This document shows, piece by piece, positions 1 to 64,000 of a DNA stretch of 64,000 nucleotides. Below the pieces are notes generated by a model. It searched no databases, was not told the origin of the DNA, and saw only the letters and a program-made list of their open reading frames with translations. The DNA comes from Homoserinibacter gongjuensis. Its GTDB lineage: Bacteria > Actinomycetota > Actinomycetes > Actinomycetales > Microbacteriaceae. Made by a program: the position numbers and the translations under genes. The stretch's first letter is position 1, and each line of letters opens with the position of its first letter. The DNA lies in assembly GCF_030161875.1 (NCBI RefSeq), contig NZ_BSVA01000001.1, forward strand, positions 2,170,001 to 2,234,000. The letters are read 5' to 3'.

Positions 1-1
1 G

Positions 2-406
2 CGCGAGACGCGTCGCATCATCGGCGACTACCAGCTCACCGAAGACGACATCCGCACGAGCCGACGCTTCGATGATGCGGTGCTGCGGGGCTGCTTCTAC
101 GTCGACGTGCACCCCTCCGATCGTGCCGGCCTGCACGACTACGACGCCTGGACGCCCGAGCCCTACGACATCCCGTTCCGCACCCTGTTGCCGCGCGGCT
201 GGGACGACCTCGTCGTCGCGGGGCGCTGCCACTCAGCGACTCGGCGAGCGGCCGGCTCCTCGCGCGTGACGGCGACGGCGATGGGCATGGGCCAGGCCGC
301 GGGTACCGCGGCTGCCCTCGCGGTGCGCGCCGGCGTCGGCGTGCGTGAGCTGGCCGTCGACGACATCCGATCCACCCTCGTCAGCCAGGGCGCGTTGCTC
401 GACTGA
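2..406 (+). CDS. FAD-dependent oxidoreductase, C-terminal part (5' end outside window)
   Basis: The reading frame is open from the window edge and ends at 406, so only about the last 134 residues are present. The ETRRIIGDY stretch near the start and the C-terminal VAGRCHSATRRAAGSSRVTATAMGMG region (binding the FAD isoalloxazine end) are typical of FAD-dependent oxidoreductases of the PF12831 type. It ends 32 bases before a sugar-transporter lipoprotein gene on the same strand, so it probably belongs to the same carbohydrate-utilisation operon; the substrate cannot be told. Identification rests on family pattern recognition. Confidence 0.75.
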   Translation, partial: RETRRIIGDYQLTEDDIRTSRRFDDAVLRGCFYVDVHPSDRAGLHDYDAWTPEPYDIPFRTLLPRGWDDLVVAGRCHSATRRAAGSSRVTATAMGMGQAAGTAAALAVRAGVGVRELAVDDIRSTLVSQGALLD

Positions 407-438
407 CACCATTCAACACAGCAGAGTAGGAGACAACG

Positions 439-1733
439 ATGTTCACCCGAATCAAGCCCTGGCTGGCGGTCGCCACCGGGGGAGCGCTGGTGCTCAGCCT
501 TGCGGCATGCACGAGCGAGCCCGCAGACGACGACGGTCCCGTCACGATCGAGTTCTGGAGCATGCCGTTCGGCGGTCATGCCGAGGAGGACGTGGCCGCC
601 TACGTCGAGGAGTTCAACGCCTCGCAAGACGACGTCGTCGTCGAATTCACGGGCCTGCAGTGGGCCGATGGGCGCGACAAGATCATCCAGGCGGTCGGCG
701 CGGGCACCGGCCCGGACGTCTTCATCATGGCGCCGGTCAACCAGGACTTCCTGTCGTCGGGTGCGCTCGCGTCGCTCCCCGAGCTCGGCTATACCGACGA
801 GGATGTCGACCCGTTCCTCGACATCATCGACTACGCCGCCGGTCACGACGGCAAGACCTATGGCGTGCCGATCGGCTACTACGCCAACGTTCTCTACTAC
901 AACCAGACGATCCTGTCGGAGTACGGCTTCGATGCGCCGCCGACGACCTGGGACGAGTTGAAGGAGACCGCCGCAGCGATCACGGAGGGATCTGGCGGCG
1001 ATGTCATGGGGTTCCAGATCAAGGGGATGGACGACCACCTCAACGCCATCAACCACACCTGGGCCAACTTCTTCTACGCGGCGGGGGCATGCAGCTCACC
1101 GACGACTTCTCGCAGGCGAACGCCAACTCGCCCGCGGGCAAGGAGGCGCTCGCCTACCTGAAGAGCTTCGTCGACGAGGGCATCACGACGCCCGGCCCGA
1201 ATGCGGTCGGCGGCTTCATCGACGGCACGGTGGCGATGTTCGCCTTCCAGCAACTGCACCTGCCGGAGATCGCGGCATCCGGCCTCGGCGACGAGTGGAG
1301 TCTCGCGCCGATGCCGAAGGGCCCGAAGTCGAGCAGCGCCTACGTGGACGGCGAGTTCCTGGTGGCGAACGCCGCGAGCGACCACCTCGAGGCGGCGGGC
1401 ACGTTCATGAAGTGGATGACGTCGCCCGAGCAGGCCGTGCGTTACATGGAGCGCGCGCCGATCTTCCCCTACGAGCTCGACAAGGTCGACGACGCGACGC
1501 GCGCCCAGGTGGAGGCGCTCGTCGACGCCGACCCGGCACGTGCCGCCCTGCTCGAGCAGCTCACGCTCGCGAGCCCCGAGAACATCATGTTCGAGCGCTA
1601 CGCGCAGGCCGCTCGCTGGGAGGCGCAGAAGCAGTACCTGGTGGCGGCGATCAACGGCGACATGTCGATCGACGACGCGCTGAGCGCCATCGACGCGGCC
1701 GTGAACGAGGCGCTCGAAGCGGCGGCCTACTGA
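439..1733 (+). CDS. Sugar ABC transporter substrate-binding lipoprotein (one apparent frameshift)
   Basis: Extracellular solute-binding protein of the carbohydrate (family 1) type that delivers a sugar to the permeases encoded next. It starts at an ATG preceded by GTAGGAG. A signal peptide ends in the lipobox LSLAAC, so the mature protein is tethered to the membrane. The body carries the usual pattern (IEFWSMPFGG, GTGPDVF, YYNQTIL, FMKWMTSPEQ). The frame breaks at the G5 run 1081-1085; one extra G gives YAAGGMQLTDDF and restores a single protein of about 432 residues, normal for the family. I treat the break as a probable sequencing error. The stop overlaps the next start (TGATG). Confidence 0.88.
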
Positions 1734-2617
1734 TGGCGGCGCGACGAGGTGGGGTGATCGGCCGGCGACGCGAGAACCTCACTGCGTGGGCGTTCCTGCT
1801 GCCGGGGCTCATCCCCCTCGTCGCGTTCCTCTACTGGCCGCTCGGGCACGCGTTCGGGCTGAGCTTCTTCCAGTGGAACCTGCTCGGCGAGCCGCGATTC
1901 GTGGGCACCCTGCAGTACGAGCGGCTGCTGACATCCGACACCTTCCGCCAGAGCCTTTACGTGACCGCGGTCTACACCGTGGGCGTCTCGGTGGTCGCGT
2001 ACGGGCTGTCGCTCGGCACCGCCGTGCTGCTGAACCGTGGACTGCGGATCGTGCGCTGGGTGCGCACGGTGTCGCTGCTTCCCGCGATCATTCCGATGGT
2101 CGTCGCGGGAGTGATCTGGAAGTTCATCTACGAGCCGACCGGCGGCCCGCTCAACCAGGTGCTCGGGGTGTTCGGCATCGATGGGCCCGCGTGGCTGCAG
2201 AATCCGCAGCTCGCGCTCCCGGCGGTCATGGTGGTGTCGGTCTGGAAGGACTTCGGCATCTACATGCTCGTGCTGCTGGGCGGGCTGCAGCAGATCCCGC
2301 GCGAGATCGAGGAGGCCGCAGCGATCGACGGCGCGAGCGACTGGCAGCGGTTCTGGCGGGTGAAGTTCCCGATGCTCGGGGCCGCGAACCTCTTCGTGCT
2401 CGTGCTGCTCATCTTCAACGCATTCAAGGTGTTCGACCAGGTGTGGGTGATGACGGAGGGCGGCCCGGGCAACGCGACGCTGACGATCATCACGTTCCTC
2501 TACACGCGCCTGCTCACCGACGTCGGGTTCGCGGCGGCCGGCACGACCGTGCTGTTCCTGCTCGTGCTCATCCCGCTGTCGCTTCAGATCCTCGCCCGCA
2601 GGAAGGCCACCGCATGA
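1733..2617 (+). CDS. Sugar ABC transporter permease, MalF type
   Basis: 294-residue inner-membrane subunit of a carbohydrate importer. Six hydrophobic segments are visible, starting with AWAFLLPGLIPLVAFLYWPL. The EAA loop that contacts the ATPase is clear near residue 193 (EAAAIDGASDWQRFWRVKFP). The start ATG overlaps the stop of the binding-protein gene and its own stop overlaps the next ATG, so the three genes are translationally coupled. No ATPase gene is present nearby; importers of this type in actinobacteria often share one MsiK-type ATPase encoded elsewhere (family knowledge, not seen here). Confidence 0.92.
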   Translation: MAARRGGVIGRRRENLTAWAFLLPGLIPLVAFLYWPLGHAFGLSFFQWNLLGEPRFVGTLQYERLLTSDTFRQSLYVTAVYTVGVSVVAYGLSLGTAVLLNRGLRIVRWVRTVSLLPAIIPMVVAGVIWKFIYEPTGGPLNQVLGVFGIDGPAWLQNPQLALPAVMVVSVWKDFGIYMLVLLGGLQQIPREIEEAAAIDGASDWQRFWRVKFPMLGAANLFVLVLLIFNAFKVFDQVWVMTEGGPGNATLTIITFLYTRLLTDVGFAAAGTTVLFLLVLIPLSLQILARRKATA

Positions 2618-3474
2618 CCGCCCTCACTCGCATCCAGGCGGCCCGCTCGGCACGCTTCTACGCGGGCCGCGTGCTCATGGGCTTCGCGATGGTCGCGATC
2701 GTGGTCTTCGCGGGTGCGCCGTTCGTGTGGATGGTGCTGGCATCCCTGCAGCCGCTGCCGAATCTGCTCGGCGCCCAGATGGACGTCTTCGCGTTCGGCG
2801 ACGCGACGATCGAGAACTACGTGCGGATCGTCACCGAGAAGGGGTACCTGCAGTGGTTCCTCAACTCGATGATCGTGTGCGCGGTCGTGGTCGGGGCGAA
2901 CCTCGTCTTCGACAGTCTCATCGCCTACCCGCTCGCCCGGATGCGGTTCGCGGGGCAGAAGGTCGTCTTGCTGCTGGTGATCGCGGCCATCATGATCCCG
3001 GCGCAGGTGATCCTCGTGCCGCTGTACGTGCAGATGCGCGACCTCGGATGGCTCGACAGCTACGCCGCGCTCATCGCGCCGTACATCGTGAGCCCCACCG
3101 GCATCTTCCTGCTGCGGCAGACCTTTATGTCGCTGCCGCGGGAGCTGGATGAGGCCGCATTCATCGACGGAGCCTCGCGGCTGCGCACCCTCTGGTCGGT
3201 GCTGATCCCGAACTCGCTCGCGATGTACGGCACCCTCGCGGTGCTGAAGTTCATGTGGACGTGGGGCGAGTTCGCCTGGCCGTCGCTCGCGATCAACTCG
3301 GCCGAGCTGCGCACGATCCCGGTGGGGCTCGCAGGGTTGCGCAGCCAGTTCTCCACGCAGTGGGATCTGTTGATGGCGGGTTCGGTGCTGGCGATCCTGC
3401 CGGTGCTGCTGCTGTTCGCGTTCCTGCAGCGCTACTTCGTGGCTGGACTCACCTCGGGAGCAGTGAAGGGGTGA
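2614..3474 (+). CDS. Sugar ABC transporter permease, MalG type
   Basis: 286-residue second permease subunit, pairing with the MalF-type protein upstream; the start overlaps the upstream stop (ATGA). It shows six membrane segments, the NSMIVC and YPLARMRF features of the family, and the EAA loop near residue 178 (EAAFIDGASRLRTLWSVLIP). It completes the importer operon 439-3474. Sugar specificity cannot be read from the sequence. Confidence 0.92.
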   Translation: MTALTRIQAARSARFYAGRVLMGFAMVAIVVFAGAPFVWMVLASLQPLPNLLGAQMDVFAFGDATIENYVRIVTEKGYLQWFLNSMIVCAVVVGANLVFDSLIAYPLARMRFAGQKVVLLLVIAAIMIPAQVILVPLYVQMRDLGWLDSYAALIAPYIVSPTGIFLLRQTFMSLPRELDEAAFIDGASRLRTLWSVLIPNSLAMYGTLAVLKFMWTWGEFAWPSLAINSAELRTIPVGLAGLRSQFSTQWDLLMAGSVLAILPVLLLFAFLQRYFVAGLTSGAVKG

Positions 3475-3523
3475 GTTCGCCTTCCCCTACGATCGAGGGG
3501 CACGAGCACGAAGGAGGCCGAGC

Positions 3524-4554
3524 GTGTCGGAACGGCGGCCCACCATCGTCGATGTCGCGCGGGAGGCGGGTGTCTCGCGCTCGCTCGTGTCGCTCGTGCT
3601 GCAGAACCCCGACAAGGTGAGCCCGGTGCGCAAGCAGGCCGTGCACGACGCGATGAAGCGTCTGGGCTACCGCCCGAACGCGGCGGCGCGCACCCTCGCG
3701 CAGCGCCGCACCGACACCATCGGCGTGCTCGTCTCCGATCTGCACAACCCGTTCTACACCGAGGTGATCGACGGCATCTCGCAGGTGACCGAGACGCTGG
3801 GGCTGCGTACGCTCATCGCATCCGGGGTCTGGACCCGAAGGCGGAGCGGGCGGCCGCGAACACTTTCATCGAGCTGCGCGTCGAAGGCATGATCATGATC
3901 ACGCCGCGGCTGACGAACCAGGAGATCGCCGACATCGCGGCGCTGTGCCCGACGGTCGTCGTGGGTCGCCCGGGCGAGCGGCCGGCTGGGTGCAGTCGGG
4001 TGCACACGGATGACGCGATCGGTATCGGGCTCGCGCTGGATCATCTCGTGGGGCTCGGGCATGAGCGCATCGCTCACGTCTCCGCCGGTGACAACCCGGG
4101 TGCCCGCGCCCGTGAGGCCGCGTATCGGGATGCGATGGTGCGGCTCGACCTCGAGCGCAACATCGAGGTCGTGAAGGCGGCGCCCAACCAGGAGGGCGGC
4201 TACGACGGTGCTCGCGAGCTGCTCACCCTGACCGACGCGCCGACGGCGATCATCGCGTCCAACGACTTCGTGGCGCTGGGTGTGCTGGGCGCGGTGTCGG
4301 ATGCCGGGCTGCGGTGCCCCGAGGACGTGTCGGTGGTCGGGTACGACAACTCGATCTTCGCCCAGCTGCAGCCGGTGCGGATGACGACGATCAACCAGCC
4401 GCGTCGCCTGATGGGCGAGACGGCCGCGACACTGCTGCGCAATCAGCTGGCGGGTCTCGGCACCTCGGCGGTGGCCCTCGAGCCGGAGCTGGTCGCCCGT
4501 GCGACGTCAGGTCCGCCGCCGGGTGCGAAGCAGGGCGCCGCCGCTCTGGGATGA
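3524..4554 (+). CDS. LacI-family transcriptional regulator (one apparent frameshift)
   Basis: Begins at GTG after a strong GAAGGAGG site, 49 bases behind the importer operon, so it is probably its local sugar-responsive repressor. Residues 7-26 form the LacI helix-turn-helix (TIVDVAREAGVSRSLVSLVL); the rest is a periplasmic-binding-protein-like sensor (TIGVLVSDLHNPFY, AIIASNDFVALG, VVGYDNS). The frame breaks at the G4 run 3824-3827. One added G gives ASGGLDPKAERAA and joins both halves into a protein of about 343 residues, the normal family length. Confidence 0.88.
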
Positions 4555-4557
4555 CGC

Positions 4558-5274
4558 CTAGTGGCAGTGGGAGTCGTCTGAGGTGACCTGGGGATCGCGG
4601 CCGTAGAGCGCAGCTGTCTGCGCGGAACGTATCCAGCGCGTCCCGGCCGCGTCGTTGTTCGGCCACCCCTCGGGCGAGTCCTGCCACGCTTCCTGTCGGC
4701 CGTAGGGCAGCAGGTCGACGAGTGCGAAGGTGTGGCTGAGCTGTTCCGTGCCGCGGCCGTTGGTGTGCCAGGTGCGGTAGACGGTGTCGCCGTCGCGGAG
4801 GAACACGTTGACGGCGAACCCGCCGTCGCGTGGGGCATCCATGTCGGCGCCGAATGGGCTCTCGTAGGTGGAGTACCACTCCATGCGGTTGCCGACCTTG
4901 TCGCGGTAGGCGAGCAGTTCCTCGATGGGCGCTTGCGAGACGATGACGAAACGGGCGTCGTAGGCCTCGAGAAATTCGAGACGCGTGAACTGGGAGGTGT
5001 AGCTCGTGCAGCCGACGCATTGCCAGTCGGCGCCGCGGTGCCACATGTGGTGGTAGGTGATGAGCTGCCGCCGGCCCTCGAAGACCTCGGCGAGTGTGAC
5101 GGGGCCGTGTTCTCCGACGAGCGTGTATTCGGGCAGTGCGACCATCGGGAGTCGTCGACGCTGGGCGGCGATGGCGTCGAGTTCCCGCGTGGCGGCCTTC
5201 TCGCGGATGCGCAGGGCGTCGAGCTCTGCACGCCAGGTTTCATGGTCGGCAATGGTGGGAAGCGGGGCGCTCAC
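4558..5274 (-). CDS. DUF899 (thioredoxin-like) family protein
   Basis: 238-residue protein starting at GTG (5274) behind the strong site GAGGAGGA. It has the DUF899 layout: an N-terminal helical region (WRAELDALRIREKAATRELDA), then a thioredoxin-like domain with WQCVGCT at residues 84-90, where C86 and C89 could form a redox pair, and the conserved PFGADMDAPRDGGFAVNVFLRDG region. The function of the family is poorly defined. A 17-bp palindrome lies 19 bases upstream of the start and recurs before the VOC gene at 43380, suggesting shared control. Confidence 0.85.
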   Translation of the reverse strand: MSAPLPTIADHETWRAELDALRIREKAATRELDAIAAQRRRLPMVALPEYTLVGEHGPVTLAEVFEGRRQLITYHHMWHRGADWQCVGCTSYTSQFTRLEFLEAYDARFVIVSQAPIEELLAYRDKVGNRMEWYSTYESPFGADMDAPRDGGFAVNVFLRDGDTVYRTWHTNGRGTEQLSHTFALVDLLPYGRQEAWQDSPEGWPNNDAAGTRWIRSAQTAALYGRDPQVTSDDSHCH

Positions 5275-5292
5275 GTGTCCTCCTCGATCGAA

Positions 5293-5309
5293 TGTGGACA
5301 CTGTACACA
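5293..5309. promoter_or_regulatory. Palindromic operator upstream of DUF899 gene (copy 1)
   Basis: TGTGGACA-C-TGTACACA: two 8-base arms forming an inverted repeat with one mismatch around a single central base. Both arms are identical to those at 43347-43363. It sits 19-35 bases upstream of the start at 5274, where a repressor would block transcription. The regulator is inferred to be the TetR protein encoded at 42681-43303. Confidence 0.65.
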
Positions 5310-5345
5310 TCAATGTCTGGTCGCACCAGACAGCCGGCACGGCAG

Positions 5346-5522
5346 TCAGGCGCTGAGGAGTCGTTGCAGTGCGGGGCTGCGGCGGTTCAGGGGTGTGCGG
5401 CGGAGGGTGCCGTCGCCGTCGGGTCTTTCGAGGAAGTAGTGGCCGTGTTCTCGTCGGATGCGCCAGGTGTTGTTGTGCACGTTGAGGTGGCAGAACCTGC
5501 AGAGGAGTACGCCGTCGTCGAT
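5346..5522 (-). pseudogene. C-terminal fragment of DUF222/HNH (13E12-type) protein
   Basis: About 58 codons without a start: IDDGVLLCRFCHLNVHNNTW, then HYFLERPDGDGTLRRTPLN and a stop. This is the last part of the HNH domain and the tail of 13E12-type proteins. The missing front is at 9533-10782 and ends exactly where this fragment begins (NGRTDIDD). The two pieces are separated by an integrated 4,034-bp element. Joined at the shared 8-bp repeat they read NGRTDIDDGVLLC, a normal HNH sequence. Confidence 0.85.
5515..5522. other. Attachment site, left end (8-bp core)
   Basis: Core TCGTCGAT shared with 9549-9556. To its left is HNH-gene sequence; to its right is element sequence beginning CAAGCGTAAATCT, one arm of the inferred attP. 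The serine integrase encoded at the other end is the likely enzyme. Confidence 0.75.
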
Positions 5523-5612
5523 CAAGCGTAAATCTGACCGTTACGCACCTCGAACGGGGACGGCCCCAGCCGACTGTCTTTGTGGGAACATGTGTCGCGA
5601 CAGAGGAGTCAC

Positions 5613-6478
5613 ATGACTGAAGAGAAGCAGCCCGAACCCGCGGCAAAGTATTTCGCCCGATTCGGCACCTTCATCCTGACGGGACCTCGAACAGCGAATC
5701 CGGAGACTCTGTACACGCGCATAGGCGAAGCAATCAAGGCTGACAATCGGGTGGTCAACGTCGCCCTACCAAAGCTCAACAAGCACTGGATCTCGACAGA
5801 CGTCTACTTTCCCGGCTCTGTCGACGACCCTGAGGTACTTCTCCAGGGATCCGATGCGATGAGGGGAATCCAGTACCCGCGTCCTTTTGTTTTTGAGCTC
5901 AGTGTCCCAATCAAGAATCAGCCGAAGATCTATGGGCGGTCTGCATCATCGGACCACTACTACGTCGCATGGGACGGCTGTATCGCCGTCATCCTCTGGG
6001 ATGCTGCTGGGGCGGAGAAACCTTCTGGTGCGGCGGGACAGATCCTGATTGAGGTTTTGGAAACGGCTGCCGAATCGCTCGACCTCGATCTCTATGTGCA
6101 GGCATGCAGCCCTGGGTGCGAACTGAAGTTTGCCCATCGCGCAATGCTGGTGGAGACAATTCAGGGCGAAGGGCCACGCCCCCGTTCACGGTCGACGAGA
6201 CCGACATCGTGAGGGTCCAGCTGGGCATGGATGACGAGGTGCCCCTGGCAGCCGCTCTGCACCGCCAACTCGAGCCTGCCGCTGGGGAGTTTGCGCAAGT
6301 CAAGAACATCGCCCGCCGCGTGTTGGACATGGAGGACGCGGCCCAGCACATGACCGCGGAGCTGCTCGCTCTCGACTACTTGGCAGTATCCCGCGGAAAT
6401 CTCCCATTGCGGCGAAGAATCGGAGCCAAGTTCCATGACTGGCGCCACCATCGTGGGGAGGAGGCGCTCGTCGCGTGA
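5613..6478 (+). CDS. Cargo protein of unknown function (one apparent frameshift)
   Basis: Starts at an ATG preceded by AGAGGAG, just inside the left end of the integrated element. It is broken at the C5 run 6179-6183; an added C gives GPRPPFTVDETDIVRV and one soluble protein of about 289 residues. I do not recognise a family. Two parts are visible: an alpha/beta region (YFARFGTFILTGP, SSDHYYVAWDGCIAVILWD) and a helical C-terminal part (KNIARRVLDMEDAAQHMTAE). It overlaps the next gene by four bases. The G4 run at 6455-6458 could hide a further lost base that would fuse both genes into one membrane-anchored protein. Confidence 0.6.
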
Positions 6479-6795
6479 GATACCTGATTGCCTCACTGTG
6501 GCTGGCCATGGCCCGGGTGGAAGTGCTTCAACAGCGGTATTCGGAGACGCGTCGTCGATTCGATGATCGGCTCACACGATGGACAATCCCTCAGCTGTTT
6601 GACCTCGATCTCAAGGCAGATGAAGCCAGCGTCGGACAAATCGACCCACAGTTCGCGCGAGCCGCTGTCGAAAACAGGTCGCTGCGCATCGACACGCGGG
6701 TTCTGATCATCTCGACCGTTGTTGCTGGCCTCACGGGCGGACTACTCGGCCTAATCGCCGCTCTTCTGACGATGGCGGCCGGGGGCGGCGCGTAG
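6475..6795 (+). CDS. Small protein with C-terminal membrane segment, partner of preceding cargo gene
   Basis: 106 residues, GTG start overlapping the upstream stop (GTGA) after GGGGAGGAGG, so coupled to the preceding gene. The N-terminal half is helical and charged; a hydrophobic stretch near residues 76-100 (VLIISTVVAGLTGGLLGLIA) is a likely transmembrane anchor. No family is recognised. A cytosolic protein coupled to a small membrane protein on a mobile element resembles sensor-effector defence pairs, but no catalytic or pore motif proves this. Confidence 0.5.
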   Translation: MRYLIASLWLAMARVEVLQQRYSETRRRFDDRLTRWTIPQLFDLDLKADEASVGQIDPQFARAAVENRSLRIDTRVLIISTVVAGLTGGLLGLIAALLTMAAGGGA

Positions 6796-6858
6796 CGCCG
6801 CGCTTGACTTGAATCTGCAACATAACTCGGGAAGCTACGGGAGATCCTTCGGTGGCAA

Positions 6859-6885
6859 CTGATCGTCCGCGGAGCGGGCGATCAG
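6859..6885. other. 12-bp hairpin between cargo and rep genes
   Basis: CTGATCGTCCGC, loop GGA, GCGGGCGATCAG: a 12-bp stem with one mismatch and a three-base loop. There is no T-tract. It lies in the roughly 370-bp non-coding stretch (6796-7166) between the cargo genes and rep. It could end cargo transcription or be part of the double-strand origin that an HUH Rep nicks. Nothing else stands out in this stretch. Confidence 0.45.
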
Positions 6886-7166
6886 GCGGCAGCCTGTGAG
6901 GTAGCCGGGAACGAATGACAGTGGTGTTGTTCGTGCGGTAGGAATGGGTCACCGTCGCATAGCGAACGGTCGTGGTTATGAGACGCGGTCGGCGGCGGAA
7001 CCGTAGGTTGCTCGGGTCCTCCAGACATAGACATTTTCTGAACTAGCCGCTCTGGCACTTCATCGCGCCTTCGCGCGCGTCTGTCTTTGTAAGCCTGCCG
7101 GGTGCCCGCTTCCTCGTTGTCTTGTGCGTTCGCGTGCGCCTCGGCGTTTGCCGATTGGTGTTCTCG

Positions 7167-7937
7167 ATGGGTGTTCCTGTCGACCCCTCCGGGGGTGTTG
7201 GTCCAGCTTCGGGCTGGGTGTTCTCGTTGTGTCCGGATGCCGCGGAGGGCGGAGGTTCGTTCCAGCGCTTCGTGCGGAAGTCCTCGCCGTATGTGGCGCG
7301 GGGTGCTGCTGCGGATCCTGAGCGGTCGGCGGAGGAGGCGGGGCGGCGGGCGCGGTCACGGTTGCGGCGGTACTGTGCGGCGAACCGGCTGAATCGTCTC
7401 GGGACGCTGACCTATCGCGGTGAGGGTTGCCATGATCCGGAGGCAATCCGTCTGCATCTGGGCGAGTTTTTCCGCGAGCTGCGTGATGGGCTCGGGGGTG
7501 AGCCGTTGCCGTATGTGTGGGTGCCTGAGTGGCACAAGTCCGGCCACGGGTTGCATGCGCATTTCGCGGTGGGGAAGTTCGTCCCGCGGAGGCTGATCGA
7601 GTCGGCGTGGGGGCGCGGGTTCGTGCACATCAAGCTGCTCGGCGATCTTCCGGTCGGCACGACGGCGCTGGGTGAGGGGCGGCGCGCCGCCGGGTACTTG
7701 TCCAAGTACGTTGCGAAGACGTTCGCGGACCCGGATGCGCGAGCCCTCGGGCTGCATCGGTATGACGTGGCGCAGGGGTTCCAGCCGGAAACCGTGTCGA
7801 TCACCGGGCGGACGAAGTTCGCGGTGCTCGAGGAAGCGTCCGGGGTGTTCGGGGACGAGCCGTCGTCGACGTGGTTCTCCTCGGAGACCGAGGGGTGGCA
7901 GGGGCCGCCCGCGGTGTGGGCTCAGTGGGGTCGATGA
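7167..7937 (+). CDS. HUH-type rolling-circle replication initiator (Rep)
   Basis: 256 residues from ATG 7167; an upstream in-frame TTG at 7122 is possible. Three rolling-circle motifs are visible in order: a motif-I-like LGTLTY near residue 79, the metal-binding HUH motif GLHAHFAV with H130 and H132, and the catalytic tyrosine motif GYLSKYVAK with Y177 and Y181. Such proteins nick one strand at an origin and stay covalently bound through tyrosine. It lies inside the integrated element and should replicate the excised circle. The first ~40 residues are poorly conserved-looking and the start is uncertain. Confidence 0.75.
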   Translation: MGVPVDPSGGVGPASGWVFSLCPDAAEGGGSFQRFVRKSSPYVARGAAADPERSAEEAGRRARSRLRRYCAANRLNRLGTLTYRGEGCHDPEAIRLHLGEFFRELRDGLGGEPLPYVWVPEWHKSGHGLHAHFAVGKFVPRRLIESAWGRGFVHIKLLGDLPVGTTALGEGRRAAGYLSKYVAKTFADPDARALGLHRYDVAQGFQPETVSITGRTKFAVLEEASGVFGDEPSSTWFSSETEGWQGPPAVWAQWGR

Positions 7938-7941
7938 GCCG

Positions 7942-8067
7942 ATGAGTGTCGACCGGGGTGCGTTGCGCGCGTGGGTGGAAGCCACCTGCGCTGCTCAGGG
8001 TGTCCCGGTGTTGGTGACCGATGCCGGTGCGGTGTCGCAGCTGCGGACGCTGTTGAGCGTGCGGGGG
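7942..8067 (+). CDS. Small ORF after rep (3' end uncertain)
   Basis: ATG four bases after the rep stop; the first ~40 residues (MSVDRGALRAWVEATCAAQG, then VPVLVTDAGAVSQL) resemble small proteins that follow rep genes in actinobacterial elements. The frame then runs through a GC-rich hairpin and the antisense of the integrase without a nearby stop, so the end given is only the limit of plausible coding. It may be a small DNA-binding or excision protein; that is a guess from position. Confidence 0.35.
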
Positions 8068-8068
8068 T

Positions 8069-8101
8069 CCGCGGAGGGGCCCCGCGAGGGGCCCTCCGCG
8101 G
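8069..8101. terminator. Strong hairpin between convergent rep and integrase genes
   Basis: CCGCGGAGGGGCCCC pairs with GGGGCCCTCCGCGG with one bulged G and a short loop. It is placed 11 bases beyond the integrase stop (minus strand) and after the small ORF (plus strand), as expected for a bidirectional terminator. There is no T-tract. Confidence 0.5.
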
Positions 8102-8111
8102 GCCCCGCCGC

Positions 8112-9523
8112 TCACAGGGCCCAGGTGGGCACGATCCGGTTCGGGTCCAGCCCGCGGGCTCCGGGAGTGCCGGGGAGGATGGTCGCGAAGTCGAGGACCG
8201 CGGCGATGATCGCGGCCTGCCGGGTGAGGTTGAGCCCTTCCCAGGCGTCGCGTAGACCCGTGCCGTTGCCGATCAGCCCGTCCAGGGTGCTCGTGCCGGT
8301 CATCTGTGACAGTTGCCGTTCCGCGGTCTGGATGCGGCGCTCGATCGGTTCGCGGGCGCTCATCCACTCGGCGGTGGAGATCGACTTCGCCGACCACATC
8401 CCCGCGAGCTCCTCCATCTGCGCGCGGTCCCTGTCGAGCTCGGCAAGGGTTGCCGCGTAGCGTTCGTCAGCAGCCGCGCGGCCCGCAAGTGCGTCGGCCA
8501 TAGTGGGGCTGTCGAGGCGGATCAGGACTGCTTCCGCGATCCACTCCTCCAAAGGTGCGGCGACTACGGTGAGCTTCCCGCACCCACCATGGTCGGGACC
8601 AGACATGCAGACGTAGCGGCGGGTCTCGACCTTCCGGTCGTTGCGGACTGAGGAGAACAGCTTGTTGCCGCACTTCCCGCACCGCAGCAGACCCGACAGC
8701 AGATACCGGCGCGGGGTGCGGCGCCCGGTGACCTTCTTGCGGGCGAAAGCCGCGACCAACTGGTGATGCTGGGCGGGCGTGATGATCGCCGGCCACACCG
8801 CCTCGGCGACGACCTCTCCATGGTGGGCGCGGAGGCCGGCGTAACGGGGTTGATGAGGGTCGCACGCAGCACGCTTGTGTGCCACGGCTTCCCCGCGACG
8901 GACATGATGCCCTGCTCTTGCATCCAGTTCGTGAGAGACATCAGCGACTCGCCCGCGAGATACCGGGTGGCGAGGTCGCGGAACACCTCCGCTTCGGATT
9001 CGATCACGGTCACCCGATCTGCCGCGTAGGCAAACGGGCGGATCCCTCCGCCGCTGACCCGTCCCTGCTCGGCGTTCTGGCGTGCCTTGCTGCGCAGGCG
9101 GGCAGACTTCCGGGCGGATTCCTTCGCGGCGACGGCGCCCAGGATCCTCGCCATGAAGAGACCGTCGTCATTGCCCAAGTCGATGTCGGCGGTCACGGTG
9201 GCGAAGTGCGTCATCCCCGCTGTGTCGCACACCTGCATGAAGTGTTCCAACTCCACCGGGCGCCGGGTGAGCCGGTCGGTGTGGTACGCGATCACGGCAT
9301 CCCGACGACCCTCGGCGACGTCCTGCAACATGCGCTCGTACTGGGGCCGCGTCTTGCCTGAGTACGCGGAGATGTCATTGTCGACGTACTCCTCCGCGAC
9401 GGTCCAGCCGCGCTGCTCGGCAAGCTTCCGACACTCGGCGAGCTGCCGCTCAACCCCGAGACCTTCACCCGTCACATCGCGGGAGATACGTGCATAGATC
9501 GCCGCTGCGACCACCTTCGACAT
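8112..9523 (-). CDS. Large serine recombinase / integrase (one apparent frameshift)
   Basis: About 470 residues once repaired. N-terminal resolvase domain with the nucleophile in IYARIS (S14) and the AYHTDRLTRRP region; a recombinase domain in the middle; then a zinc-ribbon (RCGKCGNKLF followed by two further cysteines in MSGPDHGGCGK) and a coiled-coil tail. This is the architecture of integrases that recombine attP with attB. The frame breaks at 8846-8849 (C4 on the coding strand); one more C gives LINPRYAGLR. It starts 26 bases from the right att core and reads into the element, the usual position for a self-integrating enzyme. Confidence 0.88.
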
Positions 9524-9532
9524 GGGGTGAGA

Positions 9533-10782
9533 TTAGCAAGCAATCGCATCGTCGATGTCGGTGCGGCCGTTGTGGGCGTCCCAGTGGTCGATGTGGTGGG
9601 CTTCGCACCAGGATGATGGTCGCGCGCACATGATGCATCCGCCGTCGCGGGCGGCCATCGCGGTGCGTTGCTTCTGGGTGAAGAGGCGTTGCTCGCGGCC
9701 GAGGTTGAGGGCGCGTCCGTCGGTGGCGAACATGATCGGCACGGCGCCACTGCTGCAGATGTAGCGTTCGGCGGTAGCGATGGAGACGGCGTCGTGCTGG
9801 CCTTCGAAGTACGCGGCGCCCGCCCGGGTGCCGTCGGCGTCGGGTTGGGCTTCGAGGTCGGTCTGGGTGACGAGGATGCGCACGGCCGGTTTGCGGTCAC
9901 CCAGGAGTGTTCCGTCGTCGACGCGCGCACCGATGCGGATGAGTTCGACGAACACGTCGAGGGTGAGTTGCTCGGTGGTGCGCTCGTCGCGGACGATGTC
10001 TTCGGCGCGCTGGGCGGCATCCGGGTCGACGAAGCGGGGGCCGCCTCGGCGGGGGAGGTGGCGGCGTCGAATGTCGGCACGACGATCGCCGCGGATTCCG
10101 GGTCGAGCAGACCGTGGAAGCTGGTGGAGCCGTCTGGTTGCGTGCGGAACTTCAGGTACCGCTTGTCGCGCAGCGCGTTCTCGCGTGCCGGGATGCCGGC
10201 CAGGTCGAGCTCATCCCGCGCGCGGGCGGCCAGCGCGGCCAGGGTCTCGAGCGTCGACTGCGGTGCTGCCGCGATCAGCAGCTTCGCGGCGGCAGTGAGG
10301 TCGTCGTCTGCGGCGCCGTCGGCGGCTGCCGCGAGGCGGGTGCGGATGACCTCCGCGGCCCCGACCGAGATCGCGGCGGAGGCGACCGCATCCGCGATCA
10401 CCGTCTGCCAGCGCGGTGCCGGCGGCTGCGATGCCGAGTCGTCGCGTGTCGAGGTCGGCAGGAACTCGGCCGCCTTCACCAGCGTGTGAGCGTCACGGCG
10501 GGAGGTCGCAGTGACCTTCGCGATGAGATCCTCCGCCGACCGCACCCCGTTCGCCTGCGCGAGCCCCGCATGCCCCAGCTCGCGGCGCGAGCGGTGGGCG
10601 ATCTCCCCGGCGAACGCCGCGGCCACCGCATCCACCCGCCGCCGCAGCTCCGCGACCGCACGCTGCCCATCCAGCAGCTCCGCATCCGTGAACCCCGCCA
10701 CCGCGGGCACCGCGAAGGGTGCCGCAGCATCGCCCAGAGCGGCGAGGAAGGTGGGGAACGAGGGCATGCTTGATTCTCCCAT
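9533..10782 (-). pseudogene. DUF222/HNH endonuclease (13E12 type), C-terminus displaced by integrated element
   Basis: DUF222 region first (TDAELLDGQRAVAELRRRVDA), then the start of an HNH domain (GGCIMCARPSSWCEAHHIDHWD). The frame runs into element DNA after NGRTDIDD and stops within three codons. The rest of the HNH domain is at 5346-5522. A second lesion at the G5 run 10036-10040 is the common single-base type; an added C on the coding strand gives AAPRFVDPDA. Start is ATG 10782 or 10767. A LexA box overlaps the upstream side. Without its last HNH residues the protein is probably inactive while the element is integrated. Confidence 0.85.
9549..9556. other. Attachment site, right end (8-bp core)
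   Basis: Second copy of TCGTCGAT. To its left is element sequence AGATTAGCAAGCAATCG-CA, the other inferred attP arm; to its right is HNH-gene sequence. Confidence 0.75.
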
Positions 10783-10786
10783 GAAA

Positions 10787-10802
10787 TCGAACGCATATTC
10801 GA
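10787..10802. promoter_or_regulatory. LexA (SOS) box upstream of HNH gene
   Basis: TCGAACGCATATTCGA matches the actinobacterial SOS consensus TCGAAC-N4-GTTCGA at 11 of 12 defined positions when read on either strand. It lies just upstream of the start at 10782. Several 13E12-type genes of mycobacteria are LexA-controlled, which supports the call. Confidence 0.65.
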
Positions 10803-10965
10803 AAGTCGTGGAGAAGTCGCACGCGCGAGGGCTGTGAGCGACAGGAGGCGCCGCATTGCACTCGGCGCGCCTCCCGCCCCCATAACTCCCGCGAGCCGCC
10901 CCGTCAACGGGCTGGGCGCATCCGCTCGTTTCGCGTCGGATGGTGGTGAGACGAAGGAGACCCCT

Positions 10966-11421
10966 ATGACGCAGATCACCGAAAGCATCGACGTCGACGT
11001 TCCCGTCACGACGGCCTACAACCAGTGGACCCAGTTCGAGTCGTTCCCGCACTTCCTCGACGAGGTCGAGTCGATCACCCAGCAGGACGACACCCACGTG
11101 CACTGGAAGGTGAAGGTGGGCGGCGCCGAGCGCGAGTTCGACACCGTCGTCACCGAGCAGCACCCGGATGAGCGCGTCGCATGGAAGAGCACCGGCGGTG
11201 ACACCCAGCACGCGGGCGTGGTGACCTTCCACAAGCTCAGCGACACGAGCACGCGCGTGACCGTGCAGCTCGACTGGGAGCCGGAGGGCGTGCTCGAGGT
11301 GCTCGGCTCGTGGGTCGGCGCCGGTTCGCACGCCGTGCGCAAGGACCTCAAGAACTTCAAGGAGTTCATCGAGAACGCCGGCGGCGAGACGGGTGCCTGG
11401 CGCGGCGACGTGCCGCGCTGA
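10966..11421 (+). CDS. SRPBCC (polyketide cyclase / START-like) family protein
   Basis: 151 residues with the helix-grip pattern of SRPBCC proteins: ITESIDVDVPVTTAYNQWTQ at the N-terminus, FPHFLDEVESI, and a long C-terminal helix (VRKDLKNFKEFIE). These small proteins bind hydrophobic ligands; the ligand is unknown. ATG follows GACGAAGGAGACCCCT. The stop is followed by a GC-rich palindrome before the convergent TetR gene. Confidence 0.85.
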   Translation: MTQITESIDVDVPVTTAYNQWTQFESFPHFLDEVESITQQDDTHVHWKVKVGGAEREFDTVVTEQHPDERVAWKSTGGDTQHAGVVTFHKLSDTSTRVTVQLDWEPEGVLEVLGSWVGAGSHAVRKDLKNFKEFIENAGGETGAWRGDVPR

Positions 11422-11454
11422 GCCGACTGACTCGGCACGGCTGAGCCCCCAGCT

Positions 11455-11471
11455 GGCCGGCTGAGCCGGCC
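11455..11471. terminator. Perfect 17-bp palindrome between convergent genes
   Basis: GGCCGGCT-G-AGCCGGCC, an 8-bp perfect stem set in a GGCTGAGCC-rich stretch between the SRPBCC stop (11421) and the TetR stop (11515). A bidirectional terminator is likely, although there is no T-tract. Confidence 0.4.
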
Positions 11472-11514
11472 CAGCCCCTGGCTGACCCCGCGGCCCGTCA
11501 CCCCGGATGCATCG

Positions 11515-12156
11515 TCATCCCCGGTGGCGGGCCGCCAGTCCGTCGAGCACCAGTTCCAGCCCGTGCTCAAACTCGTTCGCGTACGAGTAGTCGCGCCCGA
11601 TCACGAGCTCGGTCACGAACTCCACCATGTACGGGTACTGCTCCGCCGGCAACGCGAGCTCGGCCGCGAAGTCCTCGACGGTCTCATCGGCTTCGAACGG
11701 CAGCCGCTGCTCGGTGAGCACGAACCCGTACACGTAGGCGTCGAGCACCGAGAAGGCGTGCGCGGCGAGCTGGATGCTGAAGCCGTTGCGTCGCAGGCAT
11801 CCGATCACCGCGTTGTGGTGGGCGAGCACCGCGGGCCCCGGCGTTCGGCGCGACTCCACGAGCGCGAGCCCCCACGGGTGCGCTCCGAGCACCTCGCGCT
11901 GGGAGTGTGCGCGCTCGCTCATCGCCGTGCGCCATTCGCCGTCGAGCGAGGGCAGATGGATGCGCGCGAACACCCAGTCGGCGAGCTCGTCGAGCAGCTG
12001 CTCCTTGCCGGCGATGTGGTGGTAGAGCGACATCGCCTCCACGCCGAGCGCGCGGCCGACGGTGCGCATGCTCACGCCGTCGAGTCCGCTCGCATCGGCG
12101 ACGGCGGCGGCCGCATCCACGATGCGTTCGCGTGTGAGCGGGGCGCGTGGCGGCAT
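11515..12156 (-). CDS. TetR-family regulator with TetR_C (tetracycline-repressor-like) domain
   Basis: 213 residues. The helix-turn-helix spans about residues 23-46 (GLDGVSMRTVGRALGVEAMSLYHHI) and the rest is the ligand-binding domain. It is divergent from the oxidoreductase gene at 12234. The 77 bases between them hold two identical copies of CTTACAGGTGTAAG, so it most likely represses both itself and that gene. Confidence 0.88.
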   Translation of the reverse strand: MPPRAPLTRERIVDAAAAVADASGLDGVSMRTVGRALGVEAMSLYHHIAGKEQLLDELADWVFARIHLPSLDGEWRTAMSERAHSQREVLGAHPWGLALVESRRTPGPAVLAHHNAVIGCLRRNGFSIQLAAHAFSVLDAYVYGFVLTEQRLPFEADETVEDFAAELALPAEQYPYMVEFVTELVIGRDYSYANEFEHGLELVLDGLAARHRG

Positions 12157-12176
12157 CCGTCCTCCCGACTTGCGTT

Positions 12177-12190
12177 CTTACAGGTGTAAG
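12177..12190. promoter_or_regulatory. TetR operator, copy 1
   Basis: CTTACAGGTGTAAG, a near-palindrome (TTACA / TGTAA arms) 20 bases upstream of the TetR start. An identical copy begins 35 bases downstream. Confidence 0.65.
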
Positions 12191-12211
12191 GCTAGCGTAT
12201 CCGGCATCAGG

Positions 12212-12225
12212 CTTACAGGTGTAAG
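12212..12225. promoter_or_regulatory. TetR operator, copy 2, overlapping the ribosome-binding region of the oxidoreductase gene
   Basis: Identical CTTACAGGTGTAAG. Its last bases run into AAGGAG, the ribosome-binding site of the gene starting at 12234, so bound repressor would cover the start of the transcript. Confidence 0.65.
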
Positions 12226-12233
12226 GAGAGCGG

Positions 12234-13207
12234 ATGCGCGCCATCGTCGTCGAGAGCTACGGGCCCCCTGAGGTGGCCCGGGTTCGCGAGCTGCCCACCC
12301 CGGAACCGCGGGCGGGCGAGGTGCTCGTGCGCGTGCACGCGGCCGCCGTCACGAGCGGCGACGCCCGCATGCGCTCGGGCAGCTTCCCGCCCGGGTTCGC
12401 CGTTCCGGGCAAGCTCGCGATGGGCATCCGCGGGCCGCGGGTGCGCGTGCTCGGCGTGGTGTTCTCGGGCGAGGTCGCCGCGCTCGGCTCTGGCGTCGGC
12501 CATCTCGCCGTGGGGGAACGGGTCAGCGGCATGACGGGCGCCGCGTGCGGCGCACATGCGGAGTTCGTGCGGGTGAAGGCCGCGAAGGCGCTGCCGATGC
12601 CCTACGACCTCACGTATGACGCGGCCGCCGCGGTGCTGTTCGGCGGCAGCACGGCGCTCGACTTCCTCGTGACCAAGGCCGGGCTGGAGGCCCGCCTCGC
12701 CGCGAAACCCGACGCATCCGTGCTCGTGAACGGCGCCTCGGGCGCCGTCGGGGCCGCCGCCGTGCAGCTCGCCCGCCACCTGGGCGCGCGCGTCACGGGC
12801 GTCACGAGCGCCGCGAACGCCGAGTTCGTGCGCGGCCTCGGCGCCGAGCGCACGATCGACTACCGCGTCACCCCCGTCGACGCCCTCGCGGATGCGGGAG
12901 AGCGTTTCGACGTCGTGCTCGACACGGTCGGCAACCTCTCGGCAGCATCCGGACGCCGGCTGCTCGCCGACGGGGAGTGCTGCTGCTCGCGGTGGCGGGA
13001 CTCGGCGAGACGATCGCCGCGCGCGGCAACGTGAAGGCGGGGCCGGCATCCGAACGCCCCGAGCATCTCGCGCGCGTGCTGCAGTTCGCCGCCGACGGGG
13101 TGCTCAGCCCGCTCATCGAGGCGAGCTACCCGCTCGAGGCGGTCGCCGAGGCGTATGCGCGCATCGACTCGGGCCGCAAGGTCGGCAACATCGTGCTGCG
13201 GCCGTAG
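12234..13207 (+). CDS. Zinc-independent quinone-oxidoreductase-like NAD(P)-dependent dehydrogenase (one apparent frameshift)
   Basis: Medium-chain dehydrogenase fold: an N-terminal GroES-like domain (PEPRAGEVLVRVHAAAVTSG) followed by a Rossmann domain with VLVNGASGAVGAAAVQLA. The catalytic zinc ligands of true alcohol dehydrogenases are absent, as in quinone oxidoreductase-like members. The frame breaks at the G4 run 12972-12975; one added G gives ADGGVLLLAVAG and about 324 residues in total. It is controlled by the divergent TetR gene, so the enzyme may process the TetR ligand. Confidence 0.85.
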
Positions 13208-13217
13208 GCGGCGGCGG

Positions 13218-13925
13218 TCAGGCGGTCGGTGCGGGCGGTGCGGGCGTCGGTTCCGCAGCCGCCACCGGCGCCGCCGACGCTTCCGGCGTCAGAATGAGGT
13301 CGGCCCGCTCCGCGCTCGCCTCGATAAGGCGCGCATTGCGCTCGTCGACCGTCTCCACCCACGCCTCGGCCGCATCCCGCGTGCGCCCGAAGCGCATGTG
13401 CCGCTCCACGAGCCGCTCGACGCGCGTCGCCTGCGGGATCCGCAGGAACCAGGTCTCATCGAGCGCCGCCCGCACATCCGCCCATGCGCCCTCGTCGAGC
13501 AGCAGGTAGTTGCCCTCCACCACGACGATGTCGGCGTCGGCGGGCACCACGGTGCCGGCCGCGATGGGCTCCTCGATCGAGCGGTCGAAGGTGGGGGCGT
13601 AGACGTCGCCCGTGGCGGTGCGGATGCGGTGCAGCAGCGCCGCGAGCCCCTCGGCGTCGAAGGTGTCGGCGGCACCCTTGCGCTCGGCCTGCCCGAGCAG
13701 CCCGAGCACGTGCTGCGAGTAGTGGAACCCGTCCATCGGCACGAGCGCCGCGCAGGCCCCGAGCTCCGCGACAAGCGCTTCGGCGATGGTCGATTTGCCG
13801 GCCCCGGGCGCCCCGACGATGCCCAGCAGCACCCGGTGGCCGCGGTCGGATGCCAGCCGCCGCGCGCGGGCGGCTAGGTCGACCACGGTCGGAGGTGCGG
13901 CATCCGCGACGCCGTTGGGCAGCAT
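13218..13925 (-). CDS. Nucleoside/nucleotide kinase family protein (P-loop)
   Basis: 235 residues of the uridine-kinase / pantothenate-kinase-like P-loop family. Walker A is GAPGAGKST near residue 38; PMDGFHYS and the [13 protein letters not shown] motif near residue 120 are typical of phosphoribulokinase/uridine-kinase-like enzymes often annotated as fructose-transport or nucleoside kinases. The small-molecule substrate is not clear. It is divergent from gatB, with 60 bases between the starts, and ends with a Pro/Ala-rich tail. Confidence 0.82.
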
Positions 13926-13985
13926 GCACCCACGATGCCAGCAGCGCGCCACGTGCGCCAACGCGGGCCGCCTAGGATTGAACCC

Positions 13986-15555
13986 ATGGCCAAGCCCGAC
14001 CTCATGGACTTCGACAAGGCGCTCGAACTGTTCGAGCCGGTGCTCGGATTCGAGGTGCACGTCGAGCTCTCGACCGCCACGAAGATGTTCAGTGACGCCC
14101 CGAACCCGGCAGCGCCCGGCGGCTTCGGCGCCGCCCCGAACACGCAGATCACGCCGCTGTGTCTGGGCCTGCCCGGCAGCCTGCCCGTGGTGAACGAGAA
14201 GGCGATCGAGTACTCGATCTCGCTCGGGCTCGCGCTCGGATGCCAGATCGCCCCGTCGAGCCGCTTCGCCCGCAAGAACTACTTCTACCCCGACCTCGCG
14301 AAGAACTACCAGATCAGCCAATACGACGAGCCGATCGCCTTCGAGGGTTCGCTCGTGATCGAGCTGGAGGACGGCACCTCGGTGACGATCCCGATCGAGC
14401 GCGCGCACATGGAGGAAGATGCCGGCAAGCTCACCCACATGGGCGGCGCGACCGGACGCATCCACGGCGCCGAGTACTCGCTCGTGGACTACAACCGCGC
14501 GGGCGTGCCGCTCGTGGAGATCGTGACGAAGCCGATCTTCGGCACCGAGCATCGCGCGCCCGAGGTGGGCAAGGCCTACGTGGCGACGATCCGCGAGATC
14601 GCACGCTCGCTCGGCATCTCGGAGGCGCGGATGGAGCGCGGCAACCTCCGCTGCGACGCGAACGTGTCGCTGCGCCCGCGCACCGCCCCGGCGGCCGAGC
14701 TGGCGGACGGCCACGACGCATCCGTCAACCCGCACCCCGAAGTGAAGCTCGGCATCCGCACCGAGACGAAGAACGTGAACTCGTTCCGCTCGGTGGAGCG
14801 CGCGGTGCGCTACGAGATCCAGCGCCAGGCGGCGATCCTCGCCGCGGGCGGCACGATCACGCAGGAGACGCGCCACTGGCACGAGGACCGCGGGGTCACC
14901 TCGGCCGGGCGCCCCAAGTCGGATGCGGACGACTACCGCTACTTCCCGGAGCCCGACCTGCTGCCGATCGAGCCGAGCCCCGAGCTCATCGAGCAGCTGC
15001 GCGCCGCCCTGCCGGAGTCGCCGGCCGTGCGTCGCCGTCGCCTGCAGGAGGCGTGGGGTTTCACCGACCTCGAGTTCCGCGATGTGAAGAACGCCGGACT
15101 GCTCGTCGAGGTGGAGGAGACGGTGGCCGCGGGTGCGGCGCCGGCTCAGGCCCGCAAGTGGTGGACAGGCGAGATCGCCCGCATCGCGAACACCCGCTCG
15201 GCCGAACCGGGCGAGCTGGTGTCGCCGCTGCACGTGTCGGAGCTCATCGCCCTCGTCGAGTCGGGCGACCTCACCGACCGCCTCGCCCGCCAGGTGCTGG
15301 AGGGCGTGATCGAGGGGGGGTCGACCGTCCGAGGTGGTCGAGAAGCGCGGCCTCAAGGTCGTGTCTGATGACGGCGCCCTTATCGCCGCGATCGACGAGG
15401 CGCTCGCCGCCCAGCCCGACGTGCTCGAGAAGATCCGCGACGGCAAGGTGCAGGCCGCCGGTGCCGTCATCGGCGCCGTCATGAAGGCCATGCGCGGGCA
15501 GGCGGATGCGGCGCGCGTGCGGGAGCTCGTTCTGGAGCGGGCGACGCAGGAATAG
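13986..15555 (+). CDS. gatB: Aspartyl/glutamyl-tRNA amidotransferase subunit B (one apparent frameshift)
   Basis: Subunit B of GatCAB, which converts Glu-tRNA(Gln) or Asp-tRNA(Asn) to the amidated form. The signature [18 protein letters not shown] near residue 21 and [14 protein letters not shown] are clear, and the C-terminal tRNA-binding (YqeY-like) domain is present. The frame breaks in the G7 run 15314-15320; G8 gives [16 protein letters not shown] and about 522 residues, close to normal length. An essential gene broken this way argues for sequencing error. The C-terminus has a four-residue insertion (VIGA) compared with the partial second copy at 17849, so the two ends are diverged rather than recent copies. 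Confidence 0.92.
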
Positions 15556-15560
15556 TGCGG

Positions 15561-15746
15561 ATGGCGCTCGTGAGGAAGTGTGGCTCCTCGTGGGCGCGGC
15601 GATCGTATTCGCGGTCGGGCTGGGTGCTCGTCGTGGTCGGGCTAGTGCTCGCGGCCGGGCGGGTCGGATTTCGGCTTGGCCGACGCCGTGCGCTGAGACC
15701 TCACCCGGATGAAGCGGGTTACCTGCGAGTGCACCTCGTGTCCTGA
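15561..15746 (+). pseudogene. Remnant of small two-helix membrane protein
   Basis: Just behind gatB. The readable end VLVVVGLVLAAGRVGFRLGRR resembles the second membrane helix and tail of the small proteins at 29590 and 29884. The upstream helix (WLLVGAAIVFAVGL) is in another frame and the extracellular part is missing. It could be a decayed copy; the short length makes this tentative. Confidence 0.35.
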
Positions 15747-15788
15747 CGCGAAAATACAACGGCCGTACTGCCACGCATCACCTCTCGC

Positions 15789-16744
15789 CTAATCGAAGTG
15801 GAGCGCGAGATCTGCAGCGAGCCGAGAAGCGCGATTGATGGAGGCATCGGTGAGGCCCGTGCTGTCGGTTAGGACTCGGAGTTTCTCTCGCTCGAGATGA
15901 GAGCGGACGATCGAATGGACGTCGTCGTGGAGCAAGGTGATGTCGACCTGGACACCTCCAAAGGTGACGCCGTTTGCATTCGATACGAGGAATGGTGAGT
16001 CGCTTCCGTCGAACGCATCCACGAGGGCGGCATCGTCGGTGACAAAGGCAATCGGCAGCGGCCGGATGCCTTGCATGGCTGGCGCCGACAGAATGAGCGG
16101 TATCCGCGTGTACATCAGGTCCCATGTGGCCCCCAAAGCGCGTCCGCGAGACCGCGTGAACGACCGAGCTTGAGCAAGCGCGCGGCCTTTCCGGGTTGAT
16201 CGCCGCGTCCGGCAAGGAGCTTGAATCCAACCCACGCCTCATGGCTGGGTGACAGTTGCAGATCCGACTGCAGCCAACTCGCGAAACGTTCCACGCGCTC
16301 TCGACGTGCAATCGACTGGTCTCGATAGAGCTTTGCCGCCATCAAGAGTGTCGCGTACGAGATCATGAACCACGCCCGGAATGGGTCGGGAGTGTAGGGA
16401 ATGTCATCAGGCTCGGAGCCGATCACCAAACCTCCACTCTGCCCTCCGCTCAATAGGTGCAGCAGGTAGTCCGGCACCTGGGTGAGATACACGGATGCGA
16501 CGTCGGTGCGAGCGTTGTAGCGATCCACGTTGTACGCACCTGCCGTGCGCCGCGTTTCGGCTTCCGCAGCTGCGATTGCCCCCATAACCACTGTGCCTCG
16601 GCGCATGCCCAGCGCGAGTTGCCGTAGTCGCTCACTCTCAGCCGAATTGAGGTTCAACGGCTCGAAACGTGCCTGCCTCCGATGAATGTGTTCGATGCGA
16701 GAACTGATGTTCCAGTCGAGCATTACTGTCCGCGCCATCGCCAA
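15789..16744 (-). CDS. PIN-like domain protein, candidate RNase (one apparent frameshift)
   Basis: About 318 residues after repair. An N-terminal acidic motif (TVMLDWNIS), a WDLMYTR motif and a late FVTDDAALVDAF motif are spaced as the acidic positions of PIN-like nucleases; no other family is recognised. The frame breaks at 16130-16134 (G5 on the coding strand); one added G gives ALWGATWDLMYT. Codon use is less GC-extreme than in flanking genes. It lies between two gatB 3' ends, so it is part of an inserted segment. A defence or toxin role is inference. Confidence 0.5.
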
Positions 16745-17035
16745 ACTGCCCCGCGGGAAGTCAAAGTAACCCCGTGTAGAACGGGCGACCGCCTGGGAAG
16801 TCGCACTAAGCGAGGGGAGGGGAACCCTACCGGAAGCCCGAATGCATTGACATTGCCTTCGTCGTCAACCTTCGGTCGCTTCATGCCCGTAGATTCTGCT
16901 TGGATCGGCTGACATTGGCCGCTGCCACATCTCCGCGGCCCCGATTGCGCAACCGAAGACTCCCGTCCAGCGGTGGCGTATCACCACAGATCAGGAGTCA
17001 CCCAACCCTCAGCAGTCCCAGTAGTTTGATTGGCC

Positions 17036-17800
17036 ATGACGAACGTGCCACGGTGCCGCAGTAGAGGTCGGAGTGGCCAACGGCCCAGTGACGATGCGCT
17101 TGCCGACTGGATCAGATACGTCGAGCAGGCGCTGCATCGCCCGACCTTCACGGTACGGCCTAAGTATGCGAAGGACTTCGAAGTCCTCTATGGAGTGATT
17201 CTCCAGTCCGCGCGGTACGGCATGGCCTTCCTGCAGCTCCGCGAGGCCGGTCTCCATCGCGAAGCGGAGGCCTTGGCAAGGGCCGCGATGGAGCATGCCA
17301 TTACCGCGCACTGGGTCTTCTTCACCGAAGGCGGTCGTGACCGGTTTGTGGTTGCGATCAACGCAGACTTTCGCAGGTACTACGAGGTGATGGCCGAGTG
17401 GCTCGAAGACTCAGCCCTGCAGAAGAAGGTTGAAGAGATCTCGGAATACCCCGGCAGGGGCATGCCCAGGTTCACCCAGATCATGAACGACTTCGGCGGA
17501 AGCTTCCTGACCACGGCATACAGGTCGCTCTCACTGAGCGTTCACCCCACTCATAACACAGTGCTCAAGTACCTCGAGCACAGCGACGGGGGAGTCGAAG
17601 TGCGAACCGAGGCGCGCGACGCGAACTCGTTCCCTGCGCTTTACTTGACCGCTATCAGTTCGATGCTCGCGCTCTCGTTGGTGGAGTTCATGATTGATCC
17701 GTCGCGTGCCGAGGAACTCCTCGACGATGCCTCTGAGCGCCTCCGCTTGCCGATCTTCATCCACGCAGAGCTGCCGGAAGGAAAGCGGCGAGCAATCTGA
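17036..17800 (+). CDS. DUF5677-like protein of unknown function
   Basis: 254 residues from ATG 17036 (a TTG six bases upstream is possible). All-helical pattern with LHREAEALARAAMEHAITAH, the region by which DUF5677-type proteins are recognised, then a conserved histidine region (SLSVHPTHN). The family has no established activity and is common in accessory and defence-rich regions. It is followed after 48 bases by a truncated gatB end. About 290 bases upstream (16745-17035) hold nothing I can identify. Confidence 0.55.
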   Translation: MTNVPRCRSRGRSGQRPSDDALADWIRYVEQALHRPTFTVRPKYAKDFEVLYGVILQSARYGMAFLQLREAGLHREAEALARAAMEHAITAHWVFFTEGGRDRFVVAINADFRRYYEVMAEWLEDSALQKKVEEISEYPGRGMPRFTQIMNDFGGSFLTTAYRSLSLSVHPTHNTVLKYLEHSDGGVEVRTEARDANSFPALYLTAISSMLALSLVEFMIDPSRAEELLDDASERLRLPIFIHAELPEGKRRAI

Positions 17801-17848
17801 CGCGACCGTGAGACCTTCCGGTCGCTCCTACTCGGGTCGGTAGCGACA

Positions 17849-18375
17849 ACGAGTTCCGCGACGTGAAGAACGCGGGTCTGCTCGTCGAGGTGGAGGAGAA
17901 GGTGGCCGCGGGTGCGGCGCCGGCCCAGGCGCGCAAGTGGTGGACGGGCGAGATCGCCCGCATCGCGAACACCCGCTCGGTCGAGCCGTCGGAGCTCGTG
18001 TCGCCACTGCACGTGCCGGAGCTCATCGCGCTCGTGGAGACCGGTGAGCTCACCGACCGCCTCGCGCGTCAGATGCTCGAGGGCGTCATCGAGGGCGAGG
18101 GTCGCCCCACCGAGGTCATCGAGAAGCGCGGCCTCAAGGTCGTCTCCGACGACGGCGCCCTCATCGCCGCGATCGACGAGGCGCTCGCCGCCCAGCCCGA
18201 CGTGCTCGAGAAGATCCGCGACGGCAAGGTGCAGGCCGCCGGCGCCGTCATGAAGGCCATGAAGGGCCAGGCGGATGCCGCCCGCGTGCGCGAGCTCGTG
18301 CTGGAGCGGGCGACACGCAGGGCTAGTCATGCCTGCATAACGCTGCTGCGGGAGTGTGGCCTCCTCGTTGCAGGA
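17849..18375 (+). pseudogene. gatB: Second, truncated gatB 3' end
   Basis: Begins abruptly at [16 protein letters not shown] without a start and follows the last ~150 residues of gatB at roughly 92% amino-acid identity, then about 60 bases beyond the stop region. It lacks the VIGA insertion and the G-run frameshift of the first copy and has GVIEGEGRPTEV intact. The stop is lost by small changes, so the frame runs on to 18378. Together with 15071-15555 it brackets the 15560-17848 segment, the pattern left when foreign DNA integrates at or recombines within the 3' end of gatB. Confidence 0.88.
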
Positions 18376-18598
18376 TAGGTAGCTCTCCGCCTTGCGCGAT
18401 GACGCTATGGCCTTGCGGTCACGAGCCACGCGCCCGGGCGACGAGTATCTCGAGTCAACGCGAGCGTCAGGCCTGAACTGCGTTCCCGCAACACCTCACG
18501 TCGAGAAGAGCACCCCTGTCTTAAGGTTCGCGTGCCGTCGGGGACAGGCTCGTTTTGGGGGTGACGGCGTGGCCTGACGAGAGTGGTACTTTTCGCAG

Positions 18599-20257
18599 GT
18601 GGCAGAACTCCTAAGCGCCAGTTCAACGTCCGCGGGCCAGCTTTTTAGTAACGCTCGGTTCACCGTTCCCGAATACCAGCGCGAGTACGCATGGACCACC
18701 ACCGAGGTCTCCGAGTTCTGGTCCGACGTTAAGGGATCCCTGAACGAGGATTCCTACTTCCTCGGGCTACTGATCTTCACGAAGGAGGATGGTCGGAGTT
18801 TTGTTGTTGATGGCCAGCAGCGTCTGCTCACGCTCACCTTGATGGCCGACGCGCTCCGCCGGGCCGCTCGCTCGCTCGGTAGGAGGGCCCTAACTGAGCG
18901 GCTCGAGTCAACGTTCCTCTACGCAATGAACTACGACTCTGAGGAAGTGGAACCGCGACTCAAGCTGACGGATCGAGCCGGTGACCGCACACTCAGGGAC
19001 GCGCTCGAGTCCGGTAACGACGTATCGACCATCGTCGTCCCCGATGAGCTATCCGACAGCGAGGAAGACGCGGCGGCGAGCGTATCCGATCGCATCCTTG
19101 CAACCCAGCGCTACCTATACGCGCAGTTGATGAAGGACCTAGCTGATTACGATTCGTTCAAGCGGCTCGGGCAGTGGTCGGAGTTCTTGCTGGAGAAGCT
19201 CATCTTCGCGGTGTTTGTGCACCCCGATCGCAACGCGGCGTACAAGGTTTTCGAAGTCGTGAACGCCCGTGGCCGGGAACTCACGACTGCCGACCTCATC
19301 AAGAGCTACGTGCTGAGCGAATCGACCCAGGAGTATCGGGACACGAATTATGTCCGCTGGCTGAAGTTGACCGAGGCGTTCCGGAACGGCGGACACGAGA
19401 GCCAGTTTGTCCAGTTCATTCGCCACGTTGTTACTCTCCACCACGGCTTTGTGCTACCGAGCAACCTATACAAGTTCATTTCTACGAACTACAAGAAGGC
19501 TGAAGGCGTCGAACTCCTGCTCGACCAGCTCGAGTCGCAGCAGGCCGTCTACGAGCAGATCATGGACCCGACCTCGGCCGGCCCGCTGAGCGACCGGCTG
19601 CTTGGAGTGGTGTCGGCCTTCGACTTGCTGGGCCTGCGCGGTGTGAGACCGATGTTGATGGCGATTGCTCGGTCTGCCGAAGCGGATACCGGTGGCATCG
19701 AGCTCCTGCGCCTCGTCGTGAAGCGTGTGGTCGTCGGCAACTTCGGTACCGGGAACATCGAACGACGGTTCAGCAATGCTGCCCATGCGGTATGGAGAGA
19801 GAACGGCGAATGGCGCGCGGGACTTGAGACGCTCGCCGACCTTGAACCAGAACGGGCCGAATTCGAGGCGAAGCTTCGCGACCGGTCCTTCAATAAGGAC
19901 GTTCTTCTCTTCCTGAGAAGCTCGATCTCCCAGCAAACTGTCACGCCGTCGCTCGACTCATATCTCTACCAAGTCCGCCCAAGAATCGCCGGGCCGTGGC
20001 CAGGTTTCGGCGATGAGGAATTCAAGGTCGTTGGCTCCACACTTGGTAACTCCTTTCTATCGACGGAGGGGCGTCGCCCTAAGGGATCCAGCACACCCGT
20101 TGGCTTCGTATCGCTGCTGTGGCCTACTGCCGCGCCCGCGGAGCCACTGGCCGCGTTGTCGACTGACGAGCTCGCGGAGTGGGATGCCAATCGTGCTCGC
20201 GCGATTGGTAGCACTCTCGCGCATAGGGGAGCGGACCTCTGGTATGCGGCGGCCTAG
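18599..20257 (+). CDS. DUF262-domain protein (GmrSD/SspE-like N-terminal domain)
   Basis: 552 residues from GTG 18599, uninterrupted. The DUF262 motifs are all present: FTVPEYQREYAW (residues 21-32), VVDGQQR (69-75, the nucleotide-handling DGQQR) and NARGRELTTADLIKSYVL (222-239). The C-terminal half is helical and lacks an obvious HNH (DUF1524) nuclease motif, unlike full GmrSD or SspE proteins. The stop overlaps the start of the next gene, which encodes a PIN-like nuclease, so the nuclease function may have moved to the partner. DUF262 proteins act in restriction of modified phage DNA; that role here is inference. Confidence 0.8.
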   Translation: MAELLSASSTSAGQLFSNARFTVPEYQREYAWTTTEVSEFWSDVKGSLNEDSYFLGLLIFTKEDGRSFVVDGQQRLLTLTLMADALRRAARSLGRRALTERLESTFLYAMNYDSEEVEPRLKLTDRAGDRTLRDALESGNDVSTIVVPDELSDSEEDAAASVSDRILATQRYLYAQLMKDLADYDSFKRLGQWSEFLLEKLIFAVFVHPDRNAAYKVFEVVNARGRELTTADLIKSYVLSESTQEYRDTNYVRWLKLTEAFRNGGHESQFVQFIRHVVTLHHGFVLPSNLYKFISTNYKKAEGVELLLDQLESQQAVYEQIMDPTSAGPLSDRLLGVVSAFDLLGLRGVRPMLMAIARSAEADTGGIELLRLVVKRVVVGNFGTGNIERRFSNAAHAVWRENGEWRAGLETLADLEPERAEFEAKLRDRSFNKDVLLFLRSSISQQTVTPSLDSYLYQVRPRIAGPWPGFGDEEFKVVGSTLGNSFLSTEGRRPKGSSTPVGFVSLLWPTAAPAEPLAALSTDELAEWDANRARAIGSTLAHRGADLWYAAA

Positions 20258-21071
20258 TCCGGCCGCGACGCCTGTGCAACGTGTTCGGCGTGTCCTAGCA
20301 CGGGAGACGACGTCGGGGCTCGAGGTTCTGCCCTCCATAGCGGGATCTGTAGGCACGGAGAGCGTCATTTCGCCTGCGGCAGAATCGACGAGTCTTTGGG
20401 CCCTTGGTTTTGATACCAATGCACTCTTCAAGATCGCATCGCATTCCAAGGCCGCCACGATTATCGACGGGCTCGACGCGTCTCCTTATCACTTAGTGAT
20501 GCCCGGACAGACCGCCCAAGAGTTCTGGAACAACAAGGTGGCCGGGCTACCCCGAGTGTCCGGTGACATTGGATCGACATTTGCTTCCCTCAAAGGGAAA
20601 GTTGAACAACTCGACGATGCGCTGGGATTGGACATGCCTCTGGCGGCAATCGAAGGGGCCCTACAGGAATTCGAGGCCGTTCATCAGGGCCTGACATCGA
20701 CACGAGTGAACTCAGGGCTTAAGTCCCTCTTCGAGATGCTGGACCGACGCGCCAGATTCCCGTTCGTACCGCGCGACGCGTTCCTCGCAATCGGACAGGC
20801 GCGGTACGCGACGAAGACCCCACCCGGATTCAAGGACTCTGCACCGTGGCTAGGAGACTTCTTTGTCTGGGCGGACTTCCTGCTTGGGCTGGCTAGCGTG
20901 ACTTCGCCCCGGCAGGGGCTCGTGGTCATGGTGACCGAGGATCGAAAGTCCGATTGGGAAGTGCGGGGCCACGTGCACCCGATCCTCGCTGGCGAAGTGA
21001 AGGCACTCACGGGCTGCCGCTTTCAACTTTGGACTGTCGAGCAGTTGCGAGAGCTCGTCGAGAGCACCTGA
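20244..21071 (+). CDS. PIN-like nuclease (DUF4935/PIN_8 type), coupled to DUF262 gene
   Basis: 275 residues; ATG 20244 lies inside the end of the DUF262 gene (14-base overlap), so the two are co-translated. Acidic positions of the PIN-like fold are visible: D57 in GFDTNALF, E93 in TAQEFWNNK, D205/D211 in GDFFVWADFLLG and D233 in VMVTEDRKSDWE. This last block is typical of PIN_8 / DUF4935 proteins, which are predicted RNases or DNases. The gene is intact. The pair has no adjacent methyltransferase. I know of no characterised system with exactly this composition. Confidence 0.7.
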   Translation: MRRPSPAATPVQRVRRVLARETTSGLEVLPSIAGSVGTESVISPAAESTSLWALGFDTNALFKIASHSKAATIIDGLDASPYHLVMPGQTAQEFWNNKVAGLPRVSGDIGSTFASLKGKVEQLDDALGLDMPLAAIEGALQEFEAVHQGLTSTRVNSGLKSLFEMLDRRARFPFVPRDAFLAIGQARYATKTPPGFKDSAPWLGDFFVWADFLLGLASVTSPRQGLVVMVTEDRKSDWEVRGHVHPILAGEVKALTGCRFQLWTVEQLRELVEST

Positions 21072-21273
21072 GCTAGCGCCGACCTCGCCAGCACCTCTTA
21101 CTCGTACCTCGCCCGATATCCTCGAAATACCACCTCTAGCGTGATTCGAGCCAGCACCTTGCAATAGGTCCTCGCGGCCTTGCGGCAGCGGTCGCTAGTC
21201 GTGGGTGCGTGAGGAACGAATCGGTGACAACTGATCGTTAGTGCCGGGAGGCGCTGGCGGGGAGGATGTCATC

Positions 21274-21579
21274 ATGCCCGGTCCCTATCCGAAAGAGTTC
21301 CGCGAAGACGTCGTCGCGGTTGCTCGTAGCCGTGAGAGCGGCGTCACCATCAAACAGATCGCCACCGACTTCGGTATCAGCGAAGCAACGCTGCAGAATT
21401 GGCTCCGCCAAGCCGATATCGAAGACGGCAACCGTCCCGGTCGGACCGCCGCCGATGCCGCCGAGGCCCGGGAGTTGAAGAAGCGGATCCGCCTGCTCGA
21501 GCAGGAGAACGAGGTCCTTCGCCGTGCAGCGGCGTATCTGTCGCAGGCGAACCTGCGGCTCGGTGGCTCCCCAAAATGA
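21274..21579 (+). CDS. IS3-family transposase OrfA (helix-turn-helix)
   Basis: 101 residues from ATG 21274, preceded by GGGGAGGATG. Starts with PYPKEFREDVVAVARS, the usual IS3 OrfA opening, has the helix-turn-helix IKQIATDFGISEATLQNWLR near residue 30, and ends with a leucine-zipper-like segment (LKKRIRLLEQENEVLRRAAA) for multimerisation with OrfB. Its stop overlaps the OrfB start (AAAATGA), where reinitiation or frameshifting would make the fused transposase. Confidence 0.9.
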   Translation: MPGPYPKEFREDVVAVARSRESGVTIKQIATDFGISEATLQNWLRQADIEDGNRPGRTAADAAEARELKKRIRLLEQENEVLRRAAAYLSQANLRLGGSPK

Positions 21580-22450
21580 CGTACCCGCTCGTATCTGAGC
21601 TCGCCGAATCGGGAATCCCCGTGACGGTGTCGTGCCGGGTCCTCAAGCTCGCAAGACAGCCCTGCTACCGGTGGCGTAACGATCCCGTCCGCACCGCCGA
21701 CGTGCTCCGCGCGTATCGGATCAACGCGCTGCATGACGCGCATCATGATGACCCGACGTTCGGGTACCGATACCTCGCCGACGAAGCCCGTCGAGCGGGG
21801 TGGCGGATGAGCAGGCGGACGGCGTGGAAGCTGTGCTCGCAGGCCGGGATCCTCTCGTCCGCGCAGCGCCGGCGACGCGGGAAGGGCAAGAAGGCCGGGC
21901 CGCCCGTGTTCGACGACCACGTCCAGCGGGTGTTCAGCGCTGATGCACCGAACCGGCTCTGGCTCACGGACATCACGGAGCACTGGACGAGCGAAGTCAA
22001 GCTCTACTGCTGCGCGATCAAAGACGTGTTCTCCAACCGGATCGTCGGGTACTCGATCTCAGACCGGATGACCGCGAAACTCGCCGTCGATGCCGTCCGA
22101 AACGCCGTCGCCCGCCGCGGTGAGGTCGCCGGATGCATCCTGCACGCCGACAGGGGCAGCCAGTTCCGCAGCCGGGCCATGGCCCGCGAGCTGCGCCGCC
22201 ACGACATGGTCGGATCGATGGGAAGAGTCCGCGCCGCCGGAGACAACGCCGCCATGGAGTCGTTCTGGTCACTGTTGCAGACGAACGTCCTCAACCAGCA
22301 GCGGTGGGCGACTCGGCAGGAGCTGCGGCTCGCGATCGTCGTCTGGATCGAGCGGAAGTATCACCGCCAGCGCGCGCAAGACACCCTCGGCGGTTGACGC
22401 CCATCGACTTCGAAGCCAAGCTAACCGAGCCGCAATCTCTCGCGGCCTAA
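21576..22450 (+). CDS. IS3-family transposase OrfB (DDE integrase), frameshifted near the end
   Basis: The rve integrase core carries the DDE triad: D in WLTDITEHW, D in ILHADRGSQF and E in AAMESFWS. The frame ends early at 22397 (DTLGG); adding one base at about 22391 gives DTLGRLTPIDFEAKLTE and a stop at 22450, the normal IS3 C-terminus. The lost base is not in a long homopolymer, so this could be a real inactivating change. Confidence 0.85.
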
Positions 22451-22831
22451 ACCGAATCTGTCACCGATTCCTGCTTCACGCCCGGGTGTGGGCGCCGTAA
22501 CCAGGTGTGTTTACACTGAGCGCCACCGCGTCCTGGGCAGCTCTTGGTTGGTACTGGCGGCCACTGCAGTCGCGGCAGGAAGGCATGACTCGTGAGAGTT
22601 CAGTCCAGCTAATCGCACCAGTAGCACCGTCGAGCTGGGTTCGGGACACGAACGATGTTCGCGCACAGGCTCGATCCACTGCAGTCGGCGTCAGAGGCGC
22701 TCGCCTCAATAACGGTCGAGTGGGCTGGCGGCGATACCTACCTCGCAACTCCGAAGGCCTCCCGGCCGCGTCGCGTTTCCCGCCCGCGATGAGCTGGTCG
22801 CCCGGCATCGCCACCGCCCCACTGGAGGGCA

Positions 22832-23617
22832 ATGCCGCGCAGCATCAAGCCCGACCAAGCCGGGCTATGCAACATCAAGCTAGCGAGCAGTAGGCAGATT
22901 GCAGATTACGATCTGCGAATGGATGACCTGCGTCCGCTCACCGAACGCTTGATGCTGCTTCAGGACAGGCTCGATGCGGCCTACTTCCGGCCAAGGTACA
23001 AGACTGTCGGGCGGCTAGCACACGGTTGGACGAAGCGAGTATCTCGGGGCGTCGGCGCGATTCTGGCGGGTGTTGACGCAGGATACTCGGGCGAATTGTC
23101 CCCGATGGGCCGTTCGGTGGTGGAACACGTCGTCGCACTCAAGTGGTTGGTCGCTGAGGGCGACCGAATTAATTCACCCCTTCGGACCAACTACGGGCTC
23201 CAGATCTCGAAACTGGGCGAGGCTTGGAGGTCAGCTAGCGCGGGGTCGGTCGATGAGGCGGGGCTGGCCGCAGCGATCGCCTCTTCCGAGCACGATGATC
23301 ACGGCCGCGATCACTTTCAGCAGTTCGCGCATCGAGTCGTCCATGGGAACGAGGAAGACCTGCTGATGTACAACGCCACCCTCATGGAGTCGCACGCAAC
23401 GTACCGGTCGGCAGCCGTCTATTGGAGCAAGAAAGACCCCAAACCTACCGCAACGGAAGAGTGGGTCAACTGGGAGAGCTTTTGCCCGCTGTATCTATAC
23501 CAGGGGTTGCGCGCCTACAGCGGGATACTGCTCGCGCCACCGTGGAAAGAGGAGCTCGCAGCTGCACGCGCGGCACTTGTGGCTCAGGATCCGTCCTTGG
23601 ATCGCATCCTTGATTGA
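22832..23617 (+). CDS. DUF5677-like protein of unknown function (second in island)
   Basis: 261 residues from ATG 22832, or 232 from ATG 22919. The segment MGRSVVEHVVALKWLVAEGD matches the helix by which DUF5677-like proteins are recognised, as in the gene at 17036, and a FAHRVVHGNEED histidine region follows. Function unknown. Codon use is less GC-extreme than in the core genes. The 350 bases upstream, between the IS end (22478) and here, hold nothing I can support. Confidence 0.5.
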   Translation: MPRSIKPDQAGLCNIKLASSRQIADYDLRMDDLRPLTERLMLLQDRLDAAYFRPRYKTVGRLAHGWTKRVSRGVGAILAGVDAGYSGELSPMGRSVVEHVVALKWLVAEGDRINSPLRTNYGLQISKLGEAWRSASAGSVDEAGLAAAIASSEHDDHGRDHFQQFAHRVVHGNEEDLLMYNATLMESHATYRSAAVYWSKKDPKPTATEEWVNWESFCPLYLYQGLRAYSGILLAPPWKEELAAARAALVAQDPSLDRILD

Positions 23618-23861
23618 GGGCGAACGTGCGGCGGGGGTATTCATGAGAAGCCGGTTGTCCCACACCTGCGCGATTCGGAGCCGGCTGAGCCTTCCCTCGT
23701 CGACTGAGTAGAGCCCGATGAGCCCCGCCGCTACCACTCCTCTGCATCCCGTTTCCCGCGCGTTCATCGTGCGGTGGTGAATCGGTCGCCCGACGTCGCC
23801 ACCCTGACAGGCATCGCCGCCCCACCCGACGGGGTGGCGCCGCCGCGCGAAGGGACCCCCG

Positions 23862-26619
23862 ATGCACCTCAGCACCTCCACATCCGCTGACACCCGTTTC
23901 CGTGCGCTCACTGCAGCGACGGCGATCACGGCGCTCCTCGCATCTGGCGTCGCAGCAGCAACAGCCGCCCACGCCGCCGAGCTCCCCACCGTCGTCATCA
24001 ACGAGGTGGAGTCGAGCGGGGGCACGCCTGCCGACTGGGTGGAGCTCAAGAACATCGGCACCGAGCCGGTCGACGTGAGCGGGTGGATCGTCAAAGACGA
24101 CAACGACAGCCGCGTGAAGGCCATCCCGGCGGGCACCACCATCGCACCGGGCGGGTACTTCACATTCACCGTCGACGAGGCGCCGAACGGGTTCGGGCTG
24201 GGCAGCGCCGACCAGGCGCGGCTGTTCCTGCCCGATGGCACCACGCTCGTTGACGGCACCAGCTGGGCGGCCCACGCCACCTACACCTGGGGCCGCTGCG
24301 CCGATGGCACCGGCGCGTTCGTGCAGACCACCGCGTCCACCCCGGGCGGCGCCAACGCGTGCCCCGACGCATCCGCAACCCTGAAGATCAACGAGGCGGT
24401 CAGCGACGGCGGCACCCCGGGCGACTGGATCGAGTTCGTCAACACGGGCGATGTGCCGGTCGATGCGGGCGGACTCGTCGTGCGCGACAGCGATGTGGCG
24501 AACCCCTACACGATCCCCGCCGGCACCTGGGTGGCGGCCGGCGGCTACCTCGTGCTCGACAACGGCACCCACTTCGCGTTCGGGCTCGGCAAGGGCGACT
24601 CGGTGCGCCTCTACGCCACCGACGGCACCACCCTGCTCGACTCCACCACCTGGCCCGCCGGCACCCACGCGGCACCCTCGTGGGGCCGCTGCCCGGATGC
24701 GTCGGGCACCTTCGAGATCACCACCGCGGCCACCAAGGGGGCCGCCAACCAGTGCACGGACCCCGGCACCGACCCCGGCGCCACCGTGAACGTGAGGATC
24801 AACGAGGTCGAGTCCTCCGGCGGCACCCCCGGCGACTGGGTGGAGCTCGTCAACCTCGACACCGACCACGCCGCCGACCTCACCGGCTACCGCATCCGCG
24901 ACAACGACACCGGCCACACCGCGGTGCCGTTCCCGGCGGGCATCATGATCGAGTCGGGCGGCTACCTCGTGATCGAGGAGGACGCCCTCGGATTCGGGCT
25001 CGGCTCCGGCGACTCGGTCACCCTGTTCGCGCCCGACGGCACCACGGTGGTCGACACGACCATCTGGACCGGCCACGCATCCGTCACCTGGGCCCGCTGC
25101 CCCAACGGCACCGGCGACTTCCGCGACTCCGGCGCCTCCACCAAGGGCCTCGCCAACGACTGCAGCACCACCGACCCCGGAACCGACCCGGAGCCGGGAG
25201 TGGAGGTGTGGCCCGGCGGCACCACCCTGACCGCCGTGCCCACCGACATCCCCTTCTCGGGCGACCTCTCCGGCCTTGACTACGAGACCCCCGTGCTCGG
25301 CGACCCCATCCTGTGGGCGGTCACGAACGGCACGGGCGTGCTCTCGAAGCTCGCCCCCGGCACGGGCGGCGCCTGGAACGGCGCGAGCGGATGGGGCGCG
25401 GGCAAGCAGCTCGCCTACCCCGACGGCTCCATCGCCCCGGATGCCGAGGGCGTCACGGTCGCCGACGGTGGCTCCGCGGGCGGCGTCTACGTGGCCACCG
25501 AGCGCTCGAGCGCGGCCAGCTCCACGAGCCGCCCCTCCATCCTGCGCTTCGACGTGAGCGGCGCGGGCAGCACCCTCACCGCCACGAACGAATGGAACCT
25601 CGGCGCCGACCTCACCGCCACCGTCGGCACGATCGGCGCGAACTCGGGCCTCGAGGGCATCACCTGGATCCCGGATGCGGTGCTCACCTCTCGCGGCTTC
25701 CTCGACGAGGCCACGGGGCAGCGCTACGACCCCACGCTCTACCCGAACCACGGAACGGGCGTGTTCTTCGTGGCGCTCGAGAAGACGGGCGACGTGTACG
25801 CCTACGTGCTCGACCTCACCGGCAGCGGCTTCACCCGCATCGCCACGATCGACACCCCGGGCGCGATGGAAGTCGACTACGAGCCGGAGACGCAGCTGCT
25901 GTGGGCGGTGTGCGACGAGGCCTGCGACGGCCGCACGGCCACACTGCAGATCGACACGTCGGGCGCTTACGAGGTGACGCACCGCTACGCGCGGCCCGCG
26001 GCATCCGCCAACCACGCCAACGAGGGCTTCGCGCTCGCGCCGCAGTCGGCGTGCGTGTCGGGCCAGAAGCCGGTGTACTACGCCGACGACGCCAACACCG
26101 ACGGCGTCTCGCTGCGCGTCGGCTCGGTGCGCTGCACGGCGGTGCCCGGCGGCGGTGACGGCGGCGCGCCGGGCGAGGGGAGAACCCCGGCGGCTCGACT
26201 CCTACGGCCCCGGCCGACACCGACCTCACGCCCGCCACGCAGGGCGGCGTCACCGGACCCTCGTCTGCCCGCGCCGGCTCGACCATCACGGTCACGGTGG
26301 GCGCTGACCGCGCCGGCGCCCGCGTCGACGGGTGGGTGTTCTCCACCCCCGTGCACCTCGGCACCCACACCGTGAGTGCGGCGGGCACTATCCGGCTCAC
26401 GCTGCCGACCACGCTCGCCGCCGGTGCGCACCGTATCGCGGTGCTCGACGCCGACGGTGCCGTGATCGGGTGGTTCTCCATCACCGTGCGACCCGCGGCA
26501 CTCGGCGCCACCGGTGCGGATGCAACAGCCACGGATGGGGGCTCGCGTTCGCGGCGCTGCTGCTCTCAGCGGGTGCGGGGCTCGTGGTGCTGCGCCGGCG
26601 CACGTCGCGGGTGGAGTAG
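23862..26619 (+). CDS. Wall-anchored surface protein with three lamin-tail (LTD) domains (two apparent frameshifts)
   Basis: About 919 residues after repair. A signal peptide (AATAITALLASGVAAATAAHA) is followed by three LTD-like repeats, each opening INEV/INEAV-S-GGTP-DW(V/I)E and closing WGRC or WARC (about residues 43-165, 168-290, 310-440). A beta-propeller-like domain follows (about 455-760; NSGLEGITWIPDAV, GAMEVDYEPETQLLWAV). The end has a sorting-type signal LGATGAD, a hydrophobic helix and RRR, resembling actinobacterial LAxTG/LPxTG anchors. Frame breaks lie at the G4 run 26177-26180 and near 26520-26530. Probably displayed on the cell wall by sortase; substrate unknown. Confidence 0.78.
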
Positions 26620-26806
26620 CGCGGCGGGCGTTAAGCGGTCGTGTCCACGTCGACCTCGTCTTGTGCGCGTCGTATGGGCGCCAGTCTCGTCGTCACCTGA
26701 GATATGCGTCTGCCGCGCGTTCGAGGAGGCGCGGCAGGGCGGTGGAGCGGGAACGACGGGCTAAAGCCGATGGCGTCGTCGTGCCGCGGTTGTCGTCGGC
26801 GATACA

Positions 26807-27457
26807 GTGTCGACCGTGCCCTACTGGACAATTGACCCGAGTGCGATCTTGAAGTCGCTGGGAGCGCGGCGGCAAGTCTTCCACTCAGAGGCTGACCTTC
26901 AGTTCGAGTTCGCGAATGAAGTGAGGGTGCTGTATCCGGAGGCACAGATCCGCCTTGAGGTGCCGCTCTCGCCGCGAGAGTATGCAGACATCGTCGTGGT
27001 CGGTCCCGATGATTCGGCGGTAGTCATCGAACTCAAGTATCTGACGAGGAAATGGAGCGGACCCGTCGCGGGCGAACAGTTCGCGCTGAAGAATCACAGC
27101 GCGCTCGATCTTCGTCGCTATGACGTGATGAAGGACATCCGCCGAGTGGAGCAGTTCATCGCCGAGCGCCCGGGCTGGTCAGGCTACGTCGTCACACTGG
27201 CAAACGACGCTGGTTATTGGACGCCTCCTCGCGGCGAACGAGTAAGCAACGATTCGGAATTCCGAATCCATGACGGTGTCGTGATCAACCCCGGCCCGCG
27301 AGGGTGGGCCTCGAAGACAGCCAGCACCCGGAAGCGCGAGGCGGCGATCCACATCGGGGGCACGTACGCTCTGCGGTGGGCCGATTACACGACTCTTGAC
27401 GCGAGTATTGCGGGAGCGTTCAGGTATCTGATCGTCCCGGTATCGCTCAGCGAGTAG
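26807..27457 (+). CDS. PD-(D/E)XK-like nuclease-fold protein
   Basis: 216 residues from GTG 26807 (a second GTG at 26816 is possible). REYADIVVVGPDDSAVVIELKY (residues ~60-81) has the D...ExK arrangement of the PD-(D/E)XK fold, preceded by a helix with a possible catalytic E (FHSEADLQFEFANEVR). No partner methylase or helicase is adjacent. It could be a solitary restriction-like nuclease or an inactive relative. Codon use is less GC-extreme than in neighbours. Confidence 0.5.
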   Translation: MSTVPYWTIDPSAILKSLGARRQVFHSEADLQFEFANEVRVLYPEAQIRLEVPLSPREYADIVVVGPDDSAVVIELKYLTRKWSGPVAGEQFALKNHSALDLRRYDVMKDIRRVEQFIAERPGWSGYVVTLANDAGYWTPPRGERVSNDSEFRIHDGVVINPGPRGWASKTASTRKREAAIHIGGTYALRWADYTTLDASIAGAFRYLIVPVSLSE

Positions 27458-27519
27458 ATTGTCGTCGAGTCGCGCGCCCGAGCGCATGCTCTCGACGCAA
27501 CCTTCGATTGGTCGCTGAG

Positions 27520-28239
27520 TCAGTTCGACGACCGCGCCGCCACCGACTCTGCAATGCGGGCGTTCCGCGCGTCGACGAAGCTCAGCATCCGCTCTCGGTA
27601 GTCGAGGTAGCTCTCCAGATCGGCCGGAAGCGGTGAGCCCGTGAAGTCGTCGAAGTCGGCCCAGAACTCGACCGTCGAGTAGTCGTCGCTCACGAGATCC
27701 TGCAGAAGCCAGAAGTCGACGTATCCCTTGAACGAACCGAAGAGCGCGAAGAAATCGGCGTAGCGTGCGAGCACCTCACTGAGAGGGTTGGATTGGCCGT
27801 CGTAGAACCTGCGGATGCACTCCAGGGCGAGGTCGAACCTGTCCTCGAGTTTGCGGTTCACGCCGCGTGCTTGATTGATCGTGTGCTTGCGGTCGATGCG
27901 CACCCCCGGGAAGAGGATCATCCCGCCCATCCGGTATCCGCGGCGCAGCGCAGCCTCGCGGTCGTCGGCAGGCAGCGCGGAGACGATGTGCTGCATCTTG
28001 AGGTGGCGAGCGAAAGTCCGGTGGATCGTGTCGCTCGACAGCAGGAATAGCCTGCCTTCTGACTCGCGCCGAAGGTATCCGCGGCTTCCTCCGTCGCTCA
28101 GAATGAAGTCGGTGCCGTCGGGAAGCGGCTTCGACCAGGCAAGCCGGTGGTAGCGCCGCAGGGTCGCGCTACGGCTGTCGGGGTCGCCCCCTCCCGCATC
28201 CGCTCGGAAATCGAACTCGGGGTCGTATTCGGGTGTCAT
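27520..28239 (-). CDS. DUF6994-like family protein
   Basis: 239 residues from ATG 28239; an upstream in-frame ATG at 28269 would add ten residues. The opening DPEFDFRADAGGGDPDSRSATLRRYH and the LSSDTIHRTF and GFWLLQDLV-like region match a conserved actinobacterial family of unknown function, recalled as DUF6994. It is tail-to-tail with the nuclease-fold gene at 26807. Confidence 0.6.
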   Translation of the reverse strand: MTPEYDPEFDFRADAGGGDPDSRSATLRRYHRLAWSKPLPDGTDFILSDGGSRGYLRRESEGRLFLLSSDTIHRTFARHLKMQHIVSALPADDREAALRRGYRMGGMILFPGVRIDRKHTINQARGVNRKLEDRFDLALECIRRFYDGQSNPLSEVLARYADFFALFGSFKGYVDFWLLQDLVSDDYSTVEFWADFDDFTGSPLPADLESYLDYRERMLSFVDARNARIAESVAARSSN

Positions 28240-28393
28240 AGCCGCCACCGTAGTGGGGCGCAACGACATGAGGTCGACGCTTACGCTGTGCCACGCGACT
28301 CAAGGGATGGGCACGGTGCGCTCGCGCACCCACGAGGCGCGAGAATGGCACCAACGGGCGACCCGGCCCGCGCTCTTCGACGACGAGGATGCC

Positions 28394-29215
28394 ATGACCA
28401 CGCGACTGCGCGACGTGCGAGACAGGGTGGTGCTCATCACGGGCGCCGCCCGCGGCATGGGACTGCTCTATGCCCGCTACGCGCTCGACGAGGGCGCCCG
28501 CGTGGTGCTCGGGTGGGATGCCGACGAGGCCGCACTCTCCGAGGTCGCCGCCGAGCTGGGGGAGCGCTTCTCGCCCACCGTCGTCGACCTCTCCGACGCG
28601 GATGCCATCGAAGCCGCAGCCGCCGCGGCGATCGAGAACCACGGCGCCCCCGACATCCTCATCAACAACGCCGGCATCGTGCGCGGCAAGCTCTTCGTCG
28701 AGCACACGCGCGCCGACATCGACGCGACGATCGAGGTGAACCTGCTCGCCCCCATGCATCTCACGCGCGCCGTGCTGCCCGCCATGCTCGAGGCGCCCGA
28801 GGGGCGGCGCATCATGAACATCGCGAGCGCCGCCGGCCTGCTCGCCAACCCCCGAATGAGCGTGTACGCGTCGAGCAAGTGGGGCCTCATCGGCTGGAGC
28901 GACTCGCTGCGCCTCGAACTCGAAGCGTCGGGCATCGGCGTCACGACGGTGTGCCCGTCGTACGTCGCCACCGGTATGTTCGCGGGAGCCCGCGGCCCGC
29001 TCTTCACGCCCGTGCTGTCGCCCGAGCGCATCGCATCCGCCCCCTGGAAGGCGATGAAGCGCGCCAAGCCCTTCCTGCTCATGCCCGGCATGGTGCACGT
29101 GAGCAAGCTCGGCCGCGGCCTGCTGCCGCCGCGCGCGTGGGACACCGTGGGCGGGCGCTGGTTCCGCGTCTACAGCTCGATGGACGAGTTCACGGGCCGC
29201 GGCGACGCACGCTGA
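28394..29215 (+). CDS. Short-chain dehydrogenase/reductase
   Basis: 273 residues from ATG 28394. Rossmann motif TGAARGMG near residue 18, NNAG at about 91-94, catalytic serine region NIASAAG and the YASSK catalytic tyrosine/lysine near residue 157. It uses NAD(P)(H) to oxidise or reduce an unknown substrate. The extended C-terminus (MKRAKPFLLMPGMVHV) is common in membrane-associated SDRs of actinobacteria. Confidence 0.9.
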   Translation: MTTRLRDVRDRVVLITGAARGMGLLYARYALDEGARVVLGWDADEAALSEVAAELGERFSPTVVDLSDADAIEAAAAAAIENHGAPDILINNAGIVRGKLFVEHTRADIDATIEVNLLAPMHLTRAVLPAMLEAPEGRRIMNIASAAGLLANPRMSVYASSKWGLIGWSDSLRLELEASGIGVTTVCPSYVATGMFAGARGPLFTPVLSPERIASAPWKAMKRAKPFLLMPGMVHVSKLGRGLLPPRAWDTVGGRWFRVYSSMDEFTGRGDAR

Positions 29216-29227
29216 CATCATGAACCC

Positions 29228-29593
29228 ATGACCGAGTCAGCGCAGACCGTCGACGACTACATCGCCGCGTTCCCGCCCGAGGTGGCCGCGCGACTGCAGC
29301 AGGTGCGCGCCGCGATCCACGCCGAGGTTCCGGATGGCGAGGAGCGCATGCGCTACGGCATCGCCGCGGTGATGCTCGGCGGCCGCTACGCCCTGCACTT
29401 CGCGGGGTGGAAGAAGCACATCGGGCTCTACCCGGTGCCCGCGCTGCCCGAGCCGCTCGAGGCCGAGGTCGCGCCGCGCCGGTCGGGCAAAGACACGGTC
29501 GGGTTCCCGCACGACGAGCCATTGCCTATCGAGCTCATCTCGCGCATCACGCGCGCGATCGTCGAGCAGCGATCGAAGGAGGTGGCCGGATGA
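29228..29593 (+). CDS. DUF1801 family (YdhG-like) protein
   Basis: 121 residues. VDDYIAAFPPEVAARLQQVRAAI and ERMRYGIAAVMLGGRYALHFAGWKKHIGLYP are the hallmarks of DUF1801 proteins, often called iron chaperone-like, with no firmly established function. The stop overlaps the start of the next gene (ATGA). Confidence 0.85.
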   Translation: MTESAQTVDDYIAAFPPEVAARLQQVRAAIHAEVPDGEERMRYGIAAVMLGGRYALHFAGWKKHIGLYPVPALPEPLEAEVAPRRSGKDTVGFPHDEPLPIELISRITRAIVEQRSKEVAG

Positions 29594-29874
29594 CGGCCCT
29601 GCGCAGCTACGGCGCCGGCGCGCTCGGTGCGGCGCTGCTGGTGATCGGCATCGTCGTCGTCACCACGCAGCCGGTCGGTTTCGGCTGGACCGCGTACGCC
29701 CCGCTCACCGACGCGACGTTCTCGCCGCCGTTCCCGACGCCAGCCATGTGGATCGGCGGTGCACTCGCGGCCGTGGGGCTCGCGCTGCTCGCGGGCTGGG
29801 TCGGTTTCCGCCTCGGGCGCCGCGGCCCACGTCCCGACCCCACCCAAATCGTGCAGACGCCCCGCGACCTGTAG
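29590..29874 (+). CDS. Small two-helix membrane protein
   Basis: 94 residues with two hydrophobic segments (GALGAALLVIGIVVVTT and IGGALAAVGLALLAGWVGF) separated by a short external loop, and a basic FRLGRRGPRP tail in the cytosol. It is paralogous to the next gene (FGW/FGY loop and GLALLAG...GRR tail). Coupled to the DUF1801 gene by a four-base overlap. Function unknown. Confidence 0.75.
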   Translation: MTALRSYGAGALGAALLVIGIVVVTTQPVGFGWTAYAPLTDATFSPPFPTPAMWIGGALAAVGLALLAGWVGFRLGRRGPRPDPTQIVQTPRDL

Positions 29875-29883
29875 AAATGACCC

Positions 29884-30153
29884 GTGGATGCGTTGAGAAG
29901 GTACGGAGTCGTCGGTGTCGGTACCGGGCTGCTCATCGTCGGTGTCGTGCTGCTGATGCTGCAGCAGCCGAGCGGATTCGGCTACGCGTCTGTCGACGCC
30001 ACGGGCCTCGCGGGCGAGTCCACGGCCCCCGACCCGACGGTGCCCGCGATCGTCGCGATCGTCGGTCTCGCGCTCCTCGCAGGCGGCATCGGGTTCCTGC
30101 TGGGGCGTCGCCCCGGTCGCGCCGCGCGCGTTCAGAGCCGCTCGAACGTGTAA
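29884..30153 (+). CDS. Small two-helix membrane protein (paralogue of preceding)
   Basis: 89 residues from GTG. Same layout as the gene before: ALRRYG start, helix GTGLLIVGVVLLML, short loop with FGYASV, second helix VAIVGLALLAGGIGFLL and a GRR tail. Tandem duplication is evident. Overlaps the 3' end of the convergent gene by 22 bases. Confidence 0.72.
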   Translation: MDALRRYGVVGVGTGLLIVGVVLLMLQQPSGFGYASVDATGLAGESTAPDPTVPAIVAIVGLALLAGGIGFLLGRRPGRAARVQSRSNV

Positions 30154-30563
30154 CCGTCGCGGATCTCGGCGCTGAAGTAGGCGCCCTTGCTCGGGGCTGC
30201 CATGAGCGCGTGCACCACGAACGCGGGCACCTCGGCGTAGCGGTACACGTCGCCGCTCGTGAAGCGGATGTCGAGCCGCTCCGCGCGCGCGTCGTAGCGC
30301 ACCGCGTCGATCACCGACGACTCCACGGGAACCCAGGCCACCATCCGATCCTGCGCCCCGGCGCGGGCGAGCGCCAGGGGTTCAGCGCAGCGGCGTGTAC
30401 GCGGGGGCTGCGGATGCGTGCGGTCCATCCAGCGTTGATGATCGCGCAGCGCGCCCGTGACGGCGGCTCGGATCACGAGGTAGAGCAGCAGCAGGCTGAT
30501 CGCGATGCCGCCTACGTAGATCAGAATCGGGGCCCAGACCCATCCCCAGCTGTCGAGTTGCAT
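30132..30563 (-). CDS. KTSC-domain protein, possibly preceded by a separate small membrane protein
   Basis: The last 70 residues (from internal ATG 30344) form a KTSC domain: VPVESSVIDAVRYDARAERL, FTSGDVYRYAEVP and PSKGAYFSAEIRDGYTFERL. The frame is open back to ATG 30563 and the front encodes a membrane helix (WAPILIYVGGIAISLLLLYLV). Either this is a membrane-anchored KTSC protein of 143 residues, or two genes whose separating stop was lost to a base error around 30380. KTSC proteins are of unknown, possibly nucleic-acid-related function. Confidence 0.65.
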   Translation of the reverse strand: MQLDSWGWVWAPILIYVGGIAISLLLLYLVIRAAVTGALRDHQRWMDRTHPQPPRTRRCAEPLALARAGAQDRMVAWVPVESSVIDAVRYDARAERLDIRFTSGDVYRYAEVPAFVVHALMAAPSKGAYFSAEIRDGYTFERL

Positions 30564-30623
30564 GCCGCCATAGTGGCGTATGCGGGCCTCCCGCGGGTCA
30601 GCGCCGCCCGCTAACGTGGCGCC

Positions 30624-31246
30624 GTGAGCGACAAGATCGACCTCAAGAAGCAGCTCGAGTGCTACGCGGCGCGGCGCAGCGAGTTCCGCATCCTCGAGGT
30701 GCCGCCCGCGAACTATCTCATGATCGACGGCGAGGAGACCCGAACACGCCCGTCTTCGCCGAGGCCACCGAGTCCCTCTACCCACTCGCCTACACGATCA
30801 AGTTCGCGAGCAAGCGGGAGCTGGGTCGCGACTACGTCGTGCCGCCGCTCGAGGGGCTCTGGTGGGCGGATGACATGGCCGCGTTCACCGCGCGCCGTGA
30901 TAAGTCCCGCTGGAGCTGGACGCTGCTCATCATGCAGCCCGAATGGATCGAGGCCTCCCTCGTGGATGCCGCCCGCCGCACGGTCGAGGCGAAGGGCGCC
31001 CCGACGCGACTGCACGACATCCGCTTCGCGACCCTCGAGGAGGGACTCTGTGTGCAGACGCTCCACGTCGGCTCGTTCGACGACGAGGCGCCGGTGCTCG
31101 CGCGCCTGCACGACGAGTTCATCCCCGCGAACGGCCTGCGCATGACGGGCCACCACCACGAGATCTACCTGAGCGACCCGCGGCGCACGGCGCCCGAGAA
31201 GCTGCGCACGATCCTGCGCCAGCCCGTCGAGCGCGTCGCGGACTGA
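30624..31246 (+). CDS. GyrI-like small-molecule-binding domain protein (one apparent frameshift)
   Basis: About 207 residues after repair. KIDLKKQLECYAAR at the start, VPPANYLMIDGEG, ALAYTIKF-like and EGLWWADDMAAF, and HHHEIYLSDPRRTAPEKLRTILRQPV at the end are characteristic of stand-alone GyrI-like proteins (PIRSF031644 type), which bind unknown ligands. The frame breaks near 30734; GGG in place of GG gives IDGEGDPNTPVF. Confidence 0.85.
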
Positions 31247-31261
31247 CGCGGCACGAGCCCC

Positions 31262-31828
31262 TCAGCAGTCGCTCTTGGTGAACTCCATCGCGTACACATC
31301 GCCGGTGCTCTCGACCGTGTAGGTGTACTTCATGGCGATGTCCTGGTCGAGCACCTGACGCGTCTCCTTGGTGCTGCAGAGGCCCGGCAGCACGACGCCC
31401 TCGAGCACCTCCTGCGTGACGACCGACGGGTCGACGTCGACGAGCGTGTAGTGGTAGTGGATCGCGTCCTGCTCGGCGGTCACGTCGGTGAGCACCGTCA
31501 CCTCGTCGATCTGGCGCGGCGGGTCGAAGGTGTCGAGCGCCTCCTCGACGCCCTTCTCGATGAGCATCTGCTTGCTGGGCCCGCTCAGGGCGTCGAATGC
31601 CGCGCGCACGCCCCAGTACACACCGAACGCCACGACCAGGCTCACGACCGGCACGATGATCTTCACCGCAAGCGGCACCTTCTTGCGCGGCGGCTGCGGG
31701 GTGGGCGGCACGGATGCGGGCACTGCGGCGGGCGGCACGGATGCGGTGGGTGGCACGGGCTGCGCGGGCGCGGCGGCCGCTGCTGCAGTCGGGTCGGTGG
31801 GCTGGCCGGTGCCGGATGTGTCGGTCAT
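31262..31828 (-). CDS. Secreted or membrane-anchored protein with Pro/Ala-rich N-terminus
   Basis: 188 residues: a Pro/Ala-rich cytosolic tail of about 50 residues, basic RKK, one membrane helix (IIVPVVSLVVAFGVYWGV, about 55-73), then an external domain with one conserved-looking cysteine pair region (LCSTKETR and the C-terminal SDC). No family is recognised. Convergent with the GyrI-like gene. Confidence 0.65.
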   Translation of the reverse strand: MTDTSGTGQPTDPTAAAAAAPAQPVPPTASVPPAAVPASVPPTPQPPRKKVPLAVKIIVPVVSLVVAFGVYWGVRAAFDALSGPSKQMLIEKGVEEALDTFDPPRQIDEVTVLTDVTAEQDAIHYHYTLVDVDPSVVTQEVLEGVVLPGLCSTKETRQVLDQDIAMKYTYTVESTGDVYAMEFTKSDC

Positions 31829-31958
31829 CCGTCCTCCTCGTCTCGTGGTGGTGCCCGCGGGACGGATGTCGGACGAGCTGAGCGCGAGCCTAGCTCACCA
31901 TCGCGGTGGGGTGTGCGGGCGGGTGGGGCACCCTCCCGAAGCGGCCTAGGCTCGTGCC

Positions 31959-34900
31959 ATGACGACGGCACGACGACGAGGAGCTCTCGCCGTCGTGACG
32001 GCCGTCGCGCTCGTGGCGCTCAGCGCGGGCGTCGCGGTGGCGGTGAGCGACGCGCTCGGCATCCGTGCGGAGCCCGCCGAGCAAATGCGGCCCGCGCCCG
32101 CGCAGGCGCCGCAGCGCACGAGCTTCACCGCGCCTCCCGCGTTCACGAGCATCCAGGCTCCCGACACCGTGCGCATGCAGCTCGCGCTCGATGAGCTCGA
32201 CACGGCGCTCGCGGGCGCCGAGAACACCGAAGGCGAGGCGAGCCTCGAGGTCGTCATCACGGGCACGGCCGTCGACGACACCTACACCCTCACCGGCACC
32301 CCCGACGCGCTGCGCATCGAGGCGGCGGGGGAGCCAGGCGCCGTACGCGGTGTCTACGACCTGGCCGCGGCCGTTCGAGCCGACGACGACATCCGCACGC
32401 ACCTTGGCGAGACCGTCACCTCGACGCTGCCGCTGCGGATGGTCGACCTCGGTGCCGTCGGCGTCGAGGCCGACCCCGCCCAATGGGTGGCGGGCGACGA
32501 CTACTCGCACGTCTCACGGGCCTTCGAGAACGCCTATCTCGAAGAGGCGCCCTACATCGACGACGCGGCCCTCGCCGACGACTACGAGCAGTGGGATGAC
32601 TACTTGCGCCACGTGATCGGGCTCGGCTACAACGCGGTCGCCTGGCCGGGCTTCGTCGAGTACGTCGACTTCGCCACGGCCGACGGGGAGGTGTACCCGG
32701 AGGGCGACCCGCACATCGCTCGCGCCGCCGCCCTGCGCGCCGCCTTCACCCCGTTCTGGGAGCGGGCCTCCGAGCTCGGCGTGAAGATCTACCTGCGCAC
32801 CGACATGCTCGCCCTCACACCGCAGCTCGCCGACTACTTCGACGGGCGTTTCGGCTCGGCCGACACCGAGAACCCCGAGCTGTGGCAGGTCTACACCGAC
32901 GCCCTCGACGAGCTCTACGCGGAGGTGCCGGCGATCTCGGGCATCCTCATCCGCATCGGAGAGGGCGGCAGCATCTACGCCGAACCCGGCTGGGACTACT
33001 ACTCGGCGCTCGCGGTGCGCAGCGTCGAGGCGGTGCGCACGATGCTCACCGCGTTCACCGATCAGGCCGAGTCATCCGGGCGCGAGGTGGTCTTCCGCAC
33101 CTGGAGCGTCGGCATCGGCGACGTGGGCGACATGCACACCGACGCCGACTCCTACCGCGCGGTGCTGGACGGGCTCGACTCGCCCGCCCTCATCGTGTCG
33201 ACCAAGTACACGCTCGGCGACTTCTACAGCTGGCTGCCGCTCAACGCGACGCTCGAGGCGGGGAGCAACGGCGCATCGTCGAGTTCCAGTCGCGGCGCGA
33301 GTTCGAGGGCTTCGGTTCGTTCCCCAACGACCTCGGCGCCGAGTTCCAGTGGGCACTGCAGACGCTGCTCGCGGCGAACCCGAACATCGAGGGCGTCTGG
33401 ACGTGGACGCAAGACGGCGGCCCGTGGCGTGCCGGTCCCATGACGCTGTATCTGACATCCGGGTTCTGGCAGCTCGCCGAGCTCGGCACCATGCAGGCGG
33501 TCGCGCTCGCCCGCGACCCCGACACGGATGTCGCGGGCGTCACCTACGCCTGGGCGCGCCGCTACCTCGCGAGCGATCCCGGCACCGCGCTCGCGGTGGT
33601 CGACGCGATGGCCTCCTCTCGCACCGCGATCATGCAGGGCCTCTACCTGCAGGGCTTCGCCGAGAACCGCGTGTTCGCGGTGGGGCTCGAACCGCCGCCG
33701 CAGATGTGGCTGTTCGAGTGGGACATCCTCACCGGCGACACCGCGACCCTCGACACGATGTACGCGATCATCGGCGCCGACCGGGTCGAGCAGACGATTC
33801 GGCAGGGCGACGACGCCGTGGCGGCGGTGCACCGGATGCGTGAGATCGTCGAGGGCGCGTCGTCGCTCGGATGGCGTGACGGCGCGCGGCAGCAGCTGCT
33901 CGACAGCCTCGACTACGAGGCCAGCACGCTCGAGCTGCTGAACGCCTACCGCGCGATGTTCCTGTACCAGGCCGAATGGCACGACACGGGGTCAGCGGAT
34001 GCCTACACGCGTTGGCAGACCGCGCGCGACGCGTTCGCATCCGCGTCGGCCGACCACCTCGAGCGCTACACGGGCGACGTCGAGCACCCCGCGTGGAACC
34101 TGACGGCGGCCGAGCTCGGCGTGGAGCGCGCGGATCGCGACCTCGCCATGGCGTGGATCGCGCGGGCGCTGCTCGCCCTGACCCTGGCCTGGCTGCTCAT
34201 CGGCATCTTCTCCGCCCGCACGCGTCTCGTGCGCCGCCCCGGCGCCGCCGCCGCCCGTGCCACCTGGATCGCCTCCACCCGGCCCTGGCGGGCGCAGGAG
34301 TCGACGCTCGGCCTCGACGATCTCGACAAGGCGCTCATCGTGCTGGTGCCCGGAGCGCTGCTCGTGGGCACGCGCGCTGTGCAGACCTCGTTCCTCGCGC
34401 CCGCGCAGCTCGCCATCACGCTCGGCGCCTGGGCTGTGTTCGTGGCGCTGCTGCTCCTGCTCGTGCGGGGGCGCGCGGCGTGGGCCGCGCTGTCGGCGAT
34501 CGGGGGCGTCATCGTGCTGCGCGCCGTGCTCCTGCTCTTCGCCCTCGCCTTCACGGGCCCCGGCGGCTACTGGTTCGGCTTCTGGACCGACCCGGTGCGC
34601 CGCACCGTCTACATCTCGCTCGCCTTCGCCGCCTTCCTCTGGACCTTCGTGGCCGCCGGCTGGGCGCTCGCGGCGCGCCTCGGCGCGCGTCGCGCGACGG
34701 GCGTCGTGCTCGCCGCGGTCGGCGCGGGACTCGCGGTGCCCGCGGCGATCATCGGCGTGATCGGTCTCGAGCGGGCGCTCACCGTGTGGAACGACCAACT
34801 GGGCCTCTTGCCGTGGGGTCTCGCCCGCATCCTCGGCATCACGACCTACCTCGAGATCCCGGATGCGACGGCCTGGTGGGCGGCGGCGTTCGGTGCCGCG

Positions 34901-34963
34901 CTGCTCGCGGTGGGCCTGCTGCTCGCCCTGCCCCGCGGGCCGCGCGCTCAGGTGAGGCGGTAG
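31959..34963 (+). CDS. Alpha-glucuronidase (GH67)-like secreted glycosidase fused to a multi-helix membrane domain (one apparent frameshift)
   Basis: About 1,001 residues after repair. A signal anchor (GALAVVTAVALVALSAGVAVAVS) is followed by an external region with GH67-like features: LPLRMVDLGAVG, GILIRIGEGGSIYAEPGWDYY, VVFRTWSVGIGDVGDMHTD, STKYTLGDFYSWLPLN and VWTWTQDGGPW. From about residue 725 there are six or seven membrane helices (LLALTLAWLLIGIFSA onward). The frame breaks at 33260-33263; one added G gives EAGEQRRIVEFQ. The enzymatic assignment rests on motif resemblance only. Confidence 0.6.
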
Positions 34964-35501
34964 CGCAGGTACAGCGAGCCGCTCGCGAAGCGGTGCTCGT
35001 CGAGCAGCTCCAGGTGGCGCCGGATGCCGTGGGCGAGATACGGCGTGCCGCCCCCAGCAGCACGGGAGTCACGATCAGGTGCACCTCGTCGAGCAGCCCC
35101 AGCCGTGCCGCCTCGGACGCGAGCTCGCCGCCGCCGATCGCGATCGGCTCATCCGACTCCGCCTTCCAGCGCGCCACCTCATCCGCGTCGAATCGCGAAC
35201 GCAGGATGCTGCGCCGCATCCGCGATTCGCCGAGCGTCGTGGAGTAGATCACCTTGTCGACGTCGTTCCAGAGCTCTGCCCAGCCGCGTGAGGCGCCCGT
35301 GATCTCGGGGTGCTCGGCGTCCCAATAGAGCATCGTCTCGTAGTTGCGCCGGCCGTAGAGGTGCAGCCGCGTGGGCCGGAACAGCTCGTTGATGAAGGTG
35401 TGCACCTCCTCATCGGGCATGCTCCAGTCGAAGCGGCCGTCGGCGTCCTCGCGGTAGTTGTCGAGCGAGACGGTCGAGAAGTAGATGAGCGGCGCGCTCA
35501 T
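34948..35501 (-). CDS. Dihydrofolate-reductase/RibD C-terminal family protein (one apparent frameshift)
   Basis: About 185 residues after repair. LIYFSTVSLDNY at the start, GRRNYETMLYW, KVIYSTTL, IAIGGGELASEAARLGLLDEVHL and the C-terminal LYLRYRLT match the stand-alone RibD_C / DHFR-like family. The frame breaks at 35051-35055 (G5 on the coding strand); one added G gives LLGGGTPYLAHGIRR. Start overlaps the stop of the upstream DUF1761 gene (ATGA), so the two are an operon. Confidence 0.85.
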
Positions 35502-35919
35502 CAGGCCGGCCACACCCCGATGATGATCGCCATCACCACGAGCGTCACGAGCTCATGCGCGCAGTTGAGGATCGTGAGCCCGGCCGGGCGGCGATCGAAC
35601 TGGTCGTGCGTCACGAAACGCGCGGCGGTGAATCCGGCCCACAGGATCACGGCCGTGAGCACGGTGTTCCAGAAGAAGCTGCCGCCGTAGAACTGCAGCG
35701 AGATGTAGGCGGCGCCCGCGAGCACCCACGCCGTGATGAAGCTCACGATGAGCGTCACCACGAGCGGCCGCACGAACGGGCCGCCATCGTTCGGGTCGAT
35801 GCCCGACTGCTTCATCCAGTAGGTGCCGAACACCTTGGGGTGTACCAGACCGCCCCCACGACCATGCTCGACAGGGTGGCGAGCACCACGGCGATGTAGT
35901 TGATCTCGGGCACAGTCAT
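35501..35919 (-). CDS. DUF1761 membrane protein (one apparent frameshift)
   Basis: About 139 residues, four membrane helices. The family opening MTVPEINYIAVVLATLSSMVVG and the WYTPKVFGTYWMK motif appear once one C is added at 35837-35840. Ends LVVMAIIIGVWPA. Function unknown. ATG 35919 follows GAAGGAGACGAAG. Confidence 0.85.
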
Positions 35920-36008
35920 CTTCGTCTCCTTCGACGTACGGATGTTGCCGCTGATGCTAGCGGCAGCGGGCGGCGGGTGCGCCCCCGCCGCCCGCTGTGT
36001 CCCGCAGC

Positions 36009-36556
36009 TCAGGCGTGTTGCTCGGCGTGCTCGCCCTCGGCGATCTCCTCCACGACCTTGGCGCAGAAGGCGGGCAGGTCGTCGGGTGTGCGGCTCGAGA
36101 CGAGCCCGGCATCCACGACCACCTCCTCGTCGACCCAGTTCGCGCCCGCATTGCGCAGATCTGTCGTGAGGCTCGGGTAGCTCGTGAGCGTGCGGCCGTC
36201 GACGACGCCCGCCTCGATGAGGATCCACGCACCGTGGCAGATCACGCCCACCGGTTTGTGCTGGTCGAAGAAGCCCTTACGAAGGCGATCGAGTCCTCGT
36301 CCATGCGCAGGTGGTCGGCGTTCACGACGCCGCCCGGCAGCACGAGCGCGTCGAACTGATCGGGTACGACGTCGGCCACCGGCCTGTCGACCTGCTGGCG
36401 ATATCCGTTCTTGCCCTCGAGTTCGCCCGTCGTGGGCGACACGAGCAGCGCCTCCGCGCCGTGGTCGGTCACCGCCTTCCAGGGCTCGGTGAACTCCGAG
36501 TCCTCGAACCCATCGGTCATCAGGAAGGCGACCGTCTTGCCGGTCAGGTGCGTCAT
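36009..36556 (-). CDS. DJ-1/PfpI family protein (one apparent frameshift)
   Basis: About 183 residues. KTVAFLMTDGFEDSEFTEPW and VLPGGVVNADHLR, then the nucleophile elbow VGVICHGAW whose cysteine is the family active site. Members act as general stress proteins, deglycases or proteases; the exact activity here is open. The frame breaks at 36274-36276; one added G on the coding strand gives FVRGFFDQHKP. Confidence 0.88.
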
Positions 36557-36655
36557 GAGCTGGCTCCTCTCCGTCGTCGCGCGTCCACGCTAGGCAGGCC
36601 GACGAGGCGCGTCATCGGGATTGACGCGGCGGAGTGGGCGACTCATAATCCGCGA

Positions 36656-37306
36656 TCACGCCGCGGGCGGCACCCGGAACCCCTTGGCGAGGTTCGCCCG
36701 CAGCTCATCGGCGTTCTGGCGCACGACATACGCGGGGCGATCGCGCTCGAGTCGCCACGACTCCGACAGCGGGCCCGCCGAGACGGTGTCGAACCCGAGC
36801 TCGTCGTAGAGGCGCGTCACGAACTCGATCGCCTCCGGGTGGTCGGATGCTGTGCCGAGCGCCCGGCGATTCGGCGTGCCGGGCGCGGAGCCGGTGGTGG
36901 TGATGTCGCCCGAGTTGATGTGGTTGAAGGCCTTGACGACCTTCGAGGTGGGCAGGTGCGCCTGCAGCAACCCCGAGCTGGTCGCCTCGCCGCGATCGAG
37001 TTCGGGGATGTGGCCGTCGCGTTCCCAGTAGTAGTTGTTCGTGTCGAGCACGATCTTGCCCGCGAGTGGCTCGACCGGCACCGCCGTGTAGGCGTGCATC
37101 GGCACCGTGACGACGGCGACATCCGCCTGCTCGGCGGCCTCGGCGGCGGTCGCAGCGCGGGCGTGCGGGCCGAGTTCCGCCACGAGCGGGGCGAGGGTCT
37201 CCGGCCCGCGCGAGTTGGCGATCACCACGTCGTAGCCGCGCTGCGTGAGCGCGCGCGCCAACTGGGATCCGATATGGCCTGCTCCGATGATGCCGAACGT
37301 CGTCAT
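36656..37306 (-). CDS. NADPH-dependent F420-reductase-like / NAD(P)-binding oxidoreductase
   Basis: 216 residues. Rossmann motif GIIGAGHIGSQLARAL at residues 5-20, then NSRGPETL, IVLDTNNYYWERDG and KAFNHINSGDI, the pattern of NADP oxidoreductases related to F420:NADPH reductase (PF03807). Whether it uses F420 is not shown. Intact. Confidence 0.85.
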   Translation of the reverse strand: MTTFGIIGAGHIGSQLARALTQRGYDVVIANSRGPETLAPLVAELGPHARAATAAEAAEQADVAVVTVPMHAYTAVPVEPLAGKIVLDTNNYYWERDGHIPELDRGEATSSGLLQAHLPTSKVVKAFNHINSGDITTTGSAPGTPNRRALGTASDHPEAIEFVTRLYDELGFDTVSAGPLSESWRLERDRPAYVVRQNADELRANLAKGFRVPPAA

Positions 37307-37352
37307 GTCGGCTGCAACCCGGCGCGGGTGCGGGGATTCCCGGATGCGGCGG

Positions 37353-38224
37353 TCAGCGGAACCTGTCGCGCCGCTGCTCGGCCTCGTCGACCGCGTCGCG
37401 GGCCCGCTCGAGCGCCCGCTCGGCGCGGCTGCGTTCCGCCGTGGCGTCGCGCAGCTCGCCGCTCGCGTCGTCGAGTCGTCGGCGCGCGCGGGTGAGCTCC
37501 GCCTCGAGACGTTCCACCTCGTCGGCAAGCTCGGTGCGACTCGTCTCGGCGGCATCGATGCGGCGCTCGACCGCGCGATGGGCGTCCTCGGCCTCGGCGA
37601 GTCGTGCCTGCGCCTCTTCGAGCGCCTCGGCGGCCTCGCGGCGGGCGCGCGCCAACTCGGCATCCGGATCCTTCACGCGACGCAAGCGCGGGCGCGGGGA
37701 GTGGCCGGTGCTCCGTCGTCGACGGCGAGGGCGCCCTCGAGATCGACGGCGTCGAACCCCGACGACTCGAGCGTCCGCACGAGCAGGCCCGAGCGCACCG
37801 CCGACTCGGCCGCCGCATCACCCATGGCGGCCTGCAGGGTCTCGGCCACATCGTCGAGCACGGCGCGGCTCGCGCTCACATCGTGCTCGTCGGCCAACTG
37901 CTGCGCGGCATCCGTCGCCGAGCGGAGGGCATCGCGGCGGGCGTCGGCGAGGCGGGCGAGCGCCTCACGGTCGGCGTTCTCGAGCGCCGCTCGCAGCTCG
38001 CCCCCGAGCTCGACGAGCTCGTCGATGCGCTCGGGTTCCTCGCGCGCGAGTGCGGACACCAGCCACGCCGCGGGCGAGGCGCGCTTGAGGGCGCCGACCT
38101 CGTCGGCGAGCCCCCGATCAGACGATCGCAACTCGGCCCGTCGCGCGTTGCGCGCGGCCGTGAACGCGGCGGGCGGAAGCAGATACAGCTCGCGCGCCTC
38201 CTCGGCCAGGGTGCGACCCGCCAC
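37353..38224 (-). CDS. Coiled-coil protein of unknown function (one apparent frameshift)
   Basis: About 291 residues after repair at 37696-37699 (one added C on the coding strand). The N-terminal half is helical (LAEEARELYLLPPAAFTAAR), and the C-terminal third is a long charged coiled coil of ARREAAEALEEAQARLAEAE type. Only four bases separate it from the NYN gene upstream, so they are probably co-transcribed. No family recognised beyond similarity to actinobacterial hypothetical proteins of this shape. Confidence 0.65.
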
Positions 38225-38228
38225 GGCG

Positions 38229-39152
38229 CTACTTCGTCTTCGGCGCTCGCGGTCGCAGCCAGCGCTGCTGGCCGTCTTCGCGCACCTCGACCTGGCCCGA
38301 GCGTGACTTCACGAACTCGATGAAGCTCTCGAACCCGAGCGACTTCTCGGCGAACTGGGGGTTCAGGCGCTTCATCTGGTTCTTCACCGCGGATGCGGCG
38401 CTCCAGCCGTCGCTGTCTTTCGCCACGAGCCCGAGCGCCTTGATGAGCAGCTTGGAGGCGCCGGGCCCGCCGATCGGCTGGCCCGCGTCGCCGGATGCCG
38501 CCGCCTCGGACGCGCCGGACTTCTTCGACGCGGTTCCCGCATCCGCCTTGGCGACGGTCTCGGTCGGCAGCTCGCTCGCCACCTGCGCCTCGGCCTGCTC
38601 CTCCTCGCGGGCGACCTCGTCGTAGTACTCGAACTCGTCGCAAGCCGAGATCAGGGCCCGGCTCGTGCCGCCCGCCACGCCGATGCCCACGACCACCCGG
38701 CCGAGCCGCTTGCAGCGCTGGGCGAGGGCGATGTAGTCGGAGTCGCCCGCGACGATCACGACGTGCGTGATGTCGGGCAGGCGGAAGAGATCCTCGAGCA
38801 CGTCGACCGAGAGCCGGATGTCGGCGCCGTTCTTGGTGCCCGACACCGGGAACAGCTGGGTCAGGTCGATCGCCCGATCCACGAGCTGCGCGCGGTAGGC
38901 GGCGTTCGCGGGAACCGACCAGTCGGCGTAGGCGCGCGTCACCGCGACGGTGCCGAACGACGACGCGTAGTCGAGCACGGCGCTCACGTCGACCCGCGCG
39001 GCCGCGAGCTTGTCGGCGGTGGCGGGCTTGGCATCCCGCGCCTTGTCTTTGCGCCAGGCGCCGTCGCCATGCAGTTGGTCGTACCGCGAGATGACGATGT
39101 TGTCGAAGTCGATGTAGACCGCGACGCGATCGGTATCCGTGAGCTCAGCCAT
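38229..39152 (-). CDS. NYN-domain (PIN-like) ribonuclease with C-terminal OST-HTH/LOTUS domain
   Basis: 307 residues. NYN nuclease signatures: VAVYIDFDNI (residues 10-19), KNGADIRLSVD and HVVIVAGDSDY with acidic metal-binding positions. The C-terminal region (LLIKALGLVAKDSDGWSAA ... GFESFIEFVKS) matches an OST-HTH/LOTUS RNA-binding module. Such proteins are predicted RNA-processing or RNA-targeting nucleases. Probably in an operon with the coiled-coil gene. Intact. Confidence 0.85.
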   Translation of the reverse strand: MAELTDTDRVAVYIDFDNIVISRYDQLHGDGAWRKDKARDAKPATADKLAAARVDVSAVLDYASSFGTVAVTRAYADWSVPANAAYRAQLVDRAIDLTQLFPVSGTKNGADIRLSVDVLEDLFRLPDITHVVIVAGDSDYIALAQRCKRLGRVVVGIGVAGGTSRALISACDEFEYYDEVAREEEQAEAQVASELPTETVAKADAGTASKKSGASEAAASGDAGQPIGGPGASKLLIKALGLVAKDSDGWSAASAVKNQMKRLNPQFAEKSLGFESFIEFVKSRSGQVEVREDGQQRWLRPRAPKTK

Positions 39153-39276
39153 CCGGCGCCCTCCTCGGGTTCGTGTCGAGCCTACCCGCGCACCCACAGC
39201 GCTCTCGGGGTAGCGCGCCACGAGGTCGGGGGTTCTCCGGATGCCGTGGCAGAGGCCCGCGCGCCATCATGGACGC

Positions 39277-39468
39277 ATGAGCAGCGCATCCGCATCCCTC
39301 ACCCGCCCCCGCCAGGGCCGCGTCATCGCCGGCGTGTGCGCCGGGATCGCACGTCGCTTCGGCTGGGATCTCACCCTGACCCGTGTGCTCACGGTCGTCG
39401 CCGCGTTCTTCGCGGGCTCGGCCGTGCTCATCTACATCGTGCTGTGGATCGTGGTTCCCGAAGAGTGA
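39277..39468 (+). CDS. PspC-domain small membrane protein
   Basis: 63 residues: RPRQGRVIAGVCAGIARRFGWD, then a membrane helix (VVAAFFAGSAVLIYIVLWIVVPEE). This is the PspC domain, which in other bacteria senses envelope stress; here it stands alone. Confidence 0.85.
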   Translation: MSSASASLTRPRQGRVIAGVCAGIARRFGWDLTLTRVLTVVAAFFAGSAVLIYIVLWIVVPEE

Positions 39469-39504
39469 GTCGACACCGTCGGGGCACGCGGATAGCGTCG
39501 AGCC

Positions 39505-39840
39505 ATGGCGGAAACACTGGGTAAGGAACGGCTCACCGAGAAGCTCGCGGCGGGTGTCATCGATCGCGGCGTCAAGCTCGCCGTCGGCGAGAAGCAGACC
39601 GTCGACGGCGTCGAACTCGTGCCGGTCGCGCTCGTGGCCTACGGGTTCGGCGCGGGCGACACCGACGAGTACGGCAGCGGTGGCGGGGGCGGCGGGTCGG
39701 CGATCCCGCTCGGCGCCTACATCGGTGGGCCAGATGGCGTGCGGTTCCGTCCGAATCCGATCGCGCTGCTGGCGGTGTCGATCCCGGTGATCGGCACGCT
39801 CGGCTGGGCGCTCGCGAAGATCGTGCGGGCGGCCCGCTGA
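39505..39840 (+). CDS. GerW (YtfJ)-like family protein
   Basis: 111 residues. LAVGEKQTVDGVELVPVALV, YGFGAGD followed by a glycine stretch, and GPDGVRFRPN match the GerW/YtfJ family known from spore formers and also found in non-sporulating actinobacteria. The C-terminus is a membrane helix (IALLAVSIPVIGTLGWAL). Function in this setting unknown. Confidence 0.65.
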   Translation: MAETLGKERLTEKLAAGVIDRGVKLAVGEKQTVDGVELVPVALVAYGFGAGDTDEYGSGGGGGGSAIPLGAYIGGPDGVRFRPNPIALLAVSIPVIGTLGWALAKIVRAAR

Positions 39841-39905
39841 GCCAGACCTCGCGCACGCGGGTTCAGACGCACGGATGCGGGCCCCACGCACGGTAAGGTG
39901 GCCGC

Positions 39906-40088
39906 ATGAGGGTCGTCGTCTTCGTCATCTCGCTGCTGATCTTCGTGGGCTCGCTCGTGCTCATGGGCTACTCCTTCGAGGTCGGGATCGAGAACGGCCT
40001 CGGTGCGGGCTCGATGTTCCTGGGCGGCATCCTCGGCGTCTCGCTCGCCTTCGCGATCCCGTTCCACCTGCTCGAGCGCTTCGACTGA
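39906..40088 (+). CDS. Small two-helix membrane protein
   Basis: 60 residues, two hydrophobic segments (VVFVISLLIFVGSLVLMGY and MFLGGILGVSLAFAIPFHL). No family recognised. Confidence 0.65.
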   Translation: MRVVVFVISLLIFVGSLVLMGYSFEVGIENGLGAGSMFLGGILGVSLAFAIPFHLLERFD

Positions 40089-40150
40089 ATTTCACGCGCC
40101 GCAGCTGCGCCTCTCGCGGCGCGGTCATCCGCGCCGTCCGCCGCGCCTCA

Positions 40151-40191
40151 GCTGGTTGAGGAGCGCCCGTAGGGCGCGTCTCGAAACCAGC
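40151..40191 (+). repeat. REP-like palindromic repeat, copy 1
   Basis: GCTGGTTGAGGAGCGCCC - GTA - GGGCGCGTCTCGAAACCAGC: nested inverted repeat between convergent genes. Related copies occur at 42088, 48607, 48668, 55158 and 62662. Confidence 0.75.
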
Positions 40192-40198
40192 GTCGTGC

Positions 40199-41433
40199 TC
40201 AGCCACCTCGGGCGGTGCGCCCCTGGCGCCAGGCCGGCAGGTAGCAGAGCGCGCCCAGCGCACTGAAGGCACCGGCCACCGCGAACGCGAGGGATGTCGA
40301 TGTCACCTCGGCGAGCGGCAGCAGCACGAGCAGGGCGAGGCTCGCGACGCCCGCCGCGACGGCCGAGTTGATCGACAGCACGAGTGTGCGGGTGCGCGGC
40401 CCCGACTGTCGATGCAGCAGCGCGCTGTGCATCGGACCGTTCGCCCCGTGGGTCAGATAGGCGAGCCAGAACGCCACGACGAGGCCGAGCACCCCGCCGG
40501 CGAACGCCATCAGCACGACGAAGCCCGCGTTGAGCACGCGTGCGATCATCGCCGTCGTCGCCACCCCGAGCCGGCGACTCGCGAGTCCCGCAAGCGCGGC
40601 CCCCGCCGCGAACAGCGCCCACGCGGCCGCCGCTGCCGGACCGAACAGCGCCCCTGCCGCATCCTCGCCGCCCACCAGCTCGGCGAGCCGCACCGGCGTG
40701 AGGGTCTCGAAGGCGATCATCGCGACCGCCCAGAACACCTCGACGGCCACGAGCATGCGCAGCACGGGCGAGGTGCGCAGCAGTCGCCAGGCGGCCCTCG
40801 CGGCACCCTCGGGTACGTCGTCTGACCGTTCCCGCATCCGGATGCGAGCGGGTTCGCGCACGAGCGTCACCACGAGCACCAGGTGAACGAGTTGCGCCGC
40901 GAGCGCCACGAGGAACGGCAGCACGAGGGCGCTCCAGGCGCCCAGGGGTGCCACCCCACGAGTAGTCCGCCCAGCAGCGCGCCGCCCGCGATGCCCACGC
41001 CGAGCACCGCGCCAGACCGGCTGAGGCCCCGCTCGGGCTGCGCTGTCGGGTCATCGGCGTGCAGGGTGTCGACGAACCACGACTCGAGCGGGCCCGAGTC
41101 GAGCGCGCGGAACACGCCCTGCAGCACGAGCGCCGCCGCGAACCACGCGACCGTCTCGGCGAACACGAAGATCGTGGTGGAGGCGACCGCGATCGCACCC
41201 GCGAGCACCAGCAGCGGTCGACGCCCGATCGTGTCGGCGAGGCCACCGGTGGGCAGTTCGAGCGCGAGCGACACGAAGCCCGCTGTCGCCATGAGGCCAC
41301 CCACCTCGGCGAGCGAGAGGCCGCGCTCGAGCGGAAGCAGCACGGTGAGGCCGAGCACGAGGCCGACGGGGAACCAGCGCGTCGCGGTGAGCAGCACGAA
41401 GCGGCGCTCCGCCTGCTGCCCCGTCAGCGCCAT
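40199..41433 (-). CDS. Major facilitator superfamily transporter (one apparent frameshift)
   Basis: About 412 residues, twelve hydrophobic segments. The MFS loop motif GGLADTIGRRPLL follows the second helix. The frame breaks at 40954-40957 (one added G on the coding strand gives LVGVAPLGAW). The substrate is unknown. Start lies two bases after the stop of the HTH gene upstream (41435), so the regulator and transporter form an operon. Confidence 0.85.
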
Positions 41434-41434
41434 C

Positions 41435-42022
41435 TCACGCCTCCGTCGGCGGGTCGAGCTCGACGGGCGTCGCGACGTAGCCCAGGTGCACCCGGCGCGC
41501 GCCGGGCCGGCCCTCGCCCACGGTGCGGTAGCGCGCGACGAGGGCATCGAGCTCGCTGCCGAAGTCGCGCAGCTGCTCCGGGGTGACCGTGACCACGGCA
41601 TCCGAGATGCCGAGCAGGTCGACCCAGGCGGCCGGCCAGGCGTCGGCGGCGTCGAGCCAGTGCTCGGCGCGTTCGGCGAACTGGCGCACGTAGTTGCGCT
41701 GCAGCCACTCGAGAGCGGTGCGGGTGTCATCGTCGTCGTCGCGAAAGCCCGAGTTGGTCCACGAGTGGTACTGGGTGCTCGCGCGCCAGAGTCGCCGTTT
41801 GCCGACCCCCTCGCCGGTGTCGGTGACGAGCCCCACGGATTCGAGGGCGCGCAGGTGGTAGCTCGTGGCACCCGTGTTGGTCGAGAGGGCGGCGGCGAGT
41901 TCGGTGGCGGTCGCGGGCCCGGCCAGGCGCAACTGCGAGAGCAGGCGCGACCGCAGCGGATGCGCGAGCACGCGCACGGCGCGGTCGTCGAGTTGCATGC
42001 CGGTGTAGGAGGGGTCGCTCAT
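41435..42022 (-). CDS. ArsR-like winged-helix regulator
   Basis: 195 residues. Winged-helix region: VRVLAHPLRSRLLSQLRLAG, ATELAAALSTNTGATSYHLRAL and LVTDTGEG, the HTH_20/ArsR pattern (residues ~17-75); the C-terminal half is a helical domain with no recognised ligand site. It is upstream of the MFS gene and probably controls it. A repeated GTGCAC operator-like sequence lies 28 bases before the start. Confidence 0.85.
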   Translation of the reverse strand: MSDPSYTGMQLDDRAVRVLAHPLRSRLLSQLRLAGPATATELAAALSTNTGATSYHLRALESVGLVTDTGEGVGKRRLWRASTQYHSWTNSGFRDDDDDTRTALEWLQRNYVRQFAERAEHWLDAADAWPAAWVDLLGISDAVVTVTPEQLRDFGSELDALVARYRTVGEGRPGARRVHLGYVATPVELDPPTEA

Positions 42023-42049
42023 GCGGGGAGTCTAGGCGTGCATAGAGAT

Positions 42050-42069
42050 TGTGCACAAGTTCTGTGCAC
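42050..42069. promoter_or_regulatory. Operator-like repeat upstream of ArsR-like gene
   Basis: TGTGCACAAGTTCTGTGCAC: two GTGCAC palindromes 13 bases apart, 28 bases before the start at 42022. A plausible autoregulatory site. Confidence 0.4.
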
Positions 42070-42087
42070 GTACGAGCCGGAGGTCGG

Positions 42088-42129
42088 CGGCTTCGAGACG
42101 CGTCGCTGCGCGCCGCTCCTCAGCCACCT
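42088..42129 (-). repeat. REP-like palindromic repeat, copy 2
   Basis: On the minus strand reads GGTGGCTGAGGAGCGGCG ... CGCGTCTCGAAGCC; same family as 40151, lying between two gene ends/starts. Confidence 0.7.
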
Positions 42130-42137
42130 CCGGAGTG

Positions 42138-42622
42138 CTACGCGAGCACGCGCGACGCGAACGCATCGAGCCGACGCATGAGCCCCGCTCCGCGGTCGGC
42201 GATCACGGCATCCGGATTCGGATCCCACGGGCTGCCGTGCGGCGCCACCCGGATCAGCAGCGAGCATCCGAGGTCGGAGCAGATGTAGGTGCCCACGGTG
42301 TCGCCCGCGTGGCCGGCATCGCCCACGCGCAGTGCGGAGAACAGCCGAACCTGGCCGGCGGGCTGCGCGATCTGGCACAGCGAGCACATCGCCGAGCCGC
42401 CCGCGAGGCGGGACTCGGCGGCCCGCAGCACGAGGCCGACCGGCCGGTCGTCGCGCCAGTACACGAGGTAGCCGCGATGCGCGGTCGATCCGTCGCGCCA
42501 TCCGAGGAACTCACGGTCTTCCCAGAGCACCTCATGCAGGCCTGGCAGGGGATGCGCTCGCGCTCGAGCGAGCCCGCGTTCACGAACGAGTCGCGGATCT
42601 GCTCGGCGGTCAGCGCTTTCAT
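42138..42622 (-). CDS. FBP-domain (EF-G/fusidic-acid-resistance-like zinc) protein (one apparent frameshift)
   Basis: About 162 residues. MKALTAEQIRDSFVNA, the region LPGLHEVLWEDREFLGWRD, MCSLCQ and TYICSDLGCSLLIRV carry the four-cysteine treble-clef zinc site of FBP proteins, which bind EF-G at the ribosome. The frame breaks at 42548-42551; one added C on the coding strand gives RIPLPGLHEV. Typical of actinobacteria. Confidence 0.88.
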
Positions 42623-42680
42623 GTCACGCCAGGCTAGCCCGAGGCGCGGAGGTCGCGCCGAGTGGGCGTGAATGCCTTAG

Positions 42681-43303
42681 TCAGATGCCGCGCACCACCA
42701 TCTCGACGACACCGCGGCCCGCCATCATCCGCACCTCGCGGTCGAGGCCGTGCAGGGGGCCCTCGAGCACGAGCATCGCGAGCCCATGCACCGCCGACCA
42801 GGCCAGCAGTTCGGCACCGGGACGCCGCTCGGCCGGCAGGCATCCGAAACGCACGAGGTCGTCGAGCGCGCCCGAGAGCAGTCCGAACGGGCTCGCGCCG
42901 CCGGGTCCGGCCTTCTCCGCGACGAAGGCGCGGTCCAGGTCACCGGGTACGCCGAACGCCACCCGGAAGAGGCCGGGCTCGTGCCGGGCGAAACGGAGGT
43001 AGCCGATGCCGACTGCGCGCAGGCGTTCCTGCGCGCTCGCCGCGTCGGTCGCGGGGGCACCTCGGTCAGCTCCGCCTCCATGGCGGCGGCGGCCAGGCCC
43101 TGGGCGGCGTCGCTCACGGCGTCGAGCAGCTCGGCACGATCGGCGAAATGGCGGTAGGCCGCGTTGGGGGAGACACCCGCCTGCCGGGTCGCCTCGCGCA
43201 GCACCACCGCATCCGGCCCACCCTCGCGGGCGAGCGCCACGCCGGCCTCGATGAGTGAGCGGCGCAGGTCCCCGTGGCGGTAGGTGGCACGCGCGGTGCT
43301 CAT
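42681..43303 (-). CDS. TetR-family regulator with TetR_C_33-like domain (one apparent frameshift)
   Basis: About 207 residues after one added C at 43053-43057 (VPPATDAASAQ). HTH at residues 8-54 (RRSLIEAGVALAREGG ... VSPNAAYRHFADRAELLDA). The C-terminal part (YLRFARHEPGLFRVAFG, LAWSAVHGLAMLVLEGPL) matches the common TetR_C_33-type sensor. Divergent from the VOC gene; the 17-bp palindrome at 43347 in the shared promoter is its likely operator and recurs upstream of the DUF899 gene. Confidence 0.86.
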
Positions 43304-43346
43304 GCGGTTCCCCCTCGGGCTGGTGCCGTCGGCGCTGACGTGCAAT

Positions 43347-43363
43347 TGTGGACAGTGTACACA
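43347..43363. promoter_or_regulatory. Palindromic operator between TetR and VOC genes (copy 2)
   Basis: TGTGGACA-G-TGTACACA, both arms identical to 5293-5309; only the central base differs. It lies 44 bases before the TetR start and 17 bases before the VOC start. Confidence 0.7.
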
Positions 43364-43379
43364 TGACGGAGGTGCGCTC

Positions 43380-43775
43380 ATGCTCACGACGACACACGCG
43401 TTCAGCGGCTTCACTGTGGAGGATACCGAGGTCGCGCTCGCTTTCTACCGCGACGTGCTCGGCATCGATGCCCGCCTGAACGAGATGGGCATCATCGAGT
43501 TCACGCACGGCGGCACCCACGTGATCGTGTATCCGAAGCCCGGAGGCGAGCCCGCGGGCTACACCGTGCTCAACTTCGTGGTGCCCGACATCGACGCCGC
43601 CGTCGACGAGCTCGAGGCCGCAGGCGTCACGCTCGAGCGCTACCCGGGCATGCACCAGGACGATCGCGGCATCATGCGCGATCGCGCCGCCGGGCGCGGC
43701 CCCGACATCGGGTGGTTCACCGACCCCTCGGGCAACATCTTCTCGATCATCGGGGAGGATTCCCGGCCCGAGTAG
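43380..43775 (+). CDS. VOC-superfamily (glyoxalase-like) protein
   Basis: 131 residues, two beta-alpha-beta-beta-beta modules: FSGFTVEDTEVALAFYRDVLG and LNFVVPDIDAAVDELEAAGV, ending FTDPSGNIFSIIGED. A single-domain VOC protein that would dimerise; E in the second module is a possible metal ligand. Substrate unknown. Controlled through the divergent TetR gene. Confidence 0.9.
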   Translation: MLTTTHAFSGFTVEDTEVALAFYRDVLGIDARLNEMGIIEFTHGGTHVIVYPKPGGEPAGYTVLNFVVPDIDAAVDELEAAGVTLERYPGMHQDDRGIMRDRAAGRGPDIGWFTDPSGNIFSIIGEDSRPE

Positions 43776-43813
43776 CCGCAGGCACCTCACCCGGCGGCGC
43801 GAGAATAGACCCC

Positions 43814-45318
43814 GTGCCTCTCGTCTCCGCGCTCCGCGCCGACCTCGCCGCCGCCCGCTACCGCGTCGACCACCTCGACTCCCTCTGGGGCGCGGCCGCC
43901 GAGGCGGCACTGCAGCGCGGCAACCGCGTGCCGGCCTCACGGGCGCTCGCGGCATCCGACGACCCATCCGCCGTGCTCGCTCGCCTCTTCGTGCTCGGCG
44001 AGACCGCGGATGCCGGCGCGCTCGCCGCCGCACTGCCCACCCTCGGGGTCTCGGGCGCGGTCGAGCTCGGGCTCGTCGAACGGGAGGCCGAACGCGTGCG
44101 CCCCCTGCTCGATCTGCGCCCCTACGCCTTCGTCGACCCGCACGGCGCGGGGAGTGGTGGATCGCCTCCGACCTCGGCGAGCTCGCGACGGGAGCCCCGC
44201 TGCGCGTCGACCACGTGCTCGGCGTCGGCGGCGCCTCGACGACGCTCGCCTCGCTGCAGTTTCCCGACGACGTCGACAGCGTGCTCGACCTGGGAACCGG
44301 GTGCGGCATCCAGGCGCTGCACGCGCGCCGGTTCGCCCGGCGGGTCGTCGCGACCGACATCTCGGAGCGCGCCCTGGGCTTCGCGCGCCTCAACGCCGCG
44401 CTCAACGCGGTCGACGGCATCGAGTTCCGGCTCGGGAGCCTCTACGAACCGGTCGCGGACGAGCGTTTCGACCGCATCGTGTCGAACCCGCCGTTCGTCA
44501 TCACACCGCGCGCACCGGAGGTGCCTGCGTACGAATACCGGGACGGCGGGCTCGTGGGCGACGCGCTCGTGGCGTCCGTCGTCGCGGGGGCGGCCGAGCA
44601 CCTCGTCCCGGGCGGCACGGCGCAGCTGCTCGGCAACTGGGAGTACCGCTGGAATGCCGACGGGCTCGAGCGAGCGGGCGACTGGGCCGCCGATGCCTGT
44701 CTCGACGCCTGGATCATCGAGCGCGACCGGCTCGACCCGGCGCGCTACGCCGAGACCTGGATCCGCGACGGCGGAACCCGCCCGGGCACGCCCGAGTTCG
44801 AGCGGCTGTGCGCCGCCTGGATCGACGACTTCGTGGAGCGTGGCGTGACCGAGGTCGGCTTCGGCTACCTCGTGCTGCGCCGGTCCGCGACGGATGCCGC
44901 GCCCCGGTTGCGGCGCACCGAGCATGCCGACGCTCCGCTCGACGGGGCCGCCGGGCTCGGAGCGCACCTCTCGGGGGCGCTCGCCGCGCGCGACGTCGTC
45001 GCGGCTCTCGACGACGCAGCCCTCCGTGCGACGCGATTGCAGGTCGCGGGCGACGTGACGGAGGAGCGCAGCTACTGGCCGGGCGCCGAAGACCCTTCGG
45101 TCATCGTGCTGCGTCAGGGCGGCGGCCTGCGGCGCGAGCTTCGTGCCGACCCGGCGCTCGCCGCCGTCGTGGGCGCGTGCGACGGTGAGCTGCCGCTCGG
45201 TGTGATCGCGGATGCGGTCGCCGAGCTGCTCGGCGTCGATGCGGCCCGGATGGGGCCTGAGCTGCTCGCCGAGGCTCGCGAACTCGTGATCGACGGCATC
45301 CTCCAGCCTGCCCCCTAG
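43814..45318 (+). CDS. SAM-dependent methyltransferase with DUF7059-like N-terminal domain (one apparent frameshift)
   Basis: About 501 residues from GTG 43814. The N-terminal domain (ALRADLAAARYRVDHLDSLWG) is that of actinobacterial DUF7059-type methyltransferases. The catalytic domain has SAM motif I VLDLGTGCGIQALHA, DISERAL, and the NPPF motif used by enzymes that methylate planar nitrogens (HemK/RsmC-like). A C-terminal domain follows. The frame breaks at 44149-44152; one added G gives GAGEWWIASDLGE. Target (protein, rRNA or DNA) cannot be decided. Confidence 0.85.
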
Positions 45319-45364
45319 GCGGCTACCAGCCGCATCCCAGCCGCCCCCAGACCGGCTCCGTACC

Positions 45365-45981
45365 GTGAGCGACGGAGGCACCATGGGATTCCTGGATCGA
45401 CTGTTCGGCGCTGCTCCGGAGAGCGCGCAACCTGTCCGAGCGGCGGCGCAGCCGATCCGGAGCGCCGACGAGCAGGCTCTCGATCGTTACCGCTACCTTC
45501 TTCGCACCGCACCGCCCGAGACCATCGAGCAGGTGCACGCCGAAGCCTTCGCTCGGCTCACCGATGGTCAGCGCGCGCTCATCTACGAAGAGCTCTCGCG
45601 CGGCGCCGCCACGGGTGAGCGCCCCTGTCGAGCGAGCCCGCGACGCTCGCCCGCGCCGCGACCCGCGCCGAGTTGCGTCGACCCGGCTCGCTCGAAAGCT
45701 CCCTCTCGGGCAGCACGGCAGGCATCACGCCCGGCGGCCCCGGTTTCGGGTCGATGCTCGCGAGCTCGCTGCTCGGCACGGTCGCCGGCTATGTCATCGG
45801 ATCCGCGCTCGTGAGCGCCTTCCTGCCCTGGGATGCCGGCTACGACGCGGCAGCATCGGGTGACGGTGCCGGCGAGGGTGCGGATGCCGTCGACGCGTCC
45901 GCCGCTGACTCCGAGTTCGGTGCCTTCGGCTCGGACTTCGGAGAGTTCGGCGCGGCCGACGTCGGAGACTTCGGTTTCTGA
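45365..45981 (+). CDS. Actinobacterial hypothetical protein with Gly/Ala/Phe-rich acidic tail (one apparent frameshift)
   Basis: About 206 residues from GTG 45365 (ATG 45383 is an alternative). The front (GFLDRLFG, LDRYRYLLRTAPPETIEQVHAEAFARLT) is a helical domain seen in actinobacterial hypothetical proteins; a hydrophobic segment (MLASSLLGTVAGYVIGSALV) follows, and the tail repeats EFGAFGSDFGEFGAADVGDFGF-like acidic/Phe units. The frame breaks at 45622-45625; one added C gives ERPLSSEPATLARA. Its end overlaps the convergent acyltransferase frame by 142 bases. Confidence 0.7.
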
Positions 45982-47279
45982 CCCGCACCGAGCAGCCCCA
46001 CCGCAAGCGCGAAGCCGATCGCGCCAGCGACCGCGAGCCAGAGGTCCAGGCCGAGCATCGTGATCGCCGCCGTCGGGGCGATCGTCGCGACCGCGGCCAC
46101 CGCGAGCTCGGCGCGCGACGCGACGCGCCGCACCGGATTCGGCCGTTCGAAGCGACCGAGCGCGAGTGAGAGCACGAACACCAGCCCGAGCACGACGAGG
46201 TAGACGATCGGCCGGGTGAGCCACCAGGCCGCGCTCCCCGGGGCCGTCGCGATCACCGGCACCACGAGCCCGAGTCCCGCGATCGCGAGGATGAGCGGCA
46301 GGTGCCACAGGTACACCGTCATGAGGTGCGAACCGATCACGAACACGATCGCGCGCATCGCCCGCGTGCGCATGAGCGCCGTGAGCGGCGGCTTGAGCAG
46401 TTGCAGCAGCGCCGCCTGCCCGAGCCCGAGCGCCACGAGCGGCAGCGTCGGCGGGTTGAGGTTGGTGAGCATGTCGTCGGAGTACGGCCCCCACACGGTG
46501 AGCGGTACGAGCGCGGTCCAGCACAGCGCGGCGATCAGCAGCAGCTGCCACCAGGCGCGCCGCGCGAACCAGCCGTCGGCGTACCAGAAGCCGAACTGCT
46601 GCACGAGCGGCCAGACGAAGAGCAGATTCAGGTAACCCAGCATGCTCATGCCCGCGGCGTCCGTCGGGATGGCCGGCATGCTGAACTGCGCCACGTCGAT
46701 CAGGATCACGGCCGCCAGCAGCGCCAGCACGGTCGCGACCGGGGCGCGCTCGTGCCGATCGAGCAGGGCGGGCGCCGCGAGCTGACAGATCAGATACGCG
46801 CACAGGAACCACAGCGGGCTGCCGACCCCGGTGGCCACGGCATCCAGCAACCCGGCGTCGATGCCGAGCGCCGTCGCGGCGCCGAGCACGACCGCGAGGA
46901 AGACGAAGAGCGGCAGCGCGGGACGTGCCAAGCGCTGGATACGCGCGTGCACGAAAGCGCGATCCGCCTCGTTCCCGATGCTGTGGGCCTCGGCGGCGCG
47001 CCGCCGGTGGCTGCGCAGCGAGGTGGCGGTGGCGAAGCCGCCCACCACGAAGAACAGGGGCATGATCTGCCCCGCCCAGGTGGCGGCCCAGAACCAGGGC
47101 TGCTCCTCGAGCGGGCGCGTGATCGCCATGTCGCCGTCGGCGTCGGTTCCCACGCCCACGAAGAGCAGGTGGATCACCACGACGAGCAGCACGCAGAAAA
47201 CGCGCGCGAGGTCGAGCGTGAGGTCGCGGTTACCGAGATCGATACCCGACCGCGAGGAGTGCGCCGTCGTCACGAGCAC
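45840..47279 (-). CDS. Acyltransferase-3 family membrane protein
   Basis: 479 residues, ten or more membrane helices. LTLDLARVFCVLLVVVIHLL at the start, QIMPLFFVVGGF, and SPLWFLCAYLICQL fit the acyltransferase-3 family (O-acetylation of surface or cell-wall glycans). The last ~45 residues (KPKSPTSAAPNSPKSEPKAP) are low-complexity and antisense to the neighbouring gene, so the true end may lie nearer 45985. Confidence 0.82.
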   Translation of the reverse strand: MLVTTAHSSRSGIDLGNRDLTLDLARVFCVLLVVVIHLLFVGVGTDADGDMAITRPLEEQPWFWAATWAGQIMPLFFVVGGFATATSLRSHRRRAAEAHSIGNEADRAFVHARIQRLARPALPLFVFLAVVLGAATALGIDAGLLDAVATGVGSPLWFLCAYLICQLAAPALLDRHERAPVATVLALLAAVILIDVAQFSMPAIPTDAAGMSMLGYLNLLFVWPLVQQFGFWYADGWFARRAWWQLLLIAALCWTALVPLTVWGPYSDDMLTNLNPPTLPLVALGLGQAALLQLLKPPLTALMRTRAMRAIVFVIGSHLMTVYLWHLPLILAIAGLGLVVPVIATAPGSAAWWLTRPIVYLVVLGLVFVLSLALGRFERPNPVRRVASRAELAVAAVATIAPTAAITMLGLDLWLAVAGAIGFALAVGLLGAGQKPKSPTSAAPNSPKSEPKAPNSESAADASTASAPSPAPSPDAAAS

Positions 47280-47339
47280 ACTGTAGCGGCGCGCCCGTCA
47301 CGCGAAGATGCAGCACCTCTGCCAGGTGAGCGGATGCGG

Positions 47340-47558
47340 TCAGCGCTCGGCGAGCACCCGCACGGCCGTGTCGAGGTCGTGCGACTGGCCGACCTCGAGC
47401 GAGGTGTTGAAGATCTCGCCGCGCAACGTCACGTACATCGAGCCGGTCTCGAGAATGTAGCCGAGCACGCGGCCCCGCTCACGCACCCGGTAGACGTCGT
47501 CGAGTACACGCTCGACATCGAGCTCGGTGATCGTCGTCGGCTCGATCGTGAGATGCAT
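47340..47558 (-). CDS. Small conserved hypothetical protein
   Basis: 72 residues from ATG 47558 behind GGGAGGGAG. ITELDVERVLDDVYRVRERG and LGYILETGSMYVTLRG form an alpha/beta domain; no family recognised. Confidence 0.65.
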   Translation of the reverse strand: MHLTIEPTTITELDVERVLDDVYRVRERGRVLGYILETGSMYVTLRGEIFNTSLEVGQSHDLDTAVRVLAER

Positions 47559-47767
47559 GGTCCGCTCCCTCCCGGATGGCCCTCGTTTCGGGGGATGTTC
47601 CCATTGAACGTCGCCCTGGAGCGCGGGGCAAGAGGCTTCGCAGGGAGTTGACCGAGTGTTGGCAGGGCGTTCGTCCGGCGAGAGCGTTCCCACGGCATAC
47701 GGAGGCGGATGCCAGGGTTCTGCCAGGTCGGTTTGTCAACGTTGTGGACGGCCAGGGCGGGCCCGGT

Positions 47768-48598
47768 GTGACCGAACCGCCGATCCGAATCCGCCCGATA
47801 CACGGCCTCAACCGATCCGACGGCGCGCAGTTGCGCTCTCCCGCCCTGCGGGACAGAACCCGAAAGACCCGAACACCCGTGCCTCTTTTCTCCCGAAGCG
47901 TGCCCGCGCGCGCCGTGGCGGCCCCGAACCCCGCACACATCCCGCTCGGTGTCTTCCGTGGCATGAGCCGCCGTCGGCTCGCCTTCGGAACGCTGTTGCT
48001 CAGCATGTTCCTCGTCGTGATCCACGACCTGCCCGCATCCGCATCGACTCTGCCCGTGGCCGAGCCGGTGGTCGCCGGGCAGGAGCTTGCGATCACCGAC
48101 GCCACGCTCGCCGCCTCGACGCGCACCCTGCCGCTCGAGACGACGCGCGACGCCTTCGCCCTCAGCTACTACACGCCCATCCAGTGGCCCGTGAGCCCCG
48201 GGTCTCCCATCTCGAGCTACTTCGGGCACCGCGCCGCCCCGTGCGGCGGGTGCTCCACGGAGCACTCCGGGGTCGACTTCACGCCCGGCCGCGGCACACC
48301 GGTGCACGCGATCGCCGACGGCATCGCCGTGTCACGCCCGATGTCGGGCTGGGGCAGCTACGTCGTGCTGCAGCACGAGGTCGACGGCGAGATCGTGCTG
48401 AGCGGCTACGCGCACATGATCACGGGCACGACCGTTCCGGTCGGCACCGTCGTGAAGCGCGGCGACGTCATCGGGCGGGTCGGGAGCACGGGGGAGAGCT
48501 CGGGGGCGCACCTGCACTTCAGCATCATCCGCGGCGACCGCTTCGTCGAGCCGCTGTCATGGATGCGGGCGCACGTGACGGAGCCGTTCGCCGGGTAG
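47768..48598 (+). CDS. M23-family peptidase (peptidoglycan hydrolase)
   Basis: 276 residues from GTG 47768; the start is chosen because the coding-like region begins there. About 65 basic residues, then a membrane anchor (LAFGTLLLSMFLVVIH), then the lysostaphin-type zinc peptidase domain: EHSGVDFTPGRGTPVHAIADG and GAHLHFSI carry the H-x-H and first histidine/aspartate zinc ligands. It should cut cell-wall peptides at the outer face. Confidence 0.85.
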   Translation: MTEPPIRIRPIHGLNRSDGAQLRSPALRDRTRKTRTPVPLFSRSVPARAVAAPNPAHIPLGVFRGMSRRRLAFGTLLLSMFLVVIHDLPASASTLPVAEPVVAGQELAITDATLAASTRTLPLETTRDAFALSYYTPIQWPVSPGSPISSYFGHRAAPCGGCSTEHSGVDFTPGRGTPVHAIADGIAVSRPMSGWGSYVVLQHEVDGEIVLSGYAHMITGTTVPVGTVVKRGDVIGRVGSTGESSGAHLHFSIIRGDRFVEPLSWMRAHVTEPFAG

Positions 48599-48606
48599 CC
48601 GGGGAC

Positions 48607-48645
48607 GGGGTTCGAGACGCCGCTTCGCGGCTCCTCACCCACCTC
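48607..48645 (-). repeat. REP-like palindromic repeat, copy 3
   Basis: Minus strand: GGTGGGTGAGGAGCCGCG, then AGCGGCGTCTCGAACC. Faces copy 4 23 bases away in inverted orientation, between the M23 gene and the convergent metalloprotease gene. Confidence 0.7.
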
Positions 48646-48667
48646 GACCCGCGTGGCGCGACGTACT

Positions 48668-48710
48668 CAGCTGGTTGAGGAGCGGCGCGCAGCGACGCGT
48701 CTCGAAACCC
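48668..48710 (+). repeat. REP-like palindromic repeat, copy 4
   Basis: Plus strand: CAGCTGGTTGAGGAGCGGCG ... GCGTCTCGAAACCC. Forms an inverted pair with copy 3. Confidence 0.72.
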
Positions 48711-48723
48711 CCGCAACTCGCGC

Positions 48724-50088
48724 TCACTCCTCGTGCGGACGCTCACCCGTCGTGTCGTCGAGCAGGTCCTGCAGGGCGCGATCCACGTCGTCCTGCACCG
48801 GTTCGCCGCCCGTCAGGCGCGCGACGAGCAGGGTCGGGTCGTCGATGTCGGCGTCGCCCGGGATGATGTCGGGGTGCGCCCACAGCGCATCGCGCGCATC
48901 GGCGCCCACAGCATCCGTCACGGCCTGCCACATGGCGGCCGCCTCGCGCAGCCGCCGCGGGCGCAGTTCCAGCCCGACGAGACTCGCGAACGCCGACTCG
49001 GCGGGGCCGCCCGCGGCGCGACGTCGGCGCACCGATTCGGCGATCGCATCCGACTTGGGCAGGCGCGAGGTGGCCTGCGCCGTCACCACGTCGACCCAGC
49101 CCTCGATGAGCGCGAGCATCGTCTCGAGACGCCGCAGCGCCGCGAGCTGCTCGTCGCTCTTGGGCGGGATGAGCTTGCCGCTCGTGAGCGCCTCGCGCAG
49201 CGCCTCGGGGTTGGTGGGATCGAAGTCGGCGGCGAGGTCCTCGAGCGGTGAGGTATCGATGTGGATGCCGCGCGCGTAGTCGGTGACCTGGGTGAGCAGT
49301 TGCAGCCGCAGCCACTTCGCATGGCGGAACAGCCGGGCGTGCGCGAGCTCGCGCACCGCGAGGTAGAGCCGCACCTCCTCGACCGGCACCTCGAGCCCGC
49401 GGGCGAAGCCTTCCACGTTCTGCGGCACGAGCGCCGCCTGGCGCTGTTCGCCGTCGAGCAGCGGGATGCCGACGTCGCCGCCGGAGACCACCTCCTGCGC
49501 CAGCTGCCCCACGACCTGGCCGAGCTGCATCGCGAAGAGGGTGCCGCCGACGTTGCGCATGACGCGTCCTGCGTCGCCGAGCATGCTGCCGAGCTCTTCG
49601 GGCGCCTGCTCCTCGAGAACGCGCGTGAGGGCGGTTGCGATCGAATCGGCGACCGGCTCGGCGAGCTGGGTCCACACCGGCATGGTCGCTTCGGCCCAGC
49701 CGGCGCGCGTGAGCAGCGTGGGCTCGCTCGTGAGGCTCGCGATGTCGGTGGCCTCGTCGAGCCACAGGGATGCCACGTGCAGTGCCTGCTCGAGGGCGGA
49801 GACCTCGGCCGGTGTCGCCGCGACGGCCGAACGTGCGGCCAACGCCGTGGCCTGCTCCTGGGCGAGTGACCAGTTGATGCCGTCGCCGGAGTTCTGCAGT
49901 GCCTGCTGCAGTTGACCGATGAGCTGCTTCACGAGGTCGGGGTCGGCGGGCAGGCCGGCGGCGCTCGCGAGTTGTGACGGGTCGAGCTCGGAGTTGCCGG
50001 CGAGGAAGTCGCGCAGCATGTCGCGGAACTCCTCGCCCGGGTCGTTCTCGGAGCCGTCGAAGAGCGGATCGCGGGGCTCGTCTGCCAT
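48724..50088 (-). CDS. DUF2342 zinc-dependent metalloprotease-like protein
   Basis: 454 residues from ATG 50088. Family of predicted hydrolases linked to coenzyme F420 genomes (TIGR03624/DUF2342). NSELDPSQLASAAGLP near the start, GTLFAMQLGQVVGQLAQEVV, and YLAVRELAHARLFRHAKWL, which takes the place of a canonical HExxH. In actinobacteria it sits beside ylbL and UPF0182 genes, as here (divergent). Whether it is an active protease is unproven. Confidence 0.85.
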   Translation of the reverse strand: MADEPRDPLFDGSENDPGEEFRDMLRDFLAGNSELDPSQLASAAGLPADPDLVKQLIGQLQQALQNSGDGINWSLAQEQATALAARSAVAATPAEVSALEQALHVASLWLDEATDIASLTSEPTLLTRAGWAEATMPVWTQLAEPVADSIATALTRVLEEQAPEELGSMLGDAGRVMRNVGGTLFAMQLGQVVGQLAQEVVSGGDVGIPLLDGEQRQAALVPQNVEGFARGLEVPVEEVRLYLAVRELAHARLFRHAKWLRLQLLTQVTDYARGIHIDTSPLEDLAADFDPTNPEALREALTSGKLIPPKSDEQLAALRRLETMLALIEGWVDVVTAQATSRLPKSDAIAESVRRRRAAGGPAESAFASLVGLELRPRRLREAAAMWQAVTDAVGADARDALWAHPDIIPGDADIDDPTLLVARLTGGEPVQDDVDRALQDLLDDTTGERPHEE

Positions 50089-50184
50089 GCATTCCACGCT
50101 AGTGCGGGTTCCCGGGCTTGCGCCTGCGGATTGCCCTAGGCTGACCGGGTCTCGGCTGCGCCCGCAGCGAACACGGAGGACCCT

Positions 50185-51330
50185 GTGACGCTCGACCCGG
50201 CAGCCCCCGAGCGCGAGCCCACCTCCCGGCGGCAGCTCGTGGGTCAGGGGCTCATCCTCGCGTCGCTGCTCGCCGTGCTCGTGATGGCCATCTCGCCGGC
50301 GCCCTACGTGGTCGAGAGACCGGGCCCCGTCTACGACACCCTCGGCACGACCGAGGTCGAGGGCGAGACGACGCCGGTGATCGCCATCGACGGTGCCCCC
50401 ACGTATCCCACCGACGGGCGGCTCGACCTGCTCACGGTGTACATCGACGGATCTCGCGACAACCCGATCGACTGGTTCCAGGTGATCGGGGCATGGCTCG
50501 ACCCACGCCGCGCGGTCGTGCCCATCGACCTCGTCTATCCCGAAGGGCAGACCGAGGAGCAGTCCGACGAGGAGAACGCCCTCGCGATGCAGGCCTCGCA
50601 ACAGGCGGCCACCGCGGCGGCACTCGACGAGCTCGGGATCGACGTGGACTCGATCGTGACGGTGCTGGGTGTCACCGAGGGCGACCCCGCCGACGGCGTA
50701 CTCGAGCCGGGCGACGAGATCCTCACGATCGACGGCAGCCCGATCGCGAGCGACGCTGCGCTGCGCGAGGTGATCGCGGATGCGGGGGTCGGCACCGAAC
50801 TGGAGCTCGGCATCCGCCGCGACGGGGTGGAGCGCACGGTGACGGTCACGACGGCGCCGCGCTCGGCATCCGACGATTCGCCGATCATCGGCGTGCTGCC
50901 CGGCCTCATGTTCGACTTCCCGTTCGAGGTCGCGATCCACCTGCAGGACGTGGGCGGGCCGAGCGCCGGCATGATGTTCGCGCTGGGCATCTACGACACG
51001 CTCACGCCGGGCGCGCTCACGGGCGGCGAGCACGTCGCGGGTACCGGCACGATCGACGCCGACGGCGCGGTCGGGCCGATCGGCGGCATCCGGCAGAAGA
51101 TGTTCGGGGCGAAGGATGCCGGGGCCGACTGGTTCCTCGCCCCCGAGGCCAACTGCTCCGAAGTCGTCGGTCACGTGCCCGACGGTCTGCGGGTGTTCGC
51201 GGTGTCGAGCTTCGACGAGGCGCTCGAGGTGGTGCGCGCGATCGGCGAGGGGAGGCGACCGACGGTTTCCCGAGCTGCGGGTGACGCGGTCGGCACCGCT
51301 CCCAGAGCGCCCTCAGCGGCGCGCCCATAG
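50185..51330 (+). CDS. YlbL-type PDZ domain protease (Lon-like Ser-Lys)
   Basis: 381 residues. One membrane helix (LILASLLAVLVMAISPAPYV), a PDZ domain (about 165-230, PADGVLEPGDEILTIDG), then a Lon-like protease domain with GGPSAGMMFALG (S260) and the lysine about 45 residues later (K305 in GIRQKMFGAK), the Ser-Lys dyad. It faces the outside of the membrane and cleaves unknown envelope proteins. Intact. Confidence 0.88.
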   Translation: MTLDPAAPEREPTSRRQLVGQGLILASLLAVLVMAISPAPYVVERPGPVYDTLGTTEVEGETTPVIAIDGAPTYPTDGRLDLLTVYIDGSRDNPIDWFQVIGAWLDPRRAVVPIDLVYPEGQTEEQSDEENALAMQASQQAATAAALDELGIDVDSIVTVLGVTEGDPADGVLEPGDEILTIDGSPIASDAALREVIADAGVGTELELGIRRDGVERTVTVTTAPRSASDDSPIIGVLPGLMFDFPFEVAIHLQDVGGPSAGMMFALGIYDTLTPGALTGGEHVAGTGTIDADGAVGPIGGIRQKMFGAKDAGADWFLAPEANCSEVVGHVPDGLRVFAVSSFDEALEVVRAIGEGRRPTVSRAAGDAVGTAPRAPSAARP

Positions 51331-51388
51331 GATGGTTTGAGCCGCCGGGGTCCGCTTGACCCCCGCTGACCCCGCAGGAGCGCCACCC

Positions 51389-54281
51389 GTGACATCCGCC
51401 AGCAGCACCTCCGCCGTCCGTGCCCGTGGACGCAGCACGATCGCGATCGTCGTCGCGATCCTCGCTGTGCTCGTGGTCGGATTCCTCGCGTTCGCGTACC
51501 TGTACGCCGACGTGCTGTGGTTCAGCCAGCTCGACTCCTCTCCGTGCTCACCACCCAGTGGTGGGCGATGGGCCTCATGTTCCTCATCGGGTTCGCCTCG
51601 ATGGCGATCGTGATGTGGCTGAGCATCTTCATCGCCTTCCGCTCGCGGCCGCTCTACCAGAAGCTCAACTCGCAACTCGATCGCTACCAGCAGGTCGTCG
51701 AGCCGCTGCGCCGCCTCGCGATGATCGGCATCCCGGTGCTGCTCGGGCTTTTCGTGGGCGTCTCCACGGCCGCGCGCTGGTCGACCGTGCTGCAGTACCT
51801 CAACCGCACCTCGTTCGGGCAGACCGACCCGCAGTTCGGGTTCGACGCATCGTTCTTCGTGTTCGAGCTGCCCTTCCTCCGCGGGCTCGTTGCCTACGCA
51901 TCGGCGATCGTTCTCATCTCGGGTCTCGCGGCGATCGCCACGCACTACCTCTACGGCGGCATCCGGATCAACGGGCGCGAGGTACGCGTGACGCGTGCGG
52001 CCCGCATCCAGATCGCGGTCATGGCGGCCATCTATATCGCGCTGCAGGCCGTGAGCATCTGGCTCGACCAGTACGCGACGCTCACGCAAGACACCGGCAC
52101 CATCACGGGCGCCGCCTACACCGAGGTCAACGCGGGCATCCCCGGCCGGGCGATCCTCGCCGGAATCGCCGCGCTCGTGGCCCTGCTGTTCATCGTGACC
52201 GCCGTGATCGGTCGCTGGCGCCTGCCGCTCATCGGTACGGCCCTGCTCATCGTGTCGGGGCTCGTGGTCGGCACCATCTACCCGGCGATCGTCGAGCGCT
52301 TCACCGTCGTGCCGAACGCGAAGCAGGTCGAGGCGCAGTACATCCAGCGCGCGATCGACGCCACGACCCACGCCTACGGGCTCGACGACCTCGACGTCGT
52401 CTCCTACGACGCCGTCACGACCGCGTCGCAGGGCCAGCTGCGCGAGGACGCCGCTACGACCGCGAGCATCCGCATCCTGGATCCCGCGATCGTGAGCCCG
52501 ACCTTCCGCCAGCTCGAGCGCGTCAAGCAGTACTACCAGTTCGCGACCCACCTCGACGTCGACCGCTACGAGATCGACGGCCAGACCCAAGACACCGTGA
52601 TCGCGGTGCGCGAGCTCAACCAGGCCGGTCAGACCAACTCCGGGTGGTACAACAACACCCTCGTCTACACGCACGGCTACGGCGTCGTCGCGGCCTACGG
52701 AAACAGCCGCGCCGCCGACGGCACGCCGCAGTTCCTCGAGTCGGGCATCCCGTCGACCGGCAAGCTCGGCGAGTTCGAACCGCGGGTGTACTTCGGCGAG
52801 AACTCGCCCGAGTACTCGATCGTCGGCGCCCCCGACGGCGCCGCGCCGATCGAGCTCGACTACCCACGTGGCGGCAACGACACGAGCGACACCAACGCCG
52901 CGACCTTCACCTTCGACGGCGACGGCGGCCCGGTGCTCGACGACGTCGTCAAGAAGCTCGTCTACGCGCTCAAATTCCAGTCGGCCGACCTGCTGCTCTC
53001 GGACAACGTGACCGACCAGTCGCAGATCCTCTACGACCGCAACCCCATCGAGCGCGTCGGCAAGGTCGCGCCGTACCTCACGCTCGACACCGACACCTAT
53101 CCGGCGGTCGTCGACGGACGCATCGTCTGGATCGTGGACGGCTATACGACCACGGCCAACTACCCCTACTCGAGCGTGCAGCAGCTGTCGTCGACGATCG
53201 CCGACACGTACACGCCGTCGCCGGACTTCCCGCTCGACGACGTGAACTACATCCGCAACTCGGTCAAGGCCACGGTCGACGCCTACGACGGCAGCGTCAC
53301 GCTGTACGCCTGGGATGACGAGGACCCGATCCTGAAGACCTGGCAGAAGATCTTCCCCTCGACCCTCAAGCCGGCATCCGAGATGAGCGAGCAGCTGACC
53401 TCGCACGTGCGCTACCCGGCCGACCTGTTCAAGCTGCAGCGCGCGATCCTGCAGACCTACCACGTCGACGACGCAGGCACCTTCTACTCGGGCGACGACG
53501 CATGGGCGACCCCGGAGGACCCGACGCAGACCTCGGGCGTCGCGCAGCCGCCGTACTACCTGACGATGCAGATGCCGGATGCGGACGCCCCGTCGTTCTC
53601 GATCTACTCGACCTACATCCCGGCGAAGCAGGCCACCGACACCGGCCAGAGCGTGCTCACGGGCTTCCTCGCGGCGAACGCCGACCCGGGGAGGACTACG
53701 GCAAGCTCACGCTGCTGACCCTGCCGACGCAGGACACCGTGCCGGGCCCCGGCCAGGTGCAGTCGAACTTCAACTCGAACGCCACGGTGGCCACCGAGCT
53801 CAACCTGCTCAACCAGCAGGGCAGCAAGGTGACGCGCGGCAACCTGCTGACGGTTCCCGTCGGCGGTGGTCTGCTCTACGTGCAGCCGGTGTACGTCGCC
53901 TCCACGGGTGAGACGAGCTACCCGCTGCTGCGCAAGGTGCTCGTCGCGTTCGGTGACCAGGTGGCGTTCGAAGACACCCTGGATGCCGCGCTCGACAAGA
54001 TCTTCGGCGGCGATTCCGGTGCGAACGCCGGCGACAACGGCACCGAGGACGACCTCGATGGCGGCGACGGCCAGACCGGCGGCGACACCGGCGGTGAGAC
54101 GGGCGGCGATACCGGTTCGGACTCGACGACCAACGCGGCTCTCAAGCAGGCGCTCGCCGACTACCAGAAGGCGCTCGCCGACCGAACGAAGGCCTACGCC
54201 GACGGCGACCTGGTCGCTGCGGCCGAAGCCGACGAGCGCATGCAGAAGGCGGTCGAGGCCGCCATCGCCGCGACGGAGTGA
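51389..54281 (+). CDS. UPF0182 family membrane protein (two apparent frameshifts)
   Basis: About 964 residues from GTG 51389 behind GCAGGAG. Seven membrane helices in the first ~300 residues, then a large external domain (VSYDAVTTASQGQLREDAAT, NIRILDP-like, QPPYYLTMQMPD) and an acidic glycine-rich segment, typical of UPF0182 proteins of actinobacteria. Breaks at 51534-51541 (restores SVLTTQWWAMG) and at 53688-53691 (one G gives DPGEDYGKLTLL). Function unknown; usually adjacent to ylbL. Confidence 0.88.
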
Positions 54282-54282
54282 C

Positions 54283-55173
54283 ATGAACGAGCCCACCGAC
54301 CCCGTCGACCCGGGCGGTGGGGAGTGGCTCGAGCGCAACCGCGCCCGTTGGGACGAGATCGTGCCGGTGCACGTGGCCGCTCCCATGTACGACCGCACGG
54401 CGCTGCGTGAGGGCCGCGGGCGGTTCATGACGCCCATGGAGGAGTCGGAACTCGCCGGCTACGCACCCGGCGGCTGGGCGGGTAAGCGCGTGCTGCACCT
54501 GCAGTGCCATTTCGGGCTCGACACCCTCGTATTCGCGCAGCGCGGCGCCGAGGTGGTGGGGATCGACTTCTCGATGCCGGCCGTCGAGGAGGCGCGGCGC
54601 ACGGCCGAGGAGCTCGGACTCGCGGATCGCTCGCGCTTCGTGCGTGCCAACATCTACGACGCACGCCACGCGCTGCCCGACCCGGGCGGGTTCGATGTCG
54701 TCTACAGCACCTGGGGCACGATCGGCTGGCTGCCCGACATCGCCGAGTGGGCTCGGATCATCGCCTGGTTCCTGAAACCCGGCGGACGGCTCTACTTCGC
54801 GGACGGGCATCCGGCTGCTCTCGCCCACGATGACCCGGAGTCGGGGGAGGGGCTGCCCGAGCTGCGCTACGAGTACTTCGCGCGCATGCCGCTCGTCTTC
54901 GACGACGGGGCGGACTACGCGGATGCCGAGGCGCAGGTCGAGAACTCCGTCACCTGGGAGTGGATGCACCCCACGGCGGAGGTGCTCACCGCCCTGCTGG
55001 ATGCCGGCCTGCGCCTCGACTTCTACCACGAGCACGACGTGGTGCCGTGGCAGCTGTTCGGTTCCCTCGTCGAGCAGCAGCCGGGCCTCTGGGGGTGGCC
55101 GGCGGAACGCTGGCTGCCGCTGACCTTCTCGCTCGGCGCCACCAACCCCGCAGATGCGCGAGGAGCGGCGTAG
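54283..55173 (+). CDS. Class I SAM-dependent methyltransferase
   Basis: 296 residues. WLERNRARWDEIVPVHVAAPMYDR at the N-terminus; SAM motif VLHLQCHFGLDTLVFAQRGAEVVGIDFS (residues ~70-97) followed by GFDVVYSTWGTIGWL and LKPGGRLYFADGHP. Substrate is not evident. It follows the UPF0182 stop by two bases. The last codons and stop fall inside a REP-like repeat (55158), so the tail may have been reshaped by it. Confidence 0.88.
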   Translation: MNEPTDPVDPGGGEWLERNRARWDEIVPVHVAAPMYDRTALREGRGRFMTPMEESELAGYAPGGWAGKRVLHLQCHFGLDTLVFAQRGAEVVGIDFSMPAVEEARRTAEELGLADRSRFVRANIYDARHALPDPGGFDVVYSTWGTIGWLPDIAEWARIIAWFLKPGGRLYFADGHPAALAHDDPESGEGLPELRYEYFARMPLVFDDGADYADAEAQVENSVTWEWMHPTAEVLTALLDAGLRLDFYHEHDVVPWQLFGSLVEQQPGLWGWPAERWLPLTFSLGATNPADARGAA

Positions 55174-55190
55174 CCGCGTCTCGAAACCCC
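55158..55190 (+). repeat. REP-like palindromic repeat, copy 5 (overlaps gene end)
   Basis: GCGAGGAGCGGCG, TAG, CCGCGTCTCGAAACCCC. It provides the last codons and stop of the methyltransferase gene. Confidence 0.65.
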
Positions 55191-55239
55191 GCCGCAGGCA
55201 GCGCGCCCTCCGCACCCGTGCTAGGCTTACTTCTTGTGC

Positions 55240-55316
55240 CGCGGGGTGGAGCAGCTCGGTAGCTCGCTGGGCTCATAACCCAGAGGTCGTAGGTTCAAAT
55301 CCTGCCCCCGCAACCA
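55240..55316 (+). tRNA. Initiator tRNA-fMet (anticodon CAT)
   Basis: 77 bases with CCA encoded. The acceptor stem has a mismatch at positions 1-72 (C-A) and the anticodon stem three consecutive G-C pairs (CTGGG/CCCAG around CTCATAA), both diagnostic of the initiator tRNA. The T loop is GGTTCAAATCC. Confidence 0.97.
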
Positions 55317-55320
55317 ATCG

Positions 55321-55354
55321 AAGGGCCGTCCGACAGGGCGGCCCTTCGTGTTTT
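55321..55354 (+). terminator. Rho-independent terminator of tRNA-fMet
   Basis: Stem AAGGGCCG (55321-55328) with CGGCCCTT (55339-55346), followed by a TTTT run at 55351-55354. Begins five bases after the tRNA. Confidence 0.85.
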
Positions 55355-55378
55355 CCCGCCGCGTGCAGCCAGCGCTCA

Positions 55379-55429
55379 CTTGCCAGTTGTTGTCGCCTCA
55401 CTCCCGCAGAGGCGACAACAACCGGCAAG
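55379..55429. repeat. 21-bp near-perfect inverted repeat (9-base loop)
   Basis: Arms 55379-55399 and 55409-55429 (GTTGTTGTCGCC core paired with GGCGACAACAAC) with a single mismatch and a nine-base loop. It lies between the tRNA terminator and the stop of the convergent gene at 55442. It could terminate that gene, or be a small mobile palindrome; its AT/GC pattern differs from the REP-like family. Confidence 0.75.
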
Positions 55430-55441
55430 CGAACCGCGCGA

Positions 55442-55777
55442 TCAGGCCGTGCCGAGCCGCACGAGCAACACCGCAAGGGTTGCGGCGGCCATCACCAGCA
55501 CCATTCCGGCGACGGGCGCCCACCAGCTGGGCAGCCCCTGCCGGGATCGTGCCACGACCACTCCGATGCTGCCGAGCAGGGCGACGGATGCCGCGATGAT
55601 CGTGCCACGGAAGGCTGCGGTGACGAGGTCGTAGTCGCAACGATCTCCGCATCCGGCCACGCTGAAGGTCTGCAGCGTCACGAGATACGTCGCGATGATC
55701 GACACCGCGAGTTGCACGCCGATCAGCAGGATCGACAGCGCGCGTGCATTCGCGTCGGGGTACCTCGTGCGCGCCAC
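55442..55777 (-). CDS. Membrane protein of unknown function (four helices)
   Basis: 111 residues with about four hydrophobic segments, including LSILLIGVQLAVSIIATYLV and PVAGMVLVMAAATLAVLLV. A Cys pair (VAGCGDRCDYD) lies in a loop, possibly outside. No family recognised. Confidence 0.65.
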   Translation of the reverse strand: MARTRYPDANARALSILLIGVQLAVSIIATYLVTLQTFSVAGCGDRCDYDLVTAAFRGTIIAASVALLGSIGVVVARSRQGLPSWWAPVAGMVLVMAAATLAVLLVRLGTA

Positions 55778-55786
55778 GCGCGGGGC

Positions 55787-56368
55787 TCAGCCCGTGATGA
55801 GCGACTCGTCGATCGCCATGAAGATCGTGCCGATGAGCGCGCCGTTGGGAAGGAACGCCACCACGGCGCCGCTGTCGGAGCGGCCGACGATGACATCATC
55901 CGGGAAGAAGTCGCCGTAGTACTCGCTCGCCCGGTAGCCGTCGATCACGCTCGCGGGCAGCGCGAAGTCCCAGGTGCCCACGCCCGGCTGCACGTAGTCG
56001 AGGGCGAGCACCGCATCCACGGCGCTGTATTGCATGTCGGCCTCGCTCGCCGCGATGACGACGCGGGTGGGCTCGGTCAGGTAGTCCTCGATGGGGGCCG
56101 TGTCGCCGCTCGAGATCGCATCCGCGAGGTCGCCCTCGATGCCGCCATCGTGGGCGGAGCCGGTGGGTTTCGACGACGGCTCGGGGCTTTCCTCGTCGTC
56201 GCTCGGCGCGCTGGGGGTGTCGGATGCGGTGGGCCGGTTCGTCGGCTCCGAGAGGGCCGGGTCGGTGCCGCACGCGGCGAGCGTGACGGCGACGAGCGAG
56301 AGGCCGGCGACCAGCGCGAGCACGCGCGCGACGCCGGAGGGACTCGTGGGGCGGGGCGAGGGGGTCAT
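55787..56368 (-). CDS. Lipoprotein of unknown function
   Basis: 193 residues from ATG 56368. Signal peptide with lipobox SLVAVTLAACG; a Ser/Thr/Pro-rich linker, then a globular domain (VVIAASEADMQYSAVDAVLA). No family recognised. The stop is 9 bases from the start side of the membrane-protein gene. Confidence 0.72.
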   Translation of the reverse strand: MTPSPRPTSPSGVARVLALVAGLSLVAVTLAACGTDPALSEPTNRPTASDTPSAPSDDEESPEPSSKPTGSAHDGGIEGDLADAISSGDTAPIEDYLTEPTRVVIAASEADMQYSAVDAVLALDYVQPGVGTWDFALPASVIDGYRASEYYGDFFPDDVIVGRSDSGAVVAFLPNGALIGTIFMAIDESLITG

Positions 56369-56455
56369 CCGGCACCTTGTCGACTCAGGGGAGGGCTGTG
56401 TCGAACGATGATAACTCGCATTCCTGACATCTGACCCCCGGCGTAGGCTGACGCC

Positions 56456-57274
56456 ATGAACGCCGAAGACGCGCCATACGCGGTGGCCGTCGCGCAGTTC
56501 GCGCCGAGTGCCGACACCGCAGCCAACCTCGAGGAGATCTCCCGGCTCGCGGTCGATGCCGCCTCCCGCGGCGCCATGCTCGTGGTGTTCCCGGAGTACT
56601 CGTCGTACTTCACGCCGAAGATGGGCGCTGACTGGGTCGAGGCGGCGCAGAACCTGCACGGTCCCTTCGTGCGCGGGCTCGCCGAGATCGCCGCCGAGCT
56701 CGGCATCCACCTCGTGGCCGGCATGCTCGAGGTCGTGCCGGGTGAGCCGGAACGCGCAGCGAACACGGTCGTCGCCCTCGGCCCCGACGGCGAGCTCGTG
56801 GCGCACTATCGCAAGCAGCACCTCTACGACGCCTTCGGGCAGCGCGAATCGGACTGGATCGTCGCGGGGCCGATCGAGGAACCCCAGACGTTCACCGCGG
56901 GCGGCTTCACCGTCGGCATCCAGACCTGTTACGACGTGCGCTTCCCCGAGGTCACCCGCCGCCTCGTCGACGCGGGCGCCGACCTCGTGGTGCTGCCCGC
57001 CGAGTGGGTGCGGGGTCCGCTCAAGGAGTCCGCGTGGCGCACGCTCGTCACCGCGCGCGCCATCGAGAACACCGTGTACATCGCCGCTGCCGACCAGGCA
57101 CCGCCGATCGGCGCCGGCAACAGCATGATCGTCGACCCGATGGGCGTGGAGCTCGTGACGATCGGCGAGGCGACGGATGCCGCGGTCGCCTGGATCAGCC
57201 CCGCCCGCATCCGCGAGGTACGTCACCTGAACCCGGCGCTCCAGTTGCGCCGGTTCCGGGTGGCGGCCGGGTAG
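56456..57274 (+). CDS. Carbon-nitrogen hydrolase (nitrilase superfamily)
   Basis: 272 residues. The Glu-Lys-Cys triad is visible: E47 in VVFPEYSS, K120 in YRKQHLYD and C158 in QTCYDVRFPE. Members hydrolyse amides or nitriles; this one resembles predicted omega-amidase or deaminated-glutathione-amidase-like enzymes. Substrate not determined. Confidence 0.9.
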   Translation: MNAEDAPYAVAVAQFAPSADTAANLEEISRLAVDAASRGAMLVVFPEYSSYFTPKMGADWVEAAQNLHGPFVRGLAEIAAELGIHLVAGMLEVVPGEPERAANTVVALGPDGELVAHYRKQHLYDAFGQRESDWIVAGPIEEPQTFTAGGFTVGIQTCYDVRFPEVTRRLVDAGADLVVLPAEWVRGPLKESAWRTLVTARAIENTVYIAAADQAPPIGAGNSMIVDPMGVELVTIGEATDAAVAWISPARIREVRHLNPALQLRRFRVAAG

Positions 57275-57280
57275 TCCGCG

Positions 57281-57880
57281 CTACGCCGCCCGGAGCGCCT
57301 CGTTCGCAGCTCCGCGGGCCTGGAACGCGATGATCACGAGCACGAGGCCCGCAAGCACCGCATACGCTCCGAGCACGTAGATCAGGCCGATGAGCGCCGA
57401 CTGCGGCGTCGTGAACAGCAGGATCGCGAGCAGGATGCCGAAGAGGATCGATAGCACCGAGAAGACGATGCCGAGAACCTTGGCGCCGCCGCTCGCGATC
57501 GACGCGGCGGCCGGGATGCCGAAGATGCCGCTCATGATCGCCCAGATCGCCACGATCCACAGCAGCACGAGGAGCGCGAGGGCGCCCGCCGCGACCGGGA
57601 AGATCATGACGACGACACCCGCGATGACCCCGACGATGCCGATCGTGAGCAGCCACACCCACCTGGGGTCGGTCTTGCGGGTCGAGACCGCCTGCACGAT
57701 GTTGACGATCCCGTCGATCACGGCGTAGAACGCGAAGACCCAGACGAACGCGACAGCCGTGGCAACCGGCCAGATGAAGGCCAGGATGCCCAGGATGATG
57801 GCGAAGATGCCGCGCAGCAGCACGAGCCACCACACGGACTTGACGAAGCGGCTGACCTCGATGACGTTGTCACTCGACAT
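57281..57880 (-). CDS. HdeD family (DUF308) membrane protein
   Basis: 199 residues, six membrane helices in three similar pairs (LVLLRGIFAIILGILAFIWP, LLTIGIVGVIAGVVVMIFP, VLSILFGILLAILLFTTP), the DUF308 repeat of HdeD acid-resistance-like proteins. Intact. Confidence 0.88.
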   Translation of the reverse strand: MSSDNVIEVSRFVKSVWWLVLLRGIFAIILGILAFIWPVATAVAFVWVFAFYAVIDGIVNIVQAVSTRKTDPRWVWLLTIGIVGVIAGVVVMIFPVAAGALALLVLLWIVAIWAIMSGIFGIPAAASIASGGAKVLGIVFSVLSILFGILLAILLFTTPQSALIGLIYVLGAYAVLAGLVLVIIAFQARGAANEALRAA

Positions 57881-57934
57881 GCGGTGGTTCCCTTCCTCCG
57901 CGGGGGACGCCGTCGTCCCGCCGTCGGGGCGAGC

Positions 57935-58576
57935 CTAGCCGCGGTGCGCCCCCACGGCCAGGGTCGCCGCGTACCGGGCGAAGACCAGCTTGCCGGGCGT
58001 CGTATCGGTGACATCCGCATCCACCCCGCGCTCGAGCATCGAGATGAGTCCGCTCGCCACCGCGTCGAGTTGCTGTCCGGGCGCCGACATGGCGATACCC
58101 GAGCCGAGCACGCTCACGACGGCCGCGATCGCCTCGGCGTCGACGTCGAGGCGCACCATGCCGGCCCTCTGCAGGGCGGGCAGCAGTTCGGGGTGGATCG
58201 TCAGATCGGGCACGCGCGCGACGCCGTCGATGGCGCGCATGATCCGCTCGAGGCCCCCGGGGTCGGCGAGGTAGAGCGCGCGGGCCACCGGATGCTCGTA
58301 GATGGCTCCGAGGGCGTAGCCGAAGATGCGGGAGGGCAGGCCACCGCGCGGGTCACGGTCGACGTTGTCGGCGATGATGCGCACGAGGTCGCCGGTCTCG
58401 CGAGTCAGCAGCGCAGCGAGCAGCTCCTCGAAGAGCGGGTAGAGGGTGGTGACGTCATCGAAGGTCACGTCGAGGTGCTGGGCGATGCGGGCGTAGCCGA
58501 GTGCGTCGGCGCCGTCTCCGACGACGATGGCTGCGGCAGCGTCGAGAACGTCGTCGTGGGTGGGGGTGGTGTACAT
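57935..58576 (-). CDS. TetR-like transcriptional regulator
   Basis: 213 residues. N-terminal HTH (DVLDAAAAIVVGDGADALGYARIAQHLDV followed by TFDDVTTLYP) and a long helical sensor domain. The HTH is less canonical than in the other two TetR genes. No operator recognised. Confidence 0.72.
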   Translation of the reverse strand: MYTTPTHDDVLDAAAAIVVGDGADALGYARIAQHLDVTFDDVTTLYPLFEELLAALLTRETGDLVRIIADNVDRDPRGGLPSRIFGYALGAIYEHPVARALYLADPGGLERIMRAIDGVARVPDLTIHPELLPALQRAGMVRLDVDAEAIAAVVSVLGSGIAMSAPGQQLDAVASGLISMLERGVDADVTDTTPGKLVFARYAATLAVGAHRG

Positions 58577-58660
58577 GAACGACCATTCGGGTGGGTTTGC
58601 GCGTCAGCCTAGACCCGAGCCTGGACAGGTCAGTACACCCTGTTCGGGGGCGACGGCACC

Positions 58661-59862
58661 CTAGCCGCGCATCGTGCCGAGCCGTCGGGTCGCCTCCTCG
58701 ATCACCTCGACGCGCTTGCAGAACGCGAAGCGCACGAGCGAGGCATAGGGCGCGCGGCGATCCGGATGCACGAACGCGGTGAGCGGGATCCCCACGACGC
58801 CCGCCAGCTCCGGCAGCCTCCGACAGAACGCCCCGGCGTCGGCATGACCGAGCGGAGCGGCATCCGCGATCACGAAGTACGAGCCGGCGGGTCGGCTCAC
58901 TCCGAAGCCCGCGGCGCGCAGCCCGTCGATCAGCAGGTCGCGCTTGTGCTGGAGGGTCGCCGCGGTGCTGGCGTAGAACGTGTCGGGCAGGTCGAGGCCG
59001 AGCGCGATCGCGGGCTGGAACGGTGCGCCGTTCACGTAGCTGAGGAACTGCTTCACGGCGAGCACGGCATCCCGCAGTTCCGGCGCCGCGGTGAGCCAGC
59101 CGATCTTCCACCCGGTCGTCGAGAAGGTCTTGCCGGCGCTCGAGATGCTCACAACCCGTCCCGACGCCCCGGGGCGTGCAGCGGACGGCGTGTGCGTGCG
59201 GCCGTCGAAGACGAGATGCTCGTACACCTCGTCGGTCACGACGATCGCGTCATGGCGGTGGGCGAGCTCGATCGCGAGATCGAGGAACGCCGGCTCGAGC
59301 ATGGCGCCCGTCGGGTTGTGCGGCGTGTTCAGCAGGATGACGCGCGTGCGGTCGGTGACGGCGGCCCGGAACTCGTCGGCATCCGGCTGGAAGTGGGGTG
59401 CCCGCAGCGGCACGGGCACGTGGCGGCCGCCCGCGAGGGCGATGATCGCGCCGTAGGAGTCGTAGCCCGGCTCGAGGGTGACGACCTCGTCGCCACGGTC
59501 GACGAAGGCGAGCAGGGTTGCCGCGAGGGCCTCGGTCGCGCCCGCGGTCACGAGCACCTCGCGATCGGGGTCGACCTCGACGCCCCAGAAGCGACGCTGA
59601 TGGCGGGCGATCGCCTCGCGCAGCACCGGCATCCCGAGTCCCGGGGGTATTGGTTGACGCCGGATGCGATCGCCTCGCGCGCCGCCTCGAGCACCTCGGC
59701 CGGGCCGTCTTCGTCGGGGAAGCCCTGGCCGAGGTTGAGGGCGCCCGTCGCCGTCGCGAGCGCCGACATCTCGGCGAAGATCGTGGGGCGAGCCGTGCCG
59801 TCCGCGTCGAGCAGCAGCGCACCGCGGGCCGCACGCATCCAGGGAGCATCGGTCACGGCCAC
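58661..59862 (-). CDS. PLP-dependent class I/II aminotransferase (one apparent frameshift)
   Basis: About 400 residues from GTG 59862 (or GTG 59856). LNLGQGFPDEDGP, NQYPPGLGMPVLREAIARH, NTPHNPTGAML, and SSAGKTFSTTGWKIGW (the PLP-binding lysine) are those of fold-type I aminotransferases of the kynurenine/methionine type. The frame breaks at 59643-59647; one added C on the coding strand gives YPPGLG. Confidence 0.88.
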
Positions 59863-59970
59863 ACGCTACCGGCAAGGTCTTTCCCGCGCCCAAGTAGGCT
59901 CCCAGGGCGAGCATAGAGATCGCTCAGCTAGCGATTGCACGCTGGCCACTGCGTGAAAGGAGCGCCCCCG

Positions 59971-61455
59971 ATGCCCGATTTCGAGTCGTCAGACACCCCC
60001 ACCCCCGAGACTCCTTCGCCGGTCTTCCCGCCGGTGGTTCCTCCGGCCGCCCCGCTCGCCTCCGTGCCCGCGCCTGCGGGCTCTGTCTCCTCGCCCGTAT
60101 CCCCGGCCCCCGGCGCGGGCGGGCCTGTGCCTCCGACCCCCGCCGCCGGTGGTTCTGTGCCGCCGACCCCGGTCGCGGGTGCCCCCGTGCCGCCGCCTCC
60201 CGGCGGGACGCCCCAGGCCGCGACCGGCCCCGCCGCCGCCCCGCAGCGCTCGCTCGCCGTGCCGATCATCGCGGCCGCGGTGGTCGCGGCGCTGCTCGGC
60301 GGAGGTGTCGGCGCCGGTGTCGCCACCTGGGCCGTCACGAGCCAGACCGCGCAGCAGTCCTCGACCGACACCGGCTCGCACCAGACCATCACCGTGAACA
60401 ACCCGGATGGCACGGATGTCGTCACGGCCGTCGCCGCGAAGGCCGCCGACTCGGTGGTCACCATCAGCGTCGCGGCGGGCAACTCCGGCGGCACCGGCTC
60501 CGGCGTCATCCTGAACTCCGACGGGTACGTGCTCACCAACACCCACGTCGTGACGCTCGACGGCTCGTCGGCCGACGGCGCGATCGAGGTGACGACCGCC
60601 GACGGCCGCATCTTCACCGCCAAGCTCGTCGGCCTCGACCCGATCGTCGACCTCGCCGTCATCAAGCTCGAGAACGCGTCGAACCTCACGCCGATCGAGT
60701 GGGGCGACTCCGACTCCCTCGAGGTGGGCGACCAGGTCGTCGCGATCGGGGCGCCGCTCGGACTTTCGAACACCGTCACCGACGGCATCGTGAGCGCGCT
60801 CGGACGCAGCATCCAGATCCAGTCCTCGGCGGTGCCCGACTCGGGCGATGCCGACCAGACCCCCGACCAGGACCAGAACGGTGGCCAGGGTCCCTTCGAC
60901 TTCTGGCAGCTCGACCCGGGCCGGGGCTCCTCGGGTGGGCAGAGCGCCACGATCTCGCTGCCCGTGATCCAGACGGATGCCGCGATCAACCCCGGCAACT
61001 CGGGCGGTGCGCTGCTGAACGACACCGGCCAGCTCGTCGGCATCAACGTCGCGATCGCCTCGACCGGCGGTTCCTCCGGCGGCGGCCAGAGCGGATCGAT
61101 CGGCGTCGGCTTCTCGATCCCCTCCTCGCTCGCGAAGCGGGTGGCGCAGGAGATCATCGAGAACGGCGAGGCTACGCACGGCCTGCTAGGTGCCACGGTG
61201 AGCACCGCCACCTCCGACGACTCGGATGTCGTGGGCGCCGTCATCCAGGACGTCACCTCCGGTGGCGCTGCGGCCGACGCGGGTCTCAAGAAGGGCGACG
61301 TCGTGACGGAGTTCAACGGCGTGGCGATCGCGAACAGCACCGACCTGACTGCGCAGGTGCGGGCTCTCGCATCCGGATCGACCGCGAAGCTGAACTACCA
61401 GCGCGACGGCAAGGCGGCCACCGTCGAGGTGAAGCTCGGCGAGCTCACGCTCTGA
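59971..61455 (+). CDS. HtrA/DegP-like membrane-anchored serine protease with PDZ domain
   Basis: 494 residues from ATG 59971 behind GAAAGGAG. A long Pro/Ala/Gly-rich cytosolic tail, one membrane helix (VPIIAAAVVAALLGGGVGAG), then the trypsin-like domain with H192 (TNTHVV), D227 (IVDLAVIK) and S344 (NPGNSGGAL), and a C-terminal PDZ domain (SGGAAADAGLKKGDVVTEFNG). It degrades misfolded exported proteins. Intact. Confidence 0.92.
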   Translation: MPDFESSDTPTPETPSPVFPPVVPPAAPLASVPAPAGSVSSPVSPAPGAGGPVPPTPAAGGSVPPTPVAGAPVPPPPGGTPQAATGPAAAPQRSLAVPIIAAAVVAALLGGGVGAGVATWAVTSQTAQQSSTDTGSHQTITVNNPDGTDVVTAVAAKAADSVVTISVAAGNSGGTGSGVILNSDGYVLTNTHVVTLDGSSADGAIEVTTADGRIFTAKLVGLDPIVDLAVIKLENASNLTPIEWGDSDSLEVGDQVVAIGAPLGLSNTVTDGIVSALGRSIQIQSSAVPDSGDADQTPDQDQNGGQGPFDFWQLDPGRGSSGGQSATISLPVIQTDAAINPGNSGGALLNDTGQLVGINVAIASTGGSSGGGQSGSIGVGFSIPSSLAKRVAQEIIENGEATHGLLGATVSTATSDDSDVVGAVIQDVTSGGAAADAGLKKGDVVTEFNGVAIANSTDLTAQVRALASGSTAKLNYQRDGKAATVEVKLGELTL

Positions 61456-61470
61456 GCGCCGTCTCTCGAC

Positions 61471-61528
61471 AGCCCCCGCCCCGCGACGCCGTCCACGTTC
61501 CTCCGGACGGACACGCGGGGCGGGGGCT
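61471..61528 (+). terminator. Long-stem terminator after HtrA gene
   Basis: AGCCCCCGCCCCGCG (61471-61485) pairs perfectly with CGCGGGGCGGGGGCT (61514-61528), loop of 28 bases. It starts 16 bases after the HtrA stop. No T-tract, as usual in very GC-rich genomes. Confidence 0.7.
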
Positions 61529-61602
61529 CGTCGTCGCGAGAGTGCTGCCCGGGATGTCATAGGCTCGTTCGCACCCGCATCCGCGGTCCGAACAGGGGGC
61601 GC

Positions 61603-62649
61603 ATGGCACAGCCGCACGCGGCGACCGGCGTCTCCTACGTCATGCCGGTCTTCAACGAGGTCGGATACGTGGCCGACGCCGTGCGCTCGGTACTGCGCCA
61701 GGAGTACGACGGCCCCGTCGAGGTGATCCTCGCGCTCGGACCCTCGACCGACGGTACGGCGGATGTCGTGACGGCGCTGCTGGGGGAGGACGACCGCATC
61801 CGCGTGGTGCAGAACCCCGAACTCGACATCCCGATCGGCCTCAACCGGGCCATCGCCGCCGCGCGCTACCCCGTGATCGTGCGCGTCGATGCGCACACGG
61901 AGCTCGCCCCCGACTACACGGCGCGGGGCGTCGAGACCCTCACGCGCACGGGCGCGGCGAGTGTCGGCGGCGTCATGGCGGCCGCGGGGCGCCCGGGCGT
62001 GCAGGCGGCGATCGCCCGCGCCTACAACAGCCGCTTCGGCCTCGGCGGCGCGCGCTACCACGACGACGACGCCGAGGAGGAGGGTCCGGCGGAGTCGGCC
62101 TACCTCGGCGTGATGGATGCGGCGGTGCTGCGCGAGATCGGCGGCTACGACGAGAGCCTGCGTCGCGGTGAGGATTGGGAGCTCAACTTCCGGCTGCGCA
62201 ATGCCGGGCACCTCGTGTGGTTCGACCCGAAGCTGCAGGTGCGCTACTGGCCGCGGTCGAGCTGGAGCGCGCTCGCACGGCAGTTCTGGGCGACCGGGGT
62301 GTGGCGCGGTGAACTCGTGCGGCGCCTCGGGGCTCGTAACTCGCTGCGTTACTTCGCGCCGCCGCTCTTCGTGATCGATCTCGTGCTGTGCGTGATCCTC
62401 GCGCCGCTGCTCGCCACGGGACTCGTGGGCGGATGGCCGGGCTGGGTGCTCTCGCTTGTGTACCTCGGGCCGGTGCTCTACCTGGCGCTGCTCGCGTTCG
62501 CGACGGTGCGCTCGCCCGGGCGGCTCGTCGATCGGCTGCGCGTGGCGCGTGCGATCGCGATCATGCACGTGTGCTGGGGGCTGGGCTTCCTCGTGGGCGT
62601 CACGCGCGGTGCGGGGGATGCGGTCGACACCTCGCGCACGGAGTCGTAG
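61603..62649 (+). CDS. Glycosyltransferase family 2
   Basis: 348 residues. YVMPVFNEVGYVADAVRSVL at residues 12-31, VDAHTEL (DxD-like metal site), and GEDWELNFRL are GT2 motifs; two or three membrane helices at the end (LFVIDLVLCVILAPLLATG, WVLSLVYLGPVLYLALLAF). It adds a sugar to a surface polymer precursor and probably works with the polymer-forming gene at 62714. Confidence 0.88.
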   Translation: MAQPHAATGVSYVMPVFNEVGYVADAVRSVLRQEYDGPVEVILALGPSTDGTADVVTALLGEDDRIRVVQNPELDIPIGLNRAIAAARYPVIVRVDAHTELAPDYTARGVETLTRTGAASVGGVMAAAGRPGVQAAIARAYNSRFGLGGARYHDDDAEEEGPAESAYLGVMDAAVLREIGGYDESLRRGEDWELNFRLRNAGHLVWFDPKLQVRYWPRSSWSALARQFWATGVWRGELVRRLGARNSLRYFAPPLFVIDLVLCVILAPLLATGLVGGWPGWVLSLVYLGPVLYLALLAFATVRSPGRLVDRLRVARAIAIMHVCWGLGFLVGVTRGAGDAVDTSRTES

Positions 62650-62661
62650 CCGCGACGCTCA

Positions 62662-62705
62662 GGTGGTTGAGGAGCGCCCGGCGCAGCCGGACGCGTCTCG
62701 AAACC
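62662..62705 (+). repeat. REP-like palindromic repeat, copy 6
   Basis: GGTGGTTGAGGAGCGCCCGG, CGC, AGCCGGACGCGTCTCGAAACC; between two convergent genes. Confidence 0.75.
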
Positions 62706-62713
62706 GCCGCCCC

Positions 62714-64000
62714 TTACAGCCACCCTGCCTCGATCATCCGCTGCACGACGCGGCGCCCCGCCTCACCGTCGTCGAGTGGCGTGAACCGCTCGCGCCAGCG
62801 CGCGGCCTGCTGCCGGTAGCGCGCCCGCGCGACCTCCGCATCCGTGATCGCGTCGAGCAGTTCCTCCCGCGTGCGCACCACGGGCCCGGGGGCTTCGGCG
62901 AGCAGGTCGAAGTAGAAGCCGCGCAGGTCGGAGCTGTAGTGGGCCAGGTCGGGGGTGAAGAACACGACGGGGCGTCCGGTGGCCGAGAAGTCGAACATGA
63001 CGGAGGAGTAGTCGGTGACGAGCACGTCGGCCACCTCGAGCAGGTCGGCGACGTTGGGGTAGCTCGTGACGTCGATGAGGCGCTCCGCCTCGAGGTCCTT
63101 GCCGTAGCGCAAGGTGCGCGAGTGGCCGCGCACGAGCATCACGTGGTCGTCGCCGAGTTCGCGCGCGAAGCTCGTGAGGTCGAGGTAGTCGACCATCTCG
63201 GTGCGGTCGTCGCGCCAGGTGGGCGCGTAGAGCACGACGCGCGCACCCTCGGGGATGCCGACGGCCGCCCGGATGCCGCTCGCATCCGCTCCCGTCACGA
63301 GACGGTCATTGCGGGGGTAGCCCTCGTCCCAGGTGCCGCGCTCGTAGGCGTACGCCGAGCGGAAGATGCGCGCGCTGTAGGCGTTCTGGGCCAGCAGGGC
63401 GTCCCAACGGCGGCTTTCGCGCTTCACCGCGATGCGGGTGCGCAGGCTGACCCTGGCGCGATCCAGCGCGAGGCGCTTGAGCATCGTGCCGTGCCAGGTC
63501 TGCAGCACGTGCTGGTGCGGGCGGGGGCGGTAGCGCTTGCGCAGCCAGTCGTTCACGATGAGCACGCGCGCAGCTCCCCGCACGCGCCACCATTCGCGGC
63601 TGCCCTCGATGAGCCGCACGTCGCCATCGGGGATCGCGACCGAGCCGTCGACGACGCTCCAGTACCGCGTGACGTGGGGTCGCATCCGGCGCAGCGTGCG
63701 GGCGATTCCGAGCGGATTGTCGGAGGCCGATTGGCCGTAGAAGCTCTCGAGGAACACCGCGTCTTCGGGCCTCGTTGTGCCGCGGCGGTAGGCGCGTTCG
63801 AGGCGCTTCTGGTTGCGTCGCCCGCGTTCGTCGTCGGCGAGCGGTGCCGACACCCGCAGCACGAGGCCGCCGGCGCGCAGCAGCAGTTCGGCATGGAAGA
63901 GCGGATGCGTGAACCGCGGTGGCAAGCCGGCCTCGACGTGCAGCCTGCTCGTGCCCACCTCTCCCGCGAGCGTCAGGCGGTAGTCGCCGGACGGCAGGGC
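62714..64000 (-). CDS. CDP-glycerol glycerophosphotransferase-like protein (5' end outside window)
   Basis: At least 429 residues; the frame stays open to the window edge. QTWHGTMLKRLALD, LYAPTWRDD and VTDYSSVMFDFSATGRPVVFF are the motifs of the TagF/TagB family, which polymerise teichoic-acid-like glycerol or ribitol phosphates on the cell surface. Here it probably makes a wall or surface polymer with the GT2 gene. The substrate cannot be decided. Confidence 0.9.
   Translation of the reverse strand, partial: ALPSGDYRLTLAGEVGTSRLHVEAGLPPRFTHPLFHAELLLRAGGLVLRVSAPLADDERGRRNQKRLERAYRRGTTRPEDAVFLESFYGQSASDNPLGIARTLRRMRPHVTRYWSVVDGSVAIPDGDVRLIEGSREWWRVRGAARVLIVNDWLRKRYRPRPHQHVLQTWHGTMLKRLALDRARVSLRTRIAVKRESRRWDALLAQNAYSARIFRSAYAYERGTWDEGYPRNDRLVTGADASGIRAAVGIPEGARVVLYAPTWRDDRTEMVDYLDLTSFARELGDDHVMLVRGHSRTLRYGKDLEAERLIDVTSYPNVADLLEVADVLVTDYSSVMFDFSATGRPVVFFTPDLAHYSSDLRGFYFDLLAEAPGPVVRTREELLDAITDAEVARARYRQQAARWRERFTPLDDGEAGRRVVQRMIEAGWL

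Follow-up and report, generated by a model that had tools for sequence, protein, structure and literature searches.

A 4-kb serine-integrase element with an HUH replication initiator interrupts a DUF222/HNH gene in Homoserinibacter gongjuensis

The window analysed here, a 64,000-nucleotide stretch of Homoserinibacter gongjuensis contig NZ_BSVA01000001.1, contains a reverse-strand DUF222/HNH gene cut in two by a 4,034-bp insert (5515-9548). The front part of the gene (9533-10767, reverse strand) ends at a stop codon within the insert (9533-9535), and the C-terminal part (5346-5522, reverse strand) comprises 58 amino acids from the junction to the stop. The sequence TCGTCGAT is present at both junctions, at 5515-5522 on the distal end and at 9549-9556 on the integrase end. 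The insert carries a forward-strand cargo gene (5580-6795) read as three open reading frames (ORFs; 5580-6212, about 6209-6478 and 6475-6795), a forward-strand HUH replication initiator (Rep) of 256 amino acids (7167-7937) and, convergent with it, a reverse-strand large serine integrase (8112-9523), which a frame break near 8835 divides in the assembly into overlapping ORFs at 8564-9523 and 8112-8885. Between cargo and Rep, positions 6796-7166 contain no recognised gene. On the gene strand, the integrase-side arm of the insert contributes an in-frame TAA 9 nt ahead of the integrase ATG, and a LexA/SOS-box-like palindrome lies upstream of the split gene (10787-10802).

Uninterrupted copies of the gene confirm the insert. 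The DUF222/HNH target gene has two further copies in the genome, and one of them (L010), 93-96% identical to the split gene and 96% identical in DNA to its C-terminal part, shows no break at the insertion point: the front flank matches it through ATCGACGA, the C-terminal flank matches it from the identical ATCGACGA on, and both matches join at C1:909196-909203 (genome coordinates). In a genus mate (L089), the orthologue is intact as a single 512-aa ORF flanked by the equivalent DUF899 and CoxG-like genes, with residues 38-294 and 289-459 corresponding to window positions 10815-9542 and residues 455-511 to 5522-5352. The initial annotation had proposed a serine-integrase element inserted in a DUF222/HNH gene, and these two empty sites, both reading across the insertion point, bear it out. 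Both grounds on which that claim could have fallen were examined and it stood, since intact relatives exist and an origin of the flanks in different family members is ruled out by a best other match that is the same paralogue on both sides. A chance 8-bp repeat is likewise ruled out, each flank separately aligning to paralogue and orthologue up to the core. The insert is present once in its own genome, the sole other match spanning 93 bp at 74% identity.

The DUF222/HNH assignment of the split gene holds through its relatives. A 463-aa part of the orthologue matches DUF222 (1.8e-19) and HNH (1.2e-08), and pieces of the paralogue match both families; the window piece at 9533-9955 alone falls below the cut-off for either. 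The DUF222 front changes frame near 10036-10054, and this break recurs in the paralogue. A programmed frameshift, suggested by that recurrence, was rejected, because two genus mates (G003, G004) encode 507-512 aa at this gene in one ORF each and other window genes also break. Window genes outside the element are interrupted relative to genus-mate ORFs near 12974 and 15318, and the completeness of the single-contig genome is 89.8%, compared with 98-99% for eight genus mates; together, the breaks outside the element and the low completeness indicate assembly indels. For the DUF222 break, this makes an assembly error at a run of C likelier than a true mutation common to both copies. Given the several frame breaks in the integrase, the cargo, the DUF222 gene and its neighbours, rejoining the two pieces at the shared core restores the site, but not one clean frame. 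Of the earlier proposal that the joined pieces read in frame and that excision would rebuild the gene, the nucleotide site stands, as excision would be expected to rebuild it, whereas the in-frame reading does not, since the assembled gene would retain the second frame break in its front part.

The three domains of a large serine recombinase, all above their Pfam cut-offs, are spread over the two integrase ORFs (Resolvase, 1.8e-27; Recombinase, 4.6e-06; Zn_ribbon_recom, 1.4e-10), which cover positions 87-312 and 310-557 of phrog_95 contiguously and with no gap. These matches corroborate the integrase identified initially; the split in the assembled gene leaves some doubt whether the enzyme is active in this strain. 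The HUH Rep identification is upheld by an open frame matching PF23343 (REP_ORF2-G2P, 1.4e-16) and phrog_3419 (1.1e-21), and by the invariance of H130, H132, Y177 and Y181, which would be the HUH histidines and candidate catalytic tyrosines, across 11 aligned Reps (L020 and L031, whose translations contained stops, were left out). In plasmids, the Rep has three weak matches only (30-36% identity), and in phage records and viral contigs it has none; all integrase matches in phage records lie below 60% identity. The cargo is a single 416-aa ORF with a C-terminal hydrophobic stretch in a relative (L032); it had no match above cut-off in Pfam or NCBIfam and none in PADLOC, and a structure predicted from four sequences was of low quality (pLDDT 45.4). 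Nothing in the element was recognised as a recombination directionality factor (RDF), a canonical relaxase or a conjugation gene, the Pfam scan of its seven ORFs returned no FtsK/SpoIIIE-like Tra of the kind that defines actinomycete integrative and conjugative elements (AICEs), and neither Pfam nor PHROGs scans of the same ORFs returned a virion or packaging family. The gene content, an integrase and an initiator of its own with no conjugation apparatus, fits an integrative mobilizable element (IME), for which helper-dependent transfer is predicted.

The ends of the insert have the form expected of serine-integrase attachment sites. As read from the sequence, attL and attR share a short core with a putative 2-bp crossover (5515-5516 and 9549-9550, GA on the gene strand), and the attP arms are mirrored: the distal arm (5517-5539) consists of 11 nt followed by GTAAATCTGACC at 5528-5539, which scores 11/12 against the consensus, and in the integrase-side arm (9526-9548) the GCTAATCTCACC motif stands 11 nt away from the dinucleotide. 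With the dinucleotide numbered 1, the arms have GYT at positions 13-15, followed by nine bases at 16-24; a structural paper on the LI integrase assigns linker contacts and the zinc-domain motif to these positions. When the shared cores of 13 elements with both ends read are placed on the gene, all of them have just two positions in common, and these open the codon for the N of H-N-H. The distal end was here picked on condition of holding the identical dinucleotide; the arm motif alone, with no such condition, indicates the same distal place in 9 of the 13. The window codon at this position encodes aspartate (GA...), and most family members seen have asparagine.

A sample of relatives was retrieved with short patterns taken from the first of the integrase ORFs, and 51 loci were confirmed among 113 stretches. 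Convergent integrase and Rep genes occur in at least 17 of the 51; some contigs stop short, which makes this a minimum. Other actinobacteria have related elements at the same HNH codon, and many of these are in reverse orientation; the cargo slot is variable, with genes in some that resemble phage defence. Intact integrases occur in environmental relatives, among them those from Cryobacterium, Arthrobacter and Lacisediminihabitans. Orientation could be called for 33 of 52 loci by motifs that exclude the dinucleotide, written after the loci had been seen: 16 elements with AA or GA lie along the gene and 17 with TT or TC against it, with none discordant. Among the 19 uncalled loci, L036 and L046 have too little flank, and six (L029, L033, L034, L035, L040 and L061) resemble forward HNH ends by eye and stand outside the 33. 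The target is not exclusive, given that 11 of the 52 loci have no recognised HNH gene at the integrase-side junction (L031, L037, L038, L043, L044, L045, L048, L053, L055, L056 and L058); L053 and L056 have the dinucleotide TG and a weak or doubtful arm motif. A literature search that covered part of the records returned, used some narrow queries and reached few subscription journals yielded no earlier account in which the HNH codon is used in both orientations. The position of the cut on the HNH Asn/Asp codon, the reverse orientation of the nearest relatives and the variable cargo slot had all been missed in the initial annotation.

In an integrase tree of 49 rows (L057, L060 and L061 were left out), the window integrase belongs to a five-row clade of Rep-carrying Microbacteriaceae elements with support of 100/100. 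There the window element, with GA and lying along its gene, groups with four TT or TC elements that all lie against theirs, so that it appears to have changed orientation independently of the mycobacterial AA elements. A pattern search of 21 forward loci for distal ends of the mycobacterial elements found none, and with a stricter protein motif L054 was the single match; the available flank may be too short to span these elements. The forward class, the window excepted, is therefore defined by the integrase-side junction only.

The LexA-like palindrome TCGAAYNNNNRTTCGA has its sole window match at 10787-10802, with 0.01 expected by shuffling, and palindromes of this type also adjoin the uninterrupted copies in L010, L089 and L092. 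The split HNH gene is probably controlled by DNA damage; the SOS regulation attributed to it at the outset gains a sequence basis from this upstream palindrome and stands as predicted control. A general rule that the integrase always lies behind an SOS promoter was rejected. Of 22 forward loci, nine had too little upstream DNA, and a box with at most one mismatch was present in 3 of the 13 tested (the window, L029 and L035); a comparable match occurs in about 3-4 of 60 random stretches drawn from these sources, and part of those stretches may include the site itself.

The insert boundaries, empty sites, shared core, symmetric attP arms, family and common target codon, all read from the DNA itself, lead us to regard the insert, with a probability of roughly 0.85, as a small, IME-like integrative element of Microbacteriaceae with a rolling-circle initiator, whose serine integrase inserts it at an attB in the DUF222/HNH gene. 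In this mechanism, the large serine integrase would have recombined the attP of a circular form with an attB inside the gene, crossing over at the GA that opens the aspartate codon at the H-N-H Asn position. An active integrase would excise the element and restore attB, and the Rep would replicate the circle or nick it for transfer. The central dinucleotide would set the orientation of insertion, and the cargo slot may serve phage defence. The frame breaks of the integrase, the cargo and the DUF222 front, the last of them common to the paralogue, could instead mark an old integration in which these genes are now pseudogenes and nothing is mobile. That is unlikely, if worth weighing, as the breaks outside the element and the 89.8% completeness point to indels in the assembly, the pair of integrase ORFs spans the family profile gaplessly and the Rep frame is open.

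The 13E12-type repeat is already known to house a serine-integrase element, the serine-recombinase element phiRv1 having been reported in REP13E12 of Mycobacterium tuberculosis (PMC9317374). Mycobacterial HNH genes harbour integrase relatives of about 60% identity, oriented likewise and at the same codon, and the insert could be the remnant of a satellite prophage of that kind and not a plasmid-like element. phiRv1 is described as a prophage-like, PICI-like element with virus-like particle genes (PMC9317374; PMC10654092), with which the comparison is by description, whereas the window element has, within 4 kb, one cargo gene besides its Rep. The clustering of its integrase with Rep-carrying Microbacteriaceae elements, the scans empty of virion families, and phage records that lack the Rep and match the integrase below 60% identity make such an origin quite improbable. 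Least probable is a programmed switch in which stress-regulated excision rebuilds the HNH gene, as in the skin and fdxN elements. The integrase resembles XisF (60.5 bits, well under the curated cut-off of 375) and in the window orientation begins 9 nt past the in-frame stop of a gene that bears a LexA-like box, but all four tree neighbours are oppositely oriented, the box recurs in few testable forward loci, an uninterrupted paralogue exists anyway, and the Rep is found in none of eight genus mates, so that the element is no fixed part of the lineage.

The integrative element proposed here has counterparts elsewhere. The AICE Faln2929 of Frankia is described as disrupting a putative endonuclease gene, with tra and rep converging on its serine recombinase gene, and as being excised with no RDF identified (PMC3218068). 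It shares with the window element an actinobacterial host and the convergence of serine recombinase and rep, its target being comparable only as a putative endonuclease gene, but AICEs have FtsK-like tra genes and none was found here. Non-canonical streptococcal IMEs likewise pair a serine integrase with a rolling-circle-related initiator, proposed as a relaxase, and insert in dispensable genes (PMC5704250); the window Rep differs in belonging to PF23343 and to another host phylum.

More tentatively, and as a possibility short of probable, the relatives may form a broad actinobacterial family of elements of about 4 kb, with a serine integrase, an HUH Rep and exchangeable, often defence-like cargo, whose crossover falls on the hard-to-change HNH Asn codon. 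AA or GA versus TT or TC attP sets would fix the orientation of each lineage, with at least one flip of polarity. The forward arm would close the HNH reading frame, with the integrase starting 9 nt later and, in some hosts, lying behind a LexA-controlled promoter. A codon that is hard for a nuclease to change, in a multicopy gene, suggests why 13E12-type HNH genes are repeated targets. The polarity experiments on Bxb1 and phiC31 concern laboratory systems. In these, the central dinucleotide is described as deciding integration orientation (PMC3783163), whereas here both polarities occur naturally, at one codon. The elements offer a natural comparison for the laboratory rule that two bases decide the direction of serine integrase insertion, and they supply a set of natural integrase-attP-attB trios. 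They are also compact carriers, whose cargo slot may contain undescribed defence genes.

The 64-kb window, of Microbacteriaceae origin, sits in a single 3.29-Mb contig (G000:C1:2170001-2234000), and the insert occupies 5515 to 9548 (4,034 bp), with TCGTCGAT at both flanks. The insert is single-copy in its own genome, which carries two DUF222/HNH copies besides the split gene. The initial annotation had placed a mobile element within one HNH gene, and neither of the two comparisons that could have refuted that claim does so: uninterrupted relatives exist, and the two pieces align to the same family member. The nearest copy, the uninterrupted paralogue L010 (C1:907965-909388), matches the front at 93% identity and the C-terminal piece at 96%, the two matches joining at the 8-bp core. 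In a genus mate (L089), an intact 512-aa ORF spans both pieces between DUF899 and CoxG-like neighbours, as in the window, and a 463-aa part of this ORF matches DUF222 (1.8e-19) and HNH (1.2e-08). A second genus mate (L090) has the same neighbours, with no DUF222/HNH match between them.

Several genes in the window are broken in frame. The reading frame shifts near 10036-10054 in the DUF222 front, and likewise in L010; the integrase is broken near 8835, with profile coverage contiguous across the break; and three cargo ORFs match a single 416-aa ORF of a related element (L032) at 39, 34, and 48% identity. Compared with ORFs of genus mates, window genes outside the element are also broken, near 12974 and 15318, and the genome is 89.8% complete, the eight genus mates compared reaching 98-99%. 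We read these breaks as probable marks of an indel-prone assembly rather than as biology, and the assembly probably contains many small indels. Excision would hence restore the site, though not necessarily a working gene. The third DUF222/HNH copy of the genome (L011, 4036-5454) is apparently frame-broken too. Separately, the window contains a partial duplication of about 400 bp (15065-15470 and 17844-18251, 90% identity), both copies of which are matched by ORFs of relatives.

Junctions across integrase relatives were aligned in a common register, consisting of the inferred crossover dinucleotide, 11 nt, and the conserved arm motif GYTAATNTSACC. At most loci, the integrase-side junction falls on an HNH gene and on a single codon, that of the N in H-N-H. 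Gene direction was called through protein motifs independent of the dinucleotide, written after the loci had been seen, which fire on 0.4% (forward) and 0.8% (reverse) of random stretches. These motifs called 16 forward elements (15 with AA, and the window with GA) and 17 reversed ones (16 TT, one TC), with no call discordant with the dinucleotide, and a family search added three further reversed elements (L114 and L116 with TT, L115 with TC). The remaining 19 of the 52 loci received no call: six look forward by eye, two have too little flank, and in 11 no HNH gene was recognised at the integrase-side junction (L031, L037, L038, L043, L044, L045, L048, L053, L055, L056, and L058), so that the HNH target is common, not exclusive. 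The agreement between dinucleotide and orientation is partly geometric, since a cut always placed on AAY/GAY forces AA/GA in forward and TT/TC in reversed elements; what is informative is that forward and reversed elements alike have the cut centred on one and the same base pair. For the 13 elements whose two ends were both read, the sequence common to the ends intersects in exactly the dinucleotide, in an analysis conditioned on an identical dinucleotide at the far end; with the arm motif as sole guide, the dinucleotide was recovered there in 10 of the 13, the position agreeing in nine and differing in one (L114).

With the dinucleotide taken as position 1, the attP arms carry GYT at 13-15, followed by nine bases at 16-24. 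An account of the LI integrase has the linker contacting G13-T15 and places the motif for the zinc domain at 16-24, and it reports efficient strand exchange only with parallel alignment of the central dinucleotides (PMC3783163). In the forward state of the window, an in-frame TAA contributed by the arm precedes the integrase ATG by 9 nt, and GYTAA is found in the arm of all 15 forward-called relatives. The window integrase groups with those of L012-L015 (five rows, 100/100), all four of which are reversed. A further starred group, of 27 rows (14 called forward, 13 uncalled), consists of mycobacteria and Antrihabitans; the minimum number of orientation changes on the tree is two, with 18 ungrouped rows left out of the count. 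The polarity of the window is thus best read as a separate flip, based on one element.

The core idea of a serine-integrase element within such a gene is already known from phiRv1, described as located in REP13E12 (PMC9317374), and from Frankia Faln2929, an element that is reported to disrupt a putative endonuclease gene and to excise, and in which tra and rep converge on a serine recombinase (PMC3218068). As far as the literature was searched, the placement of the cut on the Asn codon of the HNH motif in different families is new, as are the natural occurrence of both polarities and the 4-kb family of integrase-Rep-cargo elements.

The integrase comprises Resolvase, Recombinase, and Zn_ribbon_recom domains, its sequence matches five solved chains (TP901-1 integrase and other serine recombinases), and the same kind of integrase is encoded on a Ruicaihuangia caeni contig. 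The Rep, convergent with it, belongs to PF23343 and phrog_3419, with H127, H130, H132, Y177, and Y181 invariant across 11 Reps. It occurs in 17 of 51 integrase loci and, at E <= 1e-40, in 10 genomes (its own included) out of 398 from the Microbacteriaceae; within the genus, it was found in its own genome only (one of nine). Two genomes hold two family elements each: G196 (L110 and L115) and Sinomonas humi (L019 and L020).

In the proposed cycle, the integrase would recombine attP with attB at the Asn/Asp codon, the one step with direct sequence evidence; the element would then be inherited along with the chromosome, and excision, perhaps with an RDF (none was recognised in the element), would yield a circle that Rep may replicate or nick for helper-mediated transfer. 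A LexA-like box lies about 20 nt upstream of the probable start of the window gene, and of the 13 forward loci that could be tested, three have one with at most one mismatch, so any SOS coupling of the element would be at most local.

The cargo is placed beyond Rep, toward the far end of the element; ten cargo proteins, from nine of the 17 loci that carry Rep, were scanned. Four of these loci gave PADLOC matches below 1e-7: PDC-S33 in L012, with a Pfam match to RelA_SpoT; PDC-S59 in L014; a nearly full-length AbiLi (8.3e-46) and PDC-M38B in L030; and NsnB (1.7e-50) in L031, whose integrase and Rep are of this kind too but whose site received no HNH call. The ATPase of L030 matches 99 PADLOC families and that of L031 matches 78, which makes the exact system provisional in both. 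L017 carries PIN_8 and L020 DUF6414, and the same scan matched no family in L013, L015, or L032. The window cargo is of the uncharacterised L013/L032 type; its position in the slot prompts the guess that it acts in defence. Among 396 genomes of the order, one other encodes a 46% relative of this cargo, with neither an integrase nor a Rep matched within 11 kb of it. Cargo varies between elements (L012, L014, L017, L030, and L031), spanning RelA/SpoT-like, AAA, PIN_8, AbiLi-like, and NsnB-like proteins.
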